Shown: one piece after another, positions 1 through 64,000 of the stretch
Layout of the letters: each line of letters opens with the position of its first letter
Numbering within the stretch: position 1 is the first letter of the stretch
NCBI RefSeq assembly: GCF_000317535.1
Contig: NC_019757.1
Location: 4,987,501 to 5,051,500, forward strand
DNA: 64,000 nt
Source: Cylindrospermum stagnale PCC 7417
Lineage (GTDB): Bacteria; Cyanobacteriota; Cyanobacteriia; Cyanobacteriales; Nostocaceae
Direction of reading: 5' to 3'
The notes under the pieces: generated by a model
Databases searched by the model: none
What the model saw: the letters and a program-made list of their open reading frames with translations, nothing else
Told to the model about the DNA's origin: nothing
Translations under genes and position numbers: made by a program

Positions 1-44
1 GCCGTTGTTGTTGCGGTCTAACGTCGGCAAGGCATTATCCGGCT

Positions 45-557
45 TTACCCACCTTTTGCCAGGGAATACTTATTGTTTACTTGCTTGTCAACTTGACGTT
101 GTAAATCCTGTTCCTCAGAGCGCGGCAGGTAGGTGAGGGAACTCAACTCCTGCAACTGTACCCCGAAGTGGGTTAACACAGAAAAGTAACCCTGTGGGTT
201 AAAGGGCAGCACGATTCCTTTCAACCCTACTATGGCTTGCCAAAGTGCGATCGCATCCCCGACGCTGTGTGCCTGAAAAAACACCCAGATGAACAACAAA
301 GCTATAAAAGTCACGCTCCATGCCAACCACTTTGGTAAGGAAATCCCCTGCTTACGCCACCACTGATCAAGGCACAGATACGCCCCATGCAGTCCACCAA
401 ACACCACAAACGTCCAGTTGGCACCGTGCCACAGTCCAGCCAGCAGCATGGTAATTATCAGATTAAGATACTGGCGGATTTCTCCTTTGCGGTTGCCGCC
501 CTGGGGAATATACAGGTAATCTTTGAGAGAAAATTGAGATAGAGAATACTCAACAAT
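45..557 (-). pseudogene. MBOAT-family O-acyltransferase, C-terminal remnant
   Basis: The reading frame is open from 557 down to 45 and encodes the C-terminal part of an AlgI-like membrane-bound O-acyltransferase. The family hallmarks are visible: a KDYLYIPQGGNRKGE stretch (encoded near 525-480, upstream of the first ATG at 449), then LLAGLWHGANWTF with the conserved catalytic-type histidine, followed by hydrophobic segments. An in-frame TAA at 558-560 cuts off the N-terminal half to two thirds, since full-length family members are about 470-500 residues. The family acylates polysaccharides or similar acceptors in the membrane. With no start codon before the conserved block and most membrane helices missing, this is probably a decayed gene. 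An ORF starting at 449 would be non-functional by family standards. Confidence 0.7.
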
Positions 558-740
558 TTACGCTTAGTCATTCAACCTTTCATATTCTTTAATTTACTAA
601 AACCTTGGCTCAGAGTTTTTCCAGTTTCGCATTTATTGATTGGATTTATAACACTAATTGCATTGATGAATCGAATGCGAGGTGCTATTCCAAATACCTG
701 AGAATCTGAAGATTTCTTATTTTCCTCTGCCTAGAGTGAT

Positions 741-884
741 AGAAGAGCGTTAGGGACTTCCAACTAAAAAAATATTCCATCGCTTTGGCGAACATGGGAA
801 GCAGGGGGCGTAGGGGAAGAATCTAATAATCATCTTCGCTTCCAAAATTGAATAATTTAATTTCTGGAAGTCCCTTACTCTTCT
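741..884. repeat. MITE-like element with AGGGACTTCCA ends
   Basis: The imperfect terminal repeats TTAGGGACTTCCA (750-762) and TGGAAGTCCCTTA (865-877) face each other, and an AGAAGAG / CTCTTCT extension continues outside both. The interior has no ORF. The same end sequence recurs at 9531 and 14884 in this window, which supports a small non-autonomous dispersed element. Between 558 and 970 nothing else is recognisable. Confidence 0.5.
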
Positions 885-970
885 CTATTAATTGTGAGGT
901 ATATCTTGTCCTAAAAGGTCAATATTTACCTCAAAGCACAACAACAAAGCTAGAAGTGACTGAAAAGCTA

Positions 971-2812
971 TCATGCCTTTGATTTTTTTGAACATTCCCA
1001 TTTGTAGATCTGCTGATGTACTATTGATGAAGCAATGTAACTCCTAAGTATTGTCCCGCCATTGTCTCTCAAGTCTAAATCACTGGAGGGAATCAGCTTT
1101 ATGCACTCATCGCATGCCCAGAACAGAAATAGGCTAGTTGATACGTAATTTTGAAACGAGTAACAGCGCATAATGGACTCACAAAGATCACTGACGAGCT
1201 GAGATAATGAAGCAACAGCTTCAGAACAAGTAATCCGATCACCAAAATTTAAGTTTACGGAAGAGTAATTTTGTTTTGCTGCCTCACTACACCAACGAAG
1301 AATAGTCTTTGAGCATCTTACTAAGTCAGGCGGAGACAGGATATGAGAAATTTGGGGTTGAGCTATCTCTCCAGTCCACTTGAAAAGCCGCTGCTCCAAG
1401 TCGGGTAGTCTCATTTCCCTTATTCTATTCCTAGACCACTTTCTGATCTCCTCTTTGGCATTTGCATACAAGATCAAATCCAGTGGTCCATGCTTGTCAT
1501 AGAACATCATGTTTTCAACTACAAGTCGAACAAATTCGTCAATATTTAATTCTTCACCAAACAGAATAAACTCAGAAGAGAACTTAAGTTCTTCAATTTC
1601 AGGTGAGTTCAGCACAGCTTCTTTCCACGCTTGAACTTGTTTGTTCGATAATTGTTTGGTTTGTTGCTCAATTAGTTTTACACCATCAAGTGCTGGTTCA
1701 AAAATTTGCTCAATTGCATCAGCAATAGAATGAGACTGGGCTGTGAGCACAGAGATGAACAAATCTCCGTTGCTCTGCTCTTGTCTAACAAGAATTTGCT
1801 GCAAGAAATCGGACATATTTGGTAAAGGCTCTTCTAGTAGACCACCTGGATTATCGAAAGCAGAGTGGAAAGCTATGATTAATGAGCTTCTAGAGTGTCC
1901 TTCAATAGTGCGAAACCTGTGATGTATTAAAGAGCCTGCTGCAAAAACAATTGTTGTTGGCTCATTATCATTGGACACTTCTACTACGCTAGGTAATAGA
2001 TTATTCTTAATTTTTTTTTGGAATTCTAAAGCTTGTTCGATTGAATTATTCGTAACAAAAATAGAAGCGTTTTCGGTTGACCAGATCGTTCCATCTTCGG
2101 TTACATAACAATTCCTAGCACCCTTGTGCGTCCCTGGGAGATAAACGAAGTTTTGTCCTTTGGGTCCTGATACTTGGTGTTTTTCCCAGGTTAATAATAC
2201 CTTGTATTCATCATTGAAGGGCGTATTGTCGATATGCAACATATTATCTTGAGCGCAAACAACTATTGGCTCTGCATCTTTCGCTCGTGCATCGACGATT
2301 CTTATTGGTGCACCGATTTGGTAAGCTATAACCCCGATGACAAGAGGGTGTAAAAAAGCACTTTTAAATAAATGATTCTCAAGAAACTCCGGATGATTTC
2401 TCAGGTTCAGGTAAGAATGAATTAGACCAGTGCTTCCACACTCAGACATTAATTGATCATACTGCTTTACTAATTCTGCGAAGGATGTATTTGCTATAAG
2501 GTTTGCAAATACTATCGCTCCTTCTTCGTTAACCGTCTCTACCAACTGGCAGAACCATTTAGTAAACTTATCAGATTGTTCGCTGCCATAGCTTGTCGTC
2601 CATGATGCCCTTAATCTGGCAAGCAAAAATTTTCTAAAGCTATCCTTGTTTTCTCTACCTGAGAAACGCTTGTATACGTGTACAGCACGGAGATTATGTT
2701 CCTCAACAAGTTCAGGATAGACTTTCTCGCCAAGTACGCAGTGCTTATGTAAAGTAATTATGTCATTAGGACTTAATAGAACTGTAGATCTCAGTCGATC
2801 TATCATCTTCAT
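971..2812 (-). CDS. Putative Fe(II)/2-oxoglutarate-type oxygenase (divergent), 613 aa
   Basis: I do not recognise a named family for the whole protein. Residues about 150-320 resemble the phytanoyl-CoA-dioxygenase-like double-stranded beta helix. There is a HxD pair (HIDNTPF, H193/D195), a VYLPGTHKGARN segment (about 223-234), and then AAGSLIHHRFRTIEGHSRSSLIIAFH, which could supply the distal iron histidine (H297 or H298) and the 2-oxoglutarate arginine (R308). The N-terminal 150 and C-terminal 290 residues are mostly predicted helical with no motif I can name. The ATG at 2812 gives MKMIDRL. The gene stands alone, with about 490 bp to the next gene. The oxygenase reading is an inference from motif spacing. 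It could equally be an inactive cupin-like protein. Confidence 0.5.
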   Translation of the reverse strand: MKMIDRLRSTVLLSPNDIITLHKHCVLGEKVYPELVEEHNLRAVHVYKRFSGRENKDSFRKFLLARLRASWTTSYGSEQSDKFTKWFCQLVETVNEEGAIVFANLIANTSFAELVKQYDQLMSECGSTGLIHSYLNLRNHPEFLENHLFKSAFLHPLVIGVIAYQIGAPIRIVDARAKDAEPIVVCAQDNMLHIDNTPFNDEYKVLLTWEKHQVSGPKGQNFVYLPGTHKGARNCYVTEDGTIWSTENASIFVTNNSIEQALEFQKKIKNNLLPSVVEVSNDNEPTTIVFAAGSLIHHRFRTIEGHSRSSLIIAFHSAFDNPGGLLEEPLPNMSDFLQQILVRQEQSNGDLFISVLTAQSHSIADAIEQIFEPALDGVKLIEQQTKQLSNKQVQAWKEAVLNSPEIEELKFSSEFILFGEELNIDEFVRLVVENMMFYDKHGPLDLILYANAKEEIRKWSRNRIREMRLPDLEQRLFKWTGEIAQPQISHILSPPDLVRCSKTILRWCSEAAKQNYSSVNLNFGDRITCSEAVASLSQLVSDLCESIMRCYSFQNYVSTSLFLFWACDECIKLIPSSDLDLRDNGGTILRSYIASSIVHQQIYKWECSKKSKA

Positions 2813-3303
2813 AACTTTCTATCCCTTTATTATTCATCACCCAGTGTTAAATCTCGCATTTCGCCGGTTGAAAATTAGGTTTGTGACACAGGTATGCCCT
2901 CCGAAGATACTTCGATGTAACATTTTAACGATTTGTTCTGTCTACACGACCACTTAAAGCTAGTGCCATTAATTGGTGGAATAAACGCTGATGGTAAATT
3001 TAAGGTTAATTTTCGATGAAAATATTATTAAAGATTAGTCCAGATTAGTCCAGCAAAAAGCCAGGATACTTAAGAAAATTAACAGAAGTTTTATAACTGG
3101 AGTTTAGACTAGTTCGCGGTGCGAAACTCCAAACCTTTATGGTGATTGATGTACATTAAATATAAGCGCACCCACCCAAAACTTGAGCAGGAAATTTATA
3201 GTACTTTTGAACTGAAAATGTCCTCAGGGCAATCAAGGATGCGATCGCGCAGCTGTAATCTCCAGGATTTAAGCAAGTTAGCATCAAAAACCGAGCCACA
3301 AAC
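2813..3303. other. Intergenic region without recognisable gene
   Basis: About 490 bp between the putative oxygenase and the peptide exporter. It is AT-rich and contains a tandem AGATTAGTCC duplication near 3033-3052. The short ORFs here have no supporting features. It presumably holds the oxygenase promoter. Confidence 0.4.
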
Positions 3304-5562
3304 CTACAGCAACACACTCGATTTTTCCGACTGAAGCAACCGCGCATAAGACCCCCCAGTCTGTAACATCTCTTGATGAGTACCACGCTGCACCACTTGA
3401 CCCTGTTCCAGAACAATGATTTCGTCACAGTCGCGGATAGTGCTCAAGCGGTGCGCCACAATAATACAAGAACAACCCCGCAACCTTAAATTACGGTCAA
3501 TAATTTTTTCTGTTTCTGTATCTAGAGCGCTAGTTGCTTCATCCATAATCAAAATTGCTGGATCATTCACTAAAGCACGAGCAATTTCTAGGCGCTGACG
3601 CTGACCCCCACTTAAATTGACAGCACCCTCAAGTAAGTTCCCCTCATATCCTCCCGGTAAAGCCAGAATAACTTCATGAATTGCCGCATCAGTGGCAGCT
3701 CGCACTAACTGGTAATTCGACACTGTCTCATCCCATAAGGTGAGATTATCTCGGACGCTACCAGCATACAAAAAGATTTCCTGCTCTACCATCACCAGTG
3801 AATTAGACAATACCGCTCTAGGAATTTGTTCTCTAGGAATACCATCAAAAAGAATTTCTCCTGACCAAGGGTGGTAAAGTCCTGCTAATAATTTGGCGAC
3901 TGTAGATTTACCAGAACCACTACCACCTACAAGGGCTACCCGCTGTCCTGGTTTTAGTTGAAAACTCAGGTCTTTAATTAACGGACCATCTACCTGAGAA
4001 TAGCCAAATGTGACATTTTTTAACTCTACATATCCCTTGAGTTGAAAAAATGATCCATCTTGTAGCGGTTTGGCTGCTAATTCAGGATCTGTGGGATTCC
4101 GCAAAACATCATCAAGACGATTGAGGTCTCCTTCTAGTTCTTGTAGGCTACTACCAAAAATCACTAAAGAATTGACTGGATTTAGAAAGCTTTGCATTAA
4201 GCTTTGGAAAGCCACTAACATGCCGATGCTGAGGTGTCCATCCATCACTCGTAATCCCCCCATAATTAAAACTAAAAGGGAAGTTAAATTTGTGAGAAAT
4301 GTCGGTAAAATGCCGAGTATTTGATTGGTAATACCTAAGGATTGCTGACCGTTAATAAATTTTGTATAGTAACCAGACCAACGGGAAAAAAAATCAGACT
4401 CTAATGCTGATGCTTTAATAGTTTCCATGCTCTGGAGAGCAGCAATTTCTGTCCCCGCAACTTTACCTTGATCTTGGATCATTCGCATATAAATATCCCG
4501 ACGCTGCTGGGAAATGCCCTGCAATACCAAAATATTAATTGCTGCCGAGCAGATGCCAAGAATCGTGAGAACGCTATCATAAGCCAACATTACCAGGGCA
4601 TAAAAAACCACCATCACTACATCAATTACAGTTCTGGCTAACTGACCGGAGAGAATTTCTGCAACTTTAGTATTAATCATCACGCGATTGCTAATTTCTC
4701 CGGCAAACCTTTGGGCATAAAACCCTACTGGTAACCGCAGAATATGGTGCAGGAATTTACCAGACATTTCTACTGATAACTTGATATTGAGTTGTCTCAA
4801 AAAGCGCCGTTGGATTAATGTCAGTAATGTTTGCACTATCACAGTTATTGTCATACCCAAAACCAGCGGGCGCAACCAGTCGGTGCGGTTTTCTACCAGA
4901 ATATTATCAACAAAAATCTGGCTGAATACTGGTAAAGCTAAACCAGGAATAACGAGAAAGAATCCCGCTAATAAGCAATATAAAATAGCTGCCACAGAAC
5001 CCTGTAAGCGGTCTAAAAGTGAGCCGATCAGGCTAGGTTTCCGACCTCCTATTTGGAAATCTGTTCCTGGTTCCATCACCAGTACAACCCCTGTGTAGGC
5101 TTCATCGAATTCCTGAGTTGATACTCTGCGTGAACCTGTGGCGGGGTCATTGAGATAAACCCAATCTTTTTTAAATCCTTCTACTACTAAGAAATGATTA
5201 AAATTCCAAAATACAATGTATGGTGGACGTAGTTCTTGCAATTGTGCCAATTGCTTTTTAAAACCTTTTGCTTGCATTCCATAGTTTCTGGCAGCTTTGA
5301 TCATATTAGAAGCTTTGCTACCATCACGAGAAACACCGCAATTTTGCCGTAGTTCTGCTAGAGGCACTATTTTTCGATAGTAAGCCAAAATAATTCCTAA
5401 AGCGGCAGCACCACACTCTACAGCTTCCATTTGTAGCAGGGTAGGAGTTTTGACACGTGGGGGAATTTTGCCTTGCTCTTTGCCTAGGTTTGACGTAGAT
5501 GCTTTTTTGATGAAGGGATTAAGATTTTGAATTGAGGATAATAATTTCTGAATCAATTGCAC
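3304..5562 (-). CDS. NHLM-type peptidase-containing ABC exporter (C39 peptidase/permease/ATPase)
   Basis: A bifunctional exporter that would cleave a double-glycine-type leader and pump the mature peptide across the inner membrane. An N-terminal C39 cysteine peptidase (about 38-165) shows C50 in MEAVECGAAALGI, H123 in NFNHFLVVEGF and D139 in LNDPATG, a complete catalytic set. A membrane domain (about 180-470) follows. The ATPase has Walker A GGSGSGKS (546-553), signature LSGGQ (650-654), Walker B LIMDEA (671-676) and H-loop H704. The length of 752 aa is normal. It starts 22 bp after the HlyD gene stop, so the two are almost certainly co-transcribed. With the peptidase-less ABC protein at 12202 it matches the two-exporter layout of nitrile-hydratase-leader microcin (NHLM) systems. 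Confidence 0.88.
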   Translation of the reverse strand: MQLIQKLLSSIQNLNPFIKKASTSNLGKEQGKIPPRVKTPTLLQMEAVECGAAALGIILAYYRKIVPLAELRQNCGVSRDGSKASNMIKAARNYGMQAKGFKKQLAQLQELRPPYIVFWNFNHFLVVEGFKKDWVYLNDPATGSRRVSTQEFDEAYTGVVLVMEPGTDFQIGGRKPSLIGSLLDRLQGSVAAILYCLLAGFFLVIPGLALPVFSQIFVDNILVENRTDWLRPLVLGMTITVIVQTLLTLIQRRFLRQLNIKLSVEMSGKFLHHILRLPVGFYAQRFAGEISNRVMINTKVAEILSGQLARTVIDVVMVVFYALVMLAYDSVLTILGICSAAINILVLQGISQQRRDIYMRMIQDQGKVAGTEIAALQSMETIKASALESDFFSRWSGYYTKFINGQQSLGITNQILGILPTFLTNLTSLLVLIMGGLRVMDGHLSIGMLVAFQSLMQSFLNPVNSLVIFGSSLQELEGDLNRLDDVLRNPTDPELAAKPLQDGSFFQLKGYVELKNVTFGYSQVDGPLIKDLSFQLKPGQRVALVGGSGSGKSTVAKLLAGLYHPWSGEILFDGIPREQIPRAVLSNSLVMVEQEIFLYAGSVRDNLTLWDETVSNYQLVRAATDAAIHEVILALPGGYEGNLLEGAVNLSGGQRQRLEIARALVNDPAILIMDEATSALDTETEKIIDRNLRLRGCSCIIVAHRLSTIRDCDEIIVLEQGQVVQRGTHQEMLQTGGSYARLLQSEKSSVLL

Positions 5563-5584
5563 AAGATCATCCCCTAAAATAAGT

Positions 5585-7027
5585 TTAGTTAATACCTGTA
5601 AATTCTCTTAAAATAGGCAAGACATAAGTAATTGGTGCTTGCTCTGTCACTTTCACCCGAACACTGGTAGTTGTGCCAGCAGAGATGTTTAATTCTGGTC
5701 CCTTGGAAGAAGACCATTTATAACCGCTCAATGTAGATGCATCTATTTCCATTTCTGCACGTACTTCTATTTCACCTCCTCCAGTCGGCATGAGTTTTGC
5801 CACTAAGTCAGAATTGCCAACAACAGAATTAGCACCTTCTTTCGTCACAGGTAAGGGGGAAACAGAGGTAATCTTGCCAACAATGCCACCAAAGCGTTCT
5901 CGCTTCACAGAGTCGGGGGTGATTTGCACGGTCATTCCTGGTTTAATCTGCTTACCATCTTTGATGTCAAAGTAGGAGACAGCAATCAGTGAGGTGTCTT
6001 TACCGCCGGTGTTCAGTGTCATAATCCGAGTTCCCGGGCTAGCAACTTGTCCCTCAAAAGCTGTAACTTCTAGTACGCAGCCACTGTTAACGCTGACAAT
6101 TTGGCTATTTTCTGCTACTTGTTTTTCGAGTTGTGCGATCGCACGATTAACTTCTTGAATTTGATTGAGTCTAATATTGAGATCGACCAAAGTATCTTGT
6201 TCTAGACGTTTACTTCTTGTATCCAGTTCTTTCAATTGAGCTTGAAGATCGCCCACAGAACTAAGATTTCCTAAGTATCTTTGTTGAGCTTCTGTCTCGC
6301 TCACGTCTAACTGCTTCAGTTGCGCTCTGATATCATATACACTTTGGAGTCCCTGTTTATATTCTTGCTCTGCTTGCAAAACCGTATCTTTGGCTATTGC
6401 TCCAGCATTTAAGAGTTGCTGACGCTTAAACAATCTATCTTTGAGTATGGGTGCAAGAGCTAATGTATCATTTAGGCGTTGCTGCAAACTAATTCGCTGT
6501 TGTCTAATGGCATTTAAGCCTTTTTCATAAAATGCAGGTGTCAACGCCTGAGTATCCTGCAACCGTTGGTTTAAACTAGCTTTGGCAGATGCGATCGCCA
6601 CTTTTTCCGTATCGGTGCGTTGTCGTTGAATCAACTGCATATATTGCTCTTGTGTCTGCAATTGCGACATTTTTGAACGCTGGGACTGCAATTGCTGCTT
6701 GAGTTCCGTGGGGTCAATTGTGGCTAATATGTGTCCTTTTTCGATGCATTCACCAGTCTTGACATTCAAAGTCTTCAATTGACCAGATATCGGGGACTCA
6801 AAAGTCATCACCCGATAAGGTCGAATTAGCGCCCCCTTGCCAATCACCGTGATGGGAATGCGTCCAAAAATACTCCAAATTAACCCAAGCACCACTAAAC
6901 CGCCCAGAGTAGCCAAGGGTATCCAATCCTTTGGACTAACTACCTGCATTAGCTGATCCAGTCTTTCTGGAGACGATAAACGCTCTAGTGACTCCTTGCG
7001 AAATATACTGTCTCTATTTTCAGCCAT
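5585..7027 (-). CDS. HlyD-family membrane fusion protein, NHLM-type
   Basis: Periplasmic adaptor of a type I-like export machine, linking the inner-membrane ABC exporter to an outer-membrane channel. Residues about 36-58 form a single membrane anchor (IPLATLGGLVVLGLIW). A first lipoyl half follows (about 75-110), then a long coiled-coil region (about 110-295), the second lipoyl half (GCVLEVTAFEGQVASPGTRI), and a beta-barrel part ending near 480. The length of 480 aa is usual. The gene lies immediately upstream of the C39 exporter on the same strand. Heptamer repeats sit directly before its start (7034-7073), separating it from the cyclic-nucleotide-binding protein. Confidence 0.87.
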   Translation of the reverse strand: MAENRDSIFRKESLERLSSPERLDQLMQVVSPKDWIPLATLGGLVVLGLIWSIFGRIPITVIGKGALIRPYRVMTFESPISGQLKTLNVKTGECIEKGHILATIDPTELKQQLQSQRSKMSQLQTQEQYMQLIQRQRTDTEKVAIASAKASLNQRLQDTQALTPAFYEKGLNAIRQQRISLQQRLNDTLALAPILKDRLFKRQQLLNAGAIAKDTVLQAEQEYKQGLQSVYDIRAQLKQLDVSETEAQQRYLGNLSSVGDLQAQLKELDTRSKRLEQDTLVDLNIRLNQIQEVNRAIAQLEKQVAENSQIVSVNSGCVLEVTAFEGQVASPGTRIMTLNTGGKDTSLIAVSYFDIKDGKQIKPGMTVQITPDSVKRERFGGIVGKITSVSPLPVTKEGANSVVGNSDLVAKLMPTGGGEIEVRAEMEIDASTLSGYKWSSSKGPELNISAGTTTSVRVKVTEQAPITYVLPILREFTGIN

Positions 7028-7033
7028 GAACGG

Positions 7034-7073
7034 TAATTGGTAATTGGTAATTGGTAATTGGTAATGGGTAATG
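7034..7073. repeat. Short tandem heptamer repeat TAATTGG/TAATGGG
   Basis: Four copies of TAATTGG (7034-7061) run into one TAATGGG (7062-7068) and a partial copy. It is a short tandemly repeated sequence typical of heterocystous cyanobacteria. A second tract of related TTTTGAA heptamers follows at about 7094-7117. It lies directly upstream of the HlyD start codon, so it occupies that gene's 5' region. Confidence 0.9.
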
Positions 7074-7119
7074 TATTCTCTTCACCACACAAAATTTTGA
7101 ATTTTGAATTTTGAATTGT

Positions 7120-8169
7120 TTAACGTTGTCTGTTAAGACGTTTAATCATCCAATCAAATCTAGCTCCAGCTAGGGCTGTGTTGTCTAAAGTATCTAAGTT
7201 GAGTTCATCTTCAACTTCGATATCTTCTGCTAATAGTTGGTTTAGTTGATCAGCCAGCTTGCCAAACCCACGCCGTAATAGTCTGTCCCGCAGGCGATCC
7301 ACCAAAACTACAGCGATCGCTCGATAAAAGCGTGCCATAAATCCTGTATCTTGCTTCAATTTTTCAGCTAATATTGGCTGTGGTAATGCCAGCAATAAAG
7401 AAAATTCTGATGCCTTAACTGTAGCAGAAGCAATTCCAGTTTCCACAAAAGACATTTCTCCTAAAATTTCCCCCTTGAATGATTTAGCGATTTCTTTTTG
7501 GGCAATTTCACTCTGTTGAGTAGAAACAAAAATTCCCAATGTTCCATCTAATAAAATATACACTGCCTCAACGGGTTTTCCTTGCTCAATCAGCACTGTA
7601 CCCGGAGTTACTTTCTGACTTTTTCCTTGAGCAATCATCCAATCAATATCACCATCATTCAAGATGGCAAATACAAATAAAACTTTTCGTAGTGGCTCCC
7701 CCGGAACTACGTTGTGCTTTGCCAAGAAATCAGAAAGACTCCGTAACTGCTGCGACAGCGAGACAGAAAGCATTTGATAAAAATGAGCAGCAAAATCTGT
7801 ATCTTGCTCCTGCTTTTTGAGCAACAAATGTTTTGGCAGAGCTAACACTCGTGAGTTTTCTAGAGCAATAACAGTGCTAGAAGAGGGACGATCATCTATA
7901 AAAGATAAAGTGCCCACAATCTTGCCAGGAGATATGCGATCGATTTCTTGCCCATCGTCTACGCCTCCTGCTTGGGAAACAAAAACTGTTAATTCTCCCT
8001 CTAATAAAATGTACAGTTGATCAATGGTCAATTGACCTTCTTGAATTAAAAGTTCACCAGTATGGCACTCGATGACTTTGCCCACACGGAGCATCCAATC
8101 AATGTCACTTTCCTTGAAGGTAGCAAAATTAGGAAAATTAGCTAGAATTTGTCTGAGCATAGTATTCAA
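7120..8169 (-). CDS. Double cyclic-nucleotide-binding-domain protein
   Basis: Two consecutive CNB/CRP-type sensor domains: about residues 14-140 (LLIQEGQLTIDQLYILLEGELTVFV... GKIVGTLSFIDDRPSSSTVIAL) and 175-300 (VLIEQGKPVEAVYILLDGTLGIFV... GEILGEMSFVETGIASATVKA). No DNA-binding helix-turn-helix is visible, so it is not a classical CRP regulator. Proteins of this type accompany NHLM exporters. The gene is on the same strand as the HlyD and C39 exporter genes and 92 bp upstream of HlyD. A nucleotide cyclase at 9643 could provide the ligand, but this is inference. The canonical phosphate-binding arginine of CRP is not obvious in either domain (GEMSFVETGIASATV has no R at the expected place), so real cNMP binding is uncertain. 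Confidence 0.8.
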   Translation of the reverse strand: MNTMLRQILANFPNFATFKESDIDWMLRVGKVIECHTGELLIQEGQLTIDQLYILLEGELTVFVSQAGGVDDGQEIDRISPGKIVGTLSFIDDRPSSSTVIALENSRVLALPKHLLLKKQEQDTDFAAHFYQMLSVSLSQQLRSLSDFLAKHNVVPGEPLRKVLFVFAILNDGDIDWMIAQGKSQKVTPGTVLIEQGKPVEAVYILLDGTLGIFVSTQQSEIAQKEIAKSFKGEILGEMSFVETGIASATVKASEFSLLLALPQPILAEKLKQDTGFMARFYRAIAVVLVDRLRDRLLRRGFGKLADQLNQLLAEDIEVEDELNLDTLDNTALAGARFDWMIKRLNRQR

Positions 8170-8223
8170 GCTGTTTATGAGAGAATAAGTAGGTGGGCGT
8201 AAATATTGGTCGTTGGGATTAGG

Positions 8224-8321
8224 TAATGGGTAATGGGTAATGGGTAATGGGTAATGGGTAATGGGTAATGGGTAATGGGTAATGGGTAATGGGTAATGGG
8301 TAATGGGTAATGGGTAATGGG
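8224..8321. repeat. Perfect tandem heptamer repeat (TAATGGG)14
   Basis: Fourteen uninterrupted identical copies of TAATGGG span exactly 98 bp in the divergent promoter region between the cyclic-nucleotide-binding protein (minus) and DUF928 (plus). Copy perfection suggests recent slippage. Such tracts vary in length between strains. Confidence 0.97.
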
Positions 8322-8760
8322 CAAGAGGGTTTTAGAATATTTCAAATTTGTTTACATAGTTATCTTTATTTATGCCTTTCTACTTATCTAATAAGAGCAT
8401 GACTTCGGGTTAATAGTGACACTGTTTGCACCCGATAATACTAAGACATCGGCAGTGCATTGAGAAGAATAGAGTACTCTCTTGACTATCCCGCCTAGTT
8501 GTTTTCAACACAACCGTTTTTGCTTCACAGCGGGCATACTGTTGATACTAGGTAGTCGTTGCAACTTTTATTAGCCTACTTGTACAAGTATCAGTATTAA
8601 TTTATATCAGCAAATACTATTAACCAAAAGAAAGTTCGCTTATAATATCATGTCAAGCTGAATACTAATTATTACCGTATAATATCAATTCCTACAGCAT
8701 ACCCAGAATAAAAGTGAAATAGATTTACAAATAATTAACAAATAATTAACTGGACTTAAT
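8322..8760. promoter_or_regulatory. Divergent intergenic region of the NHLM locus
   Basis: About 440 bp of AT-rich DNA before the DUF928 start. I searched it for a small leader-type precursor peptide and saw none. Promoters for the plus-strand gene and probably for the minus-strand operon should lie here, but no promoter element is certain. Confidence 0.35.
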
Positions 8761-9549
8761 ATGACTTGGATAAATAAAGTTCTGCATCTGACAACAGTTC
8801 CCTTCTCTCTAGGATTATCGATTATTTCTGCTTTCCCCGGATTGGCTGAAGCTGAATCGCAGCTAAGTTTAACAGTTTCACCGGCAGTTAAGAACTGGAA
8901 GATTAGTCAAAATTTTATCCCACCGAATCGGGGAACGCCCATGACTACTGCTGGAGGAGGAACCCGTAGTTCCTGTACTCAACAAAGTAAGAAGGTGTTA
9001 ACCCCCTTAATACCTCAGAAAAAATTGGGCTTGACCCTGAGTGAGCGCCCAAATTTCTACTGGTTTGTGCCACAAATTACTGCACAAACTGCGGAATTTT
9101 CACTACTAGATAACAAGGGAGATATAGTCTATGAAACGACTTTTGCGCTTCCTAGCAAACCGGGAATTATCGGGTTTAGTCTCCCATCCAATGCGCCAAG
9201 CCTGGAAGTTGGTAAACAGTATCAGTGGTATTTAGCGATCGCTTGCCGTCCTGAAGAAACAGATGAAAAGCTGATTGTCTCCGGGTGGGTAGAACGAACC
9301 AAAGCCACTCCAGAACTGTTGATCAAGCTAGCGACCACAGATTCAAAGCAACTTTCAAGCGTTTACGCCACAGCCGGTATTTGGCACGAAGCTCTGAATA
9401 CTGTAGTCCAGCAACGTTGTACTTCCCCCAAAGAACGCACAGTATTCGCTAATTGGCAAGCATTATTAAGCTCTGTAGGGTTAAAAAATGTAGTTGCAGA
9501 ACCGCTGGTTAATAGCTGCACATCCAATAATAAGGGACTTCCAATTTAA
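8761..9549 (+). CDS. DUF928 family secreted protein
   Basis: A 262-residue protein with an N-terminal signal peptide (hydrophobic stretch about 6-28, then AEAESQ). The DUF928-type body includes RGTPMTTAGGGTR (about 58-70), LTPLIPQKKLGLTLSERPNFYWFVP, and KPGIIGFSLPS...LEVGKQYQWYLAIAC. The function of the family is unknown; it is common in cyanobacteria next to CHASE2 proteins, as here. It is probably periplasmic. The last codons and the stop are supplied by a dispersed repeat (AAGGGACTTCCAATTTAA), so the native C-terminus may have been altered by insertion. Confidence 0.85.
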   Translation: MTWINKVLHLTTVPFSLGLSIISAFPGLAEAESQLSLTVSPAVKNWKISQNFIPPNRGTPMTTAGGGTRSSCTQQSKKVLTPLIPQKKLGLTLSERPNFYWFVPQITAQTAEFSLLDNKGDIVYETTFALPSKPGIIGFSLPSNAPSLEVGKQYQWYLAIACRPEETDEKLIVSGWVERTKATPELLIKLATTDSKQLSSVYATAGIWHEALNTVVQQRCTSPKERTVFANWQALLSSVGLKNVVAEPLVNSCTSNNKGLPI

Positions 9550-9636
9550 AAAATATCCAATCGGTAGGGACACAGCATTGCTGTGTCCCTACAAATCTAT
9601 GATTACTGGATAATTTATTTTTTGGTATTCCCTAAG
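9531..9636. repeat. MITE-like element with internal palindrome
   Basis: It begins TAAGGGACTTCCA at 9531 and ends GGTATTCCCTAA near 9635, imperfect inverted ends related to those at 750-877. Inside lies a perfect hairpin GTAGGGACACAGC (9564-9576), loop ATT, GCTGTGTCCCTAC (9580-9592). It fills the gap between DUF928 and the cyclase and overlaps the DUF928 stop codon. The hairpin could attenuate transcription between the two genes. Confidence 0.65.
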
Positions 9637-9642
9637 TAATTT

Positions 9643-11892
9643 ATGTGGAGTCAACTCAAACGAAAACTTTGGCAATGGCGCGGTATCTTCATCGCTGCTC
9701 CGAGTATGGGAGCATTTGTGCTGATATTGCGCTTAACTGGACTGCTGCAAATGTTGGAATTGGCAGCGCTGGATCAAATGTTTCTGCTGCGGTTTCCGGA
9801 AGCTGTTGACTCGCGCATTGTCATTGTGGAAATTAATGAATCAGATGTTCAAACACTGGGAAAAAGTGGACAGTGGCCGCTTCCTGATGGCATGCTGGCA
9901 AAAATTTTAGAGAATTTGAAACAACAAAAACCAAGCGCTATTGGTCTTGACCTTTATCGAGATTTACCAGTGCAACCTGGTCATCAGTCGTTAGTCAAAG
10001 TGTTTGAGTCTACACCAAATTTAATTGGTATCCAGAAAGTCGCCGAAAGTATCGATAGTTCTGCTGTTGCTCCACCTCCAGTGTTAAAAAAGCGGGGACA
10101 AGTTGGAGCCAATGATTTTCCGCTAGATGGCGATGGTAAAGTGCGGCGTAGCTTAATTTATTTAGCCGATAAAAATGGCGAAAATGTGTTTAGTTTTGCT
10201 TTTAAACTTGCCTATCTTTATCTCAATGAGCGAAATATTTCTGTTGGGCAAACAGAAGATTATTTAGTAAAAACAGGTGATGTAATTTTCCCATTATTTC
10301 AAGGGAATGATGGTGGTTATATCCGGGCTGAAGACCAAGGTTATCAGGTACTGCTAAATTATCGCAGTTCTATTCAGCGCTTTCAACGCATATCCGTGAT
10401 GGATGTGTTAGATAACCGCATTCCTAAAGACTTAGTACGTGGGCGGATTGTTTTGATTGGCCCCACATCTGAAAGTCTGAAAGACCTATTTTATACACCT
10501 TACAGTAGCACTATTTTAACAGCACCTAAACGGATGGCTGGAGTAACGATTCATGCCAATGCTATCAGCCAAATTATCAGCGCTACTTTAGATAATCGTT
10601 CTTTAATTAAGACTTGGAGTAAGCCCCAGGAATGGTTGTGGATTTTGAGTTGGTCATTGATTGGTGCAACCTTAATTTGGCAACAAAGATATAGTGGCAG
10701 TTCTAAGAAGCGATCGCTATTACCTATTGCGAGTATAATGCTTTCGGGGTGCTGTCTTGTAAGTGTTAGTTATCTGGCTTTTCTTACAGGTTGGTGGATT
10801 CCAGTAGTTCCACCATTAATAACATTAATTGGGTCGGCACTCGGTGTGACTGCTTATGTCGCGCACACAGCAGGGGAGATTCGTAAAACTTTTGGTCGTT
10901 ATCTAACTAAAGAAGTGGTCGCCAATTTGCTGGAAAATCCTGAAGGTCTTAAACTTGGCGGCGAACGCAAAAAAATTACCATGCTCACTTCGGATCTCCG
11001 AGGTTTTACAGCTACGGCTGAACGATTACTGGCTGAAGAAGCGATTAAAATTATTAACCTTTATCTGGGATATATGGCGGATGTGATTACCCAGTATCAA
11101 GGAACTATTGATGAGTTTATGGGCGATGGGATTTTAGTTTTGTTCGGCGCTCCGATTGCGAGAGAAAATGATGCCACTAGAGCCATTGCTTGCGCTGTCG
11201 CTATGCAGTTAGCAATGAAGTCTGTGAACGAAAAAATACAGCAACTGGGATTTCCACAATTGGAAATGGGCATTGGGATTAATACTGCTGAAGTGATAGT
11301 AGGTAATATTGGCTCTGATAAACGTACTAAATATGGGATTATCGGTCATCAAGTTAATTTGACTTATCGGATTGAATCTTATACTGTCGGCGGACAAATT
11401 TTTGTTTCGGAATCAACCATTAATGAAGCTGGTTCAATTGTCGAAATTATTGGACAAAGGGAGGTACAAGCAAAAGGGGTGAAGCTACCGATAACAATTT
11501 ATGATGTTGGGGGAATTGCTGGAAACTACAACCTTTATCTTCCTAAAGAAGAAGAAGAAGTGTTTTTTAACTTGCCGACAGCAATTTTGCTAAATTATAC
11601 GGTCTTGGATGGTAAGAATGTGGATGGCACCGTAATTAAGGGTAAGTTAGTTAAGCTTTCAGCCAAGGGAGCACAAATCTGCTCGGAATCGACTGCATCC
11701 GCTGTGGTTTTACAGCCACTAACTAACATTAAACTTAACTTTTTTATGTCTGAAAATGCGGAAGATAGCGAAGATATATATGGTAAAATTTTAGAAAAAC
11801 CAGATGAAACTGATAGTTTTTATATTCGCTTTACTAGCATTCCACCAACAGTGGAAGCAGAATTGAGCAGGATACGTTTATTGGAAAAATAA
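9643..11892 (+). CDS. CHASE2-domain adenylate/guanylate cyclase
   Basis: Membrane-bound class III nucleotide cyclase. A first helix (about 15-38) precedes an extracytoplasmic CHASE2 sensor domain (about 40-320). Three more helices follow (about 329-346, 360-384, 387-408). The cyclase domain (about 415-620) has both metal-binding aspartates visible, D451 in TSDLRGFT and D495 in FMGDGILVLFG. The last 100 residues resemble a PilZ-like beta-barrel, with low certainty. It would convert ATP (or GTP) to a cyclic nucleotide in response to an external cue. It lies between the two halves of the NHLM export locus, near a double cyclic-nucleotide-binding protein. I chose the ATG at 9643, which follows directly on the repeat; no clear Shine-Dalgarno is seen. 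Confidence 0.88.
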   Translation: MWSQLKRKLWQWRGIFIAAPSMGAFVLILRLTGLLQMLELAALDQMFLLRFPEAVDSRIVIVEINESDVQTLGKSGQWPLPDGMLAKILENLKQQKPSAIGLDLYRDLPVQPGHQSLVKVFESTPNLIGIQKVAESIDSSAVAPPPVLKKRGQVGANDFPLDGDGKVRRSLIYLADKNGENVFSFAFKLAYLYLNERNISVGQTEDYLVKTGDVIFPLFQGNDGGYIRAEDQGYQVLLNYRSSIQRFQRISVMDVLDNRIPKDLVRGRIVLIGPTSESLKDLFYTPYSSTILTAPKRMAGVTIHANAISQIISATLDNRSLIKTWSKPQEWLWILSWSLIGATLIWQQRYSGSSKKRSLLPIASIMLSGCCLVSVSYLAFLTGWWIPVVPPLITLIGSALGVTAYVAHTAGEIRKTFGRYLTKEVVANLLENPEGLKLGGERKKITMLTSDLRGFTATAERLLAEEAIKIINLYLGYMADVITQYQGTIDEFMGDGILVLFGAPIARENDATRAIACAVAMQLAMKSVNEKIQQLGFPQLEMGIGINTAEVIVGNIGSDKRTKYGIIGHQVNLTYRIESYTVGGQIFVSESTINEAGSIVEIIGQREVQAKGVKLPITIYDVGGIAGNYNLYLPKEEEEVFFNLPTAILLNYTVLDGKNVDGTVIKGKLVKLSAKGAQICSESTASAVVLQPLTNIKLNFFMSENAEDSEDIYGKILEKPDETDSFYIRFTSIPPTVEAELSRIRLLEK

Positions 11893-11928
11893 GTTAGATA
11901 AGTTTGCCAAAAAGTAGACTTTAGGCTG

Positions 11929-12082
11929 AGAGGATGTTTGAAAAGTATCAAAATTGATCGAGATCCCCCCAAACCCCCTTAAAAAGGGGGGCAATAAACT
12001 CTTAAAGTCCCCCTTAAAAAGGGGGATTGAGGGGGATCTACGAGTGTTATATTTATCACAAACAACTTTTCAAACATCCTCT
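11929..12082. repeat. MITE with 18-bp perfect terminal inverted repeats
   Basis: The left end AGAGGATGTTTGAAAAGT (11929-11946) is the exact reverse complement of 12065-12082. The interior carries CCCCTTAAAAAGGGGG-type hairpins and the words ATTGATCGAGATCCCCCC and ATCTACGAGTG. The same words recur in a diverged copy at about 40136-40333. It lies between the cyclase and the second NHLM ABC transporter. A small ORF through it (11954-12205) is repeat sequence, not a gene. Confidence 0.85.
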
Positions 12083-12201
12083 GAGGTTAGCTGTCAAAGA
12101 TGTTTAAGTTATTTTTGCCTCACAACCTTAAACAGAAAGCTTAATTTATATCAAAATTTTATTGATATTTTGTTACACAACCGTTGCGAAAATAAACCCA
12201 G

Positions 12202-14886
12202 ATGAGAGATTCCCAGTTACGGCTCGAAGGTAGCCAGTCCTTAATATTGGACGATCCACAAATAGGTTGGCGGATTGAGTCGGGTGCGATCGCACTATTT
12301 GTCGTTCCCAGTAAACTAGGGATTGAGGAGTCACGGCGTTATCTATTCACTGTGGAAGCTGGGGAAGCGCTGTTCGGGATCGCAGGGACTTTAACCTCGG
12401 AGGGCAATTTCTATCAAATCCTGGCAGTAGCGATGGCAGAAACGGTGCTGTTGCAGCTAACGCCCCAAGACTGTGAGCAATGGATGAGTGTGGGCAAAGA
12501 TGAGGCAGAAAAACTGCTAGCGTCGGTTCGGACTTGGTGTGCACATATCTGTGATCATCATCTAGTCATCCCACCAGTTATCTTCAATCCTGACAAAATT
12601 CAAACTTGGGAAAGCATCCAAACTATACTGAGTGAACTTCACAGGGATTTTATTGCAGTTCTGGCTCAACGGCAACAGGAAGAATTAGCAGCGAAATTGA
12701 CTCAATTTCAAGAACGGGAAAAACTCAACCGTCAGGTAACAGTGAGTGCCTTGGGAGCCTTGGCATCAGTTCTGAAGCCAAAGCAAGCTGAATTGATCGA
12801 GGAAGGTACATCTCTGCTGATGGCAGCAGGAGCCGTGGGGCGGGCGTTAGGAATTAAGATCCAACCGCCGGCGCGTTCAGAAGATATGCAGCGGATTAAA
12901 GAACCACTGGAAGCGATCGCACGAGCATCCCGAATTCGCATCCGACGGGTGTTGCTGAATGACCAATGGTGGAAAAAAGATTGTGGCCCCCTACTGGCAT
13001 ACATTAATGCTGATAACCGTCCTGTGGCAGTGCTACCAGTAGCAGCAGACAAGTACGAAATATTTGACCCAGAGAATCATGCTCGCATCCCAATTAGCGA
13101 TCGCACTGCGAGGATGCTGGCTCCCAGTGCCTACATGTTCTATCGCCCCCTACCAGATAAATACTTAAAAGTTCTTGATTTCTTACAATTTGCCGTACAT
13201 GGGCAGATTAGAGAACTAATAATCATCCTGCTGACAGGTGTCGTCGCTGCTCTGTTAGGGATGTTAGTTCCCCAAGCAACTGCCATCTTAATCGATTCAG
13301 CCATTCCTGATGCCGACCGAAGCTTATTAACGCAGATCGGATTTGGTCTATTAGCAACTAGTTTTGGCACAATGGTTTTTGAACTAGCTCAAGGGTTTGC
13401 CCTGCTGAGATTAGAAAGCAAAACCAGCACCGACACCCAAGCAGCACTATGGGATAGATTGTTAAACCTCAAAGTCTCCTTCTTTCGAGAATATTCCATT
13501 GGAGACTTACAATCTCGTGTCTCTGCCATCACTCAGATTCGCCAGAAACTCAGCGATACTGTACTGCGGACAATTTTCACCAGCTTTTTCTCCCTCCTCA
13601 ACCTAGGACTGTTATTTTTCTACAATTCAATGCTGGCTTTAGTTGCTCTAGCAGTAGCAACACTGACCATCATCATCACCACCGTCTCCGGCGTGTTTAC
13701 CCGCCAGAAAATGCGTCCATTAGAAGAATTAGAAGGAGATATTTTCGGACTCACCGTGCAGATGATTGATGGAGTATCTAAACTGCGAGTCACCGGTGCA
13801 GAAGACAGGGCATTTGCCCATTGGGCAAAAAAGTACAGTCGGCAACTAAAACTCAAGCTGAGTACAGAGTTGATTGAAGACGTATTAGCTGTATTTAATA
13901 CAATGATGCCAACCGTCAGCTCGATCATGATTTTTTGCGTTGCCGTATTCTTGATTTCCCAAACTCAAGTTCCGGGAAAAACAGGATTATCTACAGGCAC
14001 ATTCCTCGGATTTAATACAGCATTTGTGATCTTTATCAGCGGCGCCACGAAGCTGAGTAATACTCTAGTCAACATTGCAGACATCAGCATTCTCTGGGAA
14101 CGGGCCAAGCCGATTCTTGATGCTCAACCAGAAATCGACCTCAGCAAAACCGATCCTGGGCGGTTAAGGGGTCAAGTCAAAATCGAGCACATCACATTTC
14201 GTTATCGGGCAAATGGTGTCTTGAATTTAGATGATGTAACAATTCAGGCAGAACCAGGAGAATTTATTGCCTTAGTCGGGCCATCTGGCAGCGGGAAATC
14301 AACAATTATTCGCCTATTATTGGGGTTTGAAACTCCAGAAAATGGCTCTGTATACTATGATGGTCAAGACTTATCAGGAATAGATATCTCGGCAGTCCGC
14401 CGACAAATTGGTGTTGTATTGCAAAACGGTCGAATTAATAGCGCCTCGATTTATGACAATATTGCTAGCGGTGCATTGGTGACAATGGACGAAGCTTGGA
14501 AAGCTGCACAGCGGGCTGGATTTGCCGATGATATTCAATCAATGCCGATGGAGATGCATACAGTCATTTCTGAAGGAGGTTCAAACCTTTCTGGTGGACA
14601 AAGACAACGACTGTTAATCGCCCGTGCTTTAGTATTAAATCCGAGAATCCTGATTTTTGATGAAGCTACTAGCGCTTTAGATAATCGCACCCAAGCGATA
14701 GTTAGTGAAAGCTTAGATGAGTTGCAGGTAACACGGATAGTTATTGCCCATCGCCTCAGCACCATTCGCAACGCTGACCGAATTTATGTGCTGGAAGCAG
14801 GTCGAATTGTCCAGCAGGGTAAGTTTGATCAGTTAGTGAATCGGCATGGTTTATTTGCTACGCTCATGGCGCGGCAAATGGGATAA
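12202..14886 (+). CDS. NHLM-type ABC transporter, permease/ATPase without peptidase
   Basis: An 894-residue half-transporter. The N-terminal about 300 residues contain no C39 peptidase; the first 100 look like a cyclic-nucleotide-binding or cupin-like fold (ESGAIALFVVPSK... FTVEAGEALFGIAGT) followed by a helical linker. The membrane domain spans about 325-600. The ATPase has Walker A GPSGSGKST (693-701), signature LSGGQ (S797), Walker B ending D820/E821 and H-loop H850. This architecture matches the second exporter subunit of NHLM bacteriocin systems, thought to act with the C39 exporter and the HlyD adaptor. It is on the plus strand behind the cyclase and a MITE, so co-transcription with the cyclase is possible but interrupted by a repeat. 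Confidence 0.87.
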   Translation: MRDSQLRLEGSQSLILDDPQIGWRIESGAIALFVVPSKLGIEESRRYLFTVEAGEALFGIAGTLTSEGNFYQILAVAMAETVLLQLTPQDCEQWMSVGKDEAEKLLASVRTWCAHICDHHLVIPPVIFNPDKIQTWESIQTILSELHRDFIAVLAQRQQEELAAKLTQFQEREKLNRQVTVSALGALASVLKPKQAELIEEGTSLLMAAGAVGRALGIKIQPPARSEDMQRIKEPLEAIARASRIRIRRVLLNDQWWKKDCGPLLAYINADNRPVAVLPVAADKYEIFDPENHARIPISDRTARMLAPSAYMFYRPLPDKYLKVLDFLQFAVHGQIRELIIILLTGVVAALLGMLVPQATAILIDSAIPDADRSLLTQIGFGLLATSFGTMVFELAQGFALLRLESKTSTDTQAALWDRLLNLKVSFFREYSIGDLQSRVSAITQIRQKLSDTVLRTIFTSFFSLLNLGLLFFYNSMLALVALAVATLTIIITTVSGVFTRQKMRPLEELEGDIFGLTVQMIDGVSKLRVTGAEDRAFAHWAKKYSRQLKLKLSTELIEDVLAVFNTMMPTVSSIMIFCVAVFLISQTQVPGKTGLSTGTFLGFNTAFVIFISGATKLSNTLVNIADISILWERAKPILDAQPEIDLSKTDPGRLRGQVKIEHITFRYRANGVLNLDDVTIQAEPGEFIALVGPSGSGKSTIIRLLLGFETPENGSVYYDGQDLSGIDISAVRRQIGVVLQNGRINSASIYDNIASGALVTMDEAWKAAQRAGFADDIQSMPMEMHTVISEGGSNLSGGQRQRLLIARALVLNPRILIFDEATSALDNRTQAIVSESLDELQVTRIVIAHRLSTIRNADRIYVLEAGRIVQQGKFDQLVNRHGLFATLMARQMG

Positions 14887-14953
14887 GGACTTCCAGATTT
14901 TTTCCGGGGAGAATCTACCTTAAAGAACTATCTCTGTAGTAGGCAAAAGACGT

Positions 14954-17347
14954 TCAAACTAGACGCTGGTTAGGTGAAAGTTGGCTCTCAAAGCGGCTAT
15001 AAACAATTTGAGTAGGATACCAAGAAGAAAACCAGTACATATCTTGAATAACTTTGTCAGCGCTCTGAGTATCTGCCAACTCAAAGTGAACTAAAGCTAA
15101 ATTATTTAATCCGACCGCTTCTCGTCCGTCTTGGAACCAGGGATATTTCCAGAACATTAGACACTGTAGCGATCGCCATTTGTCGTTTTTTGCTTTTTGT
15201 CGGGGAGTCATTAGCCACGGTACATTGGCGCCAAAATCAGGAGTACGAGCGCTTTGTCGAGGAATCCACTCCAGCGCACAATTCCAGTCGGGGTTAACTT
15301 GCGGCTGACGGCGGCGGGATTGTCTCCTTGAAACCTCTACCATATTAGGTGGATGAGACCAGCCGAGCCAACGGCGCACTTTTTCTCTTAAAAGCCAGTC
15401 TTTCAGTCTTGTATGGACGAGTCGAGTCAAAGTCTCTTCATTTTTTAATGCACTAGCAGTTAACTGCACTAAGACAGATTTGGCTTCAGAATCTGGAGAC
15501 GTACTAGCATGAGACATGCGGACAACAGAACCGTAGTGAATATCGCCTGAGAGGACAACGACTTGTTGGCGTTGCTCAAACAAAGTATTGATAAATTGCG
15601 CCAATGCTTCAGAATGAACGTTCCAAGAATCTCCCACATCCGTAGAAAACACTTGATCGCGCTGCAACTGCCAGTGGTGAATCTGATCAATTATTTGCAA
15701 GCCAAATAGATTTGTCGGTGCAATCACCAATGTCGCTGGAATCTGAGATTGTTGTAGAGGCTGGGAGAGTTGGCGCTCGAAAGCTTGCGGGCATAGTAGC
15801 ATTGGTGGCGCAGTTGGTTTTTGATCAGCAGGGTAGCCCCGCCATGTGCGCGTATCTAAAACAATCACTTCATGGCAATAGCAGCGTACCGTATAATGCC
15901 AAGTGAGTGCCTCAGGGTGTCGAGCTAGCACCAAAACGGGTCCGTCTTCAACAAACTCAGGTAGTCCAGTGAGTGGGTTGTTGGCTGGCATTCCTACATA
16001 GTTAGCGATCGCATTACAAGCCTCGGTCTGCATTCCTTGAGAATTAGACCAGTCCTCAGCAGCCGCCAATAATTTTTCACCAGGTTTACCAGCTTCAAAT
16101 TGCCCCGGCGTATTGCCCCACGCCTGAAAAACTGCATAAGCTAACAGCGCATTTTGTACAGTTCGTCGCCCCAAAGGTCGCCCCAGTACTCGTAGACACC
16201 AAGCCTGGTTGAGGTTCCAATCATCACTGACATCATGGTCATCAAAGATGGTGTACATAGGAATATTGGCGAGGGCGCGCCGCACTTTCCAGAGGGTGTG
16301 AATAAATTGCCGCATCTCCCCAACTTCTCGATCCCACCGCCGACTTGCTTTGCGAGTATTCATCATTTCCCGTCCCTTAGCCCAAGTGGTTGGCCAACAG
16401 ACTGGCGACCAAGCTAAAAGGTAAGATGCATAATACTCGCCAAGTCCCAAAAGATGACTGTTAACCTTAGCGCGTTTATTTTGTAATCCTGCCGTGAAGC
16501 CAGCTTGGTTAGTTGCAATCTCAGCCCGATGTCCGGGAGGCAGCTGCTTTGGCGTGTAATAAGCGACATCTGAAGCTTGAGTCTGAGCCACCGGTAACTG
16601 TTCTTCCCAGCCCAGCAGCGCATCACCTAAGTTACTGCACACCCACAATAACGGGTCGGCAACATCATCTCCATAAATCTGGTCACCAGTGAGAAAAAGT
16701 TGTTGGGGACGTTGTTTTGGCTGGTTTGCAGTATTCTCGATTAAGCAGTCGAGGATGGGCAGCGCATCGAACCCATCACCGTGGGGTTTGCGACAGGAAC
16801 CATGCACAATTCGCAAATCTTCGAGACGGCGCGCCGGCAGGACAAATGTTGGTTTTTGATGTTCAAAATAGCTGATGTTGACAGTGGTGAAACGGCTTGA
16901 ACACAAGGCTTGGGACAACGTTTGCTGAATTTGGGAGGTCTGGTCAGTGAACTGGAGGTCGTAGGCATAGATGCGATCGCCTTTGGCGGGGCGTAGCCCA
17001 TCGCCTTTGGCGGGGCGTAGCCCATCGCCTTTGGCGGGGCGTAGCCCATCGCTTCCAGCGGGCGTTTCGCCATCGCCACTCAAGTGATCTTTACCCGTAG
17101 ACCGAGCCGTTACCGCCACAATATGAAGCGATTTTCCCAAGGCAACAGTAGAGCGTCTTCCCGCCAACAAACAATTTCCTAACACCGTACCGTCATTTGT
17201 TGTCTCGTAAACCTTGAGTTTTACCTGGCAAGGCTGTTTGAGTGCCACCCAGACCGTAACTGATTCGGGTTCCGTATGTTGTAACATTGGCCCCGCCAAA
17301 ATCAGCGGCAGGTTGTTTAAAAATTCGTCCCCAGATTGATAGTTCAT
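14954..17347 (-). CDS. PhoD-like metallophosphatase with in-frame repeat insertion
   Basis: Calcineurin-like phosphoesterase of the PhoD/PhoD-like group, expected to hydrolyse phosphodiesters or monoesters with bound metals. Visible motifs are VHGSCRKPHGDG, TGDQIYGDD, IFDDHDVSDDWN and VLSGDIHYGS, the family's metal-site blocks. I take the ATG at 17347 (MNYQSGDEFLNNLPLILAGPML) because it begins just before the conserved N-terminal strand. An upstream ATG at 17389 would add 14 hydrophobic residues and cannot be excluded. About residues 98-125 contain three copies of the octapeptide DGLRPAKG, encoded by a 24-bp DNA repeat (16978-17049), so this loop was inserted rather than inherited. The gene is convergent with the NHLM ABC gene. 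Confidence 0.8.
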   Translation of the reverse strand: MNYQSGDEFLNNLPLILAGPMLQHTEPESVTVWVALKQPCQVKLKVYETTNDGTVLGNCLLAGRRSTVALGKSLHIVAVTARSTGKDHLSGDGETPAGSDGLRPAKGDGLRPAKGDGLRPAKGDRIYAYDLQFTDQTSQIQQTLSQALCSSRFTTVNISYFEHQKPTFVLPARRLEDLRIVHGSCRKPHGDGFDALPILDCLIENTANQPKQRPQQLFLTGDQIYGDDVADPLLWVCSNLGDALLGWEEQLPVAQTQASDVAYYTPKQLPPGHRAEIATNQAGFTAGLQNKRAKVNSHLLGLGEYYASYLLAWSPVCWPTTWAKGREMMNTRKASRRWDREVGEMRQFIHTLWKVRRALANIPMYTIFDDHDVSDDWNLNQAWCLRVLGRPLGRRTVQNALLAYAVFQAWGNTPGQFEAGKPGEKLLAAAEDWSNSQGMQTEACNAIANYVGMPANNPLTGLPEFVEDGPVLVLARHPEALTWHYTVRCYCHEVIVLDTRTWRGYPADQKPTAPPMLLCPQAFERQLSQPLQQSQIPATLVIAPTNLFGLQIIDQIHHWQLQRDQVFSTDVGDSWNVHSEALAQFINTLFEQRQQVVVLSGDIHYGSVVRMSHASTSPDSEAKSVLVQLTASALKNEETLTRLVHTRLKDWLLREKVRRWLGWSHPPNMVEVSRRQSRRRQPQVNPDWNCALEWIPRQSARTPDFGANVPWLMTPRQKAKNDKWRSLQCLMFWKYPWFQDGREAVGLNNLALVHFELADTQSADKVIQDMYWFSSWYPTQIVYSRFESQLSPNQRLV
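16978..17077. repeat. Intragenic 24-bp repeat x3 plus a related unit
   Basis: Three direct identical copies of a 24-bp unit, CGCCTTTGGCGGGGCG followed by TAGCCCAT (16978-17001, 17002-17025, 17026-17049). A related unit follows at 17050-17077. It is bounded by a HIP1 GCGATCGC. The 24-bp length preserves the phosphatase reading frame. The related unit reappears as the reverse complement at 43185-43216. Confidence 0.93.
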
Positions 17348-17525
17348 TGCAAACCACACCAACTGTCTAATAAATAACAGTATGATCAAAAACCAGATTC
17401 CTGATCTTGTTCACAAAAGATGTTATGGCACGCGGTGAAGCGCACCATTTGGTAATCAGCGCATTTGCTTAAAAATCAAAACACTCTACCAGGGGACGCG
17501 CGGAAACTTACGAGACGCTTTGCCT

Positions 17526-18938
17526 TTAGCGATCGCCACGGCGTGATGTAGACGAACGAGTACCGGACTTGTTGCCACCTGCGGCCTTTCTCCCTGCCGA
17601 TTTTTTAGCCCCTGTCTTTGGTGCCGGCTTCACACTCACACGAGGCGTCCGCTGGTCACTTGCAGATTTCTGTTTGCGTTCGCCTTTGGCGGGGCGTAGG
17701 CCATCGCTGGAGAGCCGGCGCTCCGAGCCATCGCGTCCATTTGCGTTCGCCTTAGGCGGGGCGTAGCCCATCGCATCGGGCTTAATATCGGGGTTGAGTT
17801 TGAAGCCAGCAACCACTTCTCTAGGCAATCGCTGCTCGATCAGTTTTTCGATATCCGCCAGCAACGGGTATTCATCGACGCACACCAGCGATACAGCTTC
17901 ACCTTCCGCCCCAGCGCGGCCAGTACGACCAATGCGATGAACATAATCCTCCGGTACATTCGGCAAATCGAAATTGACCACATGGGGCAATTCGCTGATA
18001 TCGAGTCCCCGCGCTGCAATATCAGTTGCCACCAGCACCTGTAAACTGTTGTTCTTGAACTTTGCCAGAGCGTAGGTACGCGCCGACTGGCTCTTATTCC
18101 CGTGGATGGCCAATGCTTGAATCCGGTCTTCGCCCAACTGCTTGACCAGACGGTCAGCCCCATGCTTAGTGCGGGTGAACACCAACACTTGGAACCATCT
18201 ATGTTGCTGAATCAGATGAGTCAGTAAATGACGCTTTCTGTCACGGTCTACCTGGTACACTTTCTGCGCCACCGTGTCAGCAGTCACGTTACGGCGTGCC
18301 ACCTCAATCATCGCCGGGCGGTTGAGCAACCCAGCGGCGAGTGCCTTGATTTTGTCAGAGAAAGTAGCGAAAAATAGCAAATTCTGTCGCTGTTTGGGCA
18401 GAAGCGAGAGGATGCGGCGGATATCATGAATAAAGCCCATATCCAGCATCCGATCTGCTTCATCCAGCACCAAAACCTCAACCCGCGACAGGTTCACCGT
18501 GCCCTGTTGCACATGGTCTAGCAGTCGCCCTGGGGTAGCCACCAGAATATCCACGCGACCCTTCAACCGCCGTTTTTGCGAATTAATATTAACGCCGCCG
18601 AACATCACCATCGAGTTCAGATTCAGGTACTTGCCGTACTCACGCACGCTTTCTTCCACCTGTGCCGCAAGTTCGCGAGTAGGGGTGAGAATCAGCGCCC
18701 GGATTGGTGGGAATCCACTAGAGATGCCGTTGACGCTCTTGTTGGATGACAAGCGATGCAGCAGCGGCAGAGTGAAGCCGGCAGTCTTGCCAGTGCCAGT
18801 TTGGGCACCAGCTAGCAAATCGCGACCCGACAATACAGCAGGGATTGCCTGCATCTGAATTGGCGTGGGTTCAGTGTACCCCCGTTCGGTGACCGCACGG
18901 ACAATTTCATTGGACAAGCCGAGTGTGGAAAAAGACAT
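17526..18938 (-). CDS. DEAD-box RNA helicase, RhlE-like
   Basis: ATP-dependent RNA helicase that would remodel RNA structure in the cytoplasm. Motifs in order: Q-motif around PTPIQ (24-28), motif I AQTGTGKT (45-52), PTREL, motif II DEAD (159-162), motif III FAT (190-192), and the C-terminal RecA domain with DIAARGLDI and [10 protein letters not shown]. The canonical motif III is SAT; here the serine is replaced by phenylalanine. The C-terminal about 80 residues are basic and low complexity, and include repeat-derived segments [10 protein letters not shown] and SDGLRPAKG. The length of 470 aa fits the RhlE group. The upstream region 18939-19080 probably carries the 5' UTR. Confidence 0.88.
17681..17771. 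repeat. HIP1-associated 24-bp repeat in helicase tail
   Basis: Units at 17681-17704 and 17748-17771 are near-identical to the 24-bp unit repeated in the neighbouring phosphatase gene. Within this one gene they are read in two different frames, giving GLRPAKG and MGYAPPKA. Confidence 0.88.
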
Positions 18939-19383
18939 AAAACTCCGGATATAACATCGGCCTGTCGCCTGTAGCGGCGTCAGTCTTAGGCGGACGGTTT
19001 GAAGGACTCGATGGGCAGTAGCGCAAAGACTGAGAGCGAATGCCGCAGCTTTGCATTCTAGCAGAGTGCAGTCTGTTGTGTCTTGAAAATTCGGCAGGTT
19101 GACGATTGTAGCGTGCGTTCCCTAACCCACGAATTAAGATTTTAAATGAATAAAACCAATACTATTTTGACTCACACAACCAGTTCGTTACCTTTATATT
19201 CTGGATCATTTGATTTAGTTCAGGTGATAAATCTCAAGTGAGGTGAACCATTCCGGGTGTAAATAATTAAAGGTTTGTAGTGAGGGCTTCAGCCCTCAAA
19301 ATAGGGCTAAAGCCCTTACTACAAGCTAATTTCCATATTTTTTACATTAGTTAATATAATTTGAGTTATTCTTACCAACCTAC
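18939..19383. other. Intergenic region with a dispersed hairpin repeat
   Basis: No gene is recognised. An imperfect inverted repeat spans 19275-19324 (TTGTAGTGAGGGCTTCAGCC facing GGCTAAAGCCCTTACTACAA), a repeat type scattered in Nostoc genomes. A half-copy lies at 40078-40100. The rest is AT-rich and probably contains the helicase promoter. Confidence 0.6.
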
Positions 19384-19434
19384 TTATTCGTCGATTACAG
19401 AAACTGTTTTGAATGCAATTCTTGGTAAAGTCAT
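19384..19434 (-). CDS. Candidate 16-codon peptide downstream of the PKS
   Basis: A short ORF, MTLPRIAFKTVSVIDE, with a perfect AGGAGG at 19446-19441 placed 6 nt before its ATG. Its position about 210 bp downstream of the PKS stop on the same strand, and the unusually strong ribosome-binding site, are the only evidence. I do not recognise the peptide. It could be an expressed micropeptide, a leader or a chance ORF. Confidence 0.35.
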   Translation of the reverse strand: MTLPRIAFKTVSVIDE

Positions 19435-19641
19435 GGCAAACCTCCTGTGGATATAGGTTTTAGCCTTTTATTTCTATTTTATCACCCCACTCTGACAGAA
19501 GCGGTTGATGGACGATATGTCCGCGATGGATGAAAGAAACGAAATAAAAAGTACGGAAAAAGCTTATACTTGCATTGTGTCTTGACAGTTAAGACCGTTC
19601 CCTCAATGGTGCATCTTTGTCCGTACAAAAGAGGGCTATTC

Positions 19642-22600
19642 CTATACAATTAAAGCTGAAAGAACTTCTTGAGCCAGATAATCAACAAGTTCTTCTAACG
19701 TCGGATAGTCAAAAACTAAAGTTGAAGGCAGAGAAGAACCCAAACTCGTTTGTAGACGATTGCGTAATTCTATAGATGTCAGCGAATCCATTCCCATCTC
19801 GAAAAAGCTGCGTTTTCGATCTAAAGGATTCGAGGGATTCCAACCCAAAACTTGAGCTAAGTGAGAGCTAACATGAGCTACTAATAGTGCTTTGCGTTCC
19901 CGGACTGGAACTGCTTCTAATTGCCGGGCCAATTTGATTGCACCTTGTTGCTTTGATGATTGCTCTGATCCCTTGGTGAAATTGGTGAAGAATGGCGAGG
20001 CTGTCCATTGTTTTTCCCGGAACTGTGACCAATTCAGGGGTATCACACCAACGCGGATGGGTTGCTCTAGAAGCAACTTTTCCAAAACCTGTAATCCTTG
20101 GTTAGAGGCTATAGCCCCCATTCCTACCCGATTGAGACGCTCAATTACCTGTTGGTTTCTCGCTGCCATTCCTACCTCGCCCCAAGCTCCCCAGTTGATA
20201 GTTGTGCTTGGTAGTCCAAGCGATCGCCGATAAAATGCCAAACTATCCAGAAAAGCGTTGGCTGCTACATAATTGGCTTGACCAACAGCACCTAACATGG
20301 AAACACAAGAAGAAAACAGCACAAAGAATTCTAAAGGCAGTTTTTGGGTTAATGTGTGTAGATTCCATGCTCCTTGTACTTTCGGAGGCATGACTCGCCT
20401 GAAAGACTCCCAGTTTTGCTGTTTGAGTAAGCGATCATCCAAAACGCCTGCGGTATGAATAATCCCTTGCAGGGGAGGTGAGGATGGAACAAGGGAATCT
20501 AACAACTGAGCTACTTGCTCGTAGTCAGACACATCAACTTGAGCAACTACCACCTTAGCGCCAGAGAGTTCTAGCTGCTCCAACTGGCTGCGGACAGCAG
20601 GCTTAACTGCACTGCGCCCTACTAACACTAGATGTCTAGCTCCATGTTCTACCATCCAGCGAGCCACTAGTAAACCCAGATCGCCCAAGCCGCCAGTAAT
20701 CAAATAGCTGCTATCCTCACGGAAACTAATACCATGGTAAGTGGCATCACCTATTTCTTTTGGCTGTGTGACGATTATTTTGCCAATGTGTTCGGCTCGC
20801 TGCATATAGCGAAAGGCACTGATTACCTCTTGAATCGGAAACACCTTTTGTGGCGGTAACGAGAGCTTACCTTGGGTAAACTGTTGGCTCAGATGATGTA
20901 GCATCGGCTGCACCAGTTCTGCTTTTTCCAAACATATTTGCCGTAAATCGATGAAATGGTAGGAAATATCAGCTTTGAATTGTTTGACTTGCTCCGAATC
21001 CCAAACATCCCGTTTAGCTATTTCCAAAAAACGACCATTAGGTGAAAGTACCCACATACTCTTTTCAATAAACCCTTCACCAGTCAAAGAGTTGAGGACA
21101 ATATCTACTCCCTGTCCATTGGTGTCCCTGATCACCTGTTCGGCAAAATCCAACGTCCGGGAATTGTAAACGTGTTGCACGCCTATAGACTTAAGGGCTT
21201 CCCATTTGCCTGGGCTGGCTGTGGCAAAAACCTCAGATCCTTTTGCTAATGCCAGTTTCACGGCTGCCATTCCAGTTCCTCCGGCCGCCGCATGGATTAA
21301 TACCTTGTCTTTGGCAGTGATCTGAGCTATTTGGTGTAAAGCGTAATATGCGGTGACAAAATTTACTGGGATAGCGGCAGCTTGCTCAAAATTCAGACCA
21401 TCGGGTATGAATGCTACCAACTTAGAGTTTACCGTCACGTACTTACTGAAGCTGCCAAATGCGATCGCCATCACAGCATCTCCAACGCGGAAATTTTCTA
21501 CTCCTTCTCCAACAGCGACTATTTCACCGGCGCATTCAACACCCAATTCATTATCTCGTTCAAAAGGTAGCGCCCCCAGCACATCTAAGACATCGATAAA
21601 ATTTAGTCCTGTAGCACGTACCCGAATTTCTACTTCACCTGAGCTAGCTTGATGGCGGTTCGTCGGTACTAGTTGTAAATTGTCTGGTATACCTCTTTCG
21701 GGTATCTCTAGGGAAAACGACTCTGAGCGCAGCCAGCTAGCGATCGGTTGGGTGCGTACCAGTCGTGCTACATAACGCTTACCATCACGAAAAGCAACTT
21801 GTCCTTCTGAACTTTGTGAGCTTATTTCTGACAGAATTACTCGATCTGCGTCTGTCACATTCGGATCTAAATCCACTAGCACGCAATTCAGTTCTGGGTG
21901 CTCCAGAGCGATGACTTGCCCCATACCCCATAAAGGAGATTGAGCTAGTCCACTAACGCCAGACACTACTTTTTCTAATGCTTGCGCTCCTTGAGTAACT
22001 AACCACAAGTTAGGAGGTTCAGAATAGTTCTCAAGCATTGCCTGCACTAAGTGCAAAGTACTGCCACAACTGATTTTTGCTGCTACATCCAAGTCTGCTG
22101 CTGTCTGAATTGATGCTGCATTCAAGCTCCAGCAATTTACTACCCCATGCACATGGGGAACGGCTTGGCATAGCTGCTGAAAGTGTTCGGGGCTAGCTGG
22201 ATTTAGCCGAAATTCGTGTTCAGCTATCTGTTCATACTCGTTTGCTGCGAATATAATCGTGCAACTTTCTCCTTGCGATCGCAGGCGAGCTACTAACTGC
22301 TGACCAATCCCTTGATCATCGGCCAAAATTAACCAATTTCTTTTTGTGTCTAGCTTGGGCTGAGTTTTTACATCTGTATTATGTTCTTGGAGTACCCACT
22401 CCACCTCATAAAGCCAATCTTCCCAAGTTTTTTGCGAAGTGCCTAACATGGCTTCACGGCGAACAGCCTTAAGTTGCAAACCTTCTACAGTGGCAATTAG
22501 CTCTCCTGAAGCAGCGAACAGTTGCAAATCAGCGATCAGGTTCTGTTTGTTTTGTTGTACCCCTTCTACTTTTCGCAATTGGGCATGACTCCATATGGAG

Positions 22601-25600
22601 ACACCAGGACGCTTGTAAATCTGTAGGCGCTCTAAACCTATTGGCACATAGCTAATTTGTTTTCCATTATCAGGGGAGATGGCTTCCAAAACCTGTAAGG
22701 CGATGTCCAACAACACTGGATGTAATTGATAATCTATGGCATCTGAGACTAATTCTTCCACCAGCCTTATTTTGCCCAGAGCAACTTTTTCATTTTTAAG
22801 AAGTTGTTCCATTCCCCGGAAACTGTAACCATAATTGAGGTCTTGTTCTTGAAAACGTCTGTATAATTCTGCGATGGTAAATTCTTGAGTACATTGCGCT
22901 TTTAATGCAGCTAAATCCATGTACTCAGTTACTGATTTTTGTTCCTTAAAGAACAATTTACCTGAAGCATGGAGCATCCAAGATAGCTTCCCATTATTAT
23001 TTTTTGTAGTAGATATAAGGCTATATATCTCGAATGAATAAACACGATCTGACTGTGGAGTTAAAATCATCTGAACGGTCTTGAATTCATTCTCTTGCCA
23101 AATCATAGGCTGTTGTAAGACAACCTCTTCCAGGCAAAAATTGTCAGATTTGGCAATAATAGAGCCAGCTGCTAATGCCATTTCCAAGTAAGCTGTTCCT
23201 GGCATAATCGTTGCCTCAAAAAGAGAATGATCTTTCAGCCACACTGGCGAGTCTGGACTGATTTGAGACTGGAAACGAATCTCTTCTGTTCCTGCTAAAC
23301 ATAACTCTTGTCCCAATAGAGGATGAAGCTTTTGGTTGTCCTGACCATTGTTCTGAAAAAATGCTTGAGTGGGATATCCCTGATCTGCTTCTACCCAATA
23401 GCGCTGTCTTTGGAAGGGATAAGTTGGCAAGTGCAGCCGATAACGCAAATAGTCTCGATCAAAGCCAAACCAGTTGACGGAGGCTCCATGCATATATAGT
23501 TTTGCCAAACTGGTTAACATCACTTGCCAATCGTCTTGATCAGGATGCAAACTGGAGAGCCAAATTCTATTACTGTCAGGTAGGCAAGATTGACCCATTC
23601 CCAATAAGATTGGTTTCGGTCCAATTTCCAGCAAGGTTTCTATCGCCAGGTGTTCCAGGCTTTCCATGCTTGTAGTAAACTTGACTGGTTTGAGGATATG
23701 AGTACACCAATATTCTGGAGTTGCTACTTCTGAATTTGCTACCTTGCCCGTGACATTGGAAATTAGCTTAATTTGTGGAGCAGAAAAGCTAATTTGTCGG
23801 ACTACCTGCTCAAATTCTACCAGCATCGACTCCATCAACGGCGAATGGAAAGCATGGGATACATTTAATTTTTGTGTCTTGACTCCTGATGCCTGGAGCT
23901 TTTCACAAACGGCATTTATTGCCTCGCGGCGACCAGAAATTACAATGCTGCGATCGCCGTTGATTGCAGCAATGGAGACTTCATTGGCATAAGGTTGAAT
24001 GGCTATCTTTGCCTGTAGTTCATCTAACTGTAGCACTGCCATTTCACCATCTTCAGGCAGTGCTTGCATTAAACGCCCCCGTTGGGCAATTAGTTTTAAG
24101 CCATCTTCCAAGCTAAAAACTTCTGCAACACAGGCAGCTACATATTCCCCGACACTATGACCCATGACAACATTAGGTTCTATGCCCCAGGATTTCCACA
24201 ACTGGAACAGAGCATATTCGAGGGCAAATAGGGCTGGTTGGGTATAAGCAGTTTGATCAATAGGCAGAGGGGAAAATTCTTCTTTCTCCCCTGCTTCCCT
24301 GTTCCCCAGCGAGTGTACCTGGGCAGGATAGAGAACCTCAAGCAAGGGCTTTTCTAGATAAGGAAGAAGAATTTCATTGCACTTGTCAAGGGTTTCTCGA
24401 AAAGTTGGTTGAGTCTCGTAAAGTTGCCGTCCCATATTCACGTACTGCGAGCCCTGACCTGTGAAAAGAAAGGCGATCGCATTTGTTGGTAGAAGATTGT
24501 GCGTTTGATCGGTAGTTTCTTGCTCAAAATGGCTCAGACGAGCGCAAAGCTGTTCAATAGATTCAGCGGTGACTGCCAAACGATGGTTAAAGTGCTTGCG
24601 TCCTGTGTTAGCTGTAAAACAAATATCTGCCAGTTTTTCATCTGGATGCGATCGCACATTAGCTACATAATTCTGTGCCAACTCTCCCAGAGCTTTCTCA
24701 GTTCTTGCCGATAGTGTCAAAATATGCAGTGGGCGCTCATTGGGGTCTGGATTTTTAGTTAACTCTGGTGTTTCTTCTAAAACCAGATGACAATTCGTTC
24801 CCCCCATGCCAAAAGCACTAACTCCCGCTCTGCGGGGAATCCCGTCAGTTTTCCATTCAGATAATGTTGCATTAACGTAAAAGGGGCTGTTGGCAAAATC
24901 AATTCTCGGATTAGGTTGCTGAAAATGCAGGCTAGGTGGTATCTGTTGATGCTTAAGAGCAAGTATAGTTTTGATTAACCCTGCTATACCTGCGGCTTCA
25001 ACAATGTGTCCAATATTGGTTTTAACTGAGCCAATGGCACAGAAACCGCTTTTTTCGGTAGTTTTGTCAAAAGCTTGGGTAAGAGCAGCAATTTCAATGG
25101 AATCTCCTAAACTGGTGGCTGTTCCGTGGGTTTCAATATAATTAATGGTGCTAGCCCCAATTTGGGCAATCGCCAAAGCCTCAGAGATTACAGCTGCTTG
25201 TCCTTCCACGCTGGGAGCCGTATAACCGACTTTTAAGGCACCATCATTATTAATGGCTGACCCTTTGATCACAGCATGAATACAGTCTCCATCAGCAATA
25301 GCTTGGCTAAGTAACTTCAGGACAACGATTCCACCTCCATTGCCGAACACAGTTCCTTGAGCCTGTGCATCAAAGGCTCTACAATGTCCGTCAGGAGACC
25401 AAATCATGTCCTCTTGGTACAAATAGCCCATTTTTTGAGGAACGCAGACACTAACGCCTCCCGCCAGAGCCATATCACATTCACCGTTGAGCAAACTTTG
25501 GCAGGCGATATGAACTGCTACCAGTGCTGTTGAGCAAGCCGTTTGAATATTAACACTTGGGCCAGTTAAATTCAGCTTATAAGAAATCCATGTAGGCAGA

Positions 25601-26085
25601 AAATCTTTCTCGTTGACAAGCCTAATTTGTAAATCACTAGTTGATGTTAAAAAAGTGCGCGATCGCGAAAAACCTTGGTTAGGATAAACGTTATTAATTA
25701 GGTAAGTGTTCATACCCGAACCTGCGTAAACTCCGATTACGCTAGGATCGGTTTCTGGGTTGTAGCCAGCACTTTCAAGGGCTTCCCAGGCACATTCTAA
25801 TATAATCCGCTGTTGTGGGTCCATAATTTCGGCTTCTTTAGTGCTGTAGCCGAAAAATGCAGCATCAAAATTTTCAATATTTGGCAGAACTGCGCCTGCT
25901 TTGACGTAATTAGGATTACGCAGCAAAGTTGGGTCAATATGCTCCAGTTCATTCTTAGCAAAAAAAGCAATAGACTCTACTCCATCTCGCAGATTATGCC
26001 AAAATTCATCAATATTTTTTGCACCTGGAAAGCGGCATGACATACCAATAATAGCTATATCTGTTTCTCTAACACTGATAGTCAT
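19642..26085 (-). CDS. Type I polyketide synthase module KS-AT-DH-ER-KR-ACP
   Basis: A single, fully reducing modular PKS of 2147 residues. KS: C184 in QTACSTAL, H320 in [10 protein letters not shown]360 in [19 protein letters not shown] with S644, and HAFH at 744-747, which indicates malonyl-CoA. DH (from about 920): [14 protein letters not shown], where the usual glycine of HxxxGxxxxP is glutamate, with a plausible [10 protein letters not shown] aspartate. ER (about 1380-1690): [14 protein letters not shown] (about 1715-1900): TGGLGDLG with YVAAN and an LDD motif (B-type). ACP: GMDSLTS with S2101. It has no thioesterase and no C-methyltransferase. It would add one malonyl unit and reduce it to methylene. 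The ATG overlaps the upstream NRPS stop (ATGA at 26085-26082), and AGGAGA precedes it, so the two are translationally coupled. Confidence 0.92.
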
Positions 26086-28970
26086 AGTTTTCTCCTATCA
26101 CGATGGTTTTGCCTTAGTTGCCTTTGTTGTTGTTGTCTGGACAAATCACGTTCCGTTCTACTGCTTTGCTGGTGCTTAATAGTAAAAGCTTGTTTGTTAT
26201 TTGGACTTAAATGTTGGGCTAGAGTATGAATTGTGGGGTATTGAAACAGCGCCACAGATGATAGTTCTAACCCAAAAATTTCGACTAATTGTTTACCAAC
26301 CTGGAATAAGAGCAAAGAATATCCACCTAACTCGAAAAAGTTATCATGAATTCCTACAATGTCCAATTGCAGTACTTCCTGCCAAACTTTAGCAATGATT
26401 TTTTCGGCATCAGATTTAGGCATGACCAGAACTGTTGATAACTCAGGTCTAGACCTTTCTGGTACAGGTAACGCCCGACGGTCTAGTTTCCCACTTGGTG
26501 TCAGCGGCATTTTATCGAGTACAACAAGAGCTGCTGGCACCATATATTCAGGTAGAGATTCTTGTAAATAACTGCGTAATGTCGATTTAAGTTTGTCTGC
26601 TACCTGTCTTGGGAAAGTGCTGCTAGTATTGTCTGTCTTCGGATAGATGTCTGCGGTTGGCTGGCTGCGGTTTTTATCCCCCATTAACTGCGACTGGGTA
26701 ATTTGCTCAACATCTAATTCCTGACTCAAGGTGAAAGCAGCAGTTAAGTTTGGAACTACATAAGCCACTAGGCGTTTGTATCCGGGGATATCTTCTCTAG
26801 GTAAAACAGCACTCTCTCGGACAGCGGGATGTTGTGTCAATACGGCTTCTATTTCGCCCAATTCTATGCGATAACCGCGAATTTTTACCTGATGGTCGGC
26901 ACGACCAAGATATTGAATATTACCATCTTTTAAGTAACGGGCTAAGTCGCCAGTTTTATAGAGGCGACCAGAACTAAAGGGGTTGGTAATGAATCTTTCC
27001 TGAGTCAGTTCTGGACGATTGATATAGCCTAAAGCTAAACAATCGCCGCCAATATGTAGTTCCCCAGGAATTCCAATGGGAACAGGTTGGAGAAACTTAT
27101 CAAGTATATATATTTGGACATTATCAATCGGACGACCGATAGGAGGAAGGACAGGCCAACTATTCACTTCCCCTGTCAGTTTATAAGCTGTAATAACATG
27201 GCTCTCTGTTGGCCCATAATGATTGTATAAAGTGCAATCTATTTGGCTAAATAAGTTAGCAATCACTTTTGATATCTGCAATTGTTCTCCCGCAGTAATG
27301 ACTTCACGAAGAGTCTTAGGCACTGATGCTGCTGAATTTACTGCTTCAGATAACTGTTGTAAAGCGACAAAGGGAAGAAATAATCTTTCAATTTTTTTCT
27401 CCATCAAGAAATTTAACAAAGCTATGGGATTTCGTCGCACTTCCTCCGAGATCAAAACCAATGTTCCACCAGAACAGCAAGTAGAAAAAATTTCTTGGAA
27501 AGATACATCGAAGCTCAAGGGAGAAAATTGTAGAGTTTTGGCTTTGTTAGAAACTGTTGTATTTTTGAGTTGCCAATTAATCAAATTAGCAAGAGCAAGG
27601 TGCGTCATCGCTACCCCTTTGGGGTTTCCTGTAGAACCAGAGGTATACATGACATAGGCTAAGTTGTGAGGTTGAACCTGAAAAACTGGATTTTCCTCAC
27701 TCTCTTGAATAATGGCTTCCCAGTCTCTATCTAAACAGACTATTTTATACCCTGCGTTTGCCTGACCTAATTGGGGGAATGCGAACAGTAACTTCTCAGT
27801 TGTCAGTAGTACACCCACCTGTGAATCTGACAACATATAAGCTAAACGCTCTTGAGGATAAGCAGAGTCTAACGGCACATAAGCTGCACCTGCTTTAAGA
27901 ATACCTATAAGTCCCACTAACATATCTAGGGAGCGATCAATACAAATGCCCACTAGCATCTCTGGTCTTACTTCTAGTGAACGCAAATAGTGTGCTAGCT
28001 GATTGGCTTTTCGATTCAGCTTTAAGTAGGTTAGCTGCTGCTCTCCATAAACTACGGCTTCCATCTCTGGGGTGTTTTCCACCTGAGCCTCAAATAGTTG
28101 ATGAATACATTTATCTCGTAGTTCGTCTGTTTGAGTATTATTCCACTGGTTTAATAACTGATTTTGTTCAGCTTCAGTTAACAATGGCAAAGTGGAAATA
28201 CACTCATTTGCGTTGCAGATGAAGTTGACAAGCATTGTCTGTATATGACTCAACATCCGCTTAATGGAGTTTGACTCGAACAACTCGGCATTATATTCAC
28301 AATTTATAATTATTCTTCCTTCTTTTTTAGAAGGAAAAATTAATATATCGCACCTAGTGTTAAAAGTCTGGATTTCTGTCAGGCTTTCTAACATTATCTT
28401 TATTTCTGAAAGACTAAACGTTAGACCACAAGGCACCAGCATAATTTGAAAAATTGGTGCTTTTATAAAGTTCTGCTCTTCCTTAAGTCTTGCAACCAGC
28501 TTTTCAAAAGGATAATCTCGATTACGTGTAGCTTCTTCAACTGTCTTAGCAACACATTTTAAAACTTCTTTAACAGTTAGATTTTCTATTAAATTGGTTC
28601 GTAGCAACACTGGATTAATGAATTTTTCAGTAATTGCTCCTTCTTTTTGCCTAAGACTATCAACTATTAAAGAACCCACAATAATATCTTCTTGTCTTGT
28701 GTAACGCAGTAAAATCACTTTTAATGCAGTTAGGAGTATTGTAAAGATAGTGATATTTTCACATAGACAAAAATTATCGAGCTTTAAGCAAAAATTTTCA
28801 TCAAGCTCAATAACTTCTTCAGCTTTAGTAAGTGATTGATTCGGTTTTCGTGAATGATCTAATGGTATTTCTAAAACAGGAAGCTCACCACAAAGTTGCT
28901 GTGTCCAGTAGGCTTCCTGTTCATCTGAATTAATTTGCGTATTTAGTAGCGTTGTATTATAGTTCATCAT
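26082..28970 (-). CDS. NRPS: half condensation domain, adenylation (Pro-like code), PCP
   Basis: A 962-residue synthetase. Residues about 18-285 match only the C-terminal half of a condensation domain (starting AYWTQQLCGELPVLEIPLD). The HHxxxDG catalytic half is absent, so condensation activity is unlikely. The adenylation domain (about 290-830) has A3 YTSGSTGNPKG (442-452) and A10 lysine K828. The specificity residues I read are D488 V489 Q492 F531 I558 A560 H584 V592 I593 K828 (DVQFIAHVIK), close to codes I recall for proline or 4-methylproline in cyanobacteria. The PCP serine is S885 in LGGYS. A 55-residue insertion sits between the A8 and A10 regions. It would load an amino acid as starter and pass it to the PKS. 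Its start overlaps the stop of a 38-codon ORF. Confidence 0.9.
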   Translation of the reverse strand: MMNYNTTLLNTQINSDEQEAYWTQQLCGELPVLEIPLDHSRKPNQSLTKAEEVIELDENFCLKLDNFCLCENITIFTILLTALKVILLRYTRQEDIIVGSLIVDSLRQKEGAITEKFINPVLLRTNLIENLTVKEVLKCVAKTVEEATRNRDYPFEKLVARLKEEQNFIKAPIFQIMLVPCGLTFSLSEIKIMLESLTEIQTFNTRCDILIFPSKKEGRIIINCEYNAELFESNSIKRMLSHIQTMLVNFICNANECISTLPLLTEAEQNQLLNQWNNTQTDELRDKCIHQLFEAQVENTPEMEAVVYGEQQLTYLKLNRKANQLAHYLRSLEVRPEMLVGICIDRSLDMLVGLIGILKAGAAYVPLDSAYPQERLAYMLSDSQVGVLLTTEKLLFAFPQLGQANAGYKIVCLDRDWEAIIQESEENPVFQVQPHNLAYVMYTSGSTGNPKGVAMTHLALANLINWQLKNTTVSNKAKTLQFSPLSFDVSFQEIFSTCCSGGTLVLISEEVRRNPIALLNFLMEKKIERLFLPFVALQQLSEAVNSAASVPKTLREVITAGEQLQISKVIANLFSQIDCTLYNHYGPTESHVITAYKLTGEVNSWPVLPPIGRPIDNVQIYILDKFLQPVPIGIPGELHIGGDCLALGYINRPELTQERFITNPFSSGRLYKTGDLARYLKDGNIQYLGRADHQVKIRGYRIELGEIEAVLTQHPAVRESAVLPREDIPGYKRLVAYVVPNLTAAFTLSQELDVEQITQSQLMGDKNRSQPTADIYPKTDNTSSTFPRQVADKLKSTLRSYLQESLPEYMVPAALVVLDKMPLTPSGKLDRRALPVPERSRPELSTVLVMPKSDAEKIIAKVWQEVLQLDIVGIHDNFFELGGYSLLLFQVGKQLVEIFGLELSSVALFQYPTIHTLAQHLSPNNKQAFTIKHQQSSRTERDLSRQQQQRQLRQNHRDRRKL

Positions 28971-29083
28971 ATTGTAAGGTTAGTTGCAACGACGACGGAA
29001 CTACCTCCTAAGGTAACCGTTAAAATAACAATAATTACGCCAGCAAAGCCCATAACAGCAAGTTTGTTTACGATTATGTCCAT
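28967..29083 (-). CDS. 38-aa hydrophobic micropeptide, translationally coupled to the NRPS
   Basis: A small ORF starting ATGGACATAATCGTA (29083) and ending in TGA that overlaps the NRPS ATG as ATGA (28970-28967). A GAGG (29096-29093) lies at Shine-Dalgarno distance. The peptide begins MDIIVNKLAVMGFAGVIIV and continues as one hydrophobic helix (about 6-24) with a GGSS break, then a second hydrophobic stretch to the end. It is the first gene of the NRPS-PKS operon. I do not recognise it. The overlap, ribosome-binding site and membrane-peptide composition together argue that it is real. It could anchor the synthetase or act in export, or the ORF may mainly drive NRPS translation. Confidence 0.65.
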   Translation of the reverse strand: MDIIVNKLAVMGFAGVIIVILTVTLGGSSVVVATNLTI

Positions 29084-29251
29084 TTTTAGCAACCTCATTT
29101 CCTTATATTGCTAGTTAAATATAATTAATGGCAAGAACATCTATTTAGCCTAATTAAAATTAAAACTATAATTTTTGTCTATTTTTTTTACATTTAATTT
29201 AATAAACAGATAATCTCATGTTTATCAATAAAATGCAATAGCAGTTAAATA
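29084..29251. promoter_or_regulatory. AT-rich promoter region of the NRPS-PKS operon
   Basis: About 170 bp of very AT-rich DNA between the micropeptide start and the end of a deleted transposon. It must contain the 5' region of the operon unless transcription enters from the transposon. No promoter boxes could be assigned with certainty. Confidence 0.35.
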
Positions 29252-29908
29252 GTATCCGCTCAATAGTTCGGGGGAGGGAGTTATTCGGGCATCCATGACC
29301 AACTCAAGGGATTGAGAGCAGATTTTTCGCGAATAATAGTCCCCAAAAATGGAATATTCCCAACCTGAGAAATGCGGTCACGCACATATTCAAAAAAGCT
29401 GATTCCCAACTTACGAGTAGTGGCAACAAGAGACATAAAAGTATCCCTTGCCTGAGTACCCTCAAGAGTCTGAGTTGCATAACTTATATTACGCCGTTGT
29501 ACCATCGTCCGAGCAGCTAACTCCGCTGGATTATTGTGCAAAGGTAATTCAGGATGCTCTAAAACATAGAGCAATTCCGAAATTTTCAGGCGCGTTAATC
29601 GTTTTCGCTCATCCAACTGTTCATAACCACTGTCTGTGGAAAAAAGGTTATTTTCGTCCCGCAGGTGTTGATTCTCTGATTCTAAGCCTTTTACTTTTAA
29701 TTGTAATTGCTCTATTAGGTTCAGTAATACCTCTACTGTCTGACGCATGGATTCGTCTGCAATCCCTTTTGGCTCGATGGTTTGCAGCAAATCGCATACT
29801 GATTTTTCATTTGAAATAAGCTTTTGCGTCATATTGCATATTTTATGACACTGTGTGTGCATCGCTTCACTTATTTTCTTCTGCAACCCCTACTTATTGA
29901 GCCGATAC
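29252..29908 (-). mobile_element. Internally deleted insertion element with imperfect terminal inverted repeats
   Basis: The left end GTATCCGCTCAATAG (29252-29266) and the right end TTATTGAGCCGATAC (29894-29908) are inverted repeats matching at 13 of 15 positions, extending to about 22 bp at 18 of 22. Between them lies only the 201-codon transposase remnant. The flanking 8 bp (GTTAAATA and CTTAAAAG) are similar but not identical, so no clean target duplication is left. At about 657 bp it is much shorter than a complete IS66-type element, suggesting a non-autonomous derivative. Confidence 0.65.
29281..29886 (-). pseudogene. IS66-like transposase, internal deletion
   Basis: The N-terminal about 90 residues are a coiled-coil-rich transposase start (LLNLIEQLQLKVKGLESENQ). 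From about residue 105 the frame continues straight into the typical transposase C-terminus (LPLHNNPAELAARTMVQRR, DTFMSLVATTRKLGISFFEY, NPLSWSWMPE). The catalytic middle with the DDE residues is missing. The frame is preserved across the junction, so a 201-residue fusion could still be made and could bind ends, but it cannot catalyse transposition. The family name rests on the C-terminal signature and is moderately certain. Confidence 0.75.
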
Positions 29909-29954
29909 CTTAAAAGCGCACCCAATAATCTGCTCCGTAATCCCATTCAACTCC

Positions 29955-30062
29955 AATCTGCGTCCATCAGCGTTCATCAGCGTTCTCCCAATAAAAAAAA
30001 TCAGCAAATGTACGCAAGCAAACGCAAAATTATCCGCGTTTATCTGCGTACATCTGCGGTTA
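29955..30062. repeat. Dispersed 'ATCTGCGT'-type repeat
   Basis: Repeated words CTGCGTCCATCAGCGTTCAT and CGTTTATCTGCGTACATCTG lie between the deleted transposon and the phosphoketolase gene. This resembles a dispersed repeat common in filamentous cyanobacteria. No ORF of note is present. Confidence 0.4.
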
Positions 30063-30069
30063 AAAATCC

Positions 30070-32283
30070 TTAATGCACCAACTCAATAGCCCGCTTAGTC
30101 AACGCATCAGCCGTCAAACCATTGAAGGCCATGAGTTCCCCAGCACTGGCGGTAGTTTCACCGCGTTTCCAAGCGAAGGTATCGCGCTTGCTATTACTGC
30201 GTAACATGATTGGTTCTAACATCGCCGCAGCACCACCTGTAACACCAATTAAGGCATCTCCACCAAACAATTGCTCAAAATCGGCATCACTCAAGAAACC
30301 GCCGTCTGGTTCAGAACAAGTTTCCCATGCGGTATCATCAGGACGATACAACCGGCGAGGATTGATGATCGAAACAATCTTCACACCAATACCTTCAGCT
30401 TCTAAGAAAGAAGCAGCTTCAAATGCGGGAATCAGTGTTAAATCACCAATTACCGCCAACACAACCTTCTTCTTACCAGCGACTTCATGCAATAGCACTG
30501 CACCATCACGCAAGCCTTTATGAGTTTGGGCAAAAGTTGTGCGAATTGGCAGAGGTGACTTACTTGCAGTAATCACAATTCCCTTATTCTTAGTTTTCAA
30601 TGCCCAGTCATAACAGACTTGAATACTGTTAGCATCAGGAGGGAATAATGGGAAGACATTTCCATTTCGCATCAACGCTGCAAAATAAGCTTCAATTTCT
30701 GGTCTTTGGTGAGTCCAACCGTTACGCCCTTGCTCTAATGCCCCTGCTGTATATAATGTAATAGTTGAGGGAGTTGGACGGCGCAATTCTGCCATTGATT
30801 GGGTGACTGTTTGCCAAATTGGTAAACCGTTGATGGCAAAAGATTCATAAGAACACCATAATGTTCTCGCACCCATTAAGGATAAACCAGCAGCTAAACC
30901 TGCACAAGCATCTTCGCTTAAAGGTTCATAAACTTGTCCCCCTGGTGCTTGGTTATATAAGTCGTCGATTGTCGGGTGGATAATCTTTAATGCTTGGTTA
31001 ATGTTGGCAATTCCTGATGCTTCGTTACCGTCGGCGTTGGTGACGAGGAAATTTTCATCTTTCTTACCAACTATTCCCACTAATCTTCCCATTGCTGTTG
31101 TGGAAACATGGGGTATAGGCCCAACGGGATATTCTTCTAATGGCAATTCCCCTAATTCTGGTAATGGGAATTCAAATTCTGTTACTACTGTTTTTGCTGC
31201 TGGTCCACCGCCGGCACGTTCGGCATTTGTTCGCACTATTTGCCAAGCTTCTGCTGATAAAGCACGGGTTTGCAAAGCACTGACGATATGGGGAGCATCG
31301 AGGGTATCTTTAGGGTAAAGGTTGTGAGATTTTGCACCTTTAGCGTGGACGCCTGCACCTTTGAGTTGTTTAATAATAAATACGGTAAGTTGGCCGCTGA
31401 GTGCCGATCGCGCAGCTTTATCTACACCGACAAGTATTGCTTTGGTAAATTCTAGGCGTTTCTCGAAGGAAAAGACGGTACTATCAACGTAATCTCCTGG
31501 TTGATCTTGATCGTCAAATTCTTTGGCATCCACTAAGATAACTTCGTCAAAACCGTTACCTTTCCAGTAGGCTGTCATCTGTTCGTTGGTTTTCAGAGAT
31601 ACCATGCTGTGGTGTTCTTGGCTGTAACCGTTCCATACCAGCACTGGTAAAAAGTTGGTGACGCTGGGGTAAGCTGTATGGAAATGGGCGATCGCACTCA
31701 CGATATAAGGTTCACCCAATCCACCATCCCCAACGGTGAAGGGAAACAGCTTATCTTGATGCAGCAGTGCAGCAGACATGGCAAAGTGCTGTCCTTGTCC
31801 CAAAGGCCCCGCAGGTGCTAAGATGCCGGGGATATAACCGGAGAGATGCCCTAACAAACCGTGTTTTTCTCGGAAGCGATCGCGCAATTGTTGGACTGTC
31901 AGAATTCCCATATCCTCCAAAGAACAATCTAGGAACATCGCACTATAAAAACCGGGGGCGTGGTGTCCAACTTCCGTGATAATGTTTTTATATCCCAGCA
32001 TCACCAGAGAGGCATAAGCTTCTGCTTGGCTAGCGAAACCGCCAGGATGTCCAGAAGCCTTACTAGCAGTAACTTGTAGCGTTAGGTAGCGCAGGGCATC
32101 GGCAGCGAGTACAGTTTGATAAACGGCTGCTGGATCTGTGGGGGATGCGATCGCCACTTTCCCCGACTCAATAGCAGGATTTGCACCATAAATTTTAAAA
32201 TCAGGTAATGCTTCCCCAAAATATTGAATTCCTTCGCAAAAATCGGGAAGTGCTGAAGACGCCTTAGCGCTGATTGCTGTCAT
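30070..32283 (-). CDS. Phosphoketolase-family (XFP-like) thiamine-diphosphate enzyme
   Basis: A 737-residue ThDP-dependent enzyme related to xylulose-5-P/fructose-6-P phosphoketolase. Shared blocks are KASGHPGGFASQAEA, GLLGHLSGYIPG, YSQEHHSMVSL, EQGRNGWTHQRPE, PPDANSIQVCYDWAL and DADFEQLFGG. The cofactor segment reads GDGGLGEPY rather than the GDGEAETGP of classical phosphoketolases, and the protein is 50-80 residues shorter. It therefore belongs to a divergent clade, some of whose members are annotated as xylulose-5-phosphate 3-epimerase. The substrate is uncertain. It stands alone with about 190 bp upstream to a divergent P450 gene. Confidence 0.75.
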   Translation of the reverse strand: MTAISAKASSALPDFCEGIQYFGEALPDFKIYGANPAIESGKVAIASPTDPAAVYQTVLAADALRYLTLQVTASKASGHPGGFASQAEAYASLVMLGYKNIITEVGHHAPGFYSAMFLDCSLEDMGILTVQQLRDRFREKHGLLGHLSGYIPGILAPAGPLGQGQHFAMSAALLHQDKLFPFTVGDGGLGEPYIVSAIAHFHTAYPSVTNFLPVLVWNGYSQEHHSMVSLKTNEQMTAYWKGNGFDEVILVDAKEFDDQDQPGDYVDSTVFSFEKRLEFTKAILVGVDKAARSALSGQLTVFIIKQLKGAGVHAKGAKSHNLYPKDTLDAPHIVSALQTRALSAEAWQIVRTNAERAGGGPAAKTVVTEFEFPLPELGELPLEEYPVGPIPHVSTTAMGRLVGIVGKKDENFLVTNADGNEASGIANINQALKIIHPTIDDLYNQAPGGQVYEPLSEDACAGLAAGLSLMGARTLWCSYESFAINGLPIWQTVTQSMAELRRPTPSTITLYTAGALEQGRNGWTHQRPEIEAYFAALMRNGNVFPLFPPDANSIQVCYDWALKTKNKGIVITASKSPLPIRTTFAQTHKGLRDGAVLLHEVAGKKKVVLAVIGDLTLIPAFEAASFLEAEGIGVKIVSIINPRRLYRPDDTAWETCSEPDGGFLSDADFEQLFGGDALIGVTGGAAAMLEPIMLRSNSKRDTFAWKRGETTASAGELMAFNGLTADALTKRAIELVH

Positions 32284-32473
32284 GCTGAATACCTTATAAA
32301 ATGAGGGAAAACTGTAGATGCTCGATTAACTTAACAAAAATTTTACATCTTTCAGGTTGTAACAGTTTATTGCTTTTTTACAACATCAGGATAAGCAGTT
32401 TAAATCTGAACTCAAAAATTTATGATGACAGTTAGTTTGACTGATAATAAAAGCAAAACAGCAACCAGAACTT

Positions 32474-33811
32474 ATGAAACTTCCCCCAGGGCCACAGACT
32501 CCAGCTTTGTTACAGCAGTTACAGTGGATTTTTAAATCTGTAGAATTTCTGGATGAATGTGGTAAACACTATGGTGATGTCTTCACTGTACAGGTGTTCG
32601 ACTCCAAAAAAATCGTGTTTTTTAGTAATCCCCAGGCAATTCAGGCAATTTATACAGACGCCGCTAAACAGTTTGAGTCTGGTAGAGAAAACGGAATTTT
32701 TAGTCCAGTAGTGGGGGATAGCTCTGTAATTTTACTAGATGGCGATCGCCACCAACGTCAGCGGCAAATCCTCTTACCGCCATTTCACGGCGAACGTATG
32801 CGTAACTATGGAAAGCTAATTTTTGATATTAGCCAGGAAGTAACTAATGAATGGGTTATCGGTAAACCCTTCTCCATTCGTCCATACATGCAAGAAATTA
32901 CCCTCGAAGTTATTTTGCGAGCTGTATTTGGCATTCAGAAAGGAGAGCGTTTTCAACAACTCAAAAGCCTTTTAAAAAAGTTACTGCTGTCCATATCTTC
33001 GCCGTCATACTCTGTGATATTTTTCCTACCAGCACTGCAACGTGATTTAGGTGCTTGGAGTCCCTGGGGGAACTTTTTACGTCAGCGCCAGCAAATTGAT
33101 CGCTTAATTTATGCAGAGATTTCCGAACGGCGGCAGCAATTTGACAAATCAGGAACAGATATCCTGAGCTTGTTGATGGCAGCGCGTGATGTTGATGGCG
33201 AACCTCTCACAGATATAGAATTACGGGACGAATTAATTACACTCCTGCTAGCAGGTGCAGAAAACACAGTTTCAGCACTGGAATGGGCGTTTTATTGGAT
33301 TCATCAGCAGCCACAAGTCTATCAATCCCTAATGGAAGAGTTGAATCAAGCAGATGATTCAGAACCAAGTGAATTAGCCAAACTCCCATATCTGACAGCT
33401 ATTTGTCAGGAGACTTTAAGAATTTATCCAATTGCCTTAGTTTCCTTACCTCGAATTGTGACCTTGCCAATAGATTTGATGGGCTATCAATTGGAGGCTG
33501 GCACCTTACTATATGCCTGTATTTATTTAGTTCATCGTCGTGAAGATATCTATCCAGAACACCAAAAATTTATTCCAGAACGATTTTTACAACGTAAATT
33601 TTTACCTTATGAATATATGCCTTTTGGGGGGGGCAATCGTGGTTGCATTGGCTCCGCTTTCGTATTATTTGAAATGAAGATAGTGCTGGCAAGTATTTTA
33701 TCACGCTGGCAACTTTCACTTACTAATCATCTTCCACAGCGTCCCATACGTCGTGGTATCACCACAGCAACCGCCAGTGATGTGAAAATGATCGCTACGT
33801 CCAAATTTTAA
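32474..33811 (+). CDS. Cytochrome P450, CYP110-like, non-canonical I-helix
   Basis: Soluble bacterial P450 monooxygenase of 445 aa. Heme-binding FGGGNRGCIG contains the ligand C391, and the ExxR pair is E313/R316 (CQETLRIYP). The N-terminus KLPPGPQTPALLQQLQWIF is typical of CYP110 proteins, which are thought to hydroxylate fatty acids or terpenoids. The I-helix oxygen-activation motif reads AGAENT (260-265) where the sister gene at 41802 has AGHETT. The conserved acid is kept but the following threonine is displaced by asparagine. Divergent from the phosphoketolase gene. DUF2993 follows 100 bp downstream. Confidence 0.88.
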   Translation: MKLPPGPQTPALLQQLQWIFKSVEFLDECGKHYGDVFTVQVFDSKKIVFFSNPQAIQAIYTDAAKQFESGRENGIFSPVVGDSSVILLDGDRHQRQRQILLPPFHGERMRNYGKLIFDISQEVTNEWVIGKPFSIRPYMQEITLEVILRAVFGIQKGERFQQLKSLLKKLLLSISSPSYSVIFFLPALQRDLGAWSPWGNFLRQRQQIDRLIYAEISERRQQFDKSGTDILSLLMAARDVDGEPLTDIELRDELITLLLAGAENTVSALEWAFYWIHQQPQVYQSLMEELNQADDSEPSELAKLPYLTAICQETLRIYPIALVSLPRIVTLPIDLMGYQLEAGTLLYACIYLVHRREDIYPEHQKFIPERFLQRKFLPYEYMPFGGGNRGCIGSAFVLFEMKIVLASILSRWQLSLTNHLPQRPIRRGITTATASDVKMIATSKF

Positions 33812-33911
33812 TATTTATTCTACCCAAATGCTTATATCCTAATGCAGATACTTTCTCCATCTTCAAGGTTTATATTAACCAATGATAGGATGCTAGGAGA
33901 ACCGTAAATTC

Positions 33912-34655
33912 ATGCCCAATCAGCAAAAATTAGAGGAGCAATTAATCTCACAGGTAGCCGAAAAGACGGTATCCAACGAACTAGACGAAATAGAACACAT
34001 AGATATAAATGTCCAAACCGATATCGGGAAGATGGTTCAGGGACAGGTTGATGGAGTTTCCCTAGCAGGAAAGGGATTAGTAATTCAAGAACACAACCTT
34101 AGAGTACAGGAAATAAAACTGCAAACAAACAGCATTGCTATCAATCCTCTAAGCGCTCTTTTTGGTCAAATTAAACTCACTGAACCAGTAAATGCCGTTG
34201 CTCAAATCGTCCTCACAGAAGCAGATATAAACCACGCCTTAACCTCAGAGCTTAGTTTCAGCTTAGTCAAAAGCTTAGAATTAAATGTAGATAGTGAAAT
34301 TGTGAGTTTTGAACCACAACAAACCCAGGTAATTTTGGCTGGTGAGGGCAAAATAGAAGTTAGGGGAAAGGTGCTGATTAAAGAAAAACAAAATACTCGC
34401 CCTTTAGGTTATCAAGCGATAATATATCCCCAGACTCAATCCCAACCACCAATGCTAAAAAGTTTTCAATGCACCGAAGGAGAAGGGGTTTCAGTAGAAT
34501 TAATTCTAGCTGCTGTGCAGAAAGTCAAAGAGCTACTAAACTTACCATATTTTGAGTGGGATGACATAGCATTTAAAATCAAAGAGATGGAAGTACAAAA
34601 GGGTATTTTAAAAGTTATAGTAGATGCTAACGTCAGGCAAATACCCTCAATGTGA
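33912..34655 (+). CDS. DUF2993 (LmeA-like) protein
   Basis: A 247-residue protein of the DUF2993 family, recognisable from QLISQVAEKTVSNELDEIEHIDINVQTDIGKMVQGQVDGVSL and NPLSALFGQIKLTEPVNAVAQIVLTEADINHAL. Related LmeA proteins in actinobacteria bind phospholipids. No signal peptide is seen here, so it may be peripheral to the membrane. The ATG at 33912 is preceded by AGGAGA (33896-33901) at a slightly long spacing. Its role in cyanobacteria is unknown. Confidence 0.78.
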   Translation: MPNQQKLEEQLISQVAEKTVSNELDEIEHIDINVQTDIGKMVQGQVDGVSLAGKGLVIQEHNLRVQEIKLQTNSIAINPLSALFGQIKLTEPVNAVAQIVLTEADINHALTSELSFSLVKSLELNVDSEIVSFEPQQTQVILAGEGKIEVRGKVLIKEKQNTRPLGYQAIIYPQTQSQPPMLKSFQCTEGEGVSVELILAAVQKVKELLNLPYFEWDDIAFKIKEMEVQKGILKVIVDANVRQIPSM

Positions 34656-34995
34656 GTTTTGCTTTGTGGGGAGTACCTTAAATATTAATTACTGTTTATC
34701 TTCTCCCTTAACTTCCTATCCTGTGGCTTCTGCTCTTTGGTACGCAGTTCGTTAAATAGGTATTCTGAGAATGTCCAAGCAGTATAATCTAACTTTAGCA
34801 GCCCTAAATCATCCATTTATCATCAAAAAAGAGCGCAAAAGCTGGGTATGTAAGGTGAAAATTACCGAAAACCTATATTGGGTAATATCCCCAAATAAAT
34901 TTAGGAAAACGCTAATTTTTATACCTAACGAATGACATTAAATTTTCCACAGCTTTCTAATATCATCAAATAAATCTAAGTCTACAATTACAACT
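34656..34995. other. Intergenic region upstream of crtO
   Basis: About 340 bp, AT-rich, with no ORF or strong repeat that I can support. It probably contains the crtO promoter. Confidence 0.35.
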
Positions 34996-36690
34996 ATGCA
35001 AGAGTATGATGTGGTCATTATCGGCGCAGGACATAACGGGCTAGTATGTGCTGCTTATTTACTGAAAGCTGGCTATAGCGTCTTGCTACTAGAAAAGCGT
35101 TCTGTCCCCGGTGGTGCAGCGACAACAGAAGAATGTATCCCAAAAGAAGCACCAGGATTTAAATTTAACCTCTGTGCCATTGACCATGAATTTATTCACT
35201 TGGGGCCAGTCGTCGAAGAATTAGAACTGACAAAATACGGCTTAGAATATCTAGAATGTGATCCAGTTGTTTTTTGTCCCCATCCTGATGGCAAGTATTT
35301 TTTGGCGCATAAGTCCTTAGAAAAAACTTGTGCTGAAATTGCCCGTTACAGTGAGCGAGACGCTCAAAAATATGCCGAATTTACAGACTACTGGCAACGG
35401 GCACTGGGGGCAATGATTCCCATGTTTAATGCACCGCCAAAGTCAATTATAGATATTTTTGGTAACTACGATGTCAAAAAACTGAAAGATTTATTTTCAG
35501 TCATTGGTTCCCCATCAAAAACGCTGGACTTTATTCGCAACATGATGACCAGCTCCGAAGATTTACTTAACGAGTGGTTTGATTCGGAATTTCTCAAAGC
35601 ACCATTAGCAAGATTATCCTCAGAACTTGGTGCGCCACCTTCACAAAAAACCATTGCCATTGGTGCAATTATGATGGCAATGCGTCATAACCCTGGTATG
35701 GCTAGACCTCGTGGTGGTACAGGTGCATTAGTGCAAGCATTAGTGAAGTTAGTCACAAGTAAAGGTGGCGTTATCCTCACAGACCAGCACGTGGATAAAA
35801 TCTTAATTGATGATGGAAAAGCCGTGGGTGTAAGAGTTGCTGGTAATACAGAATATCGTGCTAAATACGGCGTGATTTCTAATATTGATGCCCAGCGGTT
35901 ATTTTTACAAATGACCGAAAAAAGCGACATTGACGCAGTAGATCCTGATTTATGGGAAAGATTAGAACGCCGCATCGTCAATAATAATGAAACTATTCTC
36001 AAGATAGATTTAGCTTTAGACGAACCGCTGCGCTTTCCCTTCCACGCGCACAAAGACGAATATCTTATTGGCTCGATCTTAATTGCAGATTCGGTGGCTC
36101 ATGTAGAACAAGCTCATAGTAAATGTACTTTGGGAGAGATTCCCGATGCTGACCCATCGATGTATGTAGTCATGCCTAGTGCCCTTGACCCCACATTAGC
36201 ACCACCAGGCAAACATACCCTATGGATTGAGTTTTTTGCCCCTTATCAAATCGCCGGTGCAGAAGGCACAGGTTTAAAAGGTACGGGTTGGACAGATGAA
36301 TTGAAAAACAAAGTAGCAGACCGGGTAATTGATAAGTTGGCGACCTATTCACCAAATGTGAAAAAAGCAACTATCGCCCGTCGTGTAGAAAGTCCGGCAG
36401 AATTGGGCGAAAGATTAGGCGCACGTAAAGGGAATTATTACCATATTGATATGACCCTAGATCAAATGATTTTCTTCCGTCCCCTGCCAGAATTAGCGAA
36501 CTACAAAACCCCCATTGAAAATTTATTTTTAACTGGTGCGGGAACTCATCCGGGTGGTTCGATTTCCGGAATGCCAGGTCGCAATTGTGCTAGGGTATTC
36601 TTGCAATCAAAGCATCCCATCACCCAAGGTTTAAGGGATGCAAGGGATTCAATTAAATCAACTGTCGGGTCTGTGTTTGGTATTAGTTAG
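34996..36690 (+). CDS. crtO: Beta-carotene ketolase, CrtO type
   Basis: FAD-dependent oxidoreductase of the phytoene-desaturase superfamily, predicted to add 4-keto groups to beta-carotene (echinenone/canthaxanthin synthesis). The dinucleotide fold is at the N-terminus (VVIIGAGHNGLVCAAYLLKA, then LLLEKRSVPGGAATTEE). The C-terminal FAD-family block is NLFLTGAGTHPGGSISGMPG. The length of 564 aa and the N-terminus match cyanobacterial CrtO proteins. It is membrane-associated. The assignment to CrtO, rather than another carotenoid oxidoreductase, is from recalled similarity. Confidence 0.87.
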   Translation: MQEYDVVIIGAGHNGLVCAAYLLKAGYSVLLLEKRSVPGGAATTEECIPKEAPGFKFNLCAIDHEFIHLGPVVEELELTKYGLEYLECDPVVFCPHPDGKYFLAHKSLEKTCAEIARYSERDAQKYAEFTDYWQRALGAMIPMFNAPPKSIIDIFGNYDVKKLKDLFSVIGSPSKTLDFIRNMMTSSEDLLNEWFDSEFLKAPLARLSSELGAPPSQKTIAIGAIMMAMRHNPGMARPRGGTGALVQALVKLVTSKGGVILTDQHVDKILIDDGKAVGVRVAGNTEYRAKYGVISNIDAQRLFLQMTEKSDIDAVDPDLWERLERRIVNNNETILKIDLALDEPLRFPFHAHKDEYLIGSILIADSVAHVEQAHSKCTLGEIPDADPSMYVVMPSALDPTLAPPGKHTLWIEFFAPYQIAGAEGTGLKGTGWTDELKNKVADRVIDKLATYSPNVKKATIARRVESPAELGERLGARKGNYYHIDMTLDQMIFFRPLPELANYKTPIENLFLTGAGTHPGGSISGMPGRNCARVFLQSKHPITQGLRDARDSIKSTVGSVFGIS

Positions 36691-36720
36691 GTATTTCTGT
36701 TTGGGTAAGTACTTTATAAG

Positions 36721-36765
36721 GTGTGCTTTGCCTAGCCTTGTTACATAGTGCTGGGCAAAGTACAC
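36721..36765 (+). terminator. Stem-loop after crtO
   Basis: GTGTGCTTTGCCTAGC (36721-36736) pairs with GCTGGGCAAAGTACAC (36750-36765) at 14 of 16 positions with a 13-nt loop, about 30 bp past the crtO stop. There is no immediate T-run, so it may be a dispersed repeat rather than an intrinsic terminator. Confidence 0.45.
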
Positions 36766-36868
36766 TATTTGTTACAAAAAAAGTTAAAAACTTTACTAGA
36801 TTTTTGTTTTAGATTATACTGCTATGACGTTTAATAACTAATTCAGTTTAAATTAAAAGGAAGCTAGA

Positions 36869-38425
36869 ATGGCAAAAGTCAGTATGGATGCTTTGATTCC
36901 ACGAGAAGCATTTGAAGTAAATAATCAGCTGAATCAAAATACAGGAACGTACACCACAACACTGCGTATAACAGACTTGGAGAAAAAAGAATTTTTCTTT
37001 GCAGATTTACGCAAGCCAGACTTTCAACGAGAAACTAATGACTGGGATGAAAAAAGAATATGTGAGTTTATCGAAAGTTTTCTTGAAGTGGATTTAATAC
37101 CAGCCGTTATCCTATGGAAAGGTACCAGTAGTTATACTTTTATAATTGACGGTTCGCATAGACTGAGTGCTTTAGTAGCATGGATAAATGATGATTATGG
37201 CGATGGTGAAATCTCCCAGAAGTTTTATGAATATAAAATTCCAGAAGAACAGATTGATGCAGCAGATAAGACAAGAAAGTTAATTAATGGAAAAATAGGT
37301 TCTTATCAGGATTACCGCTTGTCTTTAACAGAAAGTCACAATGTTAATCCCAATATAGCTGCCAAGGCAAAACGTTTAGGAACTATTGCTATTCAAATCC
37401 AGTGGGTTGTAGGTGACTCATCTAAAGCAGCAGAATCATTTTTCAAGATCAATCAAAAGGCAGCACCCATAAACGAAACCGAGCTTCGTTTGTTAAGAGC
37501 TAGGAAAAAACCAAATGGGGTTGCTACTCGTGCAATTATCAGGAGTGGAAAGGGTCATAAGTACTGGTCAGGATTTTCTAATGATAAACAGGATAAAATT
37601 CAAGCAATTGCTAAAGAAATAAATGAAATATTTTTTAGTCCTAATTTTAGTAATACAATAAAAACTTTAGATGTGCCAATTGGTGGTAAAAATTATTCTT
37701 CACAAAGTTTAGCTTTAGTTTTAGAATTTGTAAATATAGTAAATAATGTAGAAGATGAAGATAACTTAGAGAAAGATGTGACTGGAGATGAAACACTCCA
37801 ATTTTTAACAAAATCAAGAAAAGTCGCAAAAAGAATAAATAGTGATCATGCCTCCTCTTTAGGTCTACATCCAATTGTATATTTTTACAGTCCCGGAGGT
37901 CGTCATAAGCTTGGTGCATTTTATGGTGTTGTTGCCTTAATACTACATCTTGAAGCTAATAAGTCTTTTGCGAATTTCATCAAAGTTCGCTCTGATTTTG
38001 AATCAATAATTTGGCAGTACGAATACTTGATTACTCAAATAGTTACTAGGAAAAGAAGTGCGATAGATGGATCTAAATATGTGAAATTGTTCTATCTAAA
38101 AATAATTGATGAATTATTGCAAGGAACTCCTAATAACTTTGTTATCAGTAAAACCATAGCTGATCCAGATTTTAAACACTTAAAATTACAAGAAACAGAT
38201 AGTACTGACAACGTTGAGAATCAAGATTTTTCACGAGCAACAAAGTCTGCTGTATTTATTAAAGAGGCGTTATCTCAAGCACTAAGATGTAAAATATGCC
38301 ACGGCTATTTGCATAGTAATTCTATTCAAGTTGACCACATTCTCAGAAAGAGAGATGGTGGATCGGGTACTCAAGATAATGCTCAGTTAACTCATCCATA
38401 CTGCAATTCAACTTTGAAAAACTAA
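36869..38425 (+). CDS. DUF262-type nuclease with C-terminal HNH domain (GmrSD-like)
   Basis: A 518-residue protein with an N-terminal DUF262/ParB-like domain, DFQRE (51-55) and DGSHR (94-98), and a C-terminal HNH nuclease. In the latter, C474 and C477, D489-H490, N504, H509 and C512 form a complete zinc-stabilised HNH site. This combination occurs in type IV-like restriction enzymes (GmrSD) and other anti-phage nucleases, where the DUF262 part hydrolyses NTP. The gene is AT-rich compared with its neighbours and stands alone, which fits horizontal transfer. A Shine-Dalgarno-like AAGGAAG lies before the ATG. The defence role is inferred. Confidence 0.7.
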   Translation: MAKVSMDALIPREAFEVNNQLNQNTGTYTTTLRITDLEKKEFFFADLRKPDFQRETNDWDEKRICEFIESFLEVDLIPAVILWKGTSSYTFIIDGSHRLSALVAWINDDYGDGEISQKFYEYKIPEEQIDAADKTRKLINGKIGSYQDYRLSLTESHNVNPNIAAKAKRLGTIAIQIQWVVGDSSKAAESFFKINQKAAPINETELRLLRARKKPNGVATRAIIRSGKGHKYWSGFSNDKQDKIQAIAKEINEIFFSPNFSNTIKTLDVPIGGKNYSSQSLALVLEFVNIVNNVEDEDNLEKDVTGDETLQFLTKSRKVAKRINSDHASSLGLHPIVYFYSPGGRHKLGAFYGVVALILHLEANKSFANFIKVRSDFESIIWQYEYLITQIVTRKRSAIDGSKYVKLFYLKIIDELLQGTPNNFVISKTIADPDFKHLKLQETDSTDNVENQDFSRATKSAVFIKEALSQALRCKICHGYLHSNSIQVDHILRKRDGGSGTQDNAQLTHPYCNSTLKN

Positions 38426-38499
38426 AAATAAAATAATATATAATGTGGTTTAGGGTGTTGGATTTAACTGTTTTTTAATCTTGTCGTTAATTGCTAAAT

Positions 38500-38683
38500 A
38501 TGCCTGCTGAAACCGTTACTCTTCAAATTCCTGAAATCCTCTATCAGCTATCAGCGCTTGGTAAATACAGCCCATGCTACCCAGCGCCCACTAGAAGAAG
38601 TGAGGCTTCATGCTTTACAAGTTGGTAGTCCCCCTGCGTGGGATGATTGGCCGGGCTACAATTTTGCGTCTGCGAATGAATAA
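38500..38683 (+). pseudogene. Frameshifted small antitoxin-like/hypothetical gene
   Basis: One frame starts MPAETVTLQIPEILYQ. A shift near 38548-38552 is needed to continue as LVNTAHATQRPLEEVRLHAL and then QVGSPPAWDDWP, stopping at 38683. The pieces together look like one of the small cyanobacterial proteins that accompany toxin-antitoxin or PIN genes. As written, the ATG frame ends early. Function unknown. Confidence 0.55.
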
Positions 38684-38764
38684 CCCAGTCATAGTTGTTG
38701 AAGACGCTGGGTAATTAGCGGTTGGCATCCTCCTGCTGACTAATAGACATCTGGTGAAAAAGAA

Positions 38765-38794
38765 TGTAGAGACGTGACATGTCACGTCTCTACA
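38765..38794. repeat. Perfect 30-bp palindrome
   Basis: TGTAGAGACGTGACA followed directly by its reverse complement. It is a dispersed cruciform-type repeat in the 460-bp gap before the dehydrogenase gene. Words such as ATCTGGTGAAAA / TTTTCACCAGAT (near 38749 and 38818) flank it as inverted ends, so it may be the core of a small MITE. Confidence 0.85.
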
Positions 38795-38885
38795 AGGGTT
38801 ACAGATAACGCATATTTAATTTTCACCAGATGTCTAATGACCGATAATTCTTTCCTTCTGGTGAAGTAAGTCATACTTACTACTG

Positions 38886-40058
38886 ATGGCAAACAGGACA
38901 ATAAACTGGTCAAATAAAGGTGATGTTGCCCATACCAGAGTAATGACAGACCGGGTTTTGATTATTGGAGGACGGGGGCGAATTGGTAGCAGTGTGGCTC
39001 AGGATCTAGTCACCCATACCCAGGCACAAATTACCATCACTGGGCGTTCTCCAGAGACGGGACAGGCTGTGAATGTGTCATCGGGAGGGCGAGAACAGTT
39101 TCTGGTGTTGGATTTGGCGGAAGTTGACAAGCTGCGGGAGGCGATCGCAAATTCCGACTTAGTCATTCACTGCGCTGGGCCGTTTCACTACCGAGATACT
39201 AATGTTCTAGAACTCTGCATTGCCCAAGGCGTTAACTATGTAGATGTCAGCGATCACCGTTCCTATACCAGCAAAGCTCTTAACTATCATCAGCAAGCTG
39301 CCGCTGCTGGTGTAACCGCAATCATTAATACTGGCATTTTTCCCGGCATTTCCAACAGCATGGTACGTCAGGGCATCGAGCAATTTGATATCCCAGAAAA
39401 GATACATTTAAGTTATTTAGTTTCTGGTTCTGGCGGTGCTGGTATTACGGTGATGCGGACAACTTTTCTGGGGTTACAACATCCTTTTGAAGCTTGGATT
39501 AATGGTAATTGGCGGTTAATTAAACCTTACACCGACCGAGAAGCTATTAACTTTCCTTCCCCCTATGGACGCAATGGCGTTTACTGGTTTGATATGCCAG
39601 AAACTTTTACCCTGCCCCATGCCTTTCCATCAGTGAAAACTGTAATAACTAAATTTGGCTCTGTTCCTGATTTTTATAACCACCTAACTTGGATAGCAGC
39701 ACATATATTTCCTAAATGGTTAATGCAGCGTCGTTACATGATTGAATTTTTGTCTCATGTCAGTCATTTAATGACCGATGTCACCAATAACTTTAGTGGT
39801 ATTGGGGTAGCAGTACGTGCAGAAGTTACAGGACAAAAAAATGGCGAAACAGCCGTTTATTGTGCAACTGCGCTACATGAAAATACCGCCATCGCTTCAG
39901 GCTACGGCACAGGAAGCATCGCCCAATTATTGCTAGATGGCAAACTCAACAAACCAGGAGTTTTCCCTGTAGAAGAAGCATTGCCTACAAATTTATTTAT
40001 TCAAGTAATGCAAAGCCGAGGAATTCAAATTAATCATAATTGGTTATCGCCATCTTAA
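38886..40058 (+). CDS. Saccharopine-dehydrogenase-like NAD(P)-binding protein
   Basis: A Rossmann-fold reductase of 390 aa. The nucleotide-binding loop VLIIGGRGRIGSSVAQDL lies at about 24-41, followed by LVIHCAGPF and NYVDVSDH, features of the saccharopine dehydrogenase NADP-binding family. The true lysine-pathway enzyme is not implied; such proteins in cyanobacteria have unknown substrates. A second possible ATG at 38943 (MTDRVLIIGG) starts directly at the fold and may be the real start; the longer form adds 19 residues. Confidence 0.75.
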   Translation: MANRTINWSNKGDVAHTRVMTDRVLIIGGRGRIGSSVAQDLVTHTQAQITITGRSPETGQAVNVSSGGREQFLVLDLAEVDKLREAIANSDLVIHCAGPFHYRDTNVLELCIAQGVNYVDVSDHRSYTSKALNYHQQAAAAGVTAIINTGIFPGISNSMVRQGIEQFDIPEKIHLSYLVSGSGGAGITVMRTTFLGLQHPFEAWINGNWRLIKPYTDREAINFPSPYGRNGVYWFDMPETFTLPHAFPSVKTVITKFGSVPDFYNHLTWIAAHIFPKWLMQRRYMIEFLSHVSHLMTDVTNNFSGIGVAVRAEVTGQKNGETAVYCATALHENTAIASGYGTGSIAQLLLDGKLNKPGVFPVEEALPTNLFIQVMQSRGIQINHNWLSPS

Positions 40059-40135
40059 ATAATTAAAAATTAAAAGCTTGTAGTAAGGACTTTAGTCCTT
40101 AAACTAATTGGCTTGAGCGATGAATTGCTCTCTAA

Positions 40136-40333
40136 GAGGATGTCTGATTCGTATCAAAATTGATCGAGATCCCCCCAACCCCCTTTCCAAGGGGGGCAAA
40201 AAGATATGAAAGTGCCCCCATTCGGGAAGCCACTGCGTTGTTTTGGTTCCCAAAGTTGTAGCAAGTGGCGTGGATTTAGGAGGAGCTACGAGTGTTTAAT
40301 TTATCAAAAACAACTGTTAAAATATTTTCTCAG
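40136..40333. repeat. Diverged second copy of the 154-bp MITE
   Basis: It shares GAGGATGT at the left end, then ATCAAAATTGATCGAGATCC and CTACGAGTGTT...TTATCAAAAACAACT with the element at 11929-12082. Its right end has decayed and an unrelated middle of about 70 bp is present. A half-copy of the AAGGACTTTAGTCCTT hairpin (40085-40100) precedes it. It lies between convergent genes. Confidence 0.6.
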
Positions 40334-40350
40334 TTGTTAATTAATTAGAC

Positions 40351-41649
40351 CTATTTAAATTCATTAATTGTAGCAGCACGAGTAGGCTTTATCTGGTTGG
40401 CAATATTGCGTTCATACCAATTCATTAATGGAGTTGCACTAATGCCATGCACAATCACAGAAACTACAATAGTGGTGTAAGTTATCCAAGCAATTTGTTC
40501 ACCAATTTCGCCTTTTAATCCGTGACCAAATGCATAGCCAAGATAATATAAAGAGCCAACACCGCGAATGCCAAACCAACCAAATAACCAGCGAGTTCCT
40601 GAATTTAAACTTCGGCGAGATGAATCAACAGGACGCTTACCAATCGTGCTGATCCAAACCCCTAGAGGTCGGATGACAAAGAATAACAAAACTATGACTA
40701 ACAAAGATTGAGTTGCATATTTTAGCATTTGTGGCCATAATAATATTGACCCCAATAGCAAAATTGTCCCTACTTCTAGCAGCTTTTCCACTCGCTCAAG
40801 AAATTCCAATTGTGCCAAGGGCTGCTCTGGATTTTTGTAACTTTGTTGAACTACTAACCCAGCAACAAATACTGCCAGAAATCCATAGCCATTAATGATT
40901 TCTGTTAGAGAATAAGTAAGCAAAATCGCCCCAATAGCAATAAAATCTTCCATTAATTCATCAACAGAACGGCGTTTTTGAATTCTTTTATCAATCCAAA
41001 CTACTGCTTTAGCGACAATAATTCCCATAACAATGCCAGATGCAATCGCCCAAATTAAATCAACTAACACCCATTGTTTAAACCAGTTATCCCAGTTATT
41101 ATCTTTTAAAGCATAAAGACCAAAATAAACGAAAGGAAATGCTAGAGCATCATTTAACCCACCTTCAGAAGTTAAACCAAACCGCAACTCATCTTGATCA
41201 TTTGTATCAGTCAGTTGCACTTCAGAAGCTAAAACTGGGTCGGTTGGGGCGAGAATTGCGCCTAATAAAATAGCCGCACCCCAATCCATTCCTAAAAATA
41301 ATTTGCCCACAGCAGCCAAGCCAAAAATTGAAATTGGCATCAAAAACCCAATCAGCCGCACTGTGATATCCCAAACAGCTAAGTTTAGGGGCATAACTAT
41401 CTTTAACCCGCAGCTAAATACAGAAATAATCACCACAAATTCCGTTAGGCGCTCCAAAAACTCAGCATTAAATACTTCATCACGACGCAATTCAATCAGC
41501 CCTAAGCCATAGGGACCTAAAAAAATACCAACCACTAGATAGATGAGGGCAAAGGAAAGAGGTAAACGCGAAATCCAGCCTGAACCTAATGTTACTCCCA
41601 GCAAGAGTAGACCAATGACAAGTAAGTCAATAATATAGATATCTACCAT
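40351..41649 (-). CDS. Cation:proton antiporter, CPA1/NhaP-like
   Basis: Integral membrane protein of 432 aa with about 12 hydrophobic segments. The family signatures are GAILAPTDPVLASEV and GLTSEGGLNDALAFPFVYF (the latter containing the ND-type ion-binding residues), plus YLVVGIFLGPYGLGL in helix 2. It would exchange Na+ or K+ for H+ across the cytoplasmic or thylakoid membrane. There is no C-terminal regulatory domain. The promoter faces the P450 gene at 41802. Confidence 0.87.
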   Translation of the reverse strand: MVDIYIIDLLVIGLLLLGVTLGSGWISRLPLSFALIYLVVGIFLGPYGLGLIELRRDEVFNAEFLERLTEFVVIISVFSCGLKIVMPLNLAVWDITVRLIGFLMPISIFGLAAVGKLFLGMDWGAAILLGAILAPTDPVLASEVQLTDTNDQDELRFGLTSEGGLNDALAFPFVYFGLYALKDNNWDNWFKQWVLVDLIWAIASGIVMGIIVAKAVVWIDKRIQKRRSVDELMEDFIAIGAILLTYSLTEIINGYGFLAVFVAGLVVQQSYKNPEQPLAQLEFLERVEKLLEVGTILLLGSILLWPQMLKYATQSLLVIVLLFFVIRPLGVWISTIGKRPVDSSRRSLNSGTRWLFGWFGIRGVGSLYYLGYAFGHGLKGEIGEQIAWITYTTIVVSVIVHGISATPLMNWYERNIANQIKPTRAATINEFK

Positions 41650-41801
41650 GGCGGATTGTATAAAAAATAGGCTGTACTTTGCCAGTTTAGTTGTGATTTC
41701 TTTTAGTGTAGATAACCTATAGATAGATTTTATAAAAATAATTTCTATTCGTTTCTCGATTTGTTAACTTAGTGAGAAAAGAACTAATAGGAATTTTGGT
41801 C

Positions 41802-43169
41802 ATGCAACTCCCAGCTATTCCACAAAGTTCAAAATTTATACAGCGAATTCAGTGGGTTTTTAATCCTTTGCAACTGATGGAAACCTCTGCAAGGGTGCAT
41901 GGAGAATGTTTTGCATTATGCCTGACTAGCGAGCAGCCAATAGTATTGTTTAGCAATCCCCAAGCAATTCAGGAAATTTTTACCGCTTCACTAGAAACTT
42001 TTGATGCTGGTAAGTCAAACCAAATTATCAAACCTTTGTTGGGTGAAAAGTCGTTACTTTTGCTAGATGGCGTCTCTCACCAAAGCCAGCGGCGGTTGTT
42101 AACGCCGCCTTTTCATGGAGAGCGGATGAAAGCTTACGGTCAAACTATTGCTAATATCACCAATCAAGTCATCAGCAATTGGAAAATAGGTACACCTTTT
42201 TCTGTCCGTTCGGCGATGCAAGAAATCTCTCTGAAGGTAATTTTACAAACTGTGTTTGGTCTGCATGAAGGAGAGCGGTTTGCACAATTGGAAGAACGAC
42301 TGCGTTCTTTGCTAAATTTATCTGCTTCTCCAATGCGTGCAAGTATGTTGTTTTTCTCCGCATTACAAGTAGATTTGGGCGCGTGGAGTCCTTGGGGAAA
42401 ATTTTTGCGTCAAAAACAGCAAATTGAAAAACTGCTGGATCTGGAAATTCAGGAACGCAGAGATCATCCTGATGCATCTCGCAACGATATCCTTTCTTTA
42501 ATGTTGTCAGCACGGGACGAAAAGGGCGAACCGATGACTAATGAAGAGTTGCGCGATGAGTTGATGACTCTGTTAGTTGCCGGTCATGAAACTACCGCTT
42601 CAGCTTTAACATGGGCATTGTACTGGATTCATCGCTTGCCAGAAGTGCGGGAAAAACTGCTGGCTGAGTTAGATAATTTTGGTGATAATGCAGATTTGTC
42701 TGAATTTGCTCGTTTGCCTTATCTTACAGCAGTCTGCCAAGAGACGCTACGCATTTATCCTATCGCGATGATTACGTCACCTCGTATTGTCAAAACACCG
42801 ATGAAAATCAGTGGTTATGAATTTCAACCGGGGATAATGCTTGCGCCTTGTATCTATTTAACCCATCGCCGCCCGGATTTATATCCAGAACCGCAACAGT
42901 TTAAACCAGAGCGTTTTTTAGAACGGCAGTTTTCACAGTATGAATATATCCCCTTTGGTGGGGGGAATCGTCGTTGTTTGGGTATGGCGTTTGCTATGTT
43001 TGAAATGAAGCTGGTTTTAGCTACGGTGTTGTCAAATTTGGAGTTTGCGTTGGTTGATAATATACCTGTTAAGCCTATCCGCCGGGGTGTGACTTTAGCG
43101 CCTTCTGGGGGTAAGTGGTTGGTTGCAACCCGTCAGCGGCAAAGGGTGGGGATTCCGGTTGGGGTGTAG
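41802..43169 (+). CDS. Cytochrome P450, CYP110-like
   Basis: A 455-residue P450 from the ATG at 41802 (MQLPAIPQSSKFIQRIQWVF), chosen because AGGA lies 9 nt upstream and the sequence then aligns with the first P450 of this window. A GTG at 41772 would add 10 residues. Heme ligand C392 is in FGGGNRRCLG, ExxR in CQETLRIYP, and the canonical I-helix is AGHETT. It is about 50 percent identical by eye to the gene at 32474, so the two are paralogues. Probable substrates are fatty acids or terpenoids, not determined here. Confidence 0.9.
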   Translation: MQLPAIPQSSKFIQRIQWVFNPLQLMETSARVHGECFALCLTSEQPIVLFSNPQAIQEIFTASLETFDAGKSNQIIKPLLGEKSLLLLDGVSHQSQRRLLTPPFHGERMKAYGQTIANITNQVISNWKIGTPFSVRSAMQEISLKVILQTVFGLHEGERFAQLEERLRSLLNLSASPMRASMLFFSALQVDLGAWSPWGKFLRQKQQIEKLLDLEIQERRDHPDASRNDILSLMLSARDEKGEPMTNEELRDELMTLLVAGHETTASALTWALYWIHRLPEVREKLLAELDNFGDNADLSEFARLPYLTAVCQETLRIYPIAMITSPRIVKTPMKISGYEFQPGIMLAPCIYLTHRRPDLYPEPQQFKPERFLERQFSQYEYIPFGGGNRRCLGMAFAMFEMKLVLATVLSNLEFALVDNIPVKPIRRGVTLAPSGGKWLVATRQRQRVGIPVGV

Positions 43170-43184
43170 TTTAAGATGGAAATA

Positions 43185-43216
43185 GCGATGGCGAAGCGCC
43201 CGCTGGAAGCGATCGC
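43185..43216. repeat. HIP1-associated dispersed repeat
   Basis: GCGATGGCGAAGCGCC followed by CGCTGGAAGCGATCGC, essentially the reverse complement of the unit at 17050-17077 inside the phosphatase gene. Here it is intergenic, just after the P450 stop. The rest of 43217-43516 shows no gene. Confidence 0.85.
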
Positions 43217-43516
43217 ATTTTTATTCATTGCTACAGCACTTCACAAGTGAATAAAGTACACATCTCAATATTATAAATCTTGTGGGGTGGGCCGGACAGC
43301 CCCTGTGTAACTCACTCAGATGAAATATATAGTCTCCAGCAGTGGACACGGATTGAGCAGGAGCTTTCTCTCAGTAATTACCCTTTGTGACAGTTAAGGG
43401 TGCGTAATGTGGGGTACAATTATTTGGTACTGAATCAAAATAATGCAAAGATAAAAAATCCCTTAGTGCTAACCGAGGAATTTTTAATTGCTTAAAGCAA
43501 GGAAAAACAATCAAAA

Positions 43517-43684
43517 ATGACGCCAAATCTTTACCAAGTTGTTCTGGCAAATTTTCTTGGTGTCAGTGTTCGGGCGCTAGAGCGTTACGTACAGCAGGGG
43601 CGTGTTAGCGTCAAATACGAGAAGGGCAAAACTAGACCTACTGCCAACTTTGACTCTGTAGATCTAGAAGCGTTTAAGCTTTAA
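43517..43684 (+). CDS. Small helix-turn-helix-like protein, 55 aa
   Basis: The ORF MTPNLYQVVLANFLGVSVRA continues with LERYVQQGRVSVKYEKGKTR and ends at 43684. The pattern NFLGVSVRALERYVQQG resembles the recognition region of MerR/excisionase-like winged helices, and larger Nostoc proteins with a similar start exist as far as I recall. It may be a complete small regulator or the 5' part of a longer gene cut by the stop at 43682. A terminator follows immediately, favouring a complete unit. Low certainty on function. Confidence 0.55.
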   Translation: MTPNLYQVVLANFLGVSVRALERYVQQGRVSVKYEKGKTRPTANFDSVDLEAFKL

Positions 43685-43689
43685 TTGGG

Positions 43690-43720
43690 ACGCCAAAAAT
43701 AAGGTTTTTCGGCGTTTTTC
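43690..43720 (+). terminator. Rho-independent-type terminator after the small HTH ORF
   Basis: The stem ACGCCAAAAA (43690-43699), loop TAAGG, and TTTTTCGGCGT (43705-43715) are followed by TTTT. It lies 6 nt after the stop of the 55-aa ORF and supports that ORF being an independent transcript. Confidence 0.7.
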
Positions 43721-43832
43721 CGTTCAAAGAGCAATTTTATTTTTGTAACCCTTCCTTAGCAAGGCTTTTAGACATTACGTGGCGGCTCATATCACACTCG
43801 CTACTTTTACCCTAATTAAGAGGAAAAATTAA

Positions 43833-45914
43833 ATGGCTAATTTGTCTAACTATACTAGCTATAATGGCTGTGGCTGCAACTCTTTCATAGGTGATATCCT
43901 AGAAAGAGCGGGTCACAACTTGTTACAGTATCGGAACTTTCTCAAGTTATCGATGGGATCTAATGAACTGCTAGATACCAGTAATAGCTTTGCTGCCACT
44001 GCGAGTAGCATTGCTGCTTCAGAAGAGACACCTGCTACTGATACCCCAAGTCAGGATAACACCGTACCAGATAAAAACTACCCTGCTGATACTATCTACT
44101 TTGGAGGATCTATTCTCACCATGGTCGCAGACGAAGACCGGGTGGAAGCACTGGCCGTGAAAGCAGGCAAAATTGTAGCAGCTGGATCAGAAACAGAAGT
44201 GATGAAACTGAAAGGTTACAACACTGGGATGGTGGATCTCAAGGGCAAATGCCTCATGCCTGGCTTTATCGATCCCCACTCCCATGTGACGATGCAGTCA
44301 GCTAAGTTCTTCACCGTCAATCTCGATCCCGCTCCCATCGGCACGGTGCAATCTATTATTCAAAAAGACGGAGAAAGGCCAGAATTCAGTATTCAGGGAC
44401 AGCTAAGGAAATATATTGAAGAAAAGAAGCCTGCTCTCGGCACCTTAATTATTGGCTGGGGCTACGATGACACCTACTCTAAGGAAAAGAGACATCCTTG
44501 CAAAGAGGAGTTAGATGCTATCTCCACGGATTATCCCATCCTGCTGGTGCATATTTCCAATCATCTATGTGCCTGCAACACTACACTGTTAGAATTGGCT
44601 AAGATAAATGAATCTACCGAAGATCCTGCCGGTGGCGTGATCCGACGGAAAGAGGGTACTAACGAACCCAACGGAGTGTTAGAAGAAAAAGCAATGATGT
44701 TAGTTCTGCCTTACCTCCCAGCTGTCTCTCCTAATAATGCAATGAAGATGCTCGAAGAGGGGCTACAATATTATGCCGCAGCAGGCATCACTACTGCCCA
44801 AGATGGTGCTGCCAGCCTCGGTGGAAAAACTTTGCTAGAAGAAATGGATAAGGCAGGGAAACTGCCTATTGATGTGGTTAGCTATCTCTTATTCACAGGG
44901 GTAGATCAGGCTACCCTTAATCAAATTCCGGGAGTATATTCAAACACTCACAACCCCAGAAATCGCTTTCGCGTAGGTGGCGTGAAATTAGTGGTAGATG
45001 GCTCTATCCAAGGCCGTACAGCTTTTCTGACAGAACCTTACCTTAACTCCCCTGATACACCGATAATTGCTGACAAGTGTTCGGATCAAAAGACTGAGCA
45101 GATGTTTCTCAGTACCAAGATTGATATCAACACGACTGCCAATAGCCTGACAGAAGAAGAAGACAATAACAAAGGCTACTCCGGCTACCCCAATATGAAG
45201 CAAGAGGAGGTGACACAGTGGGTACGGGATTGCGATAGCAGAAATGTCCAAATACTCATTCATACCAATGGGGATGCGGCCACCGATTTTATGATCAACG
45301 CGATCAAGGATCTACGGAAGGTCGATTCATTGCGTGATCTACGAACTACTATCATCCATGCCCAAACTATTCGAGAAGATCAGCTTGACGAAGTTGTTAA
45401 GTATAATTTAATACCATCTTTCTTCCCGATCCATATTGCCTTTTGGGGCGATCGCCATAAAACGCTATTCCTTGGGGATGAGCGTGCAAAACGGATCAGC
45501 CCCGCTCGGTCGGCTCTAGATCGTGGTCTGAAAATCACCCTACATCATGATGCTCCCATTGCGGGAATCAGTATGTTGGCAGTGGCTTCAGCCTCAGTGA
45601 ACAGGATGACCTACGATCAAGAAAATAAGCCTAACGAAGTGCTTGGTGAAGACCAGAAAATTACACCGTTTGAAGCTTTACGGGCTATTACTGCTGATGC
45701 CGCGTGGCAGTATTTTGAAGAAGACCATAAAGGCACTCTAGAGGTCGGTAAACGAGCAGACTTGGTAATACTATCGCAAGATCCTCTGGTAATAGGAAAA
45801 GAAAAGCCATTGGAAATGAAAGATATTGAGGTAGTTGCAACCATTAAAGACGGGCAGCCCATTTATTCACTTGAAGACAAAGCAAGAGTATCAGGTTTGG
45901 CAAGAAGGATTTGA
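43833..45914 (+). CDS. Amidohydrolase (YtcJ-like) with unusual N-terminal extension
   Basis: A metal-dependent amidohydrolase. The HxH metal motif appears in MPGFIDPHSHVTMQ (about 143-156), with further family blocks (VDGSIQGRTAFLTEPYL, VQILIHTNGDAATDFMI, TLHHDAPIAGISML, GKRADLVILSQDPL). The substrate is unknown; relatives act on exocyclic amide or imine bonds. Residues 1-85 are a Cys/Ser/Thr/Asn-rich extension (YNGCGCNSF) not found in typical members. The C-terminus is odd: after KDGQPIYSLE the frame reads DKARVSGLARRI, which is an out-of-frame reading of a REP-associated transposase fragment (from about 45880), so the native end was replaced. GAGGAAA precedes the ATG. Confidence 0.83.
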   Translation: MANLSNYTSYNGCGCNSFIGDILERAGHNLLQYRNFLKLSMGSNELLDTSNSFAATASSIAASEETPATDTPSQDNTVPDKNYPADTIYFGGSILTMVADEDRVEALAVKAGKIVAAGSETEVMKLKGYNTGMVDLKGKCLMPGFIDPHSHVTMQSAKFFTVNLDPAPIGTVQSIIQKDGERPEFSIQGQLRKYIEEKKPALGTLIIGWGYDDTYSKEKRHPCKEELDAISTDYPILLVHISNHLCACNTTLLELAKINESTEDPAGGVIRRKEGTNEPNGVLEEKAMMLVLPYLPAVSPNNAMKMLEEGLQYYAAAGITTAQDGAASLGGKTLLEEMDKAGKLPIDVVSYLLFTGVDQATLNQIPGVYSNTHNPRNRFRVGGVKLVVDGSIQGRTAFLTEPYLNSPDTPIIADKCSDQKTEQMFLSTKIDINTTANSLTEEEDNNKGYSGYPNMKQEEVTQWVRDCDSRNVQILIHTNGDAATDFMINAIKDLRKVDSLRDLRTTIIHAQTIREDQLDEVVKYNLIPSFFPIHIAFWGDRHKTLFLGDERAKRISPARSALDRGLKITLHHDAPIAGISMLAVASASVNRMTYDQENKPNEVLGEDQKITPFEALRAITADAAWQYFEEDHKGTLEVGKRADLVILSQDPLVIGKEKPLEMKDIEVVATIKDGQPIYSLEDKARVSGLARRI

Positions 45915-46083
45915 TCCCCAGGTAATTTTGGATGAGGAAATGTTTAGGCAAAAGTTAGATTACATACACAATAATCCGGTACAACGTGGTTATGTGGATG
46001 AGCCAATTTACTGGCGTTATTCTAGTTGTCGTAATTATATTGGGCAACCGGGGTTGTTGCAGGTGGAGTTGATTGATTTGTGA
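45880..46083 (+). pseudogene. REP-associated tyrosine transposase (RAYT) C-terminal fragment
   Basis: This frame reads KQEYQVWQEGFDPQVILDEE, then MFRQKLDYIHNNPVQRGYVD and EPIYWRYSSCRNYIGQPGLL, the end of an IS200-like Y1 transposase of the RAYT group. The N-terminal two thirds with the HUH and catalytic tyrosine are missing. It overlaps the last codons of the amidohydrolase in another frame. Two hairpins typical of REP sequences follow directly. Confidence 0.8.
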
Positions 46084-46086
46084 GTT

Positions 46087-46124
46087 GAGGCAGAGCCTCT
46101 CTAAGGCATTAAGAGTCGGAGACT
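46087..46124. repeat. REP-like double hairpin next to the RAYT fragment
   Basis: GAGGC-AGA-GCCTC (46087-46099) and AGTC-GGA-GACT (46114-46124), followed by GGGAACGAG. Paired small hairpins beside a RAYT gene end are the expected substrate pattern for this transposase class. Confidence 0.6.
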
Positions 46125-46144
46125 GGGAACGAGAAAGTGTTTAG

Positions 46145-46170
46145 CCCCCTCTCTGCTTGCGGAGAGGGGG
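46145..46170. terminator. GC-rich hairpin between convergent genes
   Basis: CCCCCTCTC (46145-46153) pairs perfectly with GAGAGGGGG (46162-46170), with an 8-nt loop. It sits 15 bp beyond the glcF stop and could stop transcription from both sides. It is also a widespread repeat type in these genomes. Confidence 0.6.
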
Positions 46171-46185
46171 TTGGGGGTGAGGTTC

Positions 46186-47541
46186 TTAAATTTCTAACTT
46201 CACACCCCGAATCGAATAATCTAACAACTCCATCGGATGCAACACAGAAATTGCTTTACCCTGCAACTGCAAATGTTTAGTAATTTGCAACGTACAACCC
46301 GGATTTGCAGAAGTAATTAAATCAGCGCCAGTATTCAATAAATTCTGCACCTTTTGCTGACCTAATTCTTCAGCTACTTCTGGTTGCAGCATATTATAAA
46401 CACCCGCACTACCACAACACAAAGCCGCATCTATTGGTTCTCTTAACTTCACTCCAGGAATTTGCCGCAACACCTGACGCGGTTGCACACTAATTTTTTG
46501 TCCATGCAATAAATGACAAGCATCTTGATAAACTAAGTTCAAAGGTTTATCAGTTAGCGGGGACAGTTTGGCAGTTAAACCAACAGTTGCTAAAAACTCT
46601 TGAGCATCTTTAACTTTAGCCGCAAATGCCTTGGCCTTTTCTCGATATTCTGGGTCATCTGCTAAAATGTGACCGTATTCTTTTAAAGTATGACCACAAC
46701 CGGCAGCATTGATAATTACGAAATCTACATCTGTATCAGCAAAACTATCAATCATCTGCCTTGCTAAAGCTTTCGCTTGTTCCGTTTGTCCTTGGTGTTC
46801 AGGAAGTGCAGCACAACAACCTTGAGATTTAGGAATCACTACCTCACAACCATTTGCTGTTAATACCCGTACCGTTGCTTCATTCACAGGAGAGAAAAAC
46901 AGCCTTTGCACACATCCCAAAATTACCCCAACTCGGTAGCGCTTCTCACCCTGCGCCCGAATCACATCAGGCAAATTATCTTGAAAAGATTTGAGCGTAA
47001 TTTCTGGCAAAATTGATTCCATTGCTGCCAAACGGGGAGATACTTTTTTAAGTAAACCCGTAGCGCGAAATAATTTAGGAAATCCCAACTTTTGATAAAC
47101 CAACAATGGAAACAAAAACAAGCGTAATAAGTCAGGGTTCGGAAACAAAGTAAATATTAATTGCCGCACTAACTTATCTGGCAAAGTGCGGGGATAATTC
47201 CGTTCTACTTGGTGACGAGTTGCGGAAATCAATTTGTCATACTGCACACCAGAAGGACAAGTTGAGACACAAGCAAGACACCCCAAACAAGAATCAAAAT
47301 GTTGCACTGTTGCCGTATTCAGAGCAATTTCGCCCTCATTAATTGCATCCATTAAATAGATGCGTCCTCTAGGAGAATCCATCTCCTTACCCAACACCCG
47401 ATAACTAGGACAAGTTGAGAGACAAAACCCACAATGCACACAACTATCAATCAACTTCGGGTCAGGTGGATTATTCCCATCAAACCCCTTCAAATTCTTC
47501 AAACTAGCAGTATTATTAACAGAATTTTCCGAAACTTGCAT
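46186..47541 (-). CDS. glcF: Glycolate dehydrogenase iron-sulfur subunit
   Basis: The subunit that carries electrons from glycolate oxidation during photorespiration. Two 4Fe-4S motifs are visible, CVHCGFCLSTCPSYR (about 34-48) and CLGCLACVSTCPSG (about 87-100). Two CCG-type domains follow (SQGCCAALPEHQG and ALCCGSAGVYN). The length of 451 aa is normal for GlcF. It is on the same strand as glcE, 102 bp downstream of it, so an operon is likely. The catalytic GlcD partner is not in this window. Confidence 0.88.
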   Translation of the reverse strand: MQVSENSVNNTASLKNLKGFDGNNPPDPKLIDSCVHCGFCLSTCPSYRVLGKEMDSPRGRIYLMDAINEGEIALNTATVQHFDSCLGCLACVSTCPSGVQYDKLISATRHQVERNYPRTLPDKLVRQLIFTLFPNPDLLRLFLFPLLVYQKLGFPKLFRATGLLKKVSPRLAAMESILPEITLKSFQDNLPDVIRAQGEKRYRVGVILGCVQRLFFSPVNEATVRVLTANGCEVVIPKSQGCCAALPEHQGQTEQAKALARQMIDSFADTDVDFVIINAAGCGHTLKEYGHILADDPEYREKAKAFAAKVKDAQEFLATVGLTAKLSPLTDKPLNLVYQDACHLLHGQKISVQPRQVLRQIPGVKLREPIDAALCCGSAGVYNMLQPEVAEELGQQKVQNLLNTGADLITSANPGCTLQITKHLQLQGKAISVLHPMELLDYSIRGVKLEI

Positions 47542-47643
47542 AAACTCTTTTTCTCCCCTCTTCTTTTGCGACGGCAGTCGCTACAACGGGGGGAACCCCC
47601 GCAAGGCGCTGCCTCTTCTTTGCGTCTTGGCGGTTATTTAAAA

Positions 47644-48930
47644 TCAAATCCCACCCACAAACCGACCAGGACTTAAAATATTCTTGCCATCAAACTGTTC
47701 TTTAATGCGACGCATTACCGACAAACCATTGCCAGTGTATCCCCAAACATCTAACTTTTGTTTAACCGTAATTTGTGCTTCAAGAATTGTCAGAAAGCCG
47801 CGATGAGATTGACATAACTCACGCACTGCCAATACCTGATTTTGTTCTTGAAACTGCAAAAACCCCAAACCACTACTGATATGAATTAAACCTATTTCTA
47901 CCTGAGTTAAAATATCCACGGCAGCAGTCGGTAATACTCCTATTTTGCAGGTAATGTCAGACTCTGTGCCAGAAGAATACATTCGTTGTTGCAATCTCTG
48001 CCATAGATTAGCTTCATCCCCTGCTGCATAAATTGCCCCATTTAAACCCAACTGTTGCCCCACTTGCAAAAGTCGGTTTGACTGTTCCTTAACACTCTCG
48101 CTAATGCTTTGGAAGCGAGCAATTAATCCCAATCCTGTACCCAAATCTAAATGAGAAACCAGTTTGTTTGATAGTAAATCAGCTTGGGTTGGTGTTAATG
48201 CCGAACCCCGCAGAGTCGCAGCAGCTTGGGATACAGCTTCTGCCGTGCCTGTCAACACCACTGTTGCTGATGTTTCTTGTAATGGATAAACTCTAAAAGT
48301 TACTTGACTGATAATGCCTAATGTGCCATAAGATCCTGTAAATAACTTCATCAAGTCGTATCCCGCAACATTTTTTACCACTCGCCCCCCGGCTTTGGCA
48401 ATTTGTCCATCAGCACGCACAAAGGTAATGCCTAGTAGTTGGTCGCGCACACTACCATAACGCTGCCGCAGAGAACCTGTATCAGCTGTGGCGACAATGC
48501 CACCAATGGTTGCTGAATTGGGTAAAGCTGGGTCGAGGGCAAGAAATTGGCGAGATTCTGCCAAAATCGCTTGAAGATGAGCAAATTTCATCCCAGCTTC
48601 TACTGTGACAGTCAAATCACCAACGGCGTGTTCTATTAGTTGATTCATGTGTTCTGTGCTGACGACTATATCAACACCCTTAGCTAAACCACCCCAGCCG
48701 AGTTTGCTGCCGCTACCGCAAGGGAGAACACGCCAGTTATTACGGTTTGCTTCGGCAATGACTGCGGCTAGTTGTTCTTGGCTACGGGGATAGACGATAC
48801 AACTGGGAGGGGAAAGTGAGGAAATAGTCTGCTGGATGCACTGTTGCTGACTGAGTTTGAGATTTTCCCAAGATAAAACAGCTTTTTCTTCGCTGACAAT
48901 AGATGCAAGACTAGAAGCGATGGAATTCAT
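47644..48930 (-). CDS. glcE: Glycolate dehydrogenase FAD-binding subunit
   Basis: A 428-residue FAD-linked oxidase of the GlcE type. The FAD-binding block includes VLPCGSGSKLGWGG, NSATIGGIVATADTGSLRQRYG and RVVKNVAGYDLMKLFTGSYGTLGII. It pairs with the iron-sulfur subunit encoded downstream to oxidise glycolate to glyoxylate. The 47542-47643 gap holds a dispersed GC-rich repeat (GGGGGGAACCCCCGC). The GlcE versus GlcD distinction rests on length and the shorter C-terminal half. Confidence 0.87.
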   Translation of the reverse strand: MNSIASSLASIVSEEKAVLSWENLKLSQQQCIQQTISSLSPPSCIVYPRSQEQLAAVIAEANRNNWRVLPCGSGSKLGWGGLAKGVDIVVSTEHMNQLIEHAVGDLTVTVEAGMKFAHLQAILAESRQFLALDPALPNSATIGGIVATADTGSLRQRYGSVRDQLLGITFVRADGQIAKAGGRVVKNVAGYDLMKLFTGSYGTLGIISQVTFRVYPLQETSATVVLTGTAEAVSQAAATLRGSALTPTQADLLSNKLVSHLDLGTGLGLIARFQSISESVKEQSNRLLQVGQQLGLNGAIYAAGDEANLWQRLQQRMYSSGTESDITCKIGVLPTAAVDILTQVEIGLIHISSGLGFLQFQEQNQVLAVRELCQSHRGFLTILEAQITVKQKLDVWGYTGNGLSVMRRIKEQFDGKNILSPGRFVGGI

Positions 48931-49280
48931 CAGTTTATTTTTGACTTCTTATATCTAATTTACTGGTTAATCTGACCAAAGAAATATAGTATTACACAAT
49001 ACTGAGTGCTTTGGATACTAATTATGTTGAATGAATGTGTATTGTTAAAATCAAAAGCTTTATCTTCATTGATGATGAAATCTTGAACGATTCCCCAACT
49101 GAGGAAATAATCAAGTACATATATGAAAGACACACTCAATACAGTTTTGAATCTACCCTTGTAATGATTTTCTTGATAAGCTAATGAGAAATCTTAGCCT
49201 GGAAACTCAAAGTGGCTTTTCGTGAGACATTGCCTGAGATTTTGGGCAAAATAGAGGTAGTGGTATTCTGAGGCGACAAA
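48931..49280. other. Intergenic region between glcE and the small RHH-like gene
   Basis: About 350 bp, AT-rich. A few very short ORFs are present without ribosome-binding sites. Divergent promoters are expected here. I see no repeat or RNA gene. Confidence 0.35.
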
Positions 49281-49508
49281 ATGACGGCACAAAGAAAAAA
49301 ACAACGGACGCAACTAAATTTGGATTTGTCACCAGAACTTTACGAGACGTTAAACAATCTGGCGCAACAGATTAACGGAGACAATGCTGATGTATTGCTA
49401 AAAGCGATCGCACTCATGGAGTTAGCAGTCGAAGCCAAGCAGAATGGTAAGCATATCTGGATTGCAGACGAGAACCAAAAACTTGAGGCGGAAGTTGTTG
49501 GCATTTAG
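49281..49508 (+). CDS. Small ribbon-helix-helix-like protein, 75 aa
   Basis: The sequence RKKQRTQLNLDLSPELYETLNNLAQQINGDNADVLLKAIALMELAVEAKQNGKHI has the strand-helix-helix pattern of MetJ/CopG-type DNA-binding proteins, with a basic N-terminus. It is separated by 4 bp from a small membrane protein gene, so the two form a pair. Such proteins are often autoregulators or antitoxins; no toxin is recognised beside it. Function unproven. Confidence 0.65.
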   Translation: MTAQRKKQRTQLNLDLSPELYETLNNLAQQINGDNADVLLKAIALMELAVEAKQNGKHIWIADENQKLEAEVVGI

Positions 49509-49512
49509 CAGC

Positions 49513-49770
49513 ATGGCAAATGTAAAAGATTTATCCCAAATCATCGCCAACAAAGGCGACAAGCCGCTAGTTCTGTTACCAGTAAAATTACACACACAAG
49601 CAGACGCAGAACTTGAGTGCAAGCTGCGGGAACTCAAGGCTAAACAGGAACTGAGAAAAGATTGGATTTTATTTATTGTCAGGGATGTAGTAGTCTTTTC
49701 TGTCGCTATCCTTTTCATGTTTGCGGTAGGTGGCTACTCTCTATTCATCCAGATTAAAGCGCTATATTGA
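49513..49770 (+). CDS. Small membrane protein, 85 aa
   Basis: Starting at the ATG at 49513 (MANVKDLSQIIANKGDKPLV), the protein has a charged first 55 residues and one transmembrane segment (about 57-80, DWILFIVRDVVVFSVAILFMFAVGG boundary). It follows the RHH-like gene by 4 bp, which decides this start over an upstream ATG at 49444 that would overlap it. Not recognised as a family. The next gene starts 25 bp later. Confidence 0.6.
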   Translation: MANVKDLSQIIANKGDKPLVLLPVKLHTQADAELECKLRELKAKQELRKDWILFIVRDVVVFSVAILFMFAVGGYSLFIQIKALY

Positions 49771-49795
49771 TCATGTAGGAATCAATCACTTAGCT

Positions 49796-50389
49796 ATGAC
49801 TTTACAAACTTTAGATAAGATTATCACAACCCCAGAACAACGATTCCTCCTACCCGGTTATTACACTTGGGAAGAATTTGAGAAAATAGAAGCCTTAATG
49901 GCAGAATCACCAGGTTTACGGATAACTTATCTTGATGGGTGTGTAGAATTTATGACTCTTGGTGAACAACATGAAATTATTAAAACTATTTTGGCTATCT
50001 TGCTAGAAACTTTCTTTTTTGAAAAAGGTATAAACTTTATACCCGTAGGTAGTGCCACCCGTCGCGCCAAAGAAAAGGGTGCTTCTTTTGAACCTGATGA
50101 ATCCTATTATATCGGCGAAAAGAAAGAAAATCCTGATTTAGCAATTGAAGTAAATATTACCAGTGGTAGCATTGATAAACTAGAGAAATACAAGCGCTTT
50201 AAAATTACCGAAGTCTGGTTTTGGGAAAATAATCAGTTATCTCTATATCGCCTCAAAAATGATAACTATGAGCAAATTACCCAAAGTGACTTGCTCCCAG
50301 CATTAGATGTATCTTTATTAGCTAGTTGTGTTTTAATGCCTTCCATAATTGAGGCTAGAACAGTATTTATTCAAGGAATTCGCCAGTAG
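49796..50389 (+). CDS. Uma2-family (DUF820) putative endonuclease
   Basis: A 197-residue protein from MTLQTLDKIITTPEQRFLLP. The Uma2 pattern is clear: ITYLDGCVEFMTLGEQHEII, then EPDESYYIG, NPDLAIEVNITSGSIDKLEKY and VWFWENNQLSLYRL. The PD-(D/E)xK-like residues are D in PDLAIEV and E...K further on. These proteins are very numerous in cyanobacteria and their role is unknown. The start at 49796 is preferred over 49730, which would overlap the membrane protein gene. Confidence 0.83.
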   Translation: MTLQTLDKIITTPEQRFLLPGYYTWEEFEKIEALMAESPGLRITYLDGCVEFMTLGEQHEIIKTILAILLETFFFEKGINFIPVGSATRRAKEKGASFEPDESYYIGEKKENPDLAIEVNITSGSIDKLEKYKRFKITEVWFWENNQLSLYRLKNDNYEQITQSDLLPALDVSLLASCVLMPSIIEARTVFIQGIRQ

Positions 50390-50732
50390 TTAACCCAGAT
50401 GATTGAAAGTTATTCTCAACCTAAGTGTTGCTACTAGATATTCTGCTGGCTACAATAGTTATCTAGCCCTGTCTCGACAGAGAACCTTTATTTGGTAATA
50501 ATTTTAGAGGACAGGAGGTGCGGGTGATTTACGTCCACAGGCTACTTGATTGGCTGTCATCTCTCTCTAGAGTTAAGCTATGACCAGTTATCCAGGGTTA
50601 AAAGTAGCAGATTCTCCAAAAAATCAGTGCCTATCTGGAAAAAGCTGGGACAAAATGCCAGATTGAGTACAATTTCATAAAATTGATTGTTATATTGTAT
50701 TAAATTACTGTTCTGGCAAGGATTGGGAAGCT
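50390..50732. other. Intergenic region, possible lost 5' end of the next gene
   Basis: About 340 bp. From 50667 the frame of the next gene is open and reads sensibly (CSGKDWEA) without an ATG, which suggests its true 5' end has decayed or uses a rare start. No repeat or RNA is recognised. Confidence 0.35.
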
Positions 50733-51452
50733 GTGCGGGATGATTTACAAGGCTTGGAGATTAGTCAAAAGGAACTGCAACAATTGACTAATTTGCCTGT
50801 GAATAATGAATTGATTATAATTACTAATCCTCTCAAAAACTTTGGTAAAAGATTGCTGACAAAAATCAAAGGTACTGAAGGGGCTACTGTAGTTTTTATT
50901 GGATTTTCTACATTTGTTTTTACCTATCTGCTGTTTGAGGTAACTATCAAATTATTTGCTACTTGGATCACAATTCCGTCCTGGCTACTGTTAATTACAT
51001 TTGGTTTTTGGGTTGGTGGTATTACACAAATAATATTATTTTTGATTTGGAAGAATAAAAGTAAATTTTTTAAATCTAATATCACAAATTCTCTGCGAAT
51101 TCTCCTAAATGATGTTGAGAGATATAATGCTGTGATTAAAGCAATAGATATTAATGATCAAATAGAAGAAGCTGGCAACCCAGATGTGAGTATACAGGAA
51201 AGAGATAGAGTTATCGCTGCACTAAAACTCACTAGAGCCGATTTAATTCGCGCTTTAAGGACAGAAAAGATTTTGCGAGAAAATAAGACTTTTATTTTGA
51301 GTAATACAGAGCTATTTGTCAATAATTTAGCAGCTTTAACAACAATGCAAGTTAATGAGCAGGCGACTGAGCATGGAAGATTATTAAATGAGGCTTTGCA
51401 AATTGCAATAGATGTGCAATATGAAATGAGAAGGTTGCAAAGTCAGGGTTAA
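50733..51452 (+). CDS. Hypothetical membrane protein with two helices
   Basis: A 239-residue protein from a GTG at 50733. Two hydrophobic segments occur at about 50-72 and 77-100 (ATVVFIGFSTFVFTYLLFEV; WLLLITFGFWVGGITQIILF). A charged, helical cytoplasmic part follows, including LTRADLIRALRTEKILRENK. I do not recognise the family. The frame extends upstream to 50667 without an ATG, so this may be an N-terminally truncated gene or one with an unusual start. Confidence 0.55.
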   Translation: MRDDLQGLEISQKELQQLTNLPVNNELIIITNPLKNFGKRLLTKIKGTEGATVVFIGFSTFVFTYLLFEVTIKLFATWITIPSWLLLITFGFWVGGITQIILFLIWKNKSKFFKSNITNSLRILLNDVERYNAVIKAIDINDQIEEAGNPDVSIQERDRVIAALKLTRADLIRALRTEKILRENKTFILSNTELFVNNLAALTTMQVNEQATEHGRLLNEALQIAIDVQYEMRRLQSQG

Positions 51453-51608
51453 AATCAAAACTCCGGGTGGATGTGGGTTCAGGAAGCAGGAGAGAGGGAT
51501 GACTGTTGACAAGCTGACCATCCTCAAAGGCTTTTTCGGTGATTTACCCCAGGGTTGCGATCCCCAGTCTAACATTAAAGTAGATGAATAAAGCGATCGC
51601 ACATCGGT

Positions 51609-52376
51609 ATGGACTGGAAAGAAATCAGAGGCAACTGGGTAGTCATTCCCCGAAATCCCATCGGTATAATCCATTTCTTAGGAGGTGCATTTGTCGCCAC
51701 CGCACCCCACCTGACTTACCGCTGGTTACTAGAGCACTTGGCTAGCAAAGGGTATGTAATCATTGCTACCCCTTTTGTCAACACCTTAGATCATCAAGCG
51801 ATCGCCAAATCTGTACTGCTAAACTTTGAGCGCACCAGAGAACGCCTACAGGATACTGGGGAATTACGCAAGCTTTACCTCCCGATTTACGGTGTCGGTC
51901 ATAGTATGGGTTGCAAACTCCACTTGCTTATTGGTAGCTTCTTTGAAGTCGAACGTGCAGGTAATATTTTAATATCCTTCAATAACTACGCTGCCAAGGA
52001 AGCTATCCCTTTAGTAGAACAGTTAAATTCAACTTTGGCAATCGAGTTTACCCCCACGCCTTTAGAAACTAACCAGCTTGTGCAAGAAAAATATCAGATC
52101 CGGCGCAATTTATTAATAAAATTTAGCAATGATACCATCGACCAATCAGCAGTGTTAACCAAAATATTACAAGCACGCTTTCCTGAGATGGTGAGTGTGC
52201 AAACATTGCCTGGAAATCACACCACACCCTTAGGTCAAGACATTAAATGGCAACCAGGAGCATCTTTCACTGCCTTTGACGCTTTCGGGCAATGGTTCAA
52301 GCAAGAAGTCTACCGCGACTTGAACGGGCTAAAACGCGCTATGCTCTTGTGGCTGAATCCTCTCTCACCACCATAA
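51609..52376 (+). CDS. DUF1350 family protein (alpha/beta-hydrolase-like)
   Basis: A 255-residue protein starting MDWKEIRGNWVVIPRNPIGI. The cyanobacterial and plastid DUF1350 family is recognisable by IHFLGGAFVATAPHLTYRWLLEHLASKGYVIIATPF and YGVGHSMGCKLHLLIG, where GHSMG is a nucleophile-elbow-like motif. An esterase or lipase function is plausible but unproven. Confidence 0.82.
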   Translation: MDWKEIRGNWVVIPRNPIGIIHFLGGAFVATAPHLTYRWLLEHLASKGYVIIATPFVNTLDHQAIAKSVLLNFERTRERLQDTGELRKLYLPIYGVGHSMGCKLHLLIGSFFEVERAGNILISFNNYAAKEAIPLVEQLNSTLAIEFTPTPLETNQLVQEKYQIRRNLLIKFSNDTIDQSAVLTKILQARFPEMVSVQTLPGNHTTPLGQDIKWQPGASFTAFDAFGQWFKQEVYRDLNGLKRAMLLWLNPLSPP

Positions 52377-52530
52377 TCTTTGATGCCTCTCCTTTGGTCT
52401 TGAAGTCGCTGCCTTAATTGAGAATGGGTTAGTGGTATTGCTATACACATACTACCCACTCATTAGTCTTTACTGTTTTTTAAATTTTTATTTTTCCACT
52501 AAATATTAATTAACCTTTACCCCATTTTTT

Positions 52531-53667
52531 ATGTTTCAAATCTTAGTAATTGATGATGACCGTTCCATACTAATACTTCTGAAAAGAATGTTGGAGAAAC
52601 AAGGCTATGATGTAGTTGCCGCCAGTAACGGCGAAGAAGGAATTGCACAGGCGCTCTTCAGCCAGCCGGCACTAATTATCTGTGATTGGATTATGCCAGG
52701 GTTGAATGGTCTGGAAGTCTGCCATCGCATTAAGAACGACCCCAATTTATCCACCACATTCTTTATTTTATTAACATCTTTGGATTCGGTCGCTGATCGT
52801 GTCAAGGGATTAGATGCTGGAGCCGATGATTTTATCTCCAAACCCATCGAGCAAAATGAATTGCAAGCGCGGGTAAGAGCAGGATTACGCCTGCATCAGT
52901 TAAGTCGAGATTTACAAACCCAAAAGCTGTTGTTAGAAACAGAACTGGCAGAAGCAGCAGAATATGTGCGATCGCTTCTACCTCTGCCGATCACCGCACC
53001 CGTAGGCATTGATTCTCGATTTATTCCCTCACGACAACTTGGCGGTGATTGTTTTGATTACTACTGGCTAGATTCTGATTACCTGGCAATTTACTTGCTG
53101 GATACTGCCGGACATGGACTCAGAGCTACTCTTCCCTCTGTTTCAGTACTGAATCTACTTCGTTCTCGTGCGCTCAAAGGTCTGAATTACTATCAACCAA
53201 GTGATGTACTGGCAGCATTGAATGACACGTTCCAGATGAATTATCAAAATGACAAATACTTTACTATCTGGTACGGAGTTTATAACCGAGTCAATCGCCA
53301 ATTAATTTATGCCAGTGCTGGTCACCCACCAGCAGTATTAGTATCTAGTAAATCTCCTAGCAGTACCGAAGTCCAACGCTTAAAAACTCCTGGTATGCCA
53401 GTTGGGATGTTTCCAGAAGCAAAATATGTTGATGGGTTTTGTCATATTGAAAAATTCAGTACTCTTTATATTTTTAGCGACGGTGCTTACGAAATTACTT
53501 TGGCAGATAGCACACTTTGGAGTCTGGATGCTTTTATTCAGCTACTAGTTAGCTTACAGCATCCCCTTGATTATCAACTCGATCATATACTGAGTAACCT
53601 AATCACTTTAAACTCCAAAGAGGCTTTTGATGATGATTTATCTATCCTTCAGATTAAATTTGATTAA
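52531..53667 (+). CDS. Response regulator with PP2C (RsbU-like) phosphatase
   Basis: A receiver domain (about 1-120) with phospho-acceptor D52 in ICDWIMPG and K in FISKP, then a short helix, then a SpoIIE/RsbU-type PP2C domain (about 160-378) with GGDCFDYYWLD, DTAGHGLRATL and DGAYE. It would dephosphorylate a STAS-domain anti-sigma antagonist in a partner-switching module. Just such a STAS protein is encoded convergently with its stop codon directly adjacent (53667/53668). No HPK partner is fused to it. The multi-PAS kinase at 54273-57389 is the nearest candidate. Confidence 0.88.
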   Translation: MFQILVIDDDRSILILLKRMLEKQGYDVVAASNGEEGIAQALFSQPALIICDWIMPGLNGLEVCHRIKNDPNLSTTFFILLTSLDSVADRVKGLDAGADDFISKPIEQNELQARVRAGLRLHQLSRDLQTQKLLLETELAEAAEYVRSLLPLPITAPVGIDSRFIPSRQLGGDCFDYYWLDSDYLAIYLLDTAGHGLRATLPSVSVLNLLRSRALKGLNYYQPSDVLAALNDTFQMNYQNDKYFTIWYGVYNRVNRQLIYASAGHPPAVLVSSKSPSSTEVQRLKTPGMPVGMFPEAKYVDGFCHIEKFSTLYIFSDGAYEITLADSTLWSLDAFIQLLVSLQHPLDYQLDHILSNLITLNSKEAFDDDLSILQIKFD

Positions 53668-53994
53668 TTAATTTGCGGAGAGTAAAATCTTATTAAATGC
53701 ATCTTGACTAGGAAATATTTCAAAGACTTTATCCATACTAGTCAATTCAAATAATATCCTAACTTGCTCATTAATTGAGCACAGGACTAGCTTGATATCT
53801 GCTGTGCGTAAAGTTTTAAAAGCTAACACCAGAGCACCTAAACCAGAACTATCCATAAATGTCACATCTTGACAATCAACTAACACAATTTTTACGCCAA
53901 TTTCAATAATTTCTGTAATTTTTTGCCGAAATTCTTGTGAAGTGGTGGCGTTTAAATTTCCGCTGAGTTTAATAACTTTCACCTGCTGTCTCAT
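53668..53994 (-). CDS. STAS-domain anti-sigma factor antagonist
   Basis: A 108-residue STAS protein. The phosphorylatable serine lies in DVTFMDSSGLGALVLAF (S49 or S50). It would bind an anti-sigma factor or kinase when unphosphorylated. It faces the PP2C phosphatase gene, with the two stop codons abutting, so the pair is likely functionally linked. No anti-sigma kinase of the RsbW type is in the window. Confidence 0.88.
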   Translation of the reverse strand: MRQQVKVIKLSGNLNATTSQEFRQKITEIIEIGVKIVLVDCQDVTFMDSSGLGALVLAFKTLRTADIKLVLCSINEQVRILFELTSMDKVFEIFPSQDAFNKILLSAN

Positions 53995-54272
53995 AATAAG
54001 TCACTCTAATTAGCGTCAAGAATGTGCTGATTTCGCTAGTATATACCAATCACAAGACATTTCAAAAAGCTCACCAGATAAAAGTCAGGGATTATTCATG
54101 TACAAACCTTTGTAGATGAATCCTCAATTTTAGCTGCTCAAGGATTTAAGCCTATTTTTATTTATAATTACTAATTGTTAACTTATAATTATCAAAATTA
54201 ACAGACTTATAAAAGTTAGCAGTAAACATTAAAAATAGAAGAGTTGTGAAGACAACTATTCTTGGTAATTCA

Positions 54273-57200
54273 TCATTGGTGCAGAGGAATAGTAATTACA
54301 AATTCCGAACCATTTCCTAGCTGCGAAAAACATTCCAAAGAACCGCCATGTCGTTGGGAGATAATTTGGTAGCTAATGGATAGCCCCATGCCAGTGCCTT
54401 TACCAATAGGCTTTGTGGTAAAGAATGGGTCAAATAGTCGATTTTGAACTTCCTCTGGAATTCCTACTCCGTTGTCAGCAATGGAAATTGTGACCTTATT
54501 TGCTTCTAAGAATTGAGTACGAATATGAATCTGGGGATTGTTGCTCATTTTTTGAGTGCTGATTGACTCTTCTAGAGCATCAATTGCATTCGCCAAAATA
54601 TTCATAAAGACCTGGTTGAGTTGTCCAGCATAACATTCCACCAATGGCAGGTTACCGTATTCTTTGACTACCTGAATTCCGCAGCGGCCAGGTGTAGCTT
54701 TAACTCGATGATCTAAAATCATCAGTGTACTATCAATACCCTCATGGATATTTACCTCTTTCATCTCAGCTTCATCCATGCGGGAGAAAGTGCGAAGGGA
54801 TACGACAATTTCCCGAATGCGCTGCGCCCCAATTTCGATAGATTTGAGAAGTTTTGGCAAGTCCTCTATCAAGAATTCTAAGTCTATCTCTGCTACTATT
54901 TCCTGAATTTGAGGCGCGGGATCAGAATAGTATTGCTGGTAGAGTCTGACTAGTGTCATTAAATCTTGGATGTAGTCGTTGGCATGGGTAAGGTTGCCGT
55001 AAATGAAATTGACAGGGTTGTTGATTTCATGAGCCACACCTGCGACCAGTTGCCCTAGACCAGACATTTTTTCGCTTTGAATCAGCTGCATTTGAGTGTG
55101 CTGGAGTTCTTGGATGGCTGTTTCTAAGTCGAATGCCTGCTGCTTTAACCTCTGCTCTGCTTGTTTGCGCTCTGTGATGTCCAGCACCATTGATGCAATA
55201 CTAATTACTTCACCATTGTCAGCTACTAAGGGGTTGTTATACCACTCACAAATAATTGTCCTATTGTCTTTTGTCAGGTTCTCATTGACGCCCAAAATTT
55301 TCTCTGGTGCTTCCAAAAGAGCAGTCATGACCAAATCTACATATTCTCTAGCGATATCAGGAACTAAAAATTTGAAATAACAACCGAGAACTTCACTTCT
55401 GCTGTATCCAAAAATTTTTTCTGCCGCAGGATTCCATTCCTGAATCTCAAGTTTGGTATTCCATTCAATTACACCTATTGGTGTTTGTTGAATTAACATT
55501 GCTAATCTTTGCTGGGAAGCCCGTAATTCTATTTCTATCTGTTGCCGTTCGTTAATCTCAGCCTGTAGCGCTTGATTGCTTCGTGCCAGTTCTTTAGTTC
55601 GCTCTTCTACTCGTCTTTCTAGTTCGGCATAAGCTTGCTGTAGTGCCTCCTCTGCTTCTTTACTACGGGTTATGTCCATCATTAGACCATCCCAGATAAT
55701 TGACCCATCGGCTTGCAGTTCTGGACGGGATGCAGCCTGTACCCATTTGATTTGTTCGCCAGGCAAAAACATTCGTCTTTCCCAAAGCCATGGTTGTAAG
55801 GTTTGGGCTGAAATAGCAACGGATTGTTGAAACTCCTGAAGTTCATCTGGATGCATGAGTGAAATTATCGCCTGAGGATCGGCAAAAATTTCTTCTGGTG
55901 TCAACCCACATAGTTCATAGGAACCAGAATTAACATAGGGGAAGGAGACAGAGCCATCGGGTTGCAGCCTAAACTGGTAGAGCATTCCCGGCACGTTTGC
56001 TGATAGCTTTTGGAAGTTTGCCTCACTTTGATGTAGGGCTTCCTCAGTGCGTTTGCGCTCGGTGATATCTTCGTAAGTGCCAAGGATACCTACCACATTG
56101 CCTTGAGCGTCGCGCAGAGGAATTTTATTGGTATCTGCCCAAGTCAGCTTGCCCTCAATTTGTTGTTGCGTTTCAATTATGTGCAGTTCTGCTATGCCTG
56201 ATTCCATCACACGGCGATCGCATTCCTGATACCAGTCTGACTCTTCCTTTGTCCAAGGCAAATCATAGTCAGTTAACCCAACAATATTTTCTGGGGAATC
56301 TAGGCCTGCAACCCGGGCAAAGTTCTGGTTACAGCCCAAATAAGTTAAATTACTGTCTTTCCAAAAAATTAACTGGGGGATGTTATCCATCACCAGTTGT
56401 AATAGTTGTTGTGACGATCGCTGTCGAGTTTCTAGCAAGGTGAGTTCCCGCAGCGCGGCCAGACGCTCGCTAACTTCCTGCTCCAACTGAGCAATTGCAC
56501 GACTGAGTTCGGCAGTGCGTTCTTCTACTCTGTCCTCCAGTTGGTTATTTAATTGCTGTAAAGCTAATTCTGCTTCTTTGCGAATGGTGATATCTGCAAA
56601 ATTGCCGAGAATACCAATGATCTTACCGCCTTGATCGCAAAGCAGCATTCTATTTGTTTCCACCCACCGCTGCCTACCGTCTGCTTGCAATTGGGTTTCG
56701 ATTAAACCATATTCGGGTCTCTGAGACTCGATCACCCGGCGATCGCATTCTTGATACCAGTCAGCGTCCTCCTTTTTCCAAGCCAAGTCATGATCTGTCT
56801 TACCAACAATCTTCTCTGGGGAACCAACCCCCGCCGCGATCGCAAATTTCTCGTTGCAACCCAAATATACCGAATCGCGGTCTTTCCAAAAAATTGCCTG
56901 GGGAATATTGTCCATCACTAGTTGCAGCAGCTGTTTTGAGGAATGCAGTTCCGCTTCCACTTGCCGATACTTTGTACTCTCTCGAATAGAACCAATTAAG
57001 AACTTATTACCTGCATCATCCACGAATAACCATTTTTTAGTGGAAATCAAATGCACCACACCCAGCGCATTGGTCAAATACTCTTCATTCTCATTGGTAA
57101 TGCCTGTTGTCAAAACTAGTTGATCTTTTTCCCAAAACACATCAGCTTCAGCTTTCAGCAAAAAGTCATAATCTGACTTGCCAATCAGTTCTTCTCGATC

Positions 57201-57389
57201 ACGTCCCAATAATTTACAGAAAGCATCATTGAGCAGTACCCAACGATGTTGGCTATCTTTGACAAAAATTGGTTCTTCTGCACCGTTGATGATTTGGAGT
57301 AGAAAGGTAACAGAAAAATTTTCCTGCTGGTCTTTGAGTGGATAATTACTGGCGGCTTCTTGTTGTTGGAGGGGATTTTTCTTTTGCAT
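54273..57389 (-). CDS. Multi-PAS sensor histidine kinase
   Basis: A 1038-residue cytoplasmic hybrid-free kinase. About five PAS/PAC modules lie in the first 740 residues. PAS2 and PAS3 are near duplicates ([20 protein letters not shown] and [20 protein letters not shown]). Coiled coils with [16 protein letters not shown] and [16 protein letters not shown] link them. The dimerisation histidine is H787 in [12 protein letters not shown]. The ATPase domain has DNGVGIPEE and GTGMGLSIS. There is no transmembrane helix, so it senses an internal signal (redox, light or a small molecule). No response-regulator gene is adjacent except the RsbU-like protein 0.6 kb away. Confidence 0.9.
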
Positions 57390-57858
57390 GCCTGAATTCC
57401 TGTTTGTAAGCCTTTAGCCCCAATTTGCACCTTTTAGGTGTTACACTTCAAGAAGTTTTGAGGAAAATTTGCCTGAGATATTCACTCAACAAGTATTTTA
57501 CTTTATATAAGTACCCAGCCCTGTGGACAAAACTGATTTTCATCATCAAATTTTATTAACAGTCAGGTTTGACAAAATTATTTAAATCTTGATTCCTTAG
57601 CCAAAGTTCTCACCTGTGCCAGTGACATAGGCTGAATGTGAATTTTCAACTCCAGAAGAGTGGAGGTTATGCAATCAACCTCGAAGAGAAGTGCCTTGAG
57701 GCTATAGCTCCCGCTATTTTATTATTCTCCATATCTATGATATTTCTCCGATTATAGTGAATTTTTTCGGTTAAATTGGCTTTTAAATTGGTAAGATTAA
57801 CAATTAATCACAAGTAATCACAAGATTTCAACTAAATTCAGCATCCAAATCTCGAATT
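57390..57858. other. Intergenic region upstream of the PAS kinase
   Basis: About 470 bp, AT-rich, with no recognisable gene or repeat. It should hold the kinase promoter and the terminator of the gene at 57859. Confidence 0.35.
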
Positions 57859-58692
57859 TTACATAGGACTTACCTTGGCTCGATAAAGCAACTTCTCACC
57901 TTGACGATAGCCTGTATAGCGTACCTTAACTGTTTCACCTAGCTGTGAACTTCCTGCCATCAATTGGTGCAATTGGGGATTGTATGGTAGTTCTGCTCCC
58001 ACAGGTGCGATCGCTTGTATGCCCCATGTTTGTAACAGGTTTTCTAGGGATTTTTGCACCAAAGGTACTATTTTAACTGCCGCTAATTGGGGATTCTCCT
58101 GCGCTTTCTGTGCTGCCGTTGGCCACTGTAATAACAAAGTCTCCAGCGAATGTAAGCTCGACTGTTGAAACTCTTGCAGTAATACCTCTCGTTGCTGTTC
58201 TAGTACTAACAATATTCGCTGGTACTCTCTTTGTAAATCTGCAATTCGGTGTAATAATTCCTGCTCACTGGTTGAGTTGTGAGTGCTCAGTTGTAAGTCT
58301 GGCTGTTTTTCTTCTTCCATACTCAGCACTCGGCACGGGCTACGCCCTGCACTGACTACAGCACTCGGTTCTGATTTTAGACTCAGGACTCGGTGCTGGG
58401 TAAACCCTGCACTGACTACAGCATTTGGAACTGAAAAGGTTTCTACTAATTCACTTAATGATATTTGTAGCACTTGCGATAGCTTCAGCACCCCATCCAC
58501 CCGCATCTGCTCTAGTTCTCCCCGCCGCAACCGCAAAATTTGCCGCTCTGAGACACCAGCAGCGCGACTCAGTGATTTAAAACTAGAAACACCCACCCGT
58601 TGCATTAAATTTTGCAACGGGTGGGTGAAGTCAATTTGGGGATTTTGGGAATCTAAGCTGCTATGCATAGTCAGGAATTGGTGATTGGGCAT
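57859..58692 (-). CDS. XRE-like helix-turn-helix protein with GrpE-like C-terminus
   Basis: A 277-residue protein. Residues about 22-80 are a helix-turn-helix (FKSLSRAAGVSERQILRLRRGELEQMRVDGVLKLSQVL). A coiled coil follows (about 140-180, RIADLQREYQRILLVLEQQREVLLQ). The C-terminal 70 residues end as GrpE proteins do (IAPVGAELPYNPQLHQLMAG, then GETVKVRYTGYRQGEKLLYRAKV). DNA binding fused to a nucleotide-exchange-like domain is unusual. Residues about 88-126 contain two copies of AVVSAGxxxxRVLS, coming from duplicated dispersed DNA repeats. A second start MHSSLDSQ (58668) is possible. Confidence 0.7.
   Translation of the reverse strand: MPNHQFLTMHSSLDSQNPQIDFTHPLQNLMQRVGVSSFKSLSRAAGVSERQILRLRRGELEQMRVDGVLKLSQVLQISLSELVETFSVPNAVVSAGFTQHRVLSLKSEPSAVVSAGRSPCRVLSMEEEKQPDLQLSTHNSTSEQELLHRIADLQREYQRILLVLEQQREVLLQEFQQSSLHSLETLLLQWPTAAQKAQENPQLAAVKIVPLVQKSLENLLQTWGIQAIAPVGAELPYNPQLHQLMAGSSQLGETVKVRYTGYRQGEKLLYRAKVSPM
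58319..58430. repeat. Duplicated dispersed repeat inside the HTH-GrpE gene
   Basis: The sequence CTGCACTGACTACAGCA occurs twice (about 58347 and 58407) within two related units starting ACTCAGCACTCGG and ACTCAGGACTCGG. It encodes the repeated AVVSAG peptide and keeps the frame. Confidence 0.75.
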
Positions 58693-58741
58693 AGGGCACT
58701 ATTAATTATCACCATTTTCCTTTGCTTTTATGCAGGATAGA

Positions 58742-58936
58742 TCAATCTTCTAGCAAACTTCTGAGCATCCAGGCTGTTTTTTCATGGATGTCAGCCAGCA
58801 GATGAGACCAACATAAAGACAATTTTTGCTCTATTGGCGTTGTCAATGCCGATCTTTACGACTCGTGAAGCCTAAAGCCCCCGTGCTGGACTCCAGGGGA
58901 GTATGTCAAAGGTATGACTGTTGTTTCAGATGCCAT
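58742..58936 (-). pseudogene. Broken Dps/mini-ferritin-like remnant
   Basis: One frame reads MASETTVIPLTYSPGVQHGG up to a TAA at 58858-58856, then continues in the same frame as SALTTPIEQKLSLCWSHLLA and DIHEKTAWMLRSLLED, ending at 58742. The end (HEKTAWMLRSLLE) is what I expect of a Dps-type ferritin C-terminus. The ferroxidase core is missing, so it is an internally deleted gene. The adjacent sulfiredoxin gene also belongs to oxidative-stress defence. The N-terminal part is not recognised. Confidence 0.5.
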
Positions 58937-58994
58937 AATTTTCTTCTAATTAGGTTATATGTCAGTTGTTTATTTTGATCACTGGACTCTTGAC

Positions 58995-59258
58995 TCATGC
59001 CAAGTGCATTTTCAAAACGCTGCGGGTAGCTTTGCGGACTCTGGCTAAGATGGTTTTTTGGCCTAACCGCTGACAAGCTTCATAGCGATGGCAACCAGAA
59101 AAGCCATAATACTGTCCATCTACTTCTAGGACATCTATGGGTTCTTGCTGCCCAATCGCCGCAATCGATGCCATTAAAGTTTGCACTTTATTTGGATCGT
59201 TCTGACGCGGCAGGGGCCGGTTAATCTGATTTAATGGAATTTCTTGTACCCTAACCAT
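58995..59258 (-). CDS. srx: Sulfiredoxin
   Basis: ParB/Srx-fold enzyme that reduces cysteine-sulfinic peroxiredoxins with ATP. From the ATG at 59258 the protein is 87 residues (MVRVQEIPLNQINRPLPRQN) and has the catalytic cysteine C56 in FSGCHRYEA, which identifies sulfiredoxin rather than ParB. An upstream ATG at 59330 would add 24 unrelated residues and is less likely. It lies just upstream of a broken Dps-like remnant, and is divergent from the SpoIID-domain gene. Confidence 0.87.
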   Translation of the reverse strand: MVRVQEIPLNQINRPLPRQNDPNKVQTLMASIAAIGQQEPIDVLEVDGQYYGFSGCHRYEACQRLGQKTILARVRKATRSVLKMHLA

Positions 59259-59371
59259 AAGGAGCAAAGCTCGACTAGTTCTTTTTGATGACCTTAAATA
59301 AATCATAGTCATTATGACTTTGATTTGCAAGCGTTCAGTACAAAACGGGTAACGGTATCATTAGAGCGTTC

Positions 59372-61039
59372 ATGCGACAAAACCACTACATTAGAAAGCA
59401 AATTGAAAATCCTCCCCAACGCCGCACTGGGGGACGTTATCAACTTTTCATGAAAATCTTATTCTGGCGTTGTTCCTACAATGTACTGACGACATTTTGC
59501 TTATTGGGACTGACAGCTGCATCAGGTCCTGTGAGCAACTCCAAGGATGTGGAACTGAGAATTGGGATTGTGCAGCGATTTGGCGATAAACCTACAGCCA
59601 AACTGCAACTAGCACCCACAAAAGGCGATCGCTTAAAGTTAACGTGGACAGTAGGCACTCGGCAGCAAACCCTAATCACTCAAAACCCGATCAAGCTGGA
59701 GACAGCTATGCAGCCTTTGCCTCAACCAGCAGTGACAGAGGTAGTGGTTTTGGGCAACTACCGCACCTTTGAAACCGCTGAAGACAGTGCCCAAAATTGG
59801 CGTGCTCAGGGAATAGCCGTAGAAATAGCCCAGCCAGAACGTTGGCAAGTGTGGGCAAAACGGGATGTCTATAGCACTCCCTTACTGCGACGCTTACTAG
59901 TGCAAAGTATAGAAGCGTCGGGCAAGAAAATTGCCTATCTGGACACCAAAATACTGCAACAAGTGCCGCGAGTTAGTTGGGTACTGAATGGCTTGCGCTA
60001 CAGCCCAAATTATCTGTCCATTAGTACTAACAAAAACTTGATTCGGGTAAATAAAGGCGAAAAACTGGAAAGCGATCGTCTTTACGCTGGGCGAATGAAC
60101 TTGCAGCCAAACGCCTACGGTACTTACACTCTGGTTAATCAAGTCCCCCTGGAAACTTATGTGCGCGGGGTTTTGCCTTACGAAATTGGCACAAATGCTC
60201 CTGCTTCGGCGATGGAGGCGCAGGCGATTATTGCCCGCACCTATGCCCTGCGAAATTTACGTAGGTTTGCTATAGATGACTACCAGTTATGTGCTGATAC
60301 TCACTGCCAAGTCTACGATGGACTAAGTGGAGCAGCGACAAGCACAGATCGAGCGATCGCCGCGACACGAAGTATGGTACTAACTTATCAAAACGAGTTA
60401 GTGGATGCCCTGTATTCTTCAACCACAGGTGGTGTTACGGCGAACTTCAGTGATGTTTGGAATGGTGAAGATCGTCCCTATCTGCGACCAGTAGTGGATG
60501 CGGCGACGAATATTTGGGACTTATCTAGGCAGAGTTTAGCAGATGAGCAGAAATTCCAGCAGTTTATCAGTTTAAAAGCAGGATTTAATGAAAGTAGCTG
60601 GGGTGTGTTTCGTTGGCGGAAAGAAACCAGCCTAGAAGATATTACCAAGGACTTGCAGAAATTTCTGCGGGTGAAAAATAGTCCCTATGCCAAATTCAAA
60701 ACCATTCAGGAGATAGCCGTAGTCAAACGCAGTCAAAGCGGACGTATTCTCGAACTCGCAGTCAAAACTAATATCGGTACTTTTAACTTACACAAAGACG
60801 AAGTTCGCAGTGCCTTTGCGGCTCCTATAAGCACACTTTTTTATCTGCAACCCTTGAATAAAGGCAAACCAGATCTGTGGGGATATGCCTTTATTGGCGG
60901 TGGACTGGGACATGGAGTTGGCTTAAGTCAAACTGGTGCCCAAAATTTAGCCAAGCTAGGTTGGTCGAGTCCGAAGATTCTTCAGTTCTATTATCCTGGC
61001 ACTCAAATTAAAATCTTGGAGCGAGAGATTAAGCCATAG
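59372..61039 (+). CDS. SpoIID/LytB domain protein
   Basis: A 555-residue envelope protein. A hydrophobic segment at about 32-50 (LFWRCSYNVLTTFCLLGLTA) is a signal anchor; the ATG at 59450 (MKILFWRC) would place it at the very N-terminus. The SpoIID domain (about 230-540) contains VPLETYVRGVLPYEIG, AQAIIARTYAL, DALYSSTTGG, GGGLGHGVGLSQTGAQNLA and YYPGTQI. SpoIID-type proteins are lytic transglycosylases acting on peptidoglycan. In filamentous cyanobacteria they may take part in septum remodelling. Confidence 0.88.
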   Translation: MRQNHYIRKQIENPPQRRTGGRYQLFMKILFWRCSYNVLTTFCLLGLTAASGPVSNSKDVELRIGIVQRFGDKPTAKLQLAPTKGDRLKLTWTVGTRQQTLITQNPIKLETAMQPLPQPAVTEVVVLGNYRTFETAEDSAQNWRAQGIAVEIAQPERWQVWAKRDVYSTPLLRRLLVQSIEASGKKIAYLDTKILQQVPRVSWVLNGLRYSPNYLSISTNKNLIRVNKGEKLESDRLYAGRMNLQPNAYGTYTLVNQVPLETYVRGVLPYEIGTNAPASAMEAQAIIARTYALRNLRRFAIDDYQLCADTHCQVYDGLSGAATSTDRAIAATRSMVLTYQNELVDALYSSTTGGVTANFSDVWNGEDRPYLRPVVDAATNIWDLSRQSLADEQKFQQFISLKAGFNESSWGVFRWRKETSLEDITKDLQKFLRVKNSPYAKFKTIQEIAVVKRSQSGRILELAVKTNIGTFNLHKDEVRSAFAAPISTLFYLQPLNKGKPDLWGYAFIGGGLGHGVGLSQTGAQNLAKLGWSSPKILQFYYPGTQIKILEREIKP

Positions 61040-61070
61040 CTGCCAATCGCCAACACCGCGCTAAGAGCAA

Positions 61071-61134
61071 GGGGAAGAGTGCTCTTTTCAGGGAACAAAA
61101 TTTTCCTTGTTCCCTGGCGCTTTCACCCTTCCCC
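61071..61134. terminator. Two-tier hairpin between convergent genes
   Basis: The inner stem CAGGGAACAA (61089-61098) pairs with TTGTTCCCTG (61107-61116). The outer stem GGGGAAG (61071-61077) pairs with CTTCCCC (61128-61134), with AAAAAA after it. On the minus strand this gives a U-run before the stem rather than after it. It lies between the SpoIID and ferredoxin genes. Confidence 0.55.
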
Positions 61135-61304
61135 AAAAAAGTAGAAAAGTTGCTTTTGTATTAGACGAATGTGAGATTCTGCCGCCTAAAAGCAGGCAGA
61201 TTTTATGAAAAGCAAGTAAGCTTGCTAGACTTACTCGTCCGAAGACTTTCAGCCTGCTGTTTGCCTGATTGTCAAAGCAGGTTTATTGTTGAGACGCCTA
61301 ACTC

Positions 61305-62010
<706 letters not shown>

Positions 62011-63015
62011 ATGTATAGTTCCGAGGCATTTTTGTCTAATTCAAGAGTGCGGGTGGGTTTGGTTGGTACTGGGTATGCAGCAAAGTTAAGGGCTGGGGCA
62101 TTGTTGCATGATCAGAGAACGCTAATAGTAGCGATTGTCGGCCATACTCCGGAAACGACAGAAGCTTTTGCCAAAGAATTCCAGACTGAGGCGCTGAGTT
62201 CTTGGCAACAGCTAGTAGAGCGTGAAGATGTGGATCTAGTTGTGATCTCCACTATTAATGGAGATCATGGTAAAATCGCCCGTGCAGCACTTGCTAGCGG
62301 CAAACACGTGATTGTTGAGTATCCCCTTTCTGTGGATCTAACCGAAGCTGAAGAACTGATCGCCTTAGCCAAAACACAAAAAAAATTACTGCACGTCGAA
62401 CACATTGAACTTTTGGGCGGCTTGCATCAAGCTTTAAAGCAGCACTTAGCCAAAATTGGCGAGTTATTTTATGTTCGCTACAGTACGATCAATCCCCAAC
62501 ATCCCGCACCGCGCAAGTGGACTTATCACCATGAACTTTTCGGCTTTCCCTTGATAGGAGCGCTTTCCCGATTACATCGGCTCACCAATTTGTTTGGCAA
62601 AGTTTTGACGGTTAACTGTCATCAGCGATATTGGGAAACAGAAGCAGAATATTACCAAACCTGTTTTTGTGTGACTCAACTGTGTTTTGAAAGTGGGTTG
62701 TTAGCACAAGTGATCTATGGTAAAGGCGAAACCCTTTGGCAGTCAGAGCGCAAATTTGAAGTTCATGGGGAACAGGGCGGTTTAGTTTTTGATGGTGACA
62801 CAGGTGTTTTAGTGCAGCCAGGGGAAACAACACCGATTGAGGTTGGTACTCGTCGGGGTTTATTTGCCAAGGACACTAATATGGTGTTAGATCATCTTTT
62901 TCATGGCACTCCCTTGTACGTTACTCCTGCTGAGAGTTTGTACGCCCTCAAGGTAGCTGATGCTGCACAACGAGCAGCAGAGACAGGATTGACTATATTT
63001 TTAACAGACCAGTAA
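62011..63015 (+). CDS. bvdR: Biliverdin-reductase-like Gfo/Idh/MocA oxidoreductase
   Basis: NAD(P)-dependent reductase of 334 aa. The Rossmann start VRVGLVGTGYAAKLRAGALL and the block KKLLHVEHIELLGGLHQALKQ, FYVRYSTINPQHPAPRKWTYHH and RRGLFAKDTNMVLDHL match my memory of Synechocystis BvdR along its whole length. That enzyme converts biliverdin IXalpha to bilirubin and affects phycobiliprotein synthesis. The gene symbol is from recalled similarity. A different sugar-type substrate is possible. Ten bp separate its stop from the methionine aminopeptidase start, so they are probably co-transcribed. Confidence 0.78.
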   Translation: MYSSEAFLSNSRVRVGLVGTGYAAKLRAGALLHDQRTLIVAIVGHTPETTEAFAKEFQTEALSSWQQLVEREDVDLVVISTINGDHGKIARAALASGKHVIVEYPLSVDLTEAEELIALAKTQKKLLHVEHIELLGGLHQALKQHLAKIGELFYVRYSTINPQHPAPRKWTYHHELFGFPLIGALSRLHRLTNLFGKVLTVNCHQRYWETEAEYYQTCFCVTQLCFESGLLAQVIYGKGETLWQSERKFEVHGEQGGLVFDGDTGVLVQPGETTPIEVGTRRGLFAKDTNMVLDHLFHGTPLYVTPAESLYALKVADAAQRAAETGLTIFLTDQ

Positions 63016-63025
63016 ATCAAATTCC

Positions 63026-63787
63026 ATGAAAACCGAACTAATTGTGATTTTATCCCAACGAGAACTGGACAAAATGCGTCAGGCTGGACGCTTGGCGGCG
63101 AAGTTGCTACAACATCTAGAACCGTTGGTGAAGCCGGGGGTGACTACTCTCCAACTCAATGATGAAGCTGAACGTTGGACGCAAGCTCACGGAGCCAAAA
63201 GTGCGCCTCTCGGTTACAAAGGCTATCCCAAGTCAATTTGCACTAGTGTGAATGAGGTAATCTGTCACGGGATTCCTAATGCCAAACAGATTCTTAAAGA
63301 AGGTGACATTATTAATATCGATGTCACACCGATTGTGGATGGCTACCACGGTGATACATCTAAAACATTCATGGTGGGGACTCCTGCCCCAAAGACGAGA
63401 AAGCTGGTAGAGGTAACTGAGGAATGTCTCCGCTTGGGTATTGCTGAGGTTAAACCAGGGGGACGGATTGGCGATATTGGTGCAGCTATTCAAGAGTATG
63501 CTGAGGCTCAAGGCTTTTCTGTGGTGCGCGATTTCGTCGGACATGGCATCAGCAATATTTTTCACACGGCGCCGGATGTTCCTCACTATGGGACGCGGGA
63601 TAAGGGTAAGCGTCTGAGAGCAGGGATGGTGTTTACTATTGAGCCGATGATTAATGAGGGTACTTACGAAGTTGAGATGCTGAATGATGGCTGGACTGCT
63701 GTGACTCGCGATCGCTTACTTTCAGCCCAATTCGAGCATACCTTAGCGGTGACAGAAGATGGCGTGGAAATTCTGACTTTACCTTAA
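63026..63787 (+). CDS. map: Methionine aminopeptidase type I
   Basis: Removes the initiator methionine from nascent proteins. The metal ligands and substrate residues of the family are visible: CHGIPN, NIDVTPIVDGYHGDTSKTF (two aspartates), GHGISNIFHTAPDVPHYG and FTIEPMINEG, with the last glutamate in SAQFEHTLAV. The length of 253 aa is normal for type Ia/Ic enzymes. It starts 10 bp after the BvdR-like gene. Confidence 0.93.
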   Translation: MKTELIVILSQRELDKMRQAGRLAAKLLQHLEPLVKPGVTTLQLNDEAERWTQAHGAKSAPLGYKGYPKSICTSVNEVICHGIPNAKQILKEGDIINIDVTPIVDGYHGDTSKTFMVGTPAPKTRKLVEVTEECLRLGIAEVKPGGRIGDIGAAIQEYAEAQGFSVVRDFVGHGISNIFHTAPDVPHYGTRDKGKRLRAGMVFTIEPMINEGTYEVEMLNDGWTAVTRDRLLSAQFEHTLAVTEDGVEILTLP

Positions 63788-63843
63788 CCACCGAATATCC
63801 CTGCCTCAAACCCTTGCACCTTTGTTGGATGCCGATAATTTTA

Positions 63844-64000
63844 TTATCTCCCCAAATTATTGGGTATGCCTTCACAACCGCCGGGAATGGTGAGTCTAGT
63901 TTTTTCTCCACACCAGGCGCAGCAGTAAAATCGGGCAGCATCAGACATTCGCTGCACATTGCTGAAATCGGCATTTTCTACTACAGCGCCTGTGTGTTCG
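63844..64000 (-). CDS. Partial gene, zinc-ribbon-like C-terminus
   Basis: From the right edge the frame reads HTGAVVENADFSNVQRMSDA, then ARFYCCAWCGEKTRLTIPGG and CEGIPNNLGR, and stops at 63844. CxxC pairs (YCCAWCG) suggest a metal or redox site. The 5' part is outside the window. I do not recognise the family. The ORF in another frame across this region (63651-63974) is a shadow. Confidence 0.5.
   Translation of the reverse strand, partial: EHTGAVVENADFSNVQRMSDAARFYCCAWCGEKTRLTIPGGCEGIPNNLGR

Follow-up and report, generated by a model that had tools for sequence, protein, structure and literature searches.

A rearranged and probably cut-off proline-type NRPS-PKS gene pair in Cylindrospermum stagnale PCC 7417

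Introduction

An NRPS gene and a PKS gene standing together, with no release domain behind them, raise the question of whether such a pair is a tiny pathway complete in itself or what is left of a longer assembly line. The pair considered here lies in a stretch of 64,000 nucleotides of the genome of Cylindrospermum stagnale PCC 7417, which is called the window below and is numbered from its first letter. We give a probability of about 60% to the reading that the pair is a mosaic, the front end of a proline-starter hybrid line from a rare Nostocales group that begins with half a condensation domain (half-C), and that its exit was lost by an IS-linked cut. Genomes, contigs and loci other than the window are cited by our own handles.

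The gene pair and its predicted substrate

26082..28970, minus strand: NRPS starter module gene, 962 aa, with half-C, A, PCP and a basic, Gln/Arg-rich C-terminal tail
19642..26085, minus strand: PKS module gene, 2147 aa, KS-AT-DH-psiKR-ER-KR-ACP, with no cMT, C-terminal tail or TE

The two ORFs share the minus strand, overlap by 4 bp and are uninterrupted. Pfam finds AMP-binding, PP-binding and part of a Condensation domain in the NRPS, and KS, AT, DH, ER (ADH), KR and PP-binding in the PKS. Active-site motifs were found in the KS, AT, DH, ER, KR, ACP, A and PCP; the AT carries HAFH, and the DH has Glu at a position usually held by Gly, as do three other DHs of the fetched loci. With the KS, AT, DH, ER, KR and ACP motifs given what we take to be their usual meanings, HAFH presumably marking malonyl specificity, the PKS is supported as a fully reducing, apparently malonyl-specific cis-AT module. 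The first-pass annotation had likewise described one malonyl extension and a complete set of reducing domains, and the HAFH motif of the AT and the motifs of the DH, ER and KR bear this out.

The window contains 45 ORFs of at least 110 aa. Pfam models were run on 34 of them (limits E 1e-3 or 1e-5), the remaining 11 being short and nested in larger ORFs, and outside the pair these 34 hold no thioesterase, terminal-reductase, NRPS or PKS domain, as the first-pass annotation had said of thioesterase, reductase and further module. One of the Pfam matches is a DUF1350 protein encoded at 51609-52376, a family to which we ascribe an alpha/beta-hydrolase-like fold. A small hydrophobic ORF of 43 aa (28967-29098, minus strand) has a stop codon overlapping the start codon of the NRPS gene; no counterpart lies upstream of the NRPS gene in six relatives. 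Elsewhere, a long PhoD-like ORF (14954-17389) holds dispersed short repeats at 16971-17081, which take many of the 42 own-genome matches from one search.

The ten-residue code of the A domain, extracted by alignment at what we assume to be the GrsA positions, is DVQFIAHVIK, the same as had been read by eye of the sequence alone, and that of the relative G091 is nearly identical (DVQFIAHVVK). Entries of a published code table assign DVQFIAHVXK and DVQYIAHVTK to proline (PMC2866473), in support of the earlier description of the code as proline-like. The A domain is thereby predicted to activate L-proline or a close analogue. The half-C-A-PCP protein would load this residue on its PCP, the basic tail, which is common to the window and four relatives, would pass the prolyl unit on to the KS of the PKS protein, and the PKS would add one malonyl unit and reduce it fully, giving 3-(pyrrolidin-2-yl)propanoyl-ACP. 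The chain predicted earlier, a prolyl starter with a reduced C2 extension, agrees with the proline-type code and with the single, fully reducing malonyl module.

A half-condensation start common to a rare group

28152..28928, minus strand: half-C domain, aa ~15-273, matching only positions 191-456 of the 456-position Pfam Condensation model

The C domain of the NRPS is incomplete, a point that the first-pass annotation missed: only the C-terminal half is there, aligning with the C-terminal lobe of solved C domains, and the half that bears the HHxxxDG motif is absent from the protein. Such a start is no local accident: relatives in six other genomes (G091, G166, G309, G486, G509 and G521) begin at the same point. 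A further relative, G462, is without any C part, and the loci include five further candidate half-C-type starts that are more remote (33-35% identity). Between the window and G091 the half-C has a dN/dS of 0.29, so it is being retained despite the missing catalytic half. Both a starter module with a truncated, probably inactive C* and gatekeeping by the C-terminal subdomain of C have already been published (PMC7253712).

Relatives of the NRPS are few. Besides its own genome they occur in 12 genomes among 217 of the family (E<=1e-245), 5 among 388 of the order (E<=1e-250) and 2 among 386 of the phylum (E<=1e-255), these genome sets overlapping and several of the matches being ordinary full modules rather than half-C starters. 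A scan of named genomes kept 74 loci, with a top identity of 55%; named plasmids gave 48% at most among the matches listed (best 8 of 246), and the plasmid-like contig C4 of the same genome gave no near match.

The lines that follow the half-C start vary. That of G091 runs half-C-A-NMT-PCP, KS-AT-DH-cMT-KR-ACP and then TubC_N-C-A-PCP-KS-AT-cMT-ACP-TE, with two glycosyltransferase genes and a MATE gene after the TE gene. G309 has half-C-A-PCP, KS-AT-DH-cMT-KR-ACP and TubC_N-C-A-PCP-TE, followed by a TauD gene and a carnitine acyltransferase-like gene. The half-C-A-PCP of G166 is fused to C-A-PCP-TE, with TauD next, and G521 has a single protein of 4780 aa (half-C-A-NMT-PCP, two C-A-PCP modules, KS-AT, carrier and TE) with two glycosyltransferases and MATE downstream. 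Thus four of the six lines reach a thioesterase, the other two (G486 and G509) being cut by contig ends within the PKS. In the KS tree the KS of the window groups with the half-C-linked KSs and that of G462 (support 99/100 and 100/98); the tree leaves out the KS of G205, which is too short (49% identity over 244 aa). Two of the six relatives (G166 and G521) count against our reading of the pair as the front end of a hybrid line, since what follows the half-C module there is another NRPS module and no PKS.

Between the PKS and the NRPS-PKS-TE gene of G091 lies a gene (C52 32054-33478; L109 14055-15479) whose product combines a thiaminase-1 domain with a solute-binding fold and has a mannan-binding (MVL) repeat at its C terminus. 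In G309 the gene after TauD (L110 16160-18007), the last of this bacterial NRPS-PKS cluster, is carnitine O-acyltransferase-like.

Remodelling of the two modules

26556..26774, minus strand: linker between the A core and the A10 region, 73 aa (aa 733-805), scar of an N-methyltransferase deletion
20800..21696, minus strand: ER domain, aa 1464-1762, 87% identical over 230 aa to a module of G205
19642..20076, minus strand: ACP segment and stop, aa 2004-2147, with a tail-less end

The 73 residues between A8 and A10 compare with 46 in three relatives that have no N-methyltransferase, 50 in G462 and 439-444 in the three that have one, and the extra residues of the window match the edges of the N-methyltransferase insertion. 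The linker is, on this alignment, the scar of an N-methyltransferase domain cut out in frame.

The PKS has been altered as well. It is without the cMT found in G091 and G309, and it has an ER; there is none in these two, the only half-C-linked PKSs read through the KR, nor in G462. Its ACP segment is 32-33% identical to those of G091, G309 and G462, against 73% over 134 aa to G205. Taken piece by piece, identity to G091 versus the best G205 contig is 87% versus 49% (244 aa) for the KS, 70% versus 63% for the AT, 66% versus 70% for the DH, 65% versus 75% for the psiKR, 75% versus 85% for the KR (the latter over 62 aa only; 72% over 241 aa on another G205 contig) and 33% versus 73% for the ACP segment, while the ER, at 87% (230 aa) to G205, has no counterpart in G091. 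In the KR tree the window falls in a clade of four with G205, G462 and G091 (100/99), where G091 is its nearest neighbour with weak support (85/77). The half-C lines are thus where the KS and AT fit, and the ER and ACP do not fit there. We had considered that everything from DH through ACP came as a single block from a G205-like module; this was softened, the KS and AT being nearer G091 and the ER and ACP nearer G205, with the DH and psiKR only slightly nearer G205 and the KR placed, weakly, with G091.

The line in this genome has been remodelled, with the N-methyltransferase deleted, a C-methyltransferase absent, and an ER and a foreign ACP present. The pair makes a legible example of the rebuilding of a hybrid assembly line, with a methyltransferase excised in frame, a foreign-looking ER and ACP, and an end that adjoins IS-associated sequence.

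The 3' end of the PKS and its flanks

19385..19631, no strand assigned: IS-associated repeat, 247 bp, beginning ~10 bp beyond the PKS stop
19259..19386, no strand assigned: dispersed repeat, MITE-like by our own label, where many of 64 own-genome matches fall
29281..29886, minus strand: IS66-like transposase gene remnant (Pfam match below cut-off)

Among the best 40 matches, the eight best-scoring ACPs whose protein end is visible (48-66% identity) extend past the YLxQEVL helix by a tail of ~27-55 aa, and others continue into a TE or KS; the PKS of the window stops right after its ACP, at the point where those eight carry the tail. The missing tail was presumably a docking element. Two observations among the matches listed weigh against a lost exit: the nearest ACP, that of G205 (84% over 74 aa), is cut by a contig end, and a PKS of the same genome (L138, 37%) is likewise tail-less.

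IS-associated sequence lies at both ends of the pair. The repeat beyond the PKS stop consists of two pieces, 99% and 97% identical to C2:276,560-276,995 in the same genome, which adjoins an IS110-family transposase gene; the IS66-like remnant at the other end has a partial copy, 86-91% identical, at C2:2.069 Mb. Because 10 bp separate the ORF from the start of the repeat, the PKS could still have its original stop. No PKS or NRPS piece that might be the missing 3' part was found within 16 kb of the other copy of the repeat (C2:0.277 Mb). The pair is flanked by a helicase and a phosphoketolase gene, and these are not neighbours in either of the two other genomes of the genus: G094 has them on different contigs and G418 has them 1.4 Mb apart. 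Neither genome gave a match to the NRPS at E<=1e-245. At C2:0.02 Mb there is a PKS together with an NRPS fragment, which was set aside as more distant (46%). At C2:23,352-28,165 (L170) a PKS gene of 1104 aa stands beside a fragment of an A domain that is interrupted by stops, and the two look like a further NRPS-PKS line that has decayed.

No full-length version of the same chimera was found, which counts against the lost-exit reading and leaves the missing 3' part an inference. An IS-linked rearrangement would have cut the line just past the ACP, removing the C-terminal tail, and the same cut would have removed the following module and the release step. Taken as a design, the compact orphan line without a release domain of the earlier view is not supported, given four of six half-C relatives that reach a thioesterase, a tail that the eight best-scoring ACPs have and this one has not, and IS-associated sequence adjoining the PKS.

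Another module of the genome might also take over the chain in trans. NRPS and PKS genes are plentiful in it, and there are three TubC_N docking domains, one of them on a C-A-PCP-TE protein 47% identical to the terminal NRPS of G309. The PKS of the window, however, is without the C-terminal tail common to G091, G309 and G462, and the C-A-PCP-TE protein has a ligase gene and ACP, ScoD-like and ScoE-like genes of its own beside it and probably serves another pathway; it was set aside as a partner (C2:4.48 Mb) because of these genes, and a hand-over in trans strikes us as unlikely. The locus in question (C2:4,478,075-4,486,336; L135 8076-16337) encodes an AMP-ligase, TubC_N-C-A-PCP-TE, an ACP, a ScoD-like FcoT and a ScoE-like TauD, the Sco models matching below their cut-offs. 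We take this gene set, on assumed Sco roles, to be an isonitrile lipopeptide pathway; its NRPS ends in a TE.

Functional state and predicted product

The pair could also be a pseudo-cluster in decay, its frames still open just because the cut happened recently. The IS-associated sequence at both ends fits this, as does a small surplus of changes on the branch leading to the window: relative-rate counts give more amino-acid changes in the window than in G091 in 10 of 12 comparisons (p<0.05 in 3 of 12, uncorrected and not independent), which is compatible with mild relaxation. Against it, there is no stop or frameshift in 3109 codons, and the catalytic motifs are kept; we regard decay as quite unlikely. 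Across nine segments dN/dS against G091 is 0.09-0.33, a value that averages both branches, the ACP segment being saturated. Since the pair is fully open, with catalytic motifs intact and dN/dS in this range, its function may persist. The same openness, motifs and dN/dS also count against the lost-exit reading that we prefer.

A pair that still works would be expected to make 3-(pyrrolidin-2-yl)propanoyl-ACP, and this might come off by closing into a bicyclic lactam. In a line with no partner, the secondary amine of the prolyl unit could attack the thioester to form a five-membered lactam ring, or the module would stay charged. Deletion of the N-methyltransferase bears on this, since the closure would be prevented by an N-methyl group.

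This chemistry allows the pair to be seen as complete after all, a minimal self-releasing line in which the saturated gamma-amino thioester closes on its own pyrrolidine nitrogen, with no need of a thioesterase, to give the five-membered lactam hexahydropyrrolizin-3-one. In the predicted intermediate the secondary amine would be free and in position to form a five-membered ring, the N-methyltransferase that would prevent this in lines of the G091 type is deleted, and the catalytic motifs are intact. On the other side, the absent tail and the IS-associated repeat next to the PKS point to loss and not to design, and the window lineage has the excess of changes described above. The papers listed for this lactam in connection with PKS or NRPS concern, to judge by titles, fungal products or Diels-Alderases. 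We think such a self-contained line unlikely. We hold as more doubtful still a history in which loss of the N-methyltransferase freed the prolyl nitrogen, gain of the ER saturated the chain and loss of the exit then led to self-release by lactam closure to a pyrrolizidinone. If true, this would give a cyanobacterium a way to a pyrrolizidinone that needs no release domain, and a pair that still works would test whether an assembly line can lose that domain once its product is able to close on itself.

Comparison with known systems

In openly licensed literature on cyanobacterial truncated-C starters, pyrrolizidine or lactam release and the proline code, the titles and abstract openings do not describe this pair. 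The loading module of the thermoactinoamide synthetase ThdA resembles that of the window in starting with a truncated C*, called probably inactive, but it is from Thermoactinomyces, takes leucine as starter and belongs to an NRPS with later modules (PMC7253712). In the nosperin line, NspC and NspD place a proline module before a PKS that adds a reduced biketide, and the same paper describes cyanobacterial mosaic lines with mixing of NRPS and cis-AT PKS modules and TubB/TubC-type docking; there, however, proline joins a growing chain rather than starting it, and NspD (KS-AT-KR-ER-ACP-TE) has its own TE, which the PKS of the window has not (PMC12184294). The ana cluster of anatoxin also uses a proline starter, to which the first PKS adds a fully reduced acetate, but with stand-alone AnaC and AnaD, the prolyl-ACP oxidase AnaB and the further PKSs AnaF and AnaG (PMC6053186). 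Among the 34 scanned ORFs of the window there is no gene for a stand-alone A, a stand-alone ACP or a prolyl-ACP oxidase, and one PKS stands in place of three successive ones after the starter, so that the different gene set noted in the earlier comparison with anatoxin stands, and the likeness itself is loose.

Nearest are the half-C starter lines of the Nostocales (G091, G309, G166, G521, G509 and G486, the last apparently Nostoc sp. CHAB 5824), which have the half-C start in common with the window; the four in which an NRPS gene borders a PKS gene also have a basic tail on the NRPS, and their KSs fall in one clade with that of the window. Unlike the window, three of the six have an N-methyltransferase, all whose PKS middle was read (G091, G309 and G486) have a cMT, and G091 and G309 have no ER and do have a PKS C-terminal tail. 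The run-on to a TE seen in such lines has no equivalent behind the pair in the window, which we read as a loss. The pair is probably a rearranged, cut-off member of this rare known type, and less likely a complete tiny pathway.
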